This document shows positions 1 through 38,127 of a stretch of DNA of 38,127 bases, piece after piece. The DNA is taken from assembly GCA_016212565.1 (NCBI GenBank), contig JACRFY010000295.1:1-38127 (forward strand), given 5' to 3'. Position 1 is the stretch's first letter, and every line of letters starts with the position of its first letter. The translations under genes were made by a program, and so were the position numbers. A model generated the notes under the pieces. It saw only the letters and a program-made list of their open reading frames with translations, was not told the DNA's origin and searched no databases. The DNA comes from Magnetospirillum sp. GTDB lineage: Bacteria > Pseudomonadota > Alphaproteobacteria > Rhodospirillales > Magnetospirillaceae.

Positions 1-15
1 CGTGCTTGTCACGGC

Positions 16-89
16 CATCCACGCGGTGCCATTCCCGATAACGGTGGAAATTGGGGATCGGCGTGGATGCCCGGAACAAGTCCGGGCAT
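16..89. repeat. Intergenic palindromic repeat elements at the left edge
   Basis: ATGCCCGGA (67-75) and TCCGGGCAT (81-89) form a perfect 9-bp stem with a 5-nt loop. CATCCACGC (16-24) is the exact reverse complement of GCGTGGATG (61-69). This looks like one or two copies of the short GC-rich interspersed palindromes common between genes in alphaproteobacteria. The copies may extend past the left edge. No gene is visible in 1-260. Confidence 0.55.
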
Positions 90-220
90 GACGCTAACTC
101 TTTGGAACGAATGCATTTACCTCTTAACTGAACCGTATTGGGGTTAGCCGCCCACCGGGGCTGCCGACCCGCGAGGAATGAAACGGGGCGGCGTCAGCGC
201 CCATTGAGCGCCGCCGTGCC

Positions 221-252
221 GCCCCGAAGGGGCAAACGACGCCCGTCAGGGC
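221..252 (-). terminator. Tandem hairpins downstream of the Hpt gene
   Basis: Reading leftward from the Hpt stop codon, two hairpins follow each other: GCCCTGACGGGC (252-241) and GCCCCTTCGGGGC (233-221). The second has a C(UUCG)G-type tetraloop. There is only a short T run (GTCGTTTG) between them, so intrinsic termination is plausible but not textbook. Confidence 0.4.
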
Positions 253-260
253 TGTTTCTG

Positions 261-605
261 TCAGGTCATCCCGGCGACCGCCGCCAGGGCCTCTGCCATC
301 GCCGTGTCCAGGGCGGCGAGCGGCGACGGATCGTCGAGGCTGTCGATGCATTCGAGCAGGACCGCCCAGCGGACCACGCCGCTGGCGCCGATGCTGCCGG
401 CCACACCTTTCAGGCGATGGGCGGCAGCTTGCACTTCGGCCGGGTCATTGGACCGCCAGGCCGCCGCAACGGCTTCATGTTCCAGGCGCAGATAGGTCGG
501 CGCGGCCATCAACAGCTCGGTCATCGCCGCGTCGCCGACGCAGGCGCGCACGTCGTCGAGATAGGTTCGGTCCATGATCGGCGGGGGAACGGCGCGGTCA
601 GGCAT
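261..605 (-). CDS. Single-domain histidine phosphotransfer (Hpt) protein
   Basis: This 114-aa protein is essentially one Hpt domain, the helical-bundle module that relays phosphoryl groups between receiver domains. The signature AAHRLKGVAGSIGA is at about residues 61-74, with the phospho-accepting histidine at H63. There is no kinase, receiver or membrane segment. The start is uncertain: an in-frame ATG at 575 would remove ten residues and begin right at the conserved domain. A -10-like TATATT lies at 617-612 on this strand, only about 7 nt before the first ATG, so either a leaderless message or the internal start is likely. The gene is divergent from norEF and lies about 2.4 kb from a chemosensory operon with several receiver domains, for which it could be a relay partner. 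That link is inference from proximity. Family call is confident, partner unknown. Confidence 0.8.
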   Translation of the reverse strand: MPDRAVPPPIMDRTYLDDVRACVGDAAMTELLMAAPTYLRLEHEAVAAAWRSNDPAEVQAAAHRLKGVAGSIGASGVVRWAVLLECIDSLDDPSPLAALDTAMAEALAAVAGMT

Positions 606-646
606 CGGCGGAATATAGGGGATCGCGGATCGGTGAACCAGGGCCC

Positions 647-660
647 TTGACCGGCATCAA
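647..660 (+). promoter_or_regulatory. FNR/NnrR-type box upstream of norEF
   Basis: TTGAC-CGGC-ATCAA matches the 14-bp TTGAY-N4-RTCAA consensus bound by CRP/FNR-family regulators (FNR, NnrR, DNR). Its centre is 42 nt upstream of the norE ATG at 696. A class II position (-41.5) would put the transcription start at about 695, so the norE message could be nearly leaderless. A weak -10-like CATAGC is at 681-686. The match is seen in the sequence; which regulator binds is inference. Confidence 0.6.
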
Positions 661-695
661 CGCTTCCCCCATCCGTCTGGCATAGCGTCGGGGGC

Positions 696-1283
696 ATGAA
701 TGCTTCATCCCCGATGGTCCCGGCAGCGGAGGACTCCGCCGACTGGGGCGCACTCAGCAGCCTGCCCGGCAATCCGATCATGTGGGTCCTGATCATCAGC
801 GAGTTGCTGGTGTTCGGCGCCTTCTTCCTCGGCTTCGGCGTCGCCCGCGCCCTCGATGTCCCCACCTTCCGCGCCGGTCAGGCGCTGCTGGACATCCGCC
901 TCGGCGGCCTCAACACCCTGATCCTGATCACCAGCGGCTGGCTGGCGGCCTTGGCGGTGCAGGCGCGGATCCGCGACGAGCGCCGCTTGGCCCGCCTTCT
1001 GCTGGCGGGGGCGATGGCCCTGGGGATCGCGTTCCTGATGGTCAAGGGGATCGAATACCACAGCAAGTTCGAACTCGGCTACGGGCTCGACAGCGACACT
1101 TTCTTCACCCTGTTCTTTCTGATGACCGGCTTTCATGCCATGCACGTGGTGATGGGGGTGCTGGTGCTGGCCATCGTCGCCTGGAAGGACACGGTGGTGA
1201 ACCTGGAGACCGGGACCGCCTTCTGGCACATGGTCGATCTGGTGTGGCTGATCCTGTTTCCCATCGTCTATCTGGTGCGCTGA
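696..1283 (+). CDS. norE: NorE-like protein, cytochrome c oxidase subunit III family
   Basis: This 195-aa integral membrane protein has about five hydrophobic helices and belongs to the heme-copper oxidase subunit III family. It is shorter than oxidase CoxC and fits NorE, an accessory protein of nitric oxide reductase in denitrifiers. Family signatures include the conserved N-terminal segment NPIMWVLIISELLVFGAFF, the central FHAMHVVMG motif and the C-terminal FWHMVDLVWLILFPIVYL. A GGGGG run at 690-694 is very close to the ATG at 696. The stop overlaps the norF start (TGATG), implying translational coupling. An FNR-family box lies just upstream. The catalytic subunits norC/norB are not in this window, so the pair is an orphan here. 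A generic subunit III of another oxidase is the main alternative. Confidence 0.82.
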   Translation: MNASSPMVPAAEDSADWGALSSLPGNPIMWVLIISELLVFGAFFLGFGVARALDVPTFRAGQALLDIRLGGLNTLILITSGWLAALAVQARIRDERRLARLLLAGAMALGIAFLMVKGIEYHSKFELGYGLDSDTFFTLFFLMTGFHAMHVVMGVLVLAIVAWKDTVVNLETGTAFWHMVDLVWLILFPIVYLVR

Positions 1284-1573
1284 TGATCGTCGCGGAAACC
1301 AAGGCGGCCTCGAACCGCCGCCTGACCCGGGCCTGGCTGGTTCTGGTCGGTCTGACGCTGGTGTCGCTGACCGCGGCGCTGGCGGTGGGCCGGTTCGAGA
1401 GCGGACTGGCCGCGGCGGCGGTGGCGTTATGCGCCTCCTACATCAAGGCGCGGCAGGTGCTCGATCACTTCCTCGACCTGCGCCGCGCCGGCAGTGGATG
1501 GCGGGCGATGTTCTCGGGCCTGTTGGTGGTGATTCTCGGTGGGCTGATGGCTGCCTACGTGGCAGCCGGCTGA
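1283..1573 (+). CDS. norF: NorF-like protein, cytochrome c oxidase subunit IV family
   Basis: The 96-aa product has three hydrophobic helices (about residues 15-33, 36-52 and 75-94) and resembles the prokaryotic cytochrome c oxidase subunit IV family that includes NorF. The segment SYIKARQVLDHFLDLR between helices is typical of the family. The start ATG at 1283 shares its A with the norE TGA stop, so the two are translationally coupled. NorE and NorF are known to support nitric oxide reductase maturation or activity and are not catalytic. No other denitrification gene is visible, so the function is assigned from family and pairing. Confidence 0.78.
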   Translation: MIVAETKAASNRRLTRAWLVLVGLTLVSLTAALAVGRFESGLAAAAVALCASYIKARQVLDHFLDLRRAGSGWRAMFSGLLVVILGGLMAAYVAAG

Positions 1574-1813
1574 CGATCCGCACAAAGTCTGCGACGGAAC
1601 CGAGATTCGGCGAGTGTAGCCGGGTCTTCGGTTGCTTGTCGGGCTGTCCTATGCTTAACCTGTTACCGGAGCCATTCTCCGTTGCAGCTCTGACCCGCAG
1701 CGGAGGATTGCCAGGGGGCCACTCCAATTCGCCCGGTCTTTACGAGGGGGTTGGTTTTCAAGGGTGGTCCTATCGTGCCCTGGGGGATGAGCAGGTCAGG
1801 CGTCGGACGCGTC

Positions 1814-2905
1814 ATGAAGCCATATATCGTTGCCGTTTTCAATCAAAAGGGGGGGATCTCCAAGACCACCACCAGCACGAACCTTGCGGTTTGCCTCGCG
1901 GCCTACGGCAAGACGGTGGTGGTGATCGATCTCGATTCCCAAGGCGATTCGACCAAGAGCATGGGGATCGACCCCAATGTGAAGCGCGGCATCTACGACC
2001 TGTTCGTCGGCAATGCCGAGGTGAACGATATCATCATCCCCACCCCGTTCGAGAACGTCCGCATTCTGCCCTCGACCTACAGTCTGGCGGGGATCGAGAT
2101 CCGGCTTTCGGAACTGAAGGACTCGCAGCGAACCCTGGTCCATATCCTCAGCCGGCTTGAGCTCGATGCCGATTACGTGATCGTCGATTGCCCGCCGGCC
2201 CTGGGAATCCTGCCGATCAACGCCTTGGCGGCGGCGCAGGCGGTGATCATTCCCGTCACCGCTACCCCCTATGCCAATGACGGGCTGATGCGCACCCTGC
2301 CGTCGATCAAGTATGTCCAGGAGGGCTTGAACAAGAGTCTGCTGCTGCAAGGCGTGCTGTTCACCATCAACGACAACAACAAGACGACGCGCAAGATCAA
2401 CGATCTGATCCGCCACCGGCTGGGCGGGACCGTCTACCGTACCGAGATTCCGCGCGACAACATGGTGATCGAGGCGGCGACGGCGCGGTTGCCGGTGTGC
2501 ATCTACGATCCCCATAGTCCGGCGGCGCTGGCCCATCTCGATTTCACCGGCGAAATGCTCGATCGCCACATCAAGATCGCCGCCAAGGCCAGCATCACCC
2601 TGCCGCCGGTGTGTCCCCGCGAGCAGGCGCTGGCCAATCTGGAGCGGTGGAGCGAGCGGCACATGGTCAACGTAGACCGTCCGACCGGCGACCGCCTGCG
2701 GCAAAAAAAGGCCCAGCTCGACCGCTTGCTCTACGGCGACCGCACGCCGTTCGAGCGCTTCCATCTCGACGTCATTCATTTCTTCATCGACAACCGCCTG
2801 TACCTGGTGGCGTTCATCGCCGCGGTATTCCTGCTGGTCGGCATTCTGTTGGGGATGGGCGTCGGCGGGGTCAAGATGCTGCTGCAGGCCACCGGGCTGA
2901 TGTAG
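1814..2905 (+). CDS. ParA/MinD-family ATPase with C-terminal transmembrane tail
   Basis: The 363-aa protein has an N-terminal P-loop ATPase of the ParA/MinD/Soj class (about residues 1-260). The deviant Walker A is NQKGGISKTTTSTN, with signature lysine K12 and P-loop K17; the usual glycine before K17 is serine. A Walker A'-like IDLDSQGDSTKSMG follows at 38-51, and Walker B is VIVDCPPALG. After the ATPase comes a charged linker and then a strongly hydrophobic segment near the C-terminus (LYLVAFIAAVFLLVGILLGM), so it is predicted to be tail-anchored in the inner membrane, unlike typical soluble ParA. I chose ATG 1814 because the ATPase fold starts there; a TTG at 1751 after GAGGGGG is an in-frame alternative. 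No parB neighbour is present. It precedes a chemosensory operon, so a role in array positioning (as ParC or PpfA do) is possible but inferred. Confidence 0.78.
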   Translation: MKPYIVAVFNQKGGISKTTTSTNLAVCLAAYGKTVVVIDLDSQGDSTKSMGIDPNVKRGIYDLFVGNAEVNDIIIPTPFENVRILPSTYSLAGIEIRLSELKDSQRTLVHILSRLELDADYVIVDCPPALGILPINALAAAQAVIIPVTATPYANDGLMRTLPSIKYVQEGLNKSLLLQGVLFTINDNNKTTRKINDLIRHRLGGTVYRTEIPRDNMVIEAATARLPVCIYDPHSPAALAHLDFTGEMLDRHIKIAAKASITLPPVCPREQALANLERWSERHMVNVDRPTGDRLRQKKAQLDRLLYGDRTPFERFHLDVIHFFIDNRLYLVAFIAAVFLLVGILLGMGVGGVKMLLQATGLM

Positions 2906-2908
2906 TCC

Positions 2909-2921
2909 GCGCGCTTCGCGC
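2909..2921 (+). terminator. Short GC hairpin after the ParA-like gene
   Basis: GCGCG-CTT-CGCGC forms a 5-bp stem 3 nt after the stop codon. It has no T tract, so it is at best a weak or factor-assisted terminator. Confidence 0.25.
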
Positions 2922-2927
2922 TGATCG

Positions 2928-2957
2928 TTGCCCCCTTGCCACCTGTTTGGATATAAC
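2928..2957 (+). promoter_or_regulatory. Predicted sigma70-type promoter of the chemosensory operon
   Basis: TTGCCC at 2928-2933 and TATAAC at 2952-2957 are separated by 18 nt, a reasonable housekeeping promoter with a predicted start near 2964. It lies in the gap between the ParA-like gene and the first cheW, so the chemosensory genes can probably be transcribed separately from the ATPase gene. Confidence 0.5.
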
Positions 2958-2983
2958 GGCGGTTCAACTCATTGGGGGCGGCG

Positions 2984-3481
2984 GTGCCGAACGTCACAGC
3001 ATCCGATCTCGAAGGGCTGATCGTGTTCCGCCTCGGCGGCGACCTTCTCGCCTTGCCGGTCGAGGTGGTGGCCGAGGTGGTGCCCTATGCCTGGCTGGCG
3101 CGGCCACCGCAGATGCCGGCGGCGGTCGAGGGCGTCCTCGATCTCGGCGGCCGGGCGATCACCGTGTTGCGCCTCGACCGCTTGTTGGGGCGCGAGGGCG
3201 GCGAGCCGGGACTCGAAGCGTCCATTCTCATCATGCGCGGGGCCGGCTTCGGTCTGCTGGTCGATCATGTCGAGCGGGTGCGTTCGGTGTCCGGGGCGGT
3301 CGTGTTGCCGGTCGCCCCCGAGCGTTCCTTCAACGGCTGCCTGGCCGGCGAGGTGATGATCGACGGCGGTGCCGTCCATCTGTTGCATTGGCCGCGGTTG
3401 CTGCTCGAGGAGGAACGGCGTCGCCTTGCCGATTTCCAGGCCCAGGCCGATGCCCGGCTGGCTGCACCGGGAACGCCGTGA
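2984..3481 (+). CDS. cheW: CheW-like coupling protein (first copy)
   Basis: The 165-aa product is a single CheW domain (about residues 10-145), the SH3-like scaffold that links chemoreceptors to the CheA kinase. Typical features are LIVFRLGGDLLALPVEVVAEV at the start of the domain and EGVLDLGGRAITVLRLDRLLG in the middle. I chose GTG 2984 because GGGGGC sits about 5 nt upstream; a TTG at 2972 is in frame. It is the first gene of a tightly packed operon, and its stop overlaps the cheR start by 4 nt (GTGA). Its place before a CheR-TPR matches WspB in Wsp systems or CheW3a in the R. centenum che3 cluster. The receptor-facing residues are diverged from flagellar CheW. Confidence 0.86.
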   Translation: MPNVTASDLEGLIVFRLGGDLLALPVEVVAEVVPYAWLARPPQMPAAVEGVLDLGGRAITVLRLDRLLGREGGEPGLEASILIMRGAGFGLLVDHVERVRSVSGAVVLPVAPERSFNGCLAGEVMIDGGAVHLLHWPRLLLEEERRRLADFQAQADARLAAPGTP

Positions 3482-4866
3482 CGACGGTGCCCGCTTCGGC
3501 CGCGGACGTGGTGGCCGATCCCTTCTTCCGCCGGCTCAAGGCGTTGGTGATCGAGACCACCGGCATGGAATTCTATGCCGACAAGGACGACGACCTCGCC
3601 CGCATCGTGCAGTCGCGGATGGCCGAAACCGGCGCGTCCGACTGTGCCGTCTATCTGGAGCGGTTGTTCGACGAGGCCGGCGAGGAAATGGATGCCCTGG
3701 TCGCCGAACTGACCATCGGCGAGACCTATTTCTTCCGCCACAAGGAGCAGTTCGATGCCCTGCGCGAGCAGGTGCTGCCGGCGGTGATCGAGCGCAATCT
3801 GTCGACCCGGCGGCTGCGCATCTGGAGCGCCGGTTGCGCCACCGGCCCCGAGCCCTATTCCCTGGCCATCCTGTTGAAGCGGGAATTCGGCGAGCAGTTG
3901 CTGGGGTGGAACGTCTCGATCATCGCCACCGACATCAACCAGAAGTTCCTCGCCCGCGCCCGCGAGGGGCGATACGACGAATGGGCGTTCCGCTCGGTTC
4001 CCGAGGTCATCCGCCGCGAGTGCTTCACCGTGTCCGGCCGTCAGTGGGTGATCCGGCCGGAATATCGCAGCTGGGTCAACTTCCAGTACCACAACCTGAT
4101 CAAGAGCCGCTTCCCGTCGATCCTCGACAACATCGCCAGCTTCGACATCATCATCTGCCGCAACGTCATCATCTATTTCAGCCGTGCGACCATCGAGGGG
4201 CTGATCCCGTGCTTCCACGAGGCGCTGGTCGACGGCGGCTGGCTGGTGATGGGGCATGCCGAGCCGAACAGCGAACTGTTCAAGGCCTTCCAGACGGTCA
4301 GTTGTACCGGCACGGTGCTGTATCGGCGGATGGATGCGCCGCCGCCTCCGGTGCCGCAGCCGGCGAGCGTACCGGTGCTGCCGCCGCCGCCGAAGCCGGC
4401 GGTCTTGGCACCGCCCCGTCCGCGACCGCTTCCGACGCCGGCGCGCCCTGCGGCGGCGGAGCCATCGGGCGACGTGCTGGCCGAGGCCCGCGTGCTGGCC
4501 GATCGCGGCGATTGGGAGGCCGCGGCCAAAGCCTGCGACGCCTTGCTCGCCGGCCACAATCTCGACTCGCGGGTGCACTTTTTCCGCGGTCTGGTGCTCG
4601 AACAGTTGGGCGACCAGGGCGAGGCCGAGGCATCGCTGCGCCGCGCCATTTATCTCGACCGCCACAACGTTCTTCCCCATTATCATCTGGGGTTGTTCCT
4701 GTGGCGGCGCGACGACGCGGTGGGCGCCGGGCGGTCGTTTCGCAATGTGCAGACACTGCTGGAGCGCCTGCCGGATGCGCATTCCTTCGCCGACGGTGAC
4801 GGCATCACCGTGGCGCAATTGCGGGAAGCGGCGGACATGCATCTCAAACTGATCGGCACGCCATGA
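3478..4866 (+). CDS. cheR: CheR methyltransferase with C-terminal TPR region
   Basis: The 462-aa protein transfers methyl groups from S-adenosylmethionine to glutamates of the chemoreceptor. It has an N-terminal CheR helical domain (about 10-70), then the SAM-binding domain with RIWSAGCATGPEPYSLAIL, SIIATDIN and FDIIICRNVIIYF. A Pro/Ala-rich linker follows (about 285-335), then a TPR-like C-terminus (about 340-460) with LDSRVHFFRGLVLEQLGD and YLDRHNVLPHYHLGLFLWRR. TPR-tailed CheR proteins are characteristic of WspC and related non-flagellar systems. The start GTG overlaps the preceding cheW stop and the stop overlaps the next cheW ATG (ATGA), so expression is coupled on both sides. Confidence 0.92.
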   Translation: MTTVPASAADVVADPFFRRLKALVIETTGMEFYADKDDDLARIVQSRMAETGASDCAVYLERLFDEAGEEMDALVAELTIGETYFFRHKEQFDALREQVLPAVIERNLSTRRLRIWSAGCATGPEPYSLAILLKREFGEQLLGWNVSIIATDINQKFLARAREGRYDEWAFRSVPEVIRRECFTVSGRQWVIRPEYRSWVNFQYHNLIKSRFPSILDNIASFDIIICRNVIIYFSRATIEGLIPCFHEALVDGGWLVMGHAEPNSELFKAFQTVSCTGTVLYRRMDAPPPPVPQPASVPVLPPPPKPAVLAPPRPRPLPTPARPAAAEPSGDVLAEARVLADRGDWEAAAKACDALLAGHNLDSRVHFFRGLVLEQLGDQGEAEASLRRAIYLDRHNVLPHYHLGLFLWRRDDAVGAGRSFRNVQTLLERLPDAHSFADGDGITVAQLREAADMHLKLIGTP

Positions 4867-5381
4867 CCGCTGCTGCCATGGAATCGGTGTTGAAAATGCG
4901 CGCCGAGCGCCTGGCCAAGCCCCGCGGCGACGCTGCGGTGCGGCCGCAGGGCATGGCGGTGCTGTGCTTCACGGTGGCGGCCGAGACCTATGCGCTGCCG
5001 CTGTCCGCATTGGCCGAGGTGCTGCCGCTGTCCAAGTGGACGCCGGTTCCGGGGATGGCACAGCAATTGTTGGGAGTGACCAATCGGCGCGGCGAGATCC
5101 AGCCGGTGCTCGACCTCCACGTCATGCTGGGCCTGCCGCCGCCCGATGCCGAGGCACCGGCCTATGTCGTGTTTCTGCGCGCCGCCGAGGTGGCGGTACG
5201 GGTCGAGGCGCTGGAGAACATCGCCTTTATCGATCCCCAGGCCTTGACCCTGCCGCACCTGTCGGCCAACGGCCTGCCGCAGCGCTTCCTCTCCGGGATC
5301 ACGCCCGATACCGTGATCCTGCTCGATCCCCAGCAAATTCTCGCGCTCGATGTCCTCACGGACCGGCGCGGCCGCCAGTGA
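4863..5381 (+). CDS. cheW: CheW-like coupling protein (second copy)
   Basis: The 172-aa product has a short N-terminal extension (about 30 residues) and then a CheW domain: VLCFTVAAETYALPLSALAEVLPL, VPGMAQQLLGVTNRRGEIQPVLDL and a C-terminal DTVILLDPQQILAL. Two different CheW proteins flanking CheR is the arrangement of WspB-WspC-WspD and of che3-type clusters. The ATG overlaps the cheR stop by 4 nt. The two CheW copies are only distantly alike, so they probably have separate jobs in the array. That is inferred from the family. Confidence 0.86.
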   Translation: MTAAAMESVLKMRAERLAKPRGDAAVRPQGMAVLCFTVAAETYALPLSALAEVLPLSKWTPVPGMAQQLLGVTNRRGEIQPVLDLHVMLGLPPPDAEAPAYVVFLRAAEVAVRVEALENIAFIDPQALTLPHLSANGLPQRFLSGITPDTVILLDPQQILALDVLTDRRGRQ

Positions 5382-5395
5382 AGGAGACCTTGCCG

Positions 5396-7015
5396 ATGTC
5401 CGCCGCCGTCCTCTCGCCGTGGAAGAGGCTCAATCTCAATCGGAAATTCACCGTCGTCGCCGCCGCCTTCACCGTGGTGCTGATGGGGCTGATCGGCTTC
5501 AACATCATCGCCATCGAGGCGCAGAAGGCCAACACCGTCACTGTCGACCTGGCCGGGCGCCAGCGCATGCTGTCGCAGAAATACGTCAAGGAGGTGATCC
5601 TTGCCGGCATGGGCCTGGAGGCCGATTCGGCGGCGACGCTGAAGGTGATGCGCGAGACCTTGTCCGCCCTCCTCGAGGGGGGAATGGCGGTGATCAATCT
5701 CGATTCGGGCGAGCGCGTCGCCGTGCCCATGGCGTCCAATGCGGAAGTGCGGGTCAAGCTGGCCGAGCAGGGGACGCTGATCCGTGAGATGGAGGCCGAG
5801 GGCGGGCGCTATCTGGCCCTGCCGGCGGCCGATCCGCGGCGGGTGGCGAAGCTCAAGGAACTCACCGCGGCCCAGGCTCTGGTGGTGAATGCCGCCGACC
5901 AGGGCATCCGTCTGGTCAACCGCGATGCGCAGGACCGCATCGGCTTTGCGGTGATGCTTCAGGTGATCGTCGGCATCGGCTCGGCGCTGATCGGCATGGG
6001 CATCAGCTGGGTAATCGGGCGTCAGATCGCTGATCCGCTCGCCGCCTGCGCCGTCGCCGCCGGCGAGATCGCCAAGGGCAATCTGCGTATCGAGCCGCTG
6101 CGCATCAGTTCCGGCGACGAGATCGGCACCCTTCAGGCGTCGTTCAACCAGATGCTGGCGTCGCTGCGCGAGATCGCGCTGCACACCCGCGAAGTGTGCG
6201 AAAACCTGACCATGGCGTCGATCCAGATCATGGCCTCGACCAAGGAGCAGGCGGCGGGGACCAAGCAGCAGGCGGCGGCGGTGCAGGAAATCACCACCAC
6301 CGTCGAGGAAATCTCGCAATCGGGCAAGCAGGTCGCCGACCGCGCCCGTCAGGTGGCCGGCACCGCCGAGGCGGTGGCCAATTCCGGTGCCGCAGGCCTT
6401 CAGGCGGTGCGCGACGCTTCCCAGGGCATGGAAGCGATTCGCGAGCAGGCGGAAACGGTGGCCGAGAATATCGTCACCCTCTCGGAACGCACCCAGGCGG
6501 TGGGCGAGATCATCGCCACCGTCAACGACATCGCCGAGCAGTCGAATCTGGTGGCGCTCAACGCCGCCATCGAAGCCGCCGATGCCCGCGAGCAGGGGCG
6601 GCGCTTTTCGGTGGTGGCCAACGAGATCAAGAACCTCGCCGATCAGGCCAAGGAAGCGACCGCCCAGGTGCGCAGCATCCTCGAACAGACGCAGAAGGGC
6701 ATCAACACCTCGGTGATGCTGACCGAGGAAGCGCTGAAGCGGGTGGAGAGCGGGCGCGAAAAGACCTCGGTGTCCGAGCAGGTGATCCGCCAGATGGCCG
6801 GCAACATCCAGGAGAGCGTCCACGCCTTCCAGCAGATCGTCGGCGCCACCAACCAGCAGCAGATCGGCCTCGAGCAGGTCACCCAGGCGCTGCATGAAAT
6901 CCGCCAGGCCAGCCAGCAGACCGCCTCGACCACCGCTCAGTTGGAGAAGGCGTCCGTCGAACTGACCCAGCTCGGCCAGCAGTTGGCGAAGACCTTGGAG
7001 AAATACCGGCTTTGA
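5396..7015 (+). CDS. Methyl-accepting chemotaxis protein with PilJ-type sensor region
   Basis: The 539-aa receptor has a first membrane helix (about 15-40), a periplasmic segment, a second helix (about 182-207), HAMP, and a cytoplasmic coiled coil. The start of the periplasmic domain carries LAGRQRMLSQKYVKEVILAG, characteristic of the PilJ/NarX-type N-terminal sensor family. The signalling hairpin is IAEQSNLVALNAAIEAADAR followed by EQGRRFSVVANEIKNLADQA, which departs from the common AARAGEQGRGFAVVADEV. There is no C-terminal CheR-docking pentapeptide. A clear RBS (AAGGAGA, 5381-5387) sits before ATG 5396, and the stop overlaps the cheA start (TTGA). It should be the dedicated receptor of this operon (WspA or Mcp3 position). 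The ligand is unknown. Confidence 0.9.
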   Translation: MSAAVLSPWKRLNLNRKFTVVAAAFTVVLMGLIGFNIIAIEAQKANTVTVDLAGRQRMLSQKYVKEVILAGMGLEADSAATLKVMRETLSALLEGGMAVINLDSGERVAVPMASNAEVRVKLAEQGTLIREMEAEGGRYLALPAADPRRVAKLKELTAAQALVVNAADQGIRLVNRDAQDRIGFAVMLQVIVGIGSALIGMGISWVIGRQIADPLAACAVAAGEIAKGNLRIEPLRISSGDEIGTLQASFNQMLASLREIALHTREVCENLTMASIQIMASTKEQAAGTKQQAAAVQEITTTVEEISQSGKQVADRARQVAGTAEAVANSGAAGLQAVRDASQGMEAIREQAETVAENIVTLSERTQAVGEIIATVNDIAEQSNLVALNAAIEAADAREQGRRFSVVANEIKNLADQAKEATAQVRSILEQTQKGINTSVMLTEEALKRVESGREKTSVSEQVIRQMAGNIQESVHAFQQIVGATNQQQIGLEQVTQALHEIRQASQQTASTTAQLEKASVELTQLGQQLAKTLEKYRL

Positions 7016-9309
7016 TCGGCATCCGCGAACGTCTTCTGGCCGCCTTCCAGGTCGAGAGCCGCGAGCACCTGGAGGCGATCCGCCAGCTCCTCGGGGAGCT
7101 GCTGCTGCGCAAGGAGGGCAGCGGCATCTCTCAGCTCGACGAGACGTTCCGCCGTGCCCACTCGCTGAAGGGGGCGGCGCGGGCCGTCGACCTGCTGCCG
7201 GTGGAGCAGACCGCCCATCGCCTGGAGACCATGTTCGGCCGCGTCCGCTCCGGCCATCTGCGTTTCGACCGCACGCTGCTGGGCGTGATCAACCGGGTGC
7301 TCGACGGCATCGAGGATTTCGTCCACGCTCACGATGCCGGCCAGGCCTTGCCCGACCTCACTCCGGTGGTGGCCGAGATCGACGCGGTGCTGGAGGGCAC
7401 GGCGCCGCCGGCGGCGGCGCCGGTCGTTCCCGCCTTGCCGCCCGAACTGGCCGCGGCCATTCCGGCCCCGCCGCCCCAGCCGGCCGCGGCTCCGCCGCCC
7501 CAGCTGGCCGCGGCTCCGGCTGCCGAGGTGGCGGCCGTCGAGGTGCCGCTGCCCGGCCGTGCCGAGGAAACCGTCCGCGTGCGCGCGGTTCACCTCGACC
7601 GCCTGTTGCGGACCTCCAACGAACTGCTGACCGAGACCATCAATCAGCGCGAAATCGCATCGGGCATGCTCGATCTCGACCGCCGCATCGCCGCCGTCGA
7701 CGTGCAATGGCAGCGGGTGCGCAAGGCGACTGCGGCCCTGGCGCGCGATTTCGGCGATGGCGAGCGCGCCAGCCGTCTCGACCGTCAGATGGAAGCGCTC
7801 GACCAGGACCTGCGCGGCAGCTTCCGCGTCGCGCGCACGGTGCGCCGTCGCCATGCCCGGACCGGCTGGTCGCTGCGTCAGTTGGGGGTCGACCTCCAGC
7901 GTGAGGTCCGCGACGCCCGCATGGTGCCGGCCGAGAGCGTGTTCGGCGGCTTCCGCAAGATGATGCGCGATCTGGCGCGCGCCGCGGGCCGTTCCGTCGA
8001 GGTCGACGTGATCGGCCTCGACGTCGAGGCCGACCGCATGGTGCTGCAAGGGCTCAAGGACCCGGTGATGCACCTGCTGCGCAATGCGCTCGCCCATGGC
8101 GTCGAACTGCCGGAGGATCGTCTCGCCAACGGCAAGCCGGCGGCGGCGCTGGTGGCTCTGCACTTTGTCGCCACCGACGGGCGTCTGGTGGTGGAGGTCG
8201 AGGACGACGGCCGCGGCCTCGATTTCGCGGCGGTGCGGGCCAAGGCGGTGACCAACGGCCTGTTCACCGACGAGGAAGCGGGCAAGCTGGAACGGCAGGC
8301 CCTGCTCGACCTGATCTTCGACCCCGGGTTCTCGACCGCCCGCGCCGTCGACGACCTGTCCGGCCGCGGCATGGGGCTGTCGGTGGTGCGGGAAGCGGCG
8401 GCGATGATGAACGGCACCGTCGAGGTGATCGAGCGTCAACCGTGCGGCACCCGTTTCCGCCTGTCGGTCCCGGTGACGGTGTCGACCCAGCGGCTGTTCC
8501 TGGTCGGCTGCCAGGGCCACATCTACGCCCTGCCCACCGAGGGCGTCGACCGCCTGCATCGCATCCCCGCCGAGGCGGTGCGCACGGTCGAGGGCAAGTC
8601 GGTGATCTTCCTCGACGGCCAGCAACTGCCGTTGCTGTCGATGGCCCATCTGCTGGCGCTCGGCGAGACCGCGGTCAAGGTCAGTCGCAACGTCGTGCCG
8701 CTGGTGGTGCTGAAGAACGGCGAGCGGCGGGTGGGGGTGGCGGTCGATTCGTTCATCGCCATCCGCGACGGTCTGGTCAAGGACATCGGCGTTCCCGCCG
8801 CCCGCGGCACCATGGTGGCCGGCGGCATGCTGCTGGAGGACGGATCGGTCGCCCTGGTGCTCAATCCCTTCGAAATCGTCGAAACCTTCCGCCGCTCCGG
8901 CTCGATCCGGGTTCTCACCCTGGTGGAAAAGCCGCAGGAGGCCAAGGTGCCGGTGATCCTGGTGGTCGACGATTCCATGACCACCCGGACGCTGGAAAAG
9001 AGCATCCTCGAAGCCCACGGCTATCAGGTGCGCCTGGCGGTCGATGGCATCGAGGCCCTGTCGCGCCTGCGGGCCGAGCATGTCGACTTGGTGGTGTCCG
9101 ACATCCAGATGCCGCGCCTGGATGGGTTCGGCCTGCTGCAGGCGATCAAGGCCGACGGGGTGCTGAAGAAGATCCCGGTCATCGTCGTCAGTTCGCTGGA
9201 GGCGCGCGAGGATCGCGAGCGCGGCCTGGCCCTGGGCGCCGACGCCTATGTGGTCAAGAGAAAGTTCGATCAGCGGGAACTCCTGGAAACCATCGGTCAG
9301 ATCCTATGA
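7012..9309 (+). CDS. cheA: Hybrid chemotaxis kinase CheA with C-terminal receiver
   Basis: The 765-aa kinase has an Hpt (P1) domain with FRRAHSLKGAAR (phospho-acceptor H50). An Ala/Pro-rich linker (about 130-185) follows where a P2 domain would be; no P2 fold is recognisable. Next come a dimerisation region, a catalytic ATPase domain (LLRNALAHGVELPEDR; DLSGRGMGLSVVREAAAMMN), a CheW-like P5 domain (QGHIYALPTEGVDRL), and a receiver with VVDDSMTTRTLEKS and acceptor D697 (SDIQMPRLDG). Loss of P2 with a fused receiver is the layout of WspE, PilL-type kinases and R. centenum CheA3. It suggests phosphate goes to its own receiver and to other receivers encoded nearby. The TTG start overlaps the receptor stop; the stop overlaps cheB (ATGA). 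Confidence 0.93.
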   Translation: MIGIRERLLAAFQVESREHLEAIRQLLGELLLRKEGSGISQLDETFRRAHSLKGAARAVDLLPVEQTAHRLETMFGRVRSGHLRFDRTLLGVINRVLDGIEDFVHAHDAGQALPDLTPVVAEIDAVLEGTAPPAAAPVVPALPPELAAAIPAPPPQPAAAPPPQLAAAPAAEVAAVEVPLPGRAEETVRVRAVHLDRLLRTSNELLTETINQREIASGMLDLDRRIAAVDVQWQRVRKATAALARDFGDGERASRLDRQMEALDQDLRGSFRVARTVRRRHARTGWSLRQLGVDLQREVRDARMVPAESVFGGFRKMMRDLARAAGRSVEVDVIGLDVEADRMVLQGLKDPVMHLLRNALAHGVELPEDRLANGKPAAALVALHFVATDGRLVVEVEDDGRGLDFAAVRAKAVTNGLFTDEEAGKLERQALLDLIFDPGFSTARAVDDLSGRGMGLSVVREAAAMMNGTVEVIERQPCGTRFRLSVPVTVSTQRLFLVGCQGHIYALPTEGVDRLHRIPAEAVRTVEGKSVIFLDGQQLPLLSMAHLLALGETAVKVSRNVVPLVVLKNGERRVGVAVDSFIAIRDGLVKDIGVPAARGTMVAGGMLLEDGSVALVLNPFEIVETFRRSGSIRVLTLVEKPQEAKVPVILVVDDSMTTRTLEKSILEAHGYQVRLAVDGIEALSRLRAEHVDLVVSDIQMPRLDGFGLLQAIKADGVLKKIPVIVVSSLEAREDRERGLALGADAYVVKRKFDQRELLETIGQIL

Positions 9310-10364
9310 AGAAGATCCGTGTCCTCATCGTCGAAGATTCCCTGGTGGTGCGCGAGCTGCTGAAGCACATCGTCAGCTCGGACCCTCGGTTCGATCTGGT
9401 GGCGGCGGTGGAAAGTGCCGAAGAAGGGTTGGCCTTGCTCGAGGTCCTCAATCCGGACGTCATTTCGCTCGATATCCGCCTGCCGGGCATGAACGGACTC
9501 GACGCGACCTTGCAGATCATGGCGCGGCGGCCGACGCCCATCGTGGTGGTGGCCGCCAATGTCGACGACGACGAACTGAACATCGCCATGAACGCGCTGA
9601 GGGCCGGGGCGCTGGCGGTGGTGGAGAAGCCGGTGGGGGTGTCCAATGCCGCCTTCGAGGCGATGGCCGCCCGCCTGTGCACCCAATTGGCCATCATGAG
9701 TCAGGTCCATGTCGTGCGTCAGGGCATCGACCGCGGCCTTCGTTTCGGTACGGCCGAGGCCCCCCCGCCGCCGCCGCGCCGCCAGGCCGGCGGCTACGCC
9801 ATGGCCGGCATCGTCTGCTCGACCGGCGGGCCGCAGGCGCTGGTGCAATTGCTGACCGGCCTGGGTGCCGATTTCCCGCTGCCGGTGCTGCTGGTTCAGC
9901 ATATCGCCGGCAGCTTCCTGGAAGGCTTCGTCAGTTGGCTCAACCAGACCACGCCGCTCAACGCCCGGATCGCCGGAAGCGGCGAGGAGCCGCAGGCGGG
10001 GCGGGTCTATCTGGCCCCGCCGGAGCGTCATCTGGTGCTGCGGCGCGGCCGCCTGCTGGTGCATGACGAGCCCCCGGTCGGCAATCAGAAGCCATCGGGA
10101 ACGCTGCTGCTGACCTCGATGGCCCGCGACCTCGGCTCGACCGGCGTCGGCGTGGTGCTGACCGGCATGGGCAGCGACGGTGCCGAGGGGTTGGGCGAAA
10201 TGCGCGCGGCCGGCGCCTACACCATCGCCGAGGACGAATCCACCTGCATCGTCTTCGGCATGCCGGCCGCGGCGATCCGACTCAAGGCGGCCAGCGAAGT
10301 GCTGCCGCTGCCGGCCATCGCCGGCCGACTGCGCGGCTTGGCCGGCAAGGAACGTGACGCATGA
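9306..10364 (+). CDS. cheB: CheB protein-glutamate methylesterase
   Basis: The 352-aa enzyme removes methyl groups from receptor glutamates when phosphorylated. Its receiver (about 4-125) has VEDSLVVRELL and acceptor D56 (SLDIRLPGMNG). A short Pro/Arg linker (about 150-162) leads to the esterase domain, where the triad is visible: S172 (CSTGGPQALV), H199 (VQHIAGSF) and D291 (LTGMGSDGAEG). It lies between cheA and the REC-REC-kinase, overlapping both by ATGA. Together with cheR it makes this a complete adaptation-capable system. Confidence 0.94.
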   Translation: MKKIRVLIVEDSLVVRELLKHIVSSDPRFDLVAAVESAEEGLALLEVLNPDVISLDIRLPGMNGLDATLQIMARRPTPIVVVAANVDDDELNIAMNALRAGALAVVEKPVGVSNAAFEAMAARLCTQLAIMSQVHVVRQGIDRGLRFGTAEAPPPPPRRQAGGYAMAGIVCSTGGPQALVQLLTGLGADFPLPVLLVQHIAGSFLEGFVSWLNQTTPLNARIAGSGEEPQAGRVYLAPPERHLVLRRGRLLVHDEPPVGNQKPSGTLLLTSMARDLGSTGVGVVLTGMGSDGAEGLGEMRAAGAYTIAEDESTCIVFGMPAAAIRLKAASEVLPLPAIAGRLRGLAGKERDA

Positions 10365-12061
10365 GCGACCAACGTCTGATCCTGGGGGTCGAGGATTCGG
10401 CGACGCAGGCGCTGCGGCTCCAGCACGCCCTGGAAACCGAGGGATTCGCCACCGTCTGCGCCTATTCCGGCGAAGAGGCGCTGGAGGAGATCAATCGCCG
10501 CCGGCCGGAATTGATCGTCGTCGACTATCACCTGCCGGGGATCCAGGGCGACGAACTGTGCCGCCAGATCCACATGAACCTCACCACCCGTTCGATCCCG
10601 ATCCTGATGCTGACCGCCGACGAGACTCCGGCGGCCGAGTTGCACAGCCTCGAATCGGGCGCCGACGACTTCGTCTCCAAATCCGAGGACAACGAGATCC
10701 TGCTGTTGCGGGTACACAATCTGCTGCGCAAATCCCGCCGCGAGGTGCTGCCGGTCGACGTGGCGCGCTCGGCCTTCCGCCGCGCCCGGGTACTGATCAT
10801 CGACGATAGCCTGACCTATCGCGAGCGTCTGGCCGAGGAACTGCGCGAGGAGGGGTGCGAGGTCACCGTGGTCGGCGGTGGCGCCGAGGGACTCAAGCGA
10901 CTGTCCGAGGTGGGCTACGACTGCGTGATGGTCGATCTGGTGATGCCGGACATGGACGGCATCGCCGTTTGCCGCGAATTGTCCGGTCGTCACAGCGAGG
11001 ATGGGCCGCCGCTGGTGGTTCTGATGCTGTCGGCCTTCGAGGAGAAGGAGAACGCCACCCGCGCCCTCGAAGCCGGGGCCGACGATTTCATCGGCAAGTC
11101 GACCGATATGAGCGTGCTGCGGGCACGCCTTCGCGCCTTGCTGCGGCGCAAGTTCCTTCAGGAACAGAACCAGCGTCTGGTCGATGAGTTCCGCGAGCGC
11201 GAATTGGCGACCCTGCGGGCCCATACCGAAAAGGAAGCGGCCGAAGCGCGGGCCGCCATGGCCGAGGTCCTGGAGAAGGCCAACCTGGAACTGGCCGAGG
11301 CCAACCGGCAACTGCGCGAGACCCAGGTCCACCTGATCCAGTCGGAGAAGATGGCCTCGCTGGGCCAACTGGTGGCCGGGATCGCCCACGAGATCAACAA
11401 TCCGCTGTCCTTTGCGCTCTCCAACGTCTTTACCGTCGAGCACTGGCTGGGCGAGATCGTTCGCGAGGCCGAGGCGCAGGCGGAACCGGAGTGGATGGCC
11501 AAGCTCACCAAGGCCAAGGCACGCATCCGCGACACCGGGCAGGGGCTGGAGCGGGTCCGCGAGCTGGTGGTCAAGCTGCGCTCGTTCTCGCGCCTCGACG
11601 AGGGGGACTTCAAGACCGTCGATATCCGCGAGGATCTCGAATCGGTGCTGATGTTCCTCGATCACAAGATGAGCGGACGCATCGTCGTGGTGCGCGACTT
11701 CGGCCCCGACAACGTGTTGAGCTGCTACGCCGGCCAGCTCAATCAGGTGCTGATGAACATCCTCGCCAATGCGGTCGACGCCATCCCCGGCCGCGGCACC
11801 ATCACCGTGCGCACCGGCCGGCGTCCCGACGGCATGTTCGCGATCACCGTCATCGACGACGGCTGCGGCATTCCGCCGGAAAATCGCGAACGCATTTTCG
11901 ATCCCTTCTTCACCACCAAACCGGTGGGGCAGGGGACCGGATTAGGACTAGCCATTTCGTATAAGATCGTCCAGGCTCATCGCGGACGTATCGAGGTGGA
12001 GAGCGAGGTCGGTCGGGGGACCGAAATGCGCGTCCTCATTCCCTCCGACCTCGAAGGGTAG
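10361..12061 (+). CDS. CheS3-like REC-REC-histidine kinase
   Basis: The 566-aa soluble protein has two tandem receivers followed by a kinase core. REC1 (about 5-125) has acceptor D55 (VVDYHLPG) and K107. REC2 (about 142-262) has LIIDDSLTYRE, acceptor D192 (VDLVMPDMDG) and a lysine at FIGKS. A coiled linker (265-330) leads to a HisKA domain, H343 in GIAHEINNPLSF, and an ATPase domain with NQVLMNILANAVDAI. No GGDEF, HTH or membrane segment is present. In Wsp systems this position holds the GGDEF regulator WspR. Here the architecture instead matches CheS3 of the R. centenum Che3 cyst-development pathway, where CheA3 and CheS3 exchange phosphate. Equivalent function is inferred. Its ATG overlaps the cheB stop. 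Confidence 0.88.
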   Translation: MSDQRLILGVEDSATQALRLQHALETEGFATVCAYSGEEALEEINRRRPELIVVDYHLPGIQGDELCRQIHMNLTTRSIPILMLTADETPAAELHSLESGADDFVSKSEDNEILLLRVHNLLRKSRREVLPVDVARSAFRRARVLIIDDSLTYRERLAEELREEGCEVTVVGGGAEGLKRLSEVGYDCVMVDLVMPDMDGIAVCRELSGRHSEDGPPLVVLMLSAFEEKENATRALEAGADDFIGKSTDMSVLRARLRALLRRKFLQEQNQRLVDEFRERELATLRAHTEKEAAEARAAMAEVLEKANLELAEANRQLRETQVHLIQSEKMASLGQLVAGIAHEINNPLSFALSNVFTVEHWLGEIVREAEAQAEPEWMAKLTKAKARIRDTGQGLERVRELVVKLRSFSRLDEGDFKTVDIREDLESVLMFLDHKMSGRIVVVRDFGPDNVLSCYAGQLNQVLMNILANAVDAIPGRGTITVRTGRRPDGMFAITVIDDGCGIPPENRERIFDPFFTTKPVGQGTGLGLAISYKIVQAHRGRIEVESEVGRGTEMRVLIPSDLEG

Positions 12062-12075
12062 CTGTGGAGGGGACG

Positions 12076-13680
12076 ATGGCTGCGGGCACGCCGGGCAAGG
12101 ATGCTGTGTTGGTCGTCGATGACGAGCCGCAGATCCTGACCGCAATCACCGATCTGCTCGAAGGCGAGTTCGCGGTGTGGACGGCCAGCGATGCCGAAAC
12201 CGCACTCAAGATCCTGGAAATGCAGGATGTGGCGGTGATCCTGTCCGACCAGCGCATGCCGGGGACCAGCGGTGCGGAATTCCTCGGCCAGGCACGCAGG
12301 CTGTCGGATGCCACCCGGGTGCTGGTGACCGGCTATTCCGACCTCGACGCCTTGGTGCAGGCGGTCAATCTCGGCCAGATCCACGCCTATCTCGCCAAGC
12401 CGTGGAACCCGCTCGAACTGAAGGTGGTGGTGCGCACCGCCGCCGAGCGCTGGCATCTCGACCGCACCTTGCAACTGGAGCGCAATCTGCTTCACGCGCT
12501 GATGGACGGCGTGCCCGATGCGATCTTCTTCAAGGACCGGACCTTGCATTTCACCCGCGCCAATGCCGTGCAGGCGGCCCGTCTGGGCGTCGATGGTGCG
12601 AAGGACGTGGTGGGGCGGATGCTGTCCGATCTGGTGCCGATGGAGCAGGCGGCGCCGGTCGAGGAACGCGAACGCGACATCCTCGACCGCGGCATCTCCA
12701 TCGTCGACAAGGTGGAGACGGCGGTCGACGCCGACGGTGCCGTCACCTGGTATTCGGTGACCAAGGTACCGATCTTCGACGCCGGCAAGCCCGCCGGCCT
12801 GGTCGGCATCGCCCGCGACATCACCAAGCGCAAGCAGGCCGAGGACTATCTGCGCCGTGCCCACGAGGAATTGCAGCGGGCGGTGGAAGAGCGGACGCGC
12901 TGGCTGCGCCAGGAGATCCGCCGCCGTGCCCAGGCCGAGGAGCAGGCCCGCGCCGCCCGCGACACCGCCGAGGCGGCCAGCCGGGCCAAGACCATCTTTC
13001 TCGCCAACATGAGCCACGAGCTGCGCACCCCGCTCAACGCCATCATCGGCTTTTCCGAACTCGCCGCCACCCTGATGGACGAGAAGGAAAGCGACCGCTA
13101 TGGCGGCTACATGCGCAACATCGGCGAGTCGGCCCATCACCTGCTGCGGGTGATCAACGACATCCTCGACGTGTCCCGCATCGAAGTGGGCAAGGTGACG
13201 CTGCGCGAATGCGACGTCGATGTCGGCGAGGCGATCCAGTCGGCGCTGCGTCTGGTCGGGCACGTCGCCGCGACCAAGAACCAGGCGTTGTCGTTCTCCA
13301 TCGCCAGCGGCTTTCCCCACCTCAGGGCCGACGAGCGGCTGCTGAAGCAGATCCTGCTCAACATCGTCTCCAACGCCACCAAGTTCACCCCCGAGGGCGG
13401 TCACGTCAAAGTGCGCGCCCTGCTGTCGGGGGGCGGCATCACCCTGGTGATCGAGGACGACGGCGTCGGCATCGCCACCGAGGATATCCCGCTGGTGCTG
13501 CAACCGTTCGGTCAGGTGGAAAACGTGATGTCGCCCAAGCACGAGGGAACCGGCCTCGGCCTGCCGCTGGCCAAGGGGTTCATGGAATTGCACGGTGGGT
13601 TGCTGTCGGTAACCTCGGCGGTGGGCAAGGGGACGACGGTGACGCTGAACTTCCCGCCCGAGCGGACGGTGACGGCGTAA
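12076..13680 (+). CDS. REC-PAS-histidine kinase
   Basis: The 534-aa soluble kinase begins with a receiver (about 9-125; VLVVDDEPQIL, acceptor D58 in LSDQRMPG, K108 in YLAKPW). A PAS sensor follows (about 135-255; LMDGVPDAIFFKDRTLHF through GLVGIARDITKRKQ), then a coiled coil rich in Arg/Ala (258-305), HisKA with H314 in FLANMSHELRTPLN, and an HATPase domain ending in GTGLGLPLAKGFMELHGG. I placed the start at ATG 12076, behind GGAGGGG (12067-12073); a GTG at 12064 is in frame. It follows the REC-REC-kinase by only 14 nt and is probably co-transcribed. Its N-terminal receiver could accept phosphate from CheA or from the preceding kinase. That is inference; substrates are not visible. Confidence 0.86.
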   Translation: MAAGTPGKDAVLVVDDEPQILTAITDLLEGEFAVWTASDAETALKILEMQDVAVILSDQRMPGTSGAEFLGQARRLSDATRVLVTGYSDLDALVQAVNLGQIHAYLAKPWNPLELKVVVRTAAERWHLDRTLQLERNLLHALMDGVPDAIFFKDRTLHFTRANAVQAARLGVDGAKDVVGRMLSDLVPMEQAAPVEERERDILDRGISIVDKVETAVDADGAVTWYSVTKVPIFDAGKPAGLVGIARDITKRKQAEDYLRRAHEELQRAVEERTRWLRQEIRRRAQAEEQARAARDTAEAASRAKTIFLANMSHELRTPLNAIIGFSELAATLMDEKESDRYGGYMRNIGESAHHLLRVINDILDVSRIEVGKVTLRECDVDVGEAIQSALRLVGHVAATKNQALSFSIASGFPHLRADERLLKQILLNIVSNATKFTPEGGHVKVRALLSGGGITLVIEDDGVGIATEDIPLVLQPFGQVENVMSPKHEGTGLGLPLAKGFMELHGGLLSVTSAVGKGTTVTLNFPPERTVTA

Positions 13681-13832
13681 CCGCGATGCGATTCCTGCCG
13701 CCCCTGCCGTGCAACCGTAAGAGTCTGAAGTGAGTCATTTTGGTCACACTGTAGACTCTGCAAGATAAGAACTGGATCGACTGACTCTGGACTTGTTGAC
13801 GATTGGAATCCAAGTGTGATTCCATCATCTGC
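13681..13832. other. AT-richer intergenic region before ftsB
   Basis: This 152-nt stretch is clearly lower in G+C than its surroundings. It contains two GACTCTG direct repeats and an inverted repeat TGGAATC/GATTCCA (7-bp arms, 7-nt spacer, about 13804-13824). A TTGACG lies at about 13796, but I see no convincing -10 at the right distance. It probably holds the ftsB promoter. Confidence 0.35.
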
Positions 13833-14138
13833 ATGTTTATGGAGCTTCGCCGCCGCTTTCGTCACGTGGTCGGCCCACTGATCGGAGTGGGTGCGGTGGC
13901 CTATTTCGCCTATCACACCGTCGAGGGCGACCGCGGCGTGCTGGCCTGGATGGCGCTCAAGGGCGAAATCCTGGAGGCGGAGCTGCAACTGGCCAAGGTC
14001 TCGACCGAGCGCCAGCAGTTGGAAGGGCGGGTGCAGTTGCTCAAGCCCGACCACCTCGATCCCGATCTCCTCGATGAACGCGCCCGCGCCATGCTCAACA
14101 TGGGCCGCAGCGGCGACGTGCTGGTATTCGAACGCTGA
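13833..14138 (+). CDS. ftsB: FtsB/DivIC-family septum formation protein
   Basis: The 101-aa protein has a short basic cytoplasmic head (ELRRRFRHVV), one membrane helix (about 13-29), a coiled coil (about 45-75) and the conserved C-terminal motif DPDLLDERARAMLNMG typical of alphaproteobacterial FtsB. It should work at the division septum with FtsL and FtsQ. Start choice is uncertain: ATG 13833 and ATG 13839 both fit, a TTG at 13803 is further upstream, and no good Shine-Dalgarno is present. In this group ftsB is often next to eno and pdhA; here neither is present. A remnant of an HD-GYP gene begins in frame directly after its TGA. Confidence 0.82.
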   Translation: MFMELRRRFRHVVGPLIGVGAVAYFAYHTVEGDRGVLAWMALKGEILEAELQLAKVSTERQQLEGRVQLLKPDHLDPDLLDERARAMLNMGRSGDVLVFER

Positions 14139-14327
14139 GCCGACGTGTTCGATGCCCCGACCTCCAGCCACCCCTACACGTTGGCGTGGTCTCATACGCA
14201 GGCTTTCGACCTGCTGCGTCGGGGCGCCGGTCGGGTGTACGATGCCGAATGTGTGGCGGCCTTGGCCGAGGATCCCGACGCGGTGACCGTGATCCCGTCG
14301 AAATTCGCCGAACCGATGATCGATTGA
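14139..14327 (+). pseudogene. Remnant of an HD-GYP gene (C-terminal piece only)
   Basis: In frame right after the ftsB TGA, the sequence reads ADVFDAPTSSHPY, then AWSHTQAF, GAGRVYD and ECVAAL, up to a stop at 14325-14327. A gap-free alignment over 42 residues with residues 322-363 of the HD-GYP protein just downstream (ADVFDALTSARPY, AWSNAEAI, GHKFDPDAV) gives 19 identities by my count. The catalytic HD and GYP motifs are absent. An ORF can be opened from GTG 14145, but it has no RBS. The similarity is visible; decay after duplication or recombination is inferred. The differences from the neighbour suggest descent from another HD-GYP paralogue. Confidence 0.65.
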
Positions 14328-14424
14328 TCGCCGGACACGCGCGGCAACCGCAAAATGGTGTTTTGCCGATGACATTCCGTCTATAGTTCGGAAGGCGGAG
14401 GGCGACCGAGCGACAGGAGAAGCC

Positions 14425-15576
14425 GTGTCGATACCGGCGGGAACGGCAGAGCGGGTGGTTCCCACGACAGGTGGATTCCGCTCGGCCCATCAGGGGCTGG
14501 CGGAACGGCTCGCCTGCATGCACGACGAGCTGCGGCGCGAGTTTCCCGGCGTCCATCGCGTGTCGGTGGCCATCTACGATCAGCGCACCGATCTGCTGAA
14601 ATCCTTCGTCGATTCGTCCGAGAGCAGCAATCCCTTCGAGCATACCGTCGCCCGTCTCGCCGACCTCAAGGGGTTGTCGCAACTGGCCAAGACCGGGGCG
14701 CGGGCAACCATCGCCGACCTGTCCGCCCATGTCAGCTCCAGTCCCGCCCACGTCCGCCGTCTGGTGAAGGCCGGCTATCTGTCCAGCTTCACCATGCCCA
14801 TGTTCCACAAGGGGACCTTCCAGGGCTTCCTGTTCTTCAATTCCTTCGAGCGCGGCTACTTCTCTGCCGAGGTGGTGCAGCGGATGAAGCCGCATGCCGA
14901 GGTGATCGCCCTGTCGACGATCATGGAGCTCGACGGCGTGCGGATGATTCAGGCGGCGGTGCGCACCGTGCGCCAGATCACTCGCGCCCGCGACGAGGAG
15001 ACGGCCGCTCATCTCGAACGCATGGCCCGCTACTCACGGCTGATCGCGCTGCGCCTGGCGCCGCGGCGCGGCATGACCGACGAGTGGGTCGAGTTCCTAT
15101 TCCAGTTCGCGCCGTTGCACGACGTCGGCAAGATCGCCGTTCCCGACCATATCCTGTTCAAGCCCGGGCGGTTGACCGACGAGGAATTCGCGGTGATGCG
15201 GGGCCATGTCGGCAAGGGGATCGAGATCGTCGACACCATGGCCGACACCTTCCGCCTGGGGGCCGCGCCCTACGTGCGCATCCTCAGGAACGTGGTCGCC
15301 CATCATCACGAATCCATCGACGGCAACGGCTATCCCCACCGCCTGGGCGGCGATGCAGTGTCGCTGGAGGGGCGCATCACCGCGGTGGCCGATGTCTTCG
15401 ATGCCCTGACTTCGGCCCGCCCCTACAAGCGGGCATGGAGCAACGCCGAGGCCATCGCCTATCTCATCGAGCAGTCGGGACACAAGTTCGATCCCGATGC
15501 GGTGGAGATCCTGCGCGTCAGCGAGGCGGCCATTGCCGATATCCAGCGTCAATTCACCGACGACGGCAGCGATTGA
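14425..15576 (+). CDS. HD-GYP cyclic-di-GMP phosphodiesterase with GAF-like sensor domain
   Basis: The 383-aa protein has an N-terminal GAF-like sensory region (about 30-175, HRVSVAIYDQRTDLLKSF to MFHKGTFQGFLFFNS) and a C-terminal HD-GYP domain. Key residues are H232-D233 (LHDVGKIAVP), HHE at 294-296, and GNGYP with the GYP triad at 302-304, followed by ADVFDALTSARPY. HD-GYP enzymes hydrolyse c-di-GMP; all motifs needed for activity are present. No membrane segment is seen, so it is cytoplasmic. GTG 14425 follows AGGAGA (14415-14420). A -10-like TATAGT is at 14382-14387. It could set c-di-GMP levels alongside the chemosensory kinases upstream, but they are separate transcription units. Confidence 0.9.
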   Translation: MSIPAGTAERVVPTTGGFRSAHQGLAERLACMHDELRREFPGVHRVSVAIYDQRTDLLKSFVDSSESSNPFEHTVARLADLKGLSQLAKTGARATIADLSAHVSSSPAHVRRLVKAGYLSSFTMPMFHKGTFQGFLFFNSFERGYFSAEVVQRMKPHAEVIALSTIMELDGVRMIQAAVRTVRQITRARDEETAAHLERMARYSRLIALRLAPRRGMTDEWVEFLFQFAPLHDVGKIAVPDHILFKPGRLTDEEFAVMRGHVGKGIEIVDTMADTFRLGAAPYVRILRNVVAHHHESIDGNGYPHRLGGDAVSLEGRITAVADVFDALTSARPYKRAWSNAEAIAYLIEQSGHKFDPDAVEILRVSEAAIADIQRQFTDDGSD

Positions 15577-15634
15577 GCCGGCCTTAACCGTCGCCATGCC
15601 ATGACCAGGCGTGCGGTGGCAGGGAGAGTTCCGG

Positions 15635-16459
15635 ATGCGGGTGTTGCCGACCATGGCCTTGGTGTCGATTGTCCTGGCGGCACCGCCGGCGGTGGCCGCG
15701 TCGCCGTGGGCCGAGGCCACGGCGCCGGCGGCACTGCCGACGGCATCGCTCGGCTCGCCGGCTGCCGGCTGCCTGGCCGGGGCGGTCGCCCTGCCATCGG
15801 CGGGGCCGGGGTTCCAGATCCTGCGGCCGGCGCGAAACCGCTATTGGAGCCATCCCCGCACCATCGCCTTCGTCGAGCGCCTCGGTCGCGCTGCCGTCGC
15901 CGCCGGACTGGGGACAATGCTGGTCGGCGACCTGTCGCAGCCGCGGGGCGGGCCGATGCCGTCCGGTCATGGCAGCCATCAGAGCGGACTCGACGCCGAC
16001 ATCTGGTTCCGCCTGCCGCCGCTTCCGCTGGGCGACACCGAGCGCGACACGCCGACCGCGGTGTCGATGGTGCGTGGGGCCGGGATCGATCCCGGCGTGT
16101 GGGGAGCGGGGCAGGCGCGACTGGTCGAACTGGCCGCCGGCGATTCCGAGGTCGAGCGGATCTTCGTCAATCCGGCCATCAAGGCCGAGCTGTGCCGCAC
16201 CGCCTCCGGCCCACGGACGTGGCTGGGCAAATTGCGGCCATGGTGGGGACACGACGAACATTTCCATGTCCGACTGTCTTGTCCAGCCGGCGCGCCGGGA
16301 TGCGTGGCTCAGGCTCCGGTTCCGGCCGGGGACGGTTGCGGCGCGGAACTGGAGTCGTGGCTGGCCGGGCCGGCGGTGCCGCGCAAAAAGGGGGCGGCCA
16401 CTCCGGCGCTCCCCGCGGCCTGTTCCGCGGTGCTGGCGGCGCCGCCCGTCGCACCGTGA
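15635..16459 (+). CDS. mepA: MepA-like penicillin-insensitive murein endopeptidase
   Basis: The 274-aa protein starts with a signal peptide (MRVLPTMALVSIVLAAPPAV, cleavage near residue 22) and is predicted to be periplasmic. It carries the LAS-type zinc-peptidase motifs of MepA: SGHGSHQSGLDADIW (about 110-124, zinc ligands His and Asp) and GHDEHFHVRL near residue 208. Such enzymes cut the D-Ala-mDAP cross-link in peptidoglycan. ATG 15635 is preceded by GGCAGGGAGAG; an upstream GTG (15611) would place residues before the signal peptide and is less likely. The C-terminus has several cysteines (CPAGAPGC, GC, AC) that may form disulfides. Confidence 0.88.
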   Translation: MRVLPTMALVSIVLAAPPAVAASPWAEATAPAALPTASLGSPAAGCLAGAVALPSAGPGFQILRPARNRYWSHPRTIAFVERLGRAAVAAGLGTMLVGDLSQPRGGPMPSGHGSHQSGLDADIWFRLPPLPLGDTERDTPTAVSMVRGAGIDPGVWGAGQARLVELAAGDSEVERIFVNPAIKAELCRTASGPRTWLGKLRPWWGHDEHFHVRLSCPAGAPGCVAQAPVPAGDGCGAELESWLAGPAVPRKKGAATPALPAACSAVLAAPPVAP

Positions 16460-16476
16460 GCAGGACGTTGCGATTA

Positions 16477-16506
16477 TTGACATAGGTCACGCCCGGTTGG
16501 CATAAT
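16477..16506 (+). promoter_or_regulatory. Predicted sigma70 promoter of rpoH
   Basis: TTGACA (16477-16482, perfect -35) and CATAAT (16501-16506) are separated by 18 nt, with a predicted start near 16513 and a leader of about 110 nt. The leader can fold locally: GTCGGA 16515-16520 with TCCGAC 16554-16559, and GTCAT 16595-16599 with ATGAC 16617-16621 flanking the RBS. Confidence 0.6.
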
Positions 16507-16622
16507 GTTCATAGGTCGGATGTTGCGCCGGGGCCCAGATGGGACCGGGGCGTTCCGACTTTCGCGACGACCCGGCCGCAATCGGCGGGTCTCCGTCATG
16601 TTGCTCTTGGGAGGATATGACC

Positions 16623-17492
<870 letters not shown>

Positions 17493-17502
17493 ACGGAACC
17501 GG

Positions 17503-17529
17503 CCCCTCTCCCGCCGGGCGGGAGAGGGG
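17503..17529. terminator. Strong hairpin after rpoH
   Basis: CCCCTCTCCCGC (17503-17514) pairs perfectly with GCGGGAGAGGGG (17518-17529), a 12-bp stem with a 3-nt loop, extended by GGAAC/GTTCC further out. No T tract follows. It lies between convergent genes and could act in both directions. The same stem sequence recurs after iscX at 38009, so it is also a dispersed repeat. Confidence 0.6.
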
Positions 17530-17550
17530 CGTTCCCGGTCACGCGAACCG

Positions 17551-18057
17551 TCAGTTCATCACCTTCCACGAGCCATCGGGCATGCGGCAGGCGGTGCCGT
17601 AGCTGGACTGCTGCTGGCCGCCGACATTGACCGTCTGCTGGTACTCGCGGCAATACTGGCCGGGGGTCTGCTCGAAGGTGCGCATCGGCGTTACCGTGCC
17701 GTAATGGCCGCTGTCGGGGTTGTTCCAGGCGATGCTCTGGCCGCTGCGGGCATTCTCGAAGGCGCTGCTGCCGGCACGCGCCGCATAGCCTTGGTCGGCG
17801 CGGTCGAGCGACGAGCCGATCTCCGAGCCGAGGAAGGCCCCCAGCAGGGTGCCGACGGCGGTCATCGCCAACTGGCCTTTGCCCTTGCCGAACTGCGAGC
17901 CGGCCACCGCGCCGCCGACGCCACCGAGCACCGCGCCGCCGGTTTGCTTGGTGATCATCGGCCCGCCACCGCCGCCATAGCCGCCGTTTCCGTAGCCGCC
18001 TTGGGCGCAGGCGGCCAAGGAAAGGGTCATCGCCACCGCCATCACAACCTTGCGCAT
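17551..18057 (-). CDS. Glycine-zipper outer-membrane lipoprotein (17-kDa surface antigen type)
   Basis: The 168-aa protein has a lipoprotein signal peptide with lipobox LAAC (C17). A Gly/Tyr-rich stretch follows, then a glycine-zipper segment (TGGAVLGGVGGAVAGSQFG and GTLLGAFLGSEIG), and a C-terminal domain ending in CREYQQTVNVGGQQQ, YGTACRMPDGSWKV. This is the layout of the rickettsial 17-kDa antigen-like / RT0821-type surface antigen family found in alphaproteobacterial outer membranes. Two cysteines in the C-terminal domain may pair. ATG 18057 is preceded by GGAG on the minus strand. It is convergent with rpoH and divergent from tetR. The function is not established beyond an envelope role. 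Confidence 0.8.
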   Translation of the reverse strand: MRKVVMAVAMTLSLAACAQGGYGNGGYGGGGGPMITKQTGGAVLGGVGGAVAGSQFGKGKGQLAMTAVGTLLGAFLGSEIGSSLDRADQGYAARAGSSAFENARSGQSIAWNNPDSGHYGTVTPMRTFEQTPGQYCREYQQTVNVGGQQQSSYGTACRMPDGSWKVMN

Positions 18058-18213
18058 CTGGGTCTCCACTCCCTGTCGGCGGAACGCCGCCGGGTCGATG
18101 GCAGAAAGGTAGTGCGCCTCCATGGCGGAAGCAGGGTGCAAAAATGGCGATTTGGGGGCAGCGCATGACGCCCATGCACAAATAGTTGTCGACCCGGCGC
18201 TCCTCCGTCCTTA

Positions 18214-18233
18214 TGTACCGTCTGGACGGTACA
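18214..18233. promoter_or_regulatory. Operator palindrome upstream of the TetR-family gene
   Basis: TGTACCGTC-TG-GACGGTACA has perfect 9-bp arms around a 2-nt centre and ends 10 nt before the regulator's ATG. A possible TTGTCG -35 (18186-18191) suggests that it overlaps the -10 region. It is very likely the binding site by which the TetR-type protein represses its own efflux operon. The palindrome is seen; its role is inferred. Confidence 0.7.
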
Positions 18234-18243
18234 GTGAGGATTC

Positions 18244-18789
18244 ATGAGCGCCCGGGACAAGATCATCGACGCCGCGATGGCCATCGTGCGCGAGCAGGGG
18301 GTGGGGCGGTTGACCCTCGACGAGGCGGCCAAGGTGGCCGGCTTGTCCAAGGGCGGGGTGCTTTACCACTTCAAGGGCAAGGACGATCTGGTCGCCGGCA
18401 TGATCGGGGTGCTGGTGGCGCGGTGGGAAGAGCTGCACCACGGCTATTACCTGGCCGAGCCCGAAGGCGCCTATCGCTGGGCCCGGGCGGTGGTGCGGGC
18501 GGCGTTCGATCCCAACGGCCCGGCCAACGATCCGATCGGCGGCGCGTTGCTGGCGGCGATGAGCAACAATCGCGCCCTGATGGCGCCGATGCAGGCCAAG
18601 TACGAGGAATGGACCGGTCGGATGCGCGAGGACAGCCCCGATCCCGAGCGGGCCATCCTGGTGTGCATGGCGATGGATGGCTATCTGTTCGAGCGGATGA
18701 TGGGGCTCGATTTGTGCAATTGCGACCAGGCGGCGCGCATTCGCGACTATGCCCTCGCACTGTTGAACGATGGGGAGGGCGGGCGATGA
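18244..18789 (+). CDS. TetR-family transcriptional repressor of the efflux operon
   Basis: The 181-aa protein has an N-terminal TetR helix-turn-helix (about 22-49: LTLDEAAKVAGLSKGGVLYH then FKGKDDL) and a helical ligand-binding C-terminal domain. The latter contains a two-cysteine tip (LDLCNCDQAARIRDYALALL). GAGGA at 18236-18240 precedes the ATG. The stop codon overlaps the downstream membrane-fusion gene (ATGA), so the regulator is co-translated with the pump it presumably controls. The ligand is unknown; pump substrates are the usual inducers of this class. Confidence 0.88.
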   Translation: MSARDKIIDAAMAIVREQGVGRLTLDEAAKVAGLSKGGVLYHFKGKDDLVAGMIGVLVARWEELHHGYYLAEPEGAYRWARAVVRAAFDPNGPANDPIGGALLAAMSNNRALMAPMQAKYEEWTGRMREDSPDPERAILVCMAMDGYLFERMMGLDLCNCDQAARIRDYALALLNDGEGGR

Positions 18790-19892
18790 ACCGCAAGCGG
18801 ATGTTGGTGATGTTGGCGGTCAGCGGACTGCTGTTCGGCGGCGTGTTCGGCTTCGTCGCCTTCCGCAACATGATGATCAAGCAGTACTTCGCCACCATGC
18901 CGAAGCCGGTGGTGACGGTCACCGCCGAGCCGGCCAGGTCCGAGGTGTGGCGCCAGGTGGTTCCCGCGGTGGGAACCTTGCAGGCGGTCAACGGGGTGCA
19001 GATTTCCAGCAGTGCCGCCGGGCTGGTGCGCGAGATCGGCTTCCAATCGGGACAGACGGTGCGCAAGGGCCAGGTGTTGCTGCGCCTCGATGCCGATGTG
19101 GAAACGGGGGATCTGCGCTCGGCATTGGCCGAGGCCGAACTGGCCCGCACCAGCGCCGCCCGTTCGCGCACCTTGCTGAAGAGCGATGCGGTGTCGCAGG
19201 CGGCGGTCGACAAGAGCAATGCCGAATTGAAGGTCAAGGAAGCCCGGGTCGCCGCCCTCAGGGCGCAGATCGACAAGAAGGTGGTGCTCGCCCCCTTCGA
19301 CGGCGTGCTGGGGGTACGCAAGGTCGACCTGGGCCAGTACGTGCAACCGGGCCAGGCGATCGTCGCGCTTCAGGACCTGTCGACCATGCTGGCCGATTTC
19401 ACCGTGTCGCAGAAGGATCTGTCGTTGCTGGCGCCCGGGCAACCGTTGCGCCTGATCACCGATGCCTGGCCCGGGCGGGTGTTCGACGGCGAGGTCAATG
19501 CCGTCGAGCCGCTGGTCGATTCGCGCACCGGCATGATCGGCGTCCAGGGCCGCTTCGCCAATGCCGACGGCCATCTCAAGCCGGGCATGTTCGCCCGCAT
19601 CGAAATCGTCCGGCCCGACGGCGAGGCGGTGGTGACGGTGCCGGTCTCCGCGGTGGCCTACAACCTTCACGGCGATTCGGTGTTCGTGGTCGAGGGCAAG
19701 CCCGACGGCGCCAAGGAGGCGGTGCGGGCGGTGGTGCAACTGGGCGACCGGCGCGAGGGCCGGGTGGCGGTGCTGAAGGGCATCGCGCCGGGCGCTCTGG
19801 TGGTGACCTCCGGTCAGGTCAAGCTGGAAAGCGGTGCGCCGGTCGAGGTGCGCGACGACGATCCCCTGAAGCAGGCGGCGAAGGCGGACTAG
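18786..19892 (+). CDS. RND efflux membrane-fusion (periplasmic adaptor) protein
   Basis: The 368-aa adaptor has an N-terminal membrane anchor (about 5-25) and a lipoyl/barrel-sandwich half-motif (GLVREIGFQSGQTVRKGQVL). An alpha-hairpin follows (about 105-155), then a second half (KVVLAPFDGVLGVRKVDLGQ) and beta-barrel and membrane-proximal domains (GVQGRFANADGHLKPGMFA). It bridges the inner-membrane pump and an outer-membrane channel. No lipobox is seen, so it is held by the N-terminal helix. No outer-membrane factor gene follows, so the pump must borrow a TolC-like channel. It overlaps tetR by ATGA and is separated from the pump gene by 3 nt. Confidence 0.9.
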   Translation: MNRKRMLVMLAVSGLLFGGVFGFVAFRNMMIKQYFATMPKPVVTVTAEPARSEVWRQVVPAVGTLQAVNGVQISSSAAGLVREIGFQSGQTVRKGQVLLRLDADVETGDLRSALAEAELARTSAARSRTLLKSDAVSQAAVDKSNAELKVKEARVAALRAQIDKKVVLAPFDGVLGVRKVDLGQYVQPGQAIVALQDLSTMLADFTVSQKDLSLLAPGQPLRLITDAWPGRVFDGEVNAVEPLVDSRTGMIGVQGRFANADGHLKPGMFARIEIVRPDGEAVVTVPVSAVAYNLHGDSVFVVEGKPDGAKEAVRAVVQLGDRREGRVAVLKGIAPGALVVTSGQVKLESGAPVEVRDDDPLKQAAKAD

Positions 19893-19895
19893 GCG

Positions 19896-22800
19896 ATGTT
19901 CGACATCTTCATCAAACGTCCCGTTCTTGCCACGGTGATCAGCCTGCTGATCCTGTTCGTCGGCCTGCGCGCGCTGATGCTGTTGCCGGTGCGCCAGTAT
20001 CCGGAAATGAAGAACACGGTGATCACCATCACCACCACCTTTCCCGGCGCCGATTCGGACCTGATCCAGGGCTTCATCTCCCAGCCGATCCAGAAGGCGG
20101 TGGCCACGGCCTCGGGGCTCGACTACCTGACCTCGCGCTCCGCGCCGGGAATGAGCGAGATCAAGGCCTACGTCCGCCTCAACGAGGATCCGGACGCGGC
20201 GATGACCGAGGTGATGAGCAAGGTCAACGAGGTGCGCTCGGTTCTGCCGCGCGGCATCAACGATCCGGTGATCAAGAAGGAGACCGGACAAACCTTCGCC
20301 TCCGCCTACCTTGCCTTCTCGTCCGACGTCCTCAGCCAGGAGCAGATCACCGACTACGTCAACCGGGTGATCCAGCCCAAGCTTGCCGCCGTCCCCGGCG
20401 TGGCCAATCCCGAGGTGTTCGGCGGCCAGAAGTTCTCCATCCGGGTGTGGATCGACCCCGAGAAGCTGGCCCAGTTCGGGATGACCGCCGACGACGTGCG
20501 GGTGGGGCTGACCAGCAACTCCTATTCCTCGGCCGCCGGCTCGACCAAGGGCGCCTGGGACGTCATCAACACCCAGGCCGACACCGACCTCAAGTCGGTC
20601 GACGAATTCCGTCGGCTGGTGATCCGCCACACCGGCGCACAACTGGTGCGCCTGGGCGAGGTGGCCGAGGTGTCGATGGGCGCCGAGAACGACGACATGA
20701 GCGTGTTCGCCAGCGGCGACCGCGCCATCTTCGTCGGCGTCTACACCACCCCCGAGGCCAATCCGCTGACCGTCATCCGCCAGGTGCGCGACGAGGCGCT
20801 GCCGCAGATCCGCGCCCAGTTGCCGGCGGGCATGCGGGCGCAACTGGCCTACGACTCGACCGTTTTCATCCAGGCCTCGATCGACGAGGTGGTGAAGACC
20901 ATCCTCGAAGCGGCGCTGATCGTCATGGTGGTGATCTACGCCTTCATGGGCTCGGCGCGCTCGGTGGCGATTCCGGTGGTGACGGTGCCGCTGTCGCTGG
21001 TCGGCGTCGGCCTGTTCCTGCTGGCGCTGGGATTCTCCATCAACCTGCTGACCCTGCTGGCGATGGTGCTGGCCATCGGGTTGGTGGTCGACGACGCCAT
21101 CGTGGTGGTCGAGAACGTCCACCGCCACATCGAGGACGGGCTGGCGCCCATCGAGGCGGCGCTGAAGGGAACGCGGGAAATCGCCGGGCCGGTGATCTCG
21201 ATGACCATCACCCTGGCCGCCGTCTATGCGCCCATCGCCTTCATGGGCGGGCTGACCGGCTCGCTGTTCAAGGAATTCGCCCTGACCCTGGCCGGCGCGG
21301 TGGTGATCTCCGGGGTGGTGGCGCTGACCCTGTCGCCGATGATGAGCTCGCGCATTCTCAAGCACGAGACCGACCGCAAGGGCCTGGCGGCGCGCATCGA
21401 TGCCGGCTTCGAGCGGGTGCGGCGCAGCTACGAGCGCATGCTCGCCGCCTCGCTGGCCGACCGGCCGACGACATTGCTGTTCGCCGCCATCGTCATGGTC
21501 AGTCTGCCGTTCCTGTTCCTCGCCGTCCCCACCGAGCTGGCGCCGGAGGAAGACCAGGGGGTGGTGTTCACCGCCTTCAACGGCCCGGCCTCGGCCAACA
21601 CCGCCTTCATGGAGGTGTTCAGCCACGAGATCGACCGCAAGCTGCGTGATTTCCCCGAGGTGCGCGACACCTTCCTGATCACCGGCCTCGGCACCCCCAA
21701 CCAAGGCTTCGGCGGCGCGGTGTTGAAAGGCTGGGACGAGCGCGACCGGGCGGCCAAGGAGCTGACGGCGGCCTTCCAGCAGACGATGAACACCGTTTCG
21801 GGGGTCAAGGCTTCGGTGTTCCCGCCGTCGCCATTGCCCGGCTCGGACGGTTTGCCGGTGATGTTCGTCATCTCCTCGACCGCCGGCACCACCCAGCTTC
21901 AGGAGGTCGGCGACGAGATGGTACGCCGTGCCACCCAGGCCGGCATGTTCGCCTTCATCGACGCCGATCTCAAGGTCGAGAGCCCGCAGACGCGCGTCGA
22001 CATCGACCGCGACAAGGCGGCCGCTTACGGCATCACCATGCAGCAGATCGGCGACGCCTTGGCGACCATGACCGGCGGCAACTACGTCAATCTGGTCAAT
22101 CTTCAGGGCCGCTCGTATCAGGTCATTCCCCAGGTGCCGCAGGAATACCGCCTCGACCCCCGCCAACTGGGCCGCTTCCACGTCAGGGCCTCCAGCGGCG
22201 AGTCGATTCCGCTGTCGTCGCTGGTGACGCTCGGCCATGCGGTGCAGCCGGTGTCGCTCAACCAGTTCAATCAGTTGAATTCGGTGACCATTTCGGCCTT
22301 TCCCATGCCCGGGGTCAGCCTGGGCCAGGCGTTGACCTTTCTGTCCGACACCGCCAAGCAGGTGTTGCCGCAAGGCTTCGCCACCGATAGCGCCGGGCAG
22401 TCGCGCCAGTACCTTCAGGAAGGCAACGCCCTGATGGTGACCTTCGCCTTCGCCCTGCTGATCATCTTCCTGGTCCTGGCGGCGCAGTTCGAGAGTTTCC
22501 GCGATCCGCTGGTGATCCTGGTCTCGGTGCCGCTGTCGATGTGCGGGGCGTTGATCCCGCTGGCGCTGGGGGCGGCGACGATGAACATCTACACCCAGGT
22601 CGGACTGGTGACCCTGATCGGCCTGATCACCAAGCACGGCATCCTGATCTGCGAGGTCGCCCGCGAGCGCCAGCGCCACGACGGCCTGTCGCGGCTGAAG
22701 GCGGTGCAGATCGCCGCCGGCCTGCGCCTGCGCCCGATCCTGATGACCACCGCGGCGATGGTCGCCGGCCTGGTGCCGCTGCTGTTCGCCTCGGGAGCGG

Positions 22801-22931
22801 GCGCGGCGAGCCGCTTCTCCATCGCCGTGGTCATCGTCGCCGGCATGAGCATCGGCACCCTGTTCACCCTGTTCGTGCTGCCGGTGATCTATACCGTGCT
22901 GGCGAGCGAACGGCGACGCGCAGACGGCTGA
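19896..22931 (+). CDS. RND-family (HAE1-type) efflux pump inner-membrane transporter
   Basis: The 1011-aa proton-driven transporter shows the full RND layout: N-terminal FIKRPVLATVISLLILFVGL, twelve membrane helices in two halves, and two large periplasmic loops. The proton-relay aspartates D399-D400 are in GLVVDDAIVVVENVHRHIED (TM4). Standard motifs such as GFSINLLTLLAMVLAIG and GLITKHGILICEVARER are present. Its length is near the 1020-1050 typical of the family. Substrates cannot be read from sequence; multidrug or solvent export is usual. It is the last gene of the tetR-adaptor-pump operon. A small hairpin (CGACA/TGTCG, 22957-22974) follows the stop. Confidence 0.92.
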   Translation: MFDIFIKRPVLATVISLLILFVGLRALMLLPVRQYPEMKNTVITITTTFPGADSDLIQGFISQPIQKAVATASGLDYLTSRSAPGMSEIKAYVRLNEDPDAAMTEVMSKVNEVRSVLPRGINDPVIKKETGQTFASAYLAFSSDVLSQEQITDYVNRVIQPKLAAVPGVANPEVFGGQKFSIRVWIDPEKLAQFGMTADDVRVGLTSNSYSSAAGSTKGAWDVINTQADTDLKSVDEFRRLVIRHTGAQLVRLGEVAEVSMGAENDDMSVFASGDRAIFVGVYTTPEANPLTVIRQVRDEALPQIRAQLPAGMRAQLAYDSTVFIQASIDEVVKTILEAALIVMVVIYAFMGSARSVAIPVVTVPLSLVGVGLFLLALGFSINLLTLLAMVLAIGLVVDDAIVVVENVHRHIEDGLAPIEAALKGTREIAGPVISMTITLAAVYAPIAFMGGLTGSLFKEFALTLAGAVVISGVVALTLSPMMSSRILKHETDRKGLAARIDAGFERVRRSYERMLAASLADRPTTLLFAAIVMVSLPFLFLAVPTELAPEEDQGVVFTAFNGPASANTAFMEVFSHEIDRKLRDFPEVRDTFLITGLGTPNQGFGGAVLKGWDERDRAAKELTAAFQQTMNTVSGVKASVFPPSPLPGSDGLPVMFVISSTAGTTQLQEVGDEMVRRATQAGMFAFIDADLKVESPQTRVDIDRDKAAAYGITMQQIGDALATMTGGNYVNLVNLQGRSYQVIPQVPQEYRLDPRQLGRFHVRASSGESIPLSSLVTLGHAVQPVSLNQFNQLNSVTISAFPMPGVSLGQALTFLSDTAKQVLPQGFATDSAGQSRQYLQEGNALMVTFAFALLIIFLVLAAQFESFRDPLVILVSVPLSMCGALIPLALGAATMNIYTQVGLVTLIGLITKHGILICEVARERQRHDGLSRLKAVQIAAGLRLRPILMTTAAMVAGLVPLLFASGAGAASRFSIAVVIVAGMSIGTLFTLFVLPVIYTVLASERRRADG

Positions 22932-23003
22932 TCAAAGTCAACGCCGGGACTCGCAGCGACAAGCGAAGGTGTCGGGCCGCCACAACGTCCGGGGTTCGCC
23001 GCC

Positions 23004-23495
23004 TTGCGCCGCTATTTCCATCGTCACCCGACCCCCTCGTGTTTGCCGCGCTGGGGCAAGGCCGGCCTCGCCGCGGCGGTGACTTTTGCGGTGATGGCGC
23101 TGGCCGGCGATGCGGTCGGCGCCACGTTGCTGATGGCGCCGATGGGGGCCTCGGCGATGCTGATCTTCGGCGTGCCCGAAAGCCCCCTGGCCCAACCCGC
23201 CCATGTGGTCGGCGGCCATCTGGTGGCGGCGCTGCTGGGCCTGCTCGCCGATCACCTGCTGCCGCAGAACCTGTGGGTGATGGCGGCGACGGCGGGGGTG
23301 GCGATCATGGTCATCGGCCTGCTGCGCCTGACCCATCCGCCCGCAGGAGGCACCGCGCTGGTGGTGATGCTCACCCATCCCGCCTGGAGTTTCCTGGTGT
23401 TCCCGGTGCTCAGCGGGGCGATGACCCTGGTCGCGGTCGCCGTTCTCATTCACCGCCTGCCGCCACGGACACGCTACCCCTTGCCGGTGCCGTAA
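23004..23495 (+). CDS. HPP-family integral membrane protein
   Basis: The 163-aa protein has four or five hydrophobic segments and the defining HPP-family motif LTHPPAGGTALVVM (about 109-122, HPP at 111-113). It also has the conserved APMGASAMLIFGVPESPLAQ and HVVGGHLVAALLG segments. The HPP family is found in bacterial and plastid membranes and has been linked to nitrite transport in plants and cyanobacteria; the role here is not established. The start is a TTG with only a weak upstream RBS, and the gene begins 72 nt after the RND pump stop, so it may be a separate unit. Confidence 0.8.
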   Translation: MRRYFHRHPTPSCLPRWGKAGLAAAVTFAVMALAGDAVGATLLMAPMGASAMLIFGVPESPLAQPAHVVGGHLVAALLGLLADHLLPQNLWVMAATAGVAIMVIGLLRLTHPPAGGTALVVMLTHPAWSFLVFPVLSGAMTLVAVAVLIHRLPPRTRYPLPVP

Positions 23496-23680
23496 TCCAC
23501 GCCTCATCCGATAGTTGATGAGATTTTAATCGCTATAAATTAGCAAGGGCCAAGCGGCCTATTGCTCGGGGACGGCTTCCTACCATAGTCGAATTGACAT
23601 CCGCTCCAGGGAGTCGTTCCATAACTATGACAAAATACAGGATGGCACGCCTATTTTATTAGAGACAAAGGGAGGGGGCG
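23496..23680. other. AT-rich intergenic region before the Cache protein gene
   Basis: This 185-nt stretch is markedly AT-richer than the rest of the window (for example GAGATTTTAATCGCTATAAAT and GCCTATTTTATTAGAGACAAA). It has several promoter-like hexamers (TTGATG, TATAAA, TTGACA, CATAAC), but none pair at 16-18 nt. I see no ORF or RNA gene. It probably carries the promoter of the Cache-MCP pair. Confidence 0.35.
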
Positions 23681-24139
23681 ATGATCAATCGTATGATGAT
23701 GGCGATTCTGATCGCAGCGTCACTGTTATTGCCGCTGACGGCCGAAGCGGCAGAGAGAGCGACCGCCGATGAGGCGATGGCTCTGGTCAAAAAGGCGGTG
23801 GCGTTGACCAAGAGTGCCGGCCGCGACAAAGCGCTGGCCGCCTTCAACGATCCCAATGGCGACTTCCAGCCCAAGGACCTGTTCATCTTCGTCCAGGATC
23901 TCAAAGGGTTGATGGTGCAGCATGCCAAGAATCCCGGCCTCAATGGCAAGGATCTGTCGACCCTGAAAGACATCGACGGCAAGTTGTTCGTCGCCGAGAT
24001 GATGACGGTGTCGACCGAAAAAGGTTCGGGCTGGGTGGAATACAAGTGGGTCAATCCTCAGACCAAGAAGATCGATCCGAAGATGAGCTATGTCGAGAAG
24101 GTCGATGACTGGTTCATCGGGGCCGGAATTTTCAAGTAA
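23681..24139 (+). CDS. Secreted single-Cache-domain protein
   Basis: The 152-aa protein has a cleavable signal peptide (MINRMMMAILIAASLLLPLT, cleavage near AEA, residue 23). The mature part resembles the single Cache (sCache_2) small-ligand sensor domain, with the typical NDPNGDFQPKDLFIFVQDL stretch and C-terminal VEYKWVNP, SYVEKVDDWFIGAGIF. It has no membrane anchor or output domain and so should be a free periplasmic binding protein. The RBS AAAGGGAGGGGG is strong. It lies 46 nt before a chemoreceptor gene on the same strand, suggesting that it presents a ligand to that receptor. The partnership is inference. Confidence 0.82.
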   Translation: MINRMMMAILIAASLLLPLTAEAAERATADEAMALVKKAVALTKSAGRDKALAAFNDPNGDFQPKDLFIFVQDLKGLMVQHAKNPGLNGKDLSTLKDIDGKLFVAEMMTVSTEKGSGWVEYKWVNPQTKKIDPKMSYVEKVDDWFIGAGIFK

Positions 24140-24185
24140 GGCGGCCTGAATATAGCGGGTGATGGTCAAATTGGTGGAGGGCGCC

Positions 24186-25889
24186 ATGCTCACCCGGTTG
24201 ATAAATCTTCGGATCGGCATCAAGGTTTTTGTGGCCCCTGCTTTGCTGATTGCCTGCATGGCATTGCTCGCCGGGATTTTCCATTCCAGCACCGGTCGCC
24301 AGGGCTCGGCATTGACCGAGCTGTTCGACGGCTCGATGCAGCGCGACAAGGTCATCGCCCAGGTGCAGATCGGCAGTGCCACCACACAAGCCAATCTTTA
24401 CCGCCTGCTCGGCTGGCAGAGCAGCGGCGTCGATAAGGACAAGGTGGGGGGACTGGAGCGCCGCATCAAATCCGAGCTCGCCGCGGTCAAGGCGACCTTT
24501 GCCCGCTATCGCGGCCTGGTCGTCGATGGCGATGAGATCGCATTGGCCGATCAGGCCGGCGTCGCCTTGGTCGAATTCGAGAAGGCGGTCGCCGACGTCC
24601 TCGACATGTATGCCATCGACGACGTGACCGCTCTGGTGTTCATGGTCAATACCGAGCAGCAATATGACAAATTGAACCGCGCCTTGACGGCGGTGGCCAC
24701 CGCGTCCGCGGACCATACCCGGCACGTCTATGGGGCTGCCCAAGAGGTGGAAGCATCGTCGCGTTTGATGTTTTTCAGCGTATTTGCCCTGTTCCTGTTC
24801 ATCGGCGTGACGGTGACCTTGGCTCTGGGGCGCGCCATCAGCCGCCCGGTGACCCGACTCACCAACGCAATGGCCTCATTGGCCGAGGGAAGGAAGGGCA
24901 TCGAAATTCCCTCGCTGGGCAGCCGGGACGAAGTCGGAGCGATGGCTCGCACGGTGGCGATCTTCCGCGATCACATGGTGAAAGCCGAGCGGCTGGAGGC
25001 GGAGCAGCGGGCCGATTCCGACCGCAGGTTGGCGGTGGCGGCCCAGCATGAGCAAATGATCGACCAGTTCAACGGCGTCATGCGGCACACCCTGGCGGGG
25101 ATGATGTCGACGGTCGAGGTCGTCCGCACCACGTCGGATTCACTCCAGTCCACGGCCAAGGCGACCAGCGACCAGGGCGCGACCGTCGCTGCCGCCGCCG
25201 AACGTTCATCGGCCAATGTCGAGACGGTGGCCGCCGCCGCCGAGGAACTCGGCATGTCGGTTCGCGAGATCAGCCGTCAGGTCAATGAGAGCACCCGCAT
25301 CACCCGCGAGGCCGTGGCCGGCATTCATACCGCGACGAGCACCATCGACGGCCTGGACTCCGCGGCGCGCAAGATCGGCGAGATCGTCGGCATGATCACC
25401 GACATCGCCGGCCAGACCAATCTGCTGGCACTGAACGCCACCATCGAGGCGGCGCGGGCCGGCGAGGCGGGAAAAGGCTTCGCCGTCGTCGCCGGCGAGG
25501 TCAAGAACCTGGCCACTCAGACCGCCAGGGCGACCGATGACATTGCCGGCCAGATCGCCGGTATTCAGTCGATCAGCCGCGAGGCGGTCGAAACCATCCG
25601 CAGCGTCGGCTCGACCGTCGAGCGGGTGAGCGAGATTGCCGCCTCGATCGCGTCGGCGGTCGAGCAGCAATCGGCGGCGACCAACGAGATCGTCCGCAAC
25701 GTCCAGCAGGCGGCGAGCGGCAACGATGAAATCACCCGCAACATCCATGATGTCGCCCAAGAGGCCACCGCCACCGGTGCGATGGCCGATTCCATGCATC
25801 AAGCGGCGGTGGACCTGGCGCGTGAGGCGGCCAGTCTCGACCATGAGGTGTCGTCGTTCCTGACCAAGGTCACCAGCGGCGCGGCGTGA
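24186..25889 (+). CDS. Methyl-accepting chemotaxis protein
   Basis: The 567-aa receptor has a first membrane helix (about 13-33), a mostly helical periplasmic domain (about 35-190, four-helix-bundle type), a second helix (about 195-217), and a HAMP domain ([20 protein letters not shown]). A long coiled coil leads to the signalling hairpin [20 protein letters not shown] followed by [20 protein letters not shown]. This tip is the common alphaproteobacterial form and differs from the operon receptor at 5396. ATG 24186 lies 5 nt after GGTGGAGG; a GTG at 24159 is in frame. No CheR pentapeptide is seen at the end. It is probably co-transcribed with the Cache protein gene, and is convergent with tyrS 13 nt away. 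Confidence 0.9.
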
Positions 25890-25902
25890 GGCCGGCGAGG
25901 GC

Positions 25903-27153
25903 TTATTCCGCCTTGACCAGCGCGTGGCGCTTCTTGCCGGCGGTCAGCTTGATGGCGCCGTCCTTGAAGCTGGCGGTGCCCAGCGGCGCCATGGCGTCCT
26001 TGACCGCCTCGTCGTTGACCTTGGCGCCGCCCTGCTGGATCAGGCGGCGCGCCTCGCCGTTGGACGCGACCAGACCGGCGCGGACGAACAGTTGGAAGGC
26101 GGGAATGCCGGCCGTCAGCTCGGCGGCGGGGATCAGCACCGTCGGCAGGGTGTCGCCCAGCGCCCCCTGTTCGAAGGTCTTCTTCGCCGTCTCGGCGGCT
26201 TCGGCGGCGGCGGCATCGCCGCGGGCCAGGCGGGTGACCTCTCCGGCGAGGATCTTCTTCGCCTCGTTGATCTCGGCGCCCTGAAGGGCTTCCAGGCGGG
26301 CGATTTCATCGAGCGGCATCTCGGTGAACAGGCGCAGGAAGCGGCCGACGTCGCCGTCCTCGGTGTTGCGCCAGTATTGCCAGAAGTCCCAGTTCGACAG
26401 CTTCTCCTGGTTCAGCCACACCGCGCCCTGCGCGCTCTTGCCCATCTTGGCGCCCGAAGAGGTGGTCAGCAGCGGGCTGGTCAGGCCGTAGACCTCGGCC
26501 TGATCGACGCGGCGCGACAGCTCGACGCCGTTGACGATGTTGCCCCACTGGTCCGAGCCGCCCATTTGCAGGATGCACCGCTGGCGGCGCCACAGCTCCA
26601 GGAAGTCGAAGCCCTGGAGGATCATGTAATTGAATTCCAGGAAGGTCAGCGGCTGCTCGCGCTCCAGGCGCATCTTGACCGAGTCGAAGGTCAGCATGCG
26701 GTTGACGGTGAAATGGCGGCCGTAATCGCGCAGGAAGTCGATGTAGTTGAGCTTGTCCAGCCAATCGGCGTTGTTGACCATTTCGGCGTCGGTGGCCCCG
26801 GAGCCGAAGGTCAGGTACTTGCCGAACACGCTCTGGATGCCGGCCATGTTGGCGTTGATGTCGGCATCGGACAGCATGCGCCGCGCCTCGTCCTTGCCCG
26901 AGGGGTCGCCGATCCGGGTGGTGCCGCCGCCCATCAGCACGATCGGCTTGTTGCCGGTCTTCTGCCACCAGCGCAGCAGCATGATCGGCAGCAGCGACCC
27001 CACATGCAGCGAATCGGCGGTGCAGTCGAAGCCGATGTAGCACACTTGCGCTCCGGCGATCAGCTTCTGGTCGAGGCCGTCGGTGTCGGTGCACTGATGG
27101 ACGAAGCCACGCTCGGTGACAACGCGAAGGAATTCGGAGCGGGGGGAGCCCAT
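25903..27153 (-). CDS. tyrS: Tyrosyl-tRNA synthetase
   Basis: The 416-aa class I synthetase charges tRNA-Tyr. The HIGH motif appears as HVGS (50-53) within [16 protein letters not shown]. The tyrosine-binding site includes [13 protein letters not shown] (197-209), and the KMSKS loop is KMGKS (236-240). A C-terminal S4 RNA-binding domain ([20 protein letters not shown] and NDEAVKD) completes the protein at normal length. It is transcribed leftward and is divergent from anmK, with a YkgJ-type gene in between. No T-box or other leader structure was evident. Confidence 0.95.
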
Positions 27154-27250
27154 GGTCGCCTGCCTGCTTGCGGGGAGGTCGCCCGTTTAGCACACTCGCG
27201 ACCGTGTCACAATGCGCCGGGCGTCCGCAAGGCGGCCGAAACGCCATAAC

Positions 27251-27320
27251 CACGAAGGCACGAAGATGGTGAGAGCGAGCGAGGCCACATCTCACACCCG
27301 CGTTTCTTCGTGCCTTCGTG
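27251..27320. repeat. Inverted-repeat intergenic element between tyrS and the YkgJ-type gene
   Basis: CACGAAGGCACGAAGA (27251-27266) and its exact reverse complement TCTTCGTGCCTTCGTG (27305-27320) are 16-bp arms around a 38-nt spacer. The spacer holds a smaller GTGAGA/TCTCAC stem. Sequences built on this motif are dispersed repeats in many proteobacteria. There is no transposase and no visible target duplication. Confidence 0.65.
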
Positions 27321-27373
27321 AAGGTTTCTCCTCCGTCGTCGCTGGGTTATCATCGCCCGCCTTCGAGGACGCG

Positions 27374-27919
27374 ATGCCAACAATGACCATGACACGGGAA
27401 CAATTGTCTGCCCTGGCGACGGAAAGCCTGACTGCGGCGGAGGAGGCTTTTGCCGCCCATCGGCAGCACGCCGCGCCGGCAATGTCACGCATCCAATGCG
27501 TTGCCGGATGCGAATACTGTTGCCACATTTCCGTCGGCGTCACCGCTGCCGAGGCGACTTTGATCGCCGGCCACCTGGCCGGGCAGTCCAGGCTCAAGCG
27601 GGACGCCGTGCTGCGCGGTCTGAAGCGGGTCGCCGGCGTGGCGACGGGCGCGCGGCTGGCGAAGAGGATCGCCTGCCCTTTTCTCGCCAAGAAATCGTGT
27701 TCCATCTATGCCATCCGCCCGTTCGCCTGCCGGGGATGGAACTCGGCCGATGCCGAGGCCTGCCGGCGCATGCTGGAGACGGCGGACCAAGGTTTTCCGG
27801 TTCCGGTGTATCGGCCGCAACGGGAGCTGTTCGCCGGCGCCGCGGCGGCTTTGGCGGACCGGCTCGGTGCGGGCGCCAGCGGCGAGTTGTGCGCCATGGT
27901 GCTGAAGGCGCTGGGGTAA
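27374..27919 (+). CDS. YkgJ-family cysteine-cluster protein
   Basis: The 181-aa protein has the cysteine pattern of the YkgJ (zinc/iron-chelating, CxxCC) family: C42, C46, C49 and C50 in CVAGCEYCCHISVGVT, then C101, C109 and C119 in CPFLAKKSCSIYAIRPFACRG, with a further C130. Such proteins are thought to bind a metal or a cluster; the biochemical role is unknown. It has no signal peptide. I chose ATG 27374 because it follows CGAGGA, and the preceding region is the repeat element. It sits between the divergent tyrS and anmK genes and may have inserted with the repeat. Confidence 0.8.
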   Translation: MPTMTMTREQLSALATESLTAAEEAFAAHRQHAAPAMSRIQCVAGCEYCCHISVGVTAAEATLIAGHLAGQSRLKRDAVLRGLKRVAGVATGARLAKRIACPFLAKKSCSIYAIRPFACRGWNSADAEACRRMLETADQGFPVPVYRPQRELFAGAAAALADRLGAGASGELCAMVLKALG

Positions 27920-27924
27920 TTCGT

Positions 27925-27970
27925 TAGCCGCCCAGCGAGCGGAGCGAGCGTCCGGCGAGGGCTATTTTTT
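27925..27970 (+). terminator. Intrinsic terminator after the YkgJ-type gene
   Basis: TAGCC (27925-27929) with an inner GCC pairs with GGC and GGCTA (27960-27964), followed directly by six T residues (27965-27970). It ends only 16 nt before the anmK ATG, so it could also act on transcripts entering anmK. Confidence 0.6.
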
Positions 27971-27986
27971 CTAGGGTGAGCGCACC

Positions 27987-29069
27987 ATGACCATGCTGGC
28001 TTTGGGACTGATGAGCGGCACCTCGCTGGACGGCGTCGACGCGGCGGTGGCGGTCACCGACGGCGTGGCGGTCGAGCGGCTGGGGCCGGCCTTGACGGTG
28101 CCCTACGAGCCCGGCCAGCGCGAGCGCTTGCGGGCGGTGCTGGGCGGCATCGGCGACGTCGCCGCGGTCGAGGCCGAACTGACCGCCTTTCATGCCGAGG
28201 TCGTCGCCCTTTTGCTCGCCGATCATGGGCTGTCGGCGGCGGAGGTCGACGTGGTCGGCTTTCATGGCCACACCATCCTCCATCGCCCGGCCGAGCGCCG
28301 CACCTGGCAGATCGGCGACGGCCAGGCGCTGGCCGACCGCACCGGCATTCCGGTGGTGTGCGATTTCCGCACCGCGGACGTGGAGGCGGGCGGGCAGGGG
28401 GCGCCGCTGGTGCCCGCCTATCACCGCGCCCTGGCCGCCGGCATCGCGCGGCCGCTGGCGGTGCTCAATCTCGGCGGAGTCGGCAACGTCACCTGGATCG
28501 GCGAGGACGACGCCCTGCTGGCCTTCGACACCGGGCCCGGCAACGCGCTGATCGACGATTGGGCCCTGGCCCATACCGGCAAGCCGGTCGATCTCGGCGG
28601 CAAACTGGCGCGGATGGGGCGGGTGGATGCGGCGGCGGTGAAACGCTTTGCCGCTCATCCGTACTTCGCCGTCCGGCCGCCGAAATCCCTCGACCGCGAC
28701 GATTTCCGCACCTTTGCCGCCGCATTGGTGACCGGACTGGGGGCCGCCGACGGCGCCGCCACCCTGACCGCCTGCACCGCCCGCGCCGCCGCGCTGGCTC
28801 GACGCCATTTTCCCAAGCCGGCCATGCGCTGGCTGGTGTGCGGCGGCGGCCGCCACAATCCGGCCCTGATGGCGGCGCTGGCGGCGGAGTTCAACGTCCC
28901 CGTCGATGCGGTCGAAGCGGTGGGCTGGGACGGCGACGCGCTGGAGGCCCAGGCCTTCGCCTTTCTCGCCGTGCGCAGCTTGCGCGGCCTGCCCTTGACC
29001 TTTCCTGAAACCACCGGCGGCCCGGCAGCATCCTGCGGCGGCCGCCTCCATCGTCCCCGGGAGACCTGA
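27987..29069 (+). CDS. anmK: Anhydro-N-acetylmuramic acid kinase
   Basis: The 360-aa enzyme opens and phosphorylates 1,6-anhydro-MurNAc to MurNAc-6-phosphate during peptidoglycan recycling. Family motifs are the N-terminal GLMSGTSLDGVDAAV (7-21), GFHGHTILHRP, TWQIGDGQALA, the phosphate loop LNLGGVGNVTWI, FDTGPGNALIDDW and a C-terminal CGGGRHNPALM. The length is typical. It lies in the usual alphaproteobacterial position next to, and divergent from, tyrS, except for the intervening YkgJ-type gene. It starts 17 nt after a terminator-like hairpin. Confidence 0.93.
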   Translation: MTMLALGLMSGTSLDGVDAAVAVTDGVAVERLGPALTVPYEPGQRERLRAVLGGIGDVAAVEAELTAFHAEVVALLLADHGLSAAEVDVVGFHGHTILHRPAERRTWQIGDGQALADRTGIPVVCDFRTADVEAGGQGAPLVPAYHRALAAGIARPLAVLNLGGVGNVTWIGEDDALLAFDTGPGNALIDDWALAHTGKPVDLGGKLARMGRVDAAAVKRFAAHPYFAVRPPKSLDRDDFRTFAAALVTGLGAADGAATLTACTARAAALARRHFPKPAMRWLVCGGGRHNPALMAALAAEFNVPVDAVEAVGWDGDALEAQAFAFLAVRSLRGLPLTFPETTGGPAASCGGRLHRPRET

Positions 29070-29072
29070 CCC

Positions 29073-29393
29073 ATGCGCCTGCCGATTGTGCTGTTCGCCG
29101 CCGCCCTGCTGGTGTCCACCCCCGCCTTCGCCGATCAGGATACGGCCATCAAGGCGGTCCGCGCGCAGCCGCGCGCGCTGGATGCCGTCGTCGATTCCGG
29201 CGGCAACATGTATGTCAGCGTCAAGGAGGACAGCAAGTTCCCCTGGAGCCAGTACGCCGCCGGCCTGTGCCAGGTGGTGAAGCCGCACCAGGGGCGCATC
29301 TTCAAGGTCCGGGTGGTCGACATTCTGTCGGTGATGGCCTCCCGCGCCCCCGGTGGCTGGAAGCGCCTGGGCGAAGCGAGTTGCGCGAATTAG
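29073..29393 (+). CDS. Small secreted protein of unknown function
   Basis: This 106-aa protein has a clear signal peptide (MRLPIVLFAAALLVSTPAFA, cleavage before DQ) and a mature part of about 85 residues with two cysteines (GLCQVV and ASCAN), which may form a disulfide. I do not recognise the family. It starts 3 nt after the anmK stop and is probably co-transcribed with it, but that does not define a function. It is convergent with the hydrolase gene downstream. Confidence 0.65.
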   Translation: MRLPIVLFAAALLVSTPAFADQDTAIKAVRAQPRALDAVVDSGGNMYVSVKEDSKFPWSQYAAGLCQVVKPHQGRIFKVRVVDILSVMASRAPGGWKRLGEASCAN

Positions 29394-29395
29394 CC

Positions 29396-29423
29396 GCCCT
29401 CGCCCTCGCAGGGGAGAGGGGGC
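29396..29423. terminator. Imperfect GC-rich hairpin between convergent genes
   Basis: GCCCTC at 29396-29401 can pair with GAGGGGGC (29416-29423) with a bulge. This is the only structured sequence in the 40-nt gap between the convergent small secreted protein and hydrolase genes. It is similar in composition to the CCCTCTCCC repeats elsewhere in the window. Confidence 0.3.
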
Positions 29424-29433
29424 TTATCCGTCT

Positions 29434-30123
29434 TCAACCCACCGCTGCGGCCAATTCCGGCTCGAGCACCACCGGGTGCGGCGCGTCGGCGACGGCTTCG
29501 CTCAGATACTCCTCGACCATCGTGCCCAACTGGTCGAGCTGGGTGCCGAAGAAATGGTTGGCTCCCTCGATGGTCTGATAGCGCACCTTGATGTTGCGCT
29601 GGGTCGACAGCTTCTGCGCCAGCTTGGCTGCCGAAGCCTCGGGGACCATTTCGTCGGCGGTCCCGTGGACGATCAGGCCCGAGGACGGGCAGGGGGCGAG
29701 GAAGGTGAAGTCGTAGTGGTTGGCCGGCGGCGCCACCGAGATGAAGCCGTCGATCTCCGGCCGCCGCATCAGCAATTGCATGCCGATCCAGGCCCCGAAC
29801 GAGAACCCGCCCACCCAGCAGGCGGCGGCGTTGGGGTTGTAGGTCTGCGCCCAGTCCAGCGCCGACGCCGCATCCGACAATTCGCCCTGGCCATTGTCGA
29901 AGCGCCCCTGGCTGCGGCCAACGCCGCGGAAGTTGAAGCGCAACGTCGAAAAGCCACGCCTGACGAAGGCGTGATAGAGGGCATAGACCACTTTGTTGTT
30001 CATCGTCCCGCCATGCTGCGGGTGAGGATGAAGCAGCAGCGCGATCGGTGCAGTCGGGGAGCGTCCGTGATGATAGCGCCCCTCAAGACGGCCGTCGGGT
30101 CCATTGAAAATCACTTCGGGCAT
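29434..30123 (-). CDS. Alpha/beta hydrolase (COG2945-like)
   Basis: The 229-aa protein has a compact alpha/beta-hydrolase fold with triad candidates S108 (GGFSFGAWIG), D157 (VHGTADEMVP) and H190 (EGANHFFG). The oxyanion region LLLHPHPQHGGTMNNKVV and the RFNFRGVGRSQG motif are characteristic of the small COG2945 hydrolases. The substrate is unknown. No signal peptide is present. I chose ATG 30123 because AGGA lies 9 nt upstream; a further in-frame ATG at 30168 would add 15 unconserved residues. It is divergent from the cysE-isc operon, with a 213-nt shared upstream region. Confidence 0.85.
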   Translation of the reverse strand: MPEVIFNGPDGRLEGRYHHGRSPTAPIALLLHPHPQHGGTMNNKVVYALYHAFVRRGFSTLRFNFRGVGRSQGRFDNGQGELSDAASALDWAQTYNPNAAACWVGGFSFGAWIGMQLLMRRPEIDGFISVAPPANHYDFTFLAPCPSSGLIVHGTADEMVPEASAAKLAQKLSTQRNIKVRYQTIEGANHFFGTQLDQLGTMVEEYLSEAVADAPHPVVLEPELAAAVG

Positions 30124-30218
30124 CTGTCGTCCTGTGCAGTCCGATTGGACCGGCGCCGCGGATACCATACCCGCGGTGTCGGAGAATAAGCGGCGAACGA
30201 ATTGGCAGCGAGCCGGTC

Positions 30219-30243
30219 AAACTTGACCAGCCTTGTCGGGCAT
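30219..30243 (+). promoter_or_regulatory. Putative type-1 IscR-binding site
   Basis: Aligned without gaps to the E. coli type-1 IscR consensus (ATASYYGACT-RWWW-YAGTCRRSTAT), 18 of 25 positions agree by my count, including both half-site cores: CTTGAC at 30222-30227 and GTCGGG near 30235-30240. The site overlaps the -35 and spacer of the operon promoter, the right place for repression by [2Fe-2S]-IscR. An additional GGTCAA-AC-TTGACC inverted repeat (30215-30228) overlaps it. I recalled the consensus from memory; binding is inference. Confidence 0.5.
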
Positions 30244-30251
30244 CCTATATT
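30223..30251 (+). promoter_or_regulatory. Sigma70-type promoter of the cysE-isc operon
   Basis: TTGACC (30223-30228) and TATATT (30246-30251) are separated by exactly 17 nt, one of the best housekeeping promoter matches in the window. The predicted start is near 30258, giving an 80-nt leader to cysE. That leader has a hairpin AGGATGG/CCATCCT (30273-30279 with 30290-30296). Confidence 0.65.
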
Positions 30252-30336
30252 CACCTTCGATGCATCGCAGGAAGGATGGCTTCCCCCCTCCATCCTGGGG
30301 TGCGGTTAGAAACCACAATTTAGCATATTGCCCGCC

Positions 30337-31086
30337 ATGGTTTTCAAGAGACTTCGCGAAGATATCGCTTCCATCCGCCAGCGGGACCCCGCTGCCCATT
30401 CCTGGCTGGAGGTGGTGCTGTGTTATCCCGGCTTCCATGCGGTGGTGATCCACCGGTTGGCGGCGGGGTGCTGGCGGCACGGATTCAGGCTGCTCGGCCG
30501 TGTGCTGTCGCATATGGCCAAGGTCTTTACCGGCATCGAAATTCATCCCGGTGCGAGCATCGGCCGGCGCTTCTTCATCGACCACGGCACCGGGGTGGTG
30601 ATCGGCGAGACGGCGGTGGTGGGCGACGACGTGACCCTCTACCACGGCGTCACCCTGGGCGGCACCTCGCTGCACAAGGGCAAGCGCCATCCCACGCTGG
30701 AGAACGGCGTGATCGTCGGCTCGGGGGCCCAGGTGTTGGGGCCGATCACCGTCGGCGAGGGTGCTCGCATCGGCGCCAATGCGGTGGTGCTGACCGACGT
30801 CCCGGCAGGGGTGACCATGGTCGGTATCCCGGCGCGGATGGTGATGCGGCGGCAAAAGCCGCAGGAGCCGGAATTCTGCGCCTACGGTGTCTCTACCGAG
30901 GAACTGCCCGATCCGGTGGCCCGCGCCATCGATTCGCTGCGCAGTCAGGTGGGCGCGCTGATGGCTCGGATCGCCGAGTTGGAGACGGAACTGCACGGCG
31001 CATCGTCCATCGACGGTCGCGGACCGCGGGTGATCGCCGGCAAGGACGACGACGAAGAAGGCCCGCCCTCGGCGGCCACACTGTGA
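30337..31086 (+). CDS. cysE: Serine O-acetyltransferase
   Basis: The 249-aa enzyme makes O-acetylserine from serine and acetyl-CoA, the committed step of cysteine synthesis. A helical N-terminus (about 1-60) leads to a left-handed beta-helix of hexapeptide repeats: [40 protein letters not shown], then [21 protein letters not shown] and a loop ending in [20 protein letters not shown]. The likely catalytic histidines H83 and H103 are present. It is of the shorter EpsC/CysE2 type, with a charged C-terminal tail. ATG 30337 is preferred over TTG 30328, but neither has a strong RBS. It is first in the Fe-S operon, so cysteine supply and desulfurases would be co-expressed. Confidence 0.92.
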
Positions 31087-31089
31087 AGA

Positions 31090-31102
31090 CCGCCTCGGGC
31101 GG
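31090..31102 (+). other. Hairpin in the cysE-iscR gap
   Basis: CCGCC-TCG-GGCGG forms a 5-bp stem in the 42-nt space between cysE and iscR, just before CGACCTTT. It may be an RNA processing or weak attenuation point that separates cysE from isc expression; this is speculative. Confidence 0.3.
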
Positions 31103-31128
31103 CGACCTTTGAATAGGGAGACACGGAC

Positions 31129-31596
31129 GTGAAGCTCAGCACCAAAGGACGCTATGCGGTGATGGCGATGGTGGATCTGGCCGGCCACGCGCAGGGAAGC
31201 CCGGTGGCGCTCGCCGACATCGCCGAGCGCCAGGAGATTTCGCTGTCCTATCTGGAGCAGCTGTTCGGCAAGCTGCGCAAGGGCGGTCTGGTCAAGAGCG
31301 TGCGCGGTCCCGGCGGCGGCTATCTCCTCGCTCGTCCGGCGCCGCAGCTGCGCATCTCGGACATCATTCTGGCGGTCGACGAGCCGATCCAGACCACCCG
31401 CTGCGCGCCGGGAACGCCGGCCGGCTGCCACAACAACAAGGGCCGCTGCCTGACCCACGATCTGTGGGAGGAACTGGGCAACCAGATCTACCTCTACCTG
31501 TCGTCGGTGTCGCTGGCCGACGTCTGCGAGCGGCGCATCCTCGGCAGTTCGGGCGTGTTTCACGGCACCGCCGGCAGTGCGGTGGCCGCGCAGTAG
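31129..31596 (+). CDS. iscR: Rrf2-family Fe-S regulator IscR
   Basis: The 155-aa regulator has a winged helix (MKLSTKGRYAVMAMVDLA, LADIAERQEISLSYLEQLF) and the wing RGPGGGYLLARP. Its cluster ligands are C92, C100, C107 and H110 (RCAPGTPAGC, GRCLTHDLW). In E. coli IscR the ligands are C92, C98, C104 and H107, so the loop here is longer by two and one residues, but the Cys3-His set is complete. It should bind a [2Fe-2S] cluster and repress isc genes when Fe-S supply is adequate. GTG 31129 follows AGGGAGA. An IscR-like site lies in the promoter of its own operon, upstream of cysE. Confidence 0.92.
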   Translation: MKLSTKGRYAVMAMVDLAGHAQGSPVALADIAERQEISLSYLEQLFGKLRKGGLVKSVRGPGGGYLLARPAPQLRISDIILAVDEPIQTTRCAPGTPAGCHNNKGRCLTHDLWEELGNQIYLYLSSVSLADVCERRILGSSGVFHGTAGSAVAAQ

Positions 31597-31612
31597 CGTC
31601 GGAGTACGAGCC

Positions 31613-32746
31613 GTGGGCATCTATCTCGATCATAATGCCGGCGGACCGGTCCGCCCCGAGGTGGCGTCGGCGATGGCCGAGGCGCTGGCCGAGGGGGGGA
31701 ACCCCTCGTCGGTGCATGCCGGCGGCCGGCGTGCCCGGCGGCGGATCGAGGATGCCCGCGCCCAGGTGGCGGCGTTGATCGGCATCGCCCCGTCCGCCAT
31801 CGTCTTCACCTCCGGCGGCAGCGAGGCCAACGCCTTGGCGCTGAGAGGCTGTGGGCGGGAGCGGCTGCTGGTCTCTGCGGTCGAACATGCGTCGGTGCTG
31901 GAGTGTGGTGCGGCGGTCGAACGGATTCCCGTCGATGGCGCCGGCATCGTCGACCTCGTTGCCCTCGAACACCTGTTGGCCGGCGACGCGCGGCCGGCGC
32001 TGGTGTCGGTGATGCTGGCCAACAACGAGACCGGGGTGGTGCAACCGGTCGCTGCCGTGGCGGCGATGGCCCGGCGCTTCGGTGCCCTGGTTCACTGCGA
32101 CGCCGTCCAGGCTGCGGGGCGGATGGCGGTGGCGATGTCGGACCTGGCTGTCGATTTTCTGACACTGTCGGCCCACAAGATGGGCGGGCCGTCGGGAATC
32201 GGGGCGTTGGCCCTGCGCGACGCCGATTTTCCCCTGGCCCCGATCTTGCTGGGAGGCGGGCAGGAGCGCCGTCGCCGCGCCGGCACCGAAAATTTGTCGG
32301 GAATCGTCGGTTTCGGGGTCGCGGCGACCCTTGCGGGGGATGACGTGAGTACTGGAAATACCATATTAGAGATGTATCATCTGCGAGACGCTCTCGAACC
32401 CGTGGCGACGGCGCGGGTGCCGGGGGCGGTGGTGGTCGCGGCGGGCGCGGTTCGCCTGCCCAATACCACGTGCCTGGTCCTGCCCGAGGTGGCGGGGCAG
32501 ACGCAGGTGATGGCGCTGGATCTGGCCGGCATCGCGGTCAGCGCCGGTTCGGCCTGCTCGTCGGGCAAGGTGGGGGCGTCGCACGTGCTGGCGGCGATGG
32601 GGCTGGGGGGAATGGCGGGGTGCGCCATCCGTATCAGCCTCGGACGGTCCAGCCGGGCGGAAGAGGTGACGGCATTCGTCGATGCGTGGGCCGAACTGGC
32701 CGCGCGCAAGGGATTTGAGGTCAGACAGGCGGCCAAGGCCGCGTGA
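31613..32746 (+). CDS. Cysteine desulfurase of the NifS/IscS family (additional copy)
   Basis: The 377-aa class V aminotransferase-fold enzyme has the PLP-binding lysine K189 ([14 protein letters not shown]), H92 (EHAS), and the persulfide-forming C315 in a mobile loop ([17 protein letters not shown]). The N-terminal motif is [14 protein letters not shown], where IscS/NifS usually have NATTP. It is only distantly similar to the IscS that follows. Residues around 242-262 are encoded by an unusually AT-rich patch (32344-32390). GTG 31613 follows GGAG by 8 nt. It lies between iscR and iscS; a second desulfurase here may serve another sulfur acceptor. That is inference. Confidence 0.88.
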
Positions 32747-32762
32747 GCGAAGGGAATACGGC

Positions 32763-34013
32763 ATGACTGCGGTTGCCAACAACACCAAGATCGGGCGCGG
32801 TCCCGGCCAGCCGATCTATCTCGACTACCAGGCGACCACGCCCTGCGACCCGCGCGTGGTCGAGAAGATGATTCCCTATTTCACCGAGAAGTTCGGCAAT
32901 CCCCATTCGCGCAACCACCGCTACGGCTGGGAAGCCGAAGAAGCGGTCGAGGTCGGGCGCGAGCAGGTGGCGGCGATCATCGGCGCCGACCCCAAGGAGG
33001 TGATCTTCACCTCGGGGGCCACCGAGTCGAACAACCTGGCGATCAAGGGCGTCGCCCACTTCTACAAGGACAAGCGCGACCACATCGTCACCGTGGTCAC
33101 CGAGCATAAGTGCGTGCTCGATACCTGCCGTCACCTGGAACAAGAGGGATTCCGCGTCACCTACCTGCCGGTGGGGACCAACGGCCTGGTCGACCTCGCC
33201 CAACTGGACGAGGCGATCACCGACAAGACGGCGGTGGTTTCGGTGATGGCGGTCAACAACGAGATCGGCGTCATCCAGCCGCTGGCGGCGATCGGCGCGC
33301 TGTACCGCAAGAAGGGCGCCTTCTTCCACACCGACTGCGCCCAGGCGGTGGGCAAGATCCCGCTCGACGTCAACGCCATGAACATCGATCTGATGAGCAT
33401 CTCCGGCCATAAAATCTACGGACCCAAGGGCATCGGCGCCCTCTACGTCCGCCGCCGGCCGCGGGTGCGTCTGGTGCCGATGATCAACGGCGGCGGCCAG
33501 GAGCGCGGCATGCGCTCGGGTACCTTGGCCACCCCGCTGTGCGTCGGTCTGGGCGAGGCTTGCCGCATTGCCACGCTGGAGATGGGCGCCGAGGCCGAGC
33601 GGCTGCGCTCGCTGCGCGACCGCATGCTGAACGGAATCCGCGCTCGTCTGCCGGAGATCTACGTCAACGGCGATCTCGATCACCGCATTCCCGGCAACCT
33701 CAACATCTCGTTCGCCTTCGTCGAGGGCGAAGGGCTGATGATGGGGGTCAAGGATCTGGCGGTGTCGTCGGGCTCGGCCTGCACCTCGGCGTCGCTGGAG
33801 CCGTCGTATGTGCTGCGGGCGCTGGGGTTGGATGCCGAGATGGCTCACACTTCGCTGCGGTTCGGCCTCGGCCGTTTCACCACCGAGGACGACATCGACT
33901 ACGCCATCAACCACGTCGCCGAAGCGGTCGAGCATTTGCGTTCGATGAGCCCGCTGTGGGAAATGCATCAAGACGGGATCGACATCAAGTCGATCCAATG
34001 GGCTGCGCACTGA
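32763..34013 (+). CDS. iscS: Cysteine desulfurase IscS
   Basis: The 416-aa PLP enzyme removes sulfur from cysteine and passes it as persulfide to IscU. Motifs: [19 protein letters not shown] (18-36), catalytic H115 ([10 protein letters not shown]), PLP lysine K217 ([16 protein letters not shown]), [12 protein letters not shown], and persulfide cysteine C340 in [20 protein letters not shown]. The long loop around C340 and the C-terminal [15 protein letters not shown] tail, which in E. coli IscS contacts IscU, mark it as true IscS. An AAGGGA precedes ATG 32763. Confidence 0.96.
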
Positions 34014-34024
34014 AAGAGGACACC

Positions 34025-34411
34025 ATGGCTTACAGCGACAAGGTCATCGACCACTACGAGAATCCCCGCAACGTGGGCTCGATGAACAAGGATGACGCCC
34101 ATGTCGGTACCGGCCTGGTCGGCGCTCCGGCCTGCGGCGACGTGATGAAGCTGCAGATCAAGGTCAGCCCGGAAGGGATCATCGAGGACGCCAAGTTCAA
34201 GACCTTCGGTTGCGGCTCGGCGATCGCCTCGTCGTCGCTGGTCACCGAGTGGGTCAAGGGCAAGACTCTCGACGAAGCGGCAGCGATCAAGAACACCGAG
34301 ATCGCCGAGGAACTCGCCCTGCCGCCGGTCAAGATCCATTGTTCGGTTCTGGCCGAGGATGCTATCAAGGCGGCGGTGGCCGACTACAAGAAGAAAACCG
34401 GAGCCGGTTGA
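34025..34411 (+). CDS. iscU: Fe-S cluster scaffold IscU
   Basis: The 128-aa scaffold has all three ligand cysteines, C37 (PACGD, with D39), C63 (FGCGSAIASSS) and C106 (KIHCSVLAED), plus H105. The HscA-recognition motif LPPVK is intact at 99-103, matching the presence of hscA and hscB downstream. Clusters are built here from IscS sulfur and are released to IscA, ferredoxin and other targets with chaperone help. ATG 34025 is 11 nt after the iscS stop. Confidence 0.97.
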   Translation: MAYSDKVIDHYENPRNVGSMNKDDAHVGTGLVGAPACGDVMKLQIKVSPEGIIEDAKFKTFGCGSAIASSSLVTEWVKGKTLDEAAAIKNTEIAEELALPPVKIHCSVLAEDAIKAAVADYKKKTGAG

Positions 34412-34431
34412 GACGAAAGGGACTGTCGATC

Positions 34432-34770
34432 ATGAACCAGAAGGCGCCTCTCACCATCACCGAAGCCGCCGCCGAGCGGGTCAAGGCCATGCTGGCCAGC
34501 CGCGGCAAGCCGTCGGTGGGGATCCGCATCGGCGTGCGTTCCAAGGGCTGCTCCGGCATGTCCTACACGCTCGAATACGCCGATGAGAAGACACCCTTCG
34601 ACGAGATCGTCGAGGACAAGGGCATCACGGTTCTGATCGATCCCAAGGCGACGATGTTCATCCTCGGCACCGAGATGGACTTCGTCGACGAGAAGCTGCA
34701 ATCCGGTTTCGTCTTCCGCAATCCCAACGAGAAGGGACGCTGCGGCTGCGGCGAATCCTTCCACGTCTGA
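34432..34770 (+). CDS. iscA: A-type Fe-S carrier IscA
   Basis: The 112-aa protein has the three conserved cysteines of A-type carriers: C40 (SKGCSGMSY) and C104/C106 (GRCGCGESFHV). It binds iron or a cluster and delivers Fe-S to apoproteins. Its position between iscU and hscB and the sequence SGMSYTLEYADEKTPFDEIV support IscA rather than ErpA or SufA. It starts 20 nt after iscU. Confidence 0.95.
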   Translation: MNQKAPLTITEAAAERVKAMLASRGKPSVGIRIGVRSKGCSGMSYTLEYADEKTPFDEIVEDKGITVLIDPKATMFILGTEMDFVDEKLQSGFVFRNPNEKGRCGCGESFHV

Positions 34771-34781
34771 TGGTTTGAGCG

Positions 34782-35405
34782 ATGAGTGTGGCCGCTGCTT
34801 CCCTTGCCGTGCATCCCTGCTGGTCCTGTAAGGGACCGGTAGCGACCCGCGCCCTGTTCTGTTCCGTATGCGGAGCGGTGCAGGGCCCGGGAGCGACGGA
34901 TCATTTCTCGCGGCTCGGCATGGTGCCGACCTTCGAGATCGATCGCGACGTCCTCGACCGGCAGTATTTCGGCTTCCAGCGCCGGCTGCACCCCGACCGC
35001 TTCGCCGCCAAGTCGCCGAAGGAGCGGATGCTGTCGCAGAGCCAGGCCACGGCGCTCAACGAGGCCTACGAGACGCTGAAGGACCCGCTCAAGCGGGCGG
35101 CCTATCTGCTCAAGATGCTCGATCATGCCGTCGACCTCGGCGCCTGCGGCACCATCAGCGACCCCGAGTTGCTGATGGAGCAGATGGAGAAGCGCGAAGA
35201 GATCGCCGAGGCCGAGACGGTCGCGGAAATCGCCACCCTGTCGGCGGCCGCCGATGCCGAGGTCCTGGCCTGTCAGTGTCACATCTCGGCCGCCTTCAAT
35301 GCCGAGGACGTCGACGAGGCGGCGCGACTGACGCTGCGGCTGAAATACCTCACCAAGCTGGCCGACGACGCGCGGGCGAAGAAGATCAGGTTGAGTCGGG
35401 GATAA
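34782..35405 (+). CDS. hscB: J-domain co-chaperone HscB with N-terminal tetracysteine motif
   Basis: The 207-aa co-chaperone stimulates HscA ATPase and brings IscU to it. Residues 13-30 carry two CxxC pairs (CWSC at 13-16, CSVC at 27-30), a zinc-ribbon-like knuckle absent from E. coli HscB but known in eukaryotic HSC20. The J-domain follows (about 40-110) with HPD at 70-72 (RRLHPDRFAAKSPKERMLSQ) and a C-terminal three-helix IscU-binding domain. ATG 34782 is 11 nt after iscA. A pair of inverted palindromic repeats lies between it and hscA. Confidence 0.94.
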   Translation: MSVAAASLAVHPCWSCKGPVATRALFCSVCGAVQGPGATDHFSRLGMVPTFEIDRDVLDRQYFGFQRRLHPDRFAAKSPKERMLSQSQATALNEAYETLKDPLKRAAYLLKMLDHAVDLGACGTISDPELLMEQMEKREEIAEAETVAEIATLSAAADAEVLACQCHISAAFNAEDVDEAARLTLRLKYLTKLADDARAKKIRLSRG

Positions 35406-35426
35406 ACGCCCCCACGCCCTTCCAGC

Positions 35427-35530
35427 CGTCATCCCCGCGAAAGCGGGGATCCATGGTTGCGGCGAAGGAGCCCTTGTCGTCGACGGTGTTGTCGGCGGAC
35501 CCATGGATCCCCGCTTTCGCGGGGATGACG
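35427..35530. repeat. Inverted pair of 30-nt palindromic repeats between hscB and hscA
   Basis: A 30-nt element at 35427-35456 is repeated as its exact reverse complement at 35501-35530, with a 44-nt spacer. Each copy is itself a hairpin: ATCCCCGC-GAAA-GCGGGGAT in the first, ATCCCCGC-TTTC-GCGGGGAT in the second. The paired arrangement resembles BIME-type repeats. In the isc mRNA the first copy would form a GNRA-capped stem, and the two copies could also pair with each other. Confidence 0.8.
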
Positions 35531-35549
35531 AGAGGTGAAGGAACCACCC

Positions 35550-37445
35550 ATGCTGTTGCAGCTCCACGAGCCGGGCCAGTCGCCGGCTCCCCACGAGTCC
35601 GACCGCGGACTGGCCGTCGGCATCGATCTCGGCACCACCAATTCGGTGGTGGCGGTTGCCCGCGACGGTACCGCCGAGGTCCTGCGCGATGCCGACGGTG
35701 GCGGGCTGATCCCCTCGGTGGTCCATTACAGCGACGACGGCAGCGTCATCGTCGGCACTGCGGCCCGCGAGCGACTGCTCGACGAGCCGGACCGGGTGGT
35801 CAGCTCGATCAAGCGGCTGATGGGCCGCGGCCTCGAAGACGTCAAGAGCCTGGCCGGAACGCTGCCCTATACCGTCGAGCCGTCGCCCGAGGGCGGCATG
35901 GTGCGCCTGCGGGTTGCCGGGCGGGTGCTGACGCCGGTGGAGATTTCCGCCGACATCCTGCGCGCGCTCAAGGCCCGGGCCGAGGAGGCCCAGGGCAAGA
36001 CCGTCGACCGCGCCGTGGTCACCGTGCCGGCCTATTTCGACGATGCTGCCCGTACCGCCACCAAGGACGCCGCCCGCCTCGCCGGCCTGGAGGTGCTGCG
36101 TCTGGTCAACGAGCCGACCGCCGCGGCCTTGGCTTATGGCCTCGACAATGCTTCGGAGGGGCTGTACGCGGTTTACGACCTCGGCGGCGGCACCTTCGAC
36201 CTTTCCATCCTGCGCATGGAGAAGGGCGTCTTCCAGGTCAAGGCCACCGGCGGCGACGCCGCCCTGGGCGGCGACGACATCGACCACGCCATCGCCGAGC
36301 ACTTCCTCGCCGAGCGCGCCGCCAAGGTCGGCCCCCACACCATCACCGCCGGCGAGGCCAAGCAGGCGCTGATGGTCGCCCGCCTCGCCAAGGAGTGCCT
36401 GAGCCGCAGCCAGGGCGGCGATTGGGTGATGGAGGTCGACGGCAAGCCGTCCCGCCATTTCCTCGACCGTGCCACCTTGGATTCGCTGTCGACTCCCTTC
36501 GTCGAGCGCACCATCGCCATCTGCCGCGCGGTGGCCGAGGACGCCGGCATCGCGGTCGCCGACATTCACGGCGTGGTGCTGGTGGGCGGTTCGACCCGCA
36601 TGCCGCTGGTCCGTGCCCGCGTCGCCGAATTCTTCGGCAAGCCGCCGCTCGCCGACATCAATCCCGACGAGGTGGTGGCGGTCGGCGCCGCCTTGCAGGC
36701 CGAAGCCCTGACCTCGGGGTCCGACACCCTGCTGCTCGACGTTACGCCGCTGTCCTTGGGCATCGAGATCATGGGCGGGATCGTCGAGAAGGTGATTCCC
36801 CGCAACACCCCGATCCCGGTGGCGATGGCGCAGGAATTCACCACCTACCAGGACGGCCAGACGGCGATGTCGATTCATGTGCTCCAGGGCGAGCGCGAGA
36901 TGGTCGACCAGAACCGCTCGCTGGCCCGCTTCATCCTGCGCGGCATTCCGCCGATGACTGCCGGAGCGGGACGCATCCGCGTTACCTTCACCGTCGATGC
37001 CGACGGCCTGCTGACCGTGGCCGCCTCCGAGCAGACCACCGGCGTCGAGCAGAGCGTGGCGGTCAAGCCATCCTATGGGCTGACCGAGGACGAAATGGCC
37101 CATATGCTGCGCGATTCGCTCGAACATGCGCGCGACGACATGGCCTCGCGCCTGGTTGCCGAGGCGGTGGTCGAGGCCCGCCGGTCGATGCTGGCGGTGG
37201 CCTCGGCGTTGAAAGCCGACGGCGACCTCTTGTCGGATGACGAGCGAAAGGCTATCGATGCGGCCATGGAGCTGGTCGAGCGCTCTACCCACGGGACCGA
37301 CCGCGACGCGGTCAACGCCGCGGTCGAGGGGTTGGAGCAGGCGACCAAGGGCTTTGCCGAAAAGCGCATGGATCGGGGGATCCGCCAGGCGCTGGCCGGC
37401 GTGTCCGTCGACCGGCTCGACGACGCCCTGGGGGGCGGCGCGTAA
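35550..37445 (+). CDS. hscA: Hsp70-family Fe-S chaperone HscA
   Basis: The 631-aa Hsp70 paralogue is specialised for IscU. The N-terminal ATPase domain has [69 protein letters not shown] and [14 protein letters not shown]. The substrate-binding domain begins near [20 protein letters not shown], a motif typical of HscA. It is slightly longer than E. coli HscA (616 aa). I chose ATG 35550 after AAGGA (35538-35542); a GTG at 35535 adds five residues and overlaps the end of the repeat region. Confidence 0.96.
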
Positions 37446-37470
37446 ACAAGGGACTGGGAGAAGGCTGCAA

Positions 37471-37809
37471 ATGCCCAAGATGACATTCATCCAACCCGAC
37501 GGGACCCGCCTCGATGTCGAGGCCCCGGAGGGGCTGTCGGTACTGGAAGTGGCCCACCGCAACAAAATCGAGCTGGAGGGCGCCTGCGAGGGCTCGCTGG
37601 CCTGCTCGACCTGCCACGTGGTGGTGGCTCCGGAATGGTACGACAAATTGAACCCGGCCAGCGAAGACGAAGAAGACATGCTCGACCTGGCCTTCGGTCT
37701 GACCTCGACCTCGCGCCTGGGCTGCCAGATCATCATGAAGAACGATCTCGACGGCCTCACCGTGACCCTGCCGGCGGCGACGCGCAACATGATGGTCGAC
37801 AAGAAATGA
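37471..37809 (+). CDS. fdx: Isc-type [2Fe-2S] ferredoxin
   Basis: The 112-aa adrenodoxin-type ferredoxin has cluster ligands C39, C45, C48 and C85 ([22 protein letters not shown]), the C-x5-C-x2-C pattern of vertebrate-type ferredoxins. The acidic region [17 protein letters not shown] is the usual redox-partner interface. In the Isc system it supplies electrons for cluster assembly on IscU. The stop overlaps the iscX start by 4 nt (ATGA). Confidence 0.96.
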
Positions 37810-38000
37810 AGTGGACCGACGTCGTCGATATCGCCATCGCGCTGGAAGAGGCACACCCGGAGGCCGACAACGTCAACCTCCGCTTCACCGATCTGCACCA
37901 ATGGGTGTGCGCGCTGGACGGTTTCGACGACGACCCGGCCAAGTCGAACGAGAAGATCCTCGAAGCGATCCAGATGGCCTGGATCGACGAACGGGATTAG
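37806..38000 (+). CDS. iscX: IscX (YfhJ) small acidic Fe-S assembly protein
   Basis: The 64-aa acidic protein matches Isc[41 protein letters not shown] and [16 protein letters not shown]. IscX binds IscS and iron and modulates cluster assembly. It is the last gene of the isc operon, translationally coupled to fdx, and is followed by a strong hairpin. Confidence 0.95.
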
Positions 38001-38008
38001 GTCATAGA

Positions 38009-38032
38009 CCCTCTCCCGCCTGCGGGAGAGGG
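38009..38032. terminator. Hairpin after iscX
   Basis: CCCTCTCCCGC (38009-38019) pairs perfectly with GCGGGAGAGGG (38022-38032) around a 2-nt centre. It is 8 nt after the iscX stop and has no T tract. It is the same stem as the hairpin after rpoH, so it is probably a dispersed repeat that also serves as terminator. Confidence 0.55.
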
Positions 38033-38046
38033 TGGCGCGACGCGCG

Positions 38047-38127
38047 GGGTGAGGGGGCCCGAGCACAGTCGTTTGCGGCTCCCTCACCCTCCCATTGCCA
38101 TGGCAATGGGTCCCTCCCTCTCCCGCA
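38047..38127. repeat. Nested palindromic repeats at the right edge
   Basis: GGGTGAGGG (38047-38055) pairs with CCCTCACCC (38081-38089). Next comes the perfect 20-bp palindrome CCCATTGCCATGGCAATGGG (38091-38110). The window then ends in CCCTCTCCCGC (38116-38126), a direct repeat of the left arm of the hairpin at 38009. The cluster probably continues beyond the window. Confidence 0.6.

Follow-up and report, generated by a model that had tools for sequence, protein, structure and literature searches.

The stretch of DNA analysed here, from now on called the window, comprises 38,127 nucleotides of contig JACRFY010000295.1 from Magnetospirillum sp. (GenBank assembly GCA_016212565.1). On its plus strand the genes are ordered cysE-iscR-nifS'-iscSUA-hscBA-fdx-iscX, with a hydrolase gene located divergently upstream of cysE:

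29434..30123, minus strand: alpha/beta hydrolase, divergent (PF12146 and other profiles), adjoining the site in relatives
30337..31086, plus strand: cysE, serine O-acetyltransferase (TIGR01172, 247.1 bits, above cut-off)
31129..31596, plus strand: iscR (TIGR02010, 188.1 bits, cut-off 207.55; residues given below)
31616..32746, plus strand: NifS-like cysteine desulfurase paralogue, nifS' (profile matches)
32757..34013, plus strand: iscS (TIGR02006, 698.7 bits)
34025..34411, plus strand: iscU (PF01592)
34432..34770, plus strand: iscA (PF01521)
34782..35405, plus strand: hscB (TIGR00714, above cut-off)
35535..37445, plus strand: hscA (TIGR01991, above cut-off)
37471..37809, plus strand: fdx, [2Fe-2S] ferredoxin (PF00111)
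37806..38000, plus strand: iscX (PF04384)

The NifS-like paralogue between iscR and iscS scores below the curated cut-offs of both the NifS and the IscS models. The score of the operon IscR lies below the NCBIfam equivalog cut-off of TIGR02010 and above the cut-off of the Rrf2 superfamily, and the protein is therefore named from its residues, its operon and the motif. It is 47% identical to IscR of E. coli, contains all five residues by which the E. coli protein contacts DNA (S40, Y41, E43, Q44 and R59, as listed in PMC11475020) and has C92, C100, C107 and H110, three Cys and one His, as its cluster ligands.

When analysing the intergenic region between the hydrolase gene and cysE the following elements were identified:

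30162..30186, plus strand: degenerate candidate for a distal type-1-like operator, at the position found in relatives and with a spacing of 57 bp to the proximal one downstream
30215..30228, no strand assigned: inverted repeat GGTCAA-AC-TTGACC, named in the original prediction and without conservation
30219..30243, plus strand: candidate proximal type-1 IscR operator (18/25 to consensus, conservation, top match of its own genome)
30223..30228, plus strand: -35 element TTGACC, within the upstream half-site of the operator
30246..30251, plus strand: -10 element TATATT, with TA at the corresponding position of 54 of 56 representative loci
30321..30326, plus strand: TAGCAT, a conserved TANCAY element 16 nt before the cysE start

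The original prediction proposed an IscR-type site overlapping a promoter TTGACC-N17-TATATT in front of a cysE-headed isc operon, and this promoter (30223–30251) is indeed the sole σ70-type match within 29400–31600, with a predicted transcription start near 30258. The 25-mer at 30219–30243, AAACTTGACCAGCCTTGTCGGGCAT, shares 18 of its 25 bases with the type-1 IscR consensus of E. coli, the same number as first claimed when recomputed. A type-1 site is defined, in PMC8561392, by TTGAC in one half, CCGAC (complement) in the other half and AT-rich ends. The window site, AAACTTGACC-N6-GTCGGGCAT, shows the partly symmetric 25 bp motif expected of this type, the consensus of the relatives' sites being ATACTTGACC-N6-GTCGGGCAT, and it spans the -35 element and most of the spacer of the predicted promoter, an overlap that is likewise expected of a type-1 operator.

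The E. coli consensus alone was rejected as a test of significance, 18/25 being at chance level for a window of such size. Dinucleotide shuffles of the window gave a mean of 0.80 matches of at least 18/25 per window, a second 18/25 match is located at 20595, and when the intergenic region 30124–30336 was shuffled 41 out of 3000 sequences reached 18. The claim thus needed a comparison with relatives, and the support beyond chance for the putative window site is comparative. The repeat GGTCAA-AC-TTGACC was found as originally described but did not stand as a conserved element; a perfect copy (GGTCAA-N2-TTGACC) is confined to the window and, among the 77 site-bearing relatives, to L018, and the repeat was rejected as a separate operator.

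A first set of 80 loci, nearly all from Rhodospirillales or their relatives, was retrieved with the IscR of the window, and since L015 and L071 were incomplete 78 loci could be evaluated, with cysE upstream of iscR in 75 of them. The E. coli consensus served as the seed of a weight matrix; after leave-one-out refinement its final form was built from 55 distinct sites, leaving out seven loci whose sites were weak or missing, and for the scoring of each locus every training site within 5 mismatches was removed. Lack of conservation in relatives had been named beforehand as counter-evidence; instead the site was found at the promoter with at least 10 bits in 77 of the 78 evaluable loci, with at least 12 bits in 76 and at least 15 bits in 75, a conservation in front of an iscR-containing operon that is another mark of a type-1 operator. 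In 77 of 78 loci the site also outscores all other places of the locus on both strands, and elsewhere the best match attains 15 bits in 4 of 78. The exceptions are L043, which is without a site, and L030 with a weak one of 11.1 bits.

Among 56 representatives (at most 75% identity over 90 bp, chosen for carrying the site, which excluded L043 alone) the information lies mainly within the 25-mer and the -10 element, the 30 bp upstream holding at most 0.34 bits, and TTGAC and the -10 element are the best conserved parts. This is what would be expected if merely a strong TTGACC/TATATT promoter were conserved, the likeness to an IscR site being incidental because TTGAC belongs to both motifs. As the matrix had been seeded, a promoter-only version without any IscR term was also run, and the best plain σ70 promoter in the 520 bp upstream proved to be this promoter in 50 of the 56 representatives. 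When the 53 representatives with a 17 bp spacer were aligned on the promoter only, ATAC still appeared before the -35 element and GTCGG together with AT in spacers that are otherwise free; since the motif moreover singles out the iscR operators of E. coli and other iscR operons (below), conservation of the promoter alone is very unlikely.

A sequence-only model was made from the sites of 54 relatives with the window's site left out. In its own 4.0 Mb genome the window site was the top match (E 8e-4, the next at E 4), so that the model gave no further type-1 IscR targets in this genome beyond the cysE promoter, while a looser pattern gave six further places with two mismatches compared with 3 per strand for a reversed-pattern control. 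When the own genome and 20 relatives were searched, a match was located before cysE and/or iscR in 15 of the 21 genomes, being the best or tied-best match of the genome in 14 of those 15; in five of the 21 the model search gave nothing at E ≤ 1, and in one (G017) the sole match lies elsewhere. Among 142 genomes of the class seven have a match at E ≤ 0.02, under filters strict enough to lose weak matches. One of the seven is the own genome; of the remaining six, three carry the match before cysE-iscR, two before iscR in loci where cysE could not be found, and the last, L139, at another place. When 50 kb of E. coli K-12 were searched, both iscR operators came out on top (E 8.5e-5 and 1.9e-3), the third match having an E of 0.87.

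The genome encodes five Rrf2 proteins, and a regulator of this family other than IscR might in principle use the site. The other four are 21–35% identical to the operon IscR, and it is the latter that combines the contact residues of E. coli with close identity to its IscR, which makes another Rrf2 regulator extremely improbable. The conservation, the held-out ranking, the matches to the E. coli iscR operators and the position in front of iscR where cysE is missing together indicate that 30219–30243 is most likely a type-1 IscR operator, lying over the promoter of cysE-iscR-nifS'-iscSUA-hscBA-fdx-iscX. The original prediction of an IscR-type site and a cysE-headed isc operon is thereby supported: the operator is conserved along with the promoter and the order of the genes, it matches experimentally established operators of E. 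coli and Pseudomonas aeruginosa, and the IscR has the E. coli contact residues together with the three Cys and one His.

The gap between cysE and iscR has a median of 35 bp (75 loci), with a 4 bp overlap in 14 of the 75, and none above 12 bits lies between the two genes among the matches listed, which comprise at most the five best of each locus. In L031, L056 and L075 cysE was not found and the site is instead located 190, 214 and 229 bp before iscR, respectively, so that the putative operator keeps its place at the start of the operon whichever gene comes first.

Secondary matches within the loci cluster at one distance from the proximal site. Using a symmetrised matrix, built from proximal sites only, the range from -260 to -26 was scanned in 57 loci (the 56 representatives and the window) and the best upstream match fell at -55 to -57 in 28 of them, the lowest-scoring of which may be chance, compared with about 0.7 expected, and at -67 in three. 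In the window the distal site is the best of 235 upstream offsets, yet it scores 1.0 bit and may be weak or lost. A second set from other genomes, which cannot count as independent of the first 80 loci, consisted of 108 loci (107 evaluable, 101 with a proximal site of at least 12 bits). Loci that matched the first set, or another locus of the second, at 80 or more of 210 bases were removed, which left 38 independent ones. There the best upstream match in the range -160 to -26 was located at -55 to -58 in 20 loci, at -66 to -68 in six, at -77 to -79 in two and at -45 to -47 in one. Even the untrained E. coli consensus had its best match at -58 to -55 in 14 of the 38.

In the 95 loci a best match at -55 to -58 was observed in 48, whereas column-permuted matrices gave a mean of 4.5 and a maximum of 15. 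At a threshold of 6 bits or more the in-register offsets, which were partly chosen post hoc from the first set, contain a match in 31 of 95 loci compared with none of 95 when shifted by 5 bp. The twelve strong offsets outside 55–58 are phase-coherent at 10.5 bp (R 0.89, p ~7e-5, relatedness ignored). The distal motif is type-1-like with CCGA halves, and conservation around it is largely confined to its 25 bp. In many relatives there is thus a second, putative type-1-like operator 56 ± 1, 66–68 or 78 bp upstream of the proximal one, a new finding that was replicated in the 38 independent loci.

A contiguous pair of the A/B type was not seen, no upstream match of at least 3 bits occurring at offsets -15 to -26 in the 95 loci and one at -27; the second sites sit at 55–57, 66–68 and 78 bp rather than at 25 bp, and the spacings 25, 56, 67 and 78 bp are separated from one another by nearly whole numbers of turns of the helix. 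The strengths of proximal and distal sites are not correlated (rho 0.01, n = 95), which, like the low score in the window, counts against the distal operator, and compensation of a weak proximal by a strong distal site was on this ground rejected. In L059, L072, L084, L138 and L202 a second type-1-like site is located at about +28 to +30, over or after the -10 element, instead of upstream (21.8 bits in L059 and 17.9 in L202).

Almost every representative has an alpha/beta hydrolase gene oriented divergently to cysE-iscR, and so do L031 and L075, which are without cysE. The distal site lies in this divergent intergenic region, often 35–60 bp from the hydrolase start, and could serve the hydrolase gene, being unrelated to repression of cysE-isc. 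In the 28 loci its spacing to the proximal site has an SD of 0.63 bp compared with 21 bp to the hydrolase start, the remaining distances are helical steps, and the distal site is retained in L056 and L075, both without cysE, so that this explanation appears unlikely.

Another function to consider is activation, with IscR bound at about -83/-94 from the predicted start and acting via the alpha C-terminal domain. At class I CRP promoters the activator positions form a helical series, and the predicted distal positions fit it. IscR is described in PMC8561392 as activating some E. coli promoters, but the same source gives an optimal -35 element as abolishing the need for IscR activation at E. coli PydiU (Chowdhury et al., PMC8561392), and the promoter found here is near-consensus, the good -35 element arguing for repression. 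The distal motif is also type-1-like and as such tied to the cluster-bound form, which should at the same time repress at the proximal site. An activating role is for these reasons improbable, and the distal site is most likely an auxiliary operator that would strengthen or tune repression.

Taken as a whole, a type-1 IscR operator on the cysE-isc promoter, repression through it and an auxiliary distal operator very probably account jointly for the observations. When clusters are plentiful, [2Fe-2S]-IscR would occupy the proximal operator and exclude RNA polymerase, and the cysteine supply (CysE giving O-acetylserine) and the cluster assembly would drop together; when clusters are short, the block would be relieved and both would rise. 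The distal operator, about 56 bp upstream (66–68 or 78 bp in some loci, about 29 bp downstream in a few), would aid or tune this repression. From this we infer the direct Fe-S feedback on cysteine synthesis that had been suggested. It is conceivable, though somewhat doubtful, that IscR of the Rhodospirillales uses the two phased type-1 operators (56, 67 or 78 bp apart) to bind two dimers that cooperate over or around the polymerase.

When compared with known systems, iscRSUA of E. coli shares with the window the 25 bp motif (on the Rhodospirillales matrix its sites A and B reach 34.3 and 30.2 bits), the operon and the regulator, and likely also the repression. It differs in that its operon is without cysE and its iscR operators are contiguous, 25 bp apart, while the relatives studied here have a proximal site and a phased one about 56 bp away. 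Site B of the isc promoter in P. aeruginosa shares the motif, scoring 28.0 bits against this matrix, and the weak site A scores 8.4. In PMC6599224 site B is footprinted, covers the promoter, is needed for repression as the primary operator and assists binding to site A, to which the distal operator described here can be likened. The P. aeruginosa sites are contiguous, judging from the primers printed in that paper, and located before iscR rather than cysE.

Among alphaproteobacteria, IscR of Caulobacter crescentus similarly has three Cys and one His and regulates its own operon, but this is an isc-suf operon and the type I motif reported is rich in A and does not resemble the motif described here (PMC11475020). 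In Rhodobacter sphaeroides the IscR sites also mostly overlap the -35/-10 region, and the operon has several promoters; according to PMC4618611 and PMC6956336 it differs by a 19 bp Iron-Rhodo-box, a single-Cys IscR and an isc-suf operon that starts with iscR. A literature search of titles and abstracts, covering few subscription journals, returned nothing on phased remote cooperation of IscR or on an IscR-controlled isc operon headed by cysE. What is novel is a variant in which cysE heads the operon and a putative second operator is set apart and phased. It would subject the step feeding cysteine synthesis, along with the assembly of Fe-S clusters, to a single feedback across a large alphaproteobacterial group that includes magnetotactic, phototrophic and nitrogen-fixing genera. 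The fixed helical spacing offers a natural series, from 25 bp in E. coli to 56, 67 and 78 bp in the loci studied, for probing how IscR dimers cooperate among themselves and with RNA polymerase. The alphaproteobacterial motif also enables detection of IscR sites in genomes where the E. coli consensus is at chance level.

The leader of cysE contains TANCAY at exactly -16 from the start codon in 28 of 56 distinct leaders. The element is rare elsewhere; among 183 genes predicted by means of codon-position G+C in 253 kb of the window's genome, cysE alone has TANCAY at -16. A Shine-Dalgarno-like sequence was seen in 9 of 56 cysE leaders compared with 67 of 71 iscR leaders. TANCAY may be the -10 box of a second, near-leaderless promoter or else an unknown translation signal. 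A second promoter would leave cysE a supply independent of IscR, and were cysE mainly transcribed from it, there would be little IscR control of the cysteine supply. The leaders compared show no conserved -35 box upstream of TANCAY, and the upstream promoter is conserved far better, which makes transcription mainly from TANCAY quite unlikely.

A riboswitch or attenuator in the leader was also considered and rejected, there being no Rfam match in the window, a folding z-score of -1.37 and an alignment little conserved except for the start region and a C-run. The latter (CCCCC) is located mid-leader in many cysE leaders of the Magnetospirillum group (the window and L006–L023), the RNA being otherwise poorly conserved. 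By eye TANCAY could also be seen in L031 (TAACAT) and L075 (TATCAC), both without cysE.
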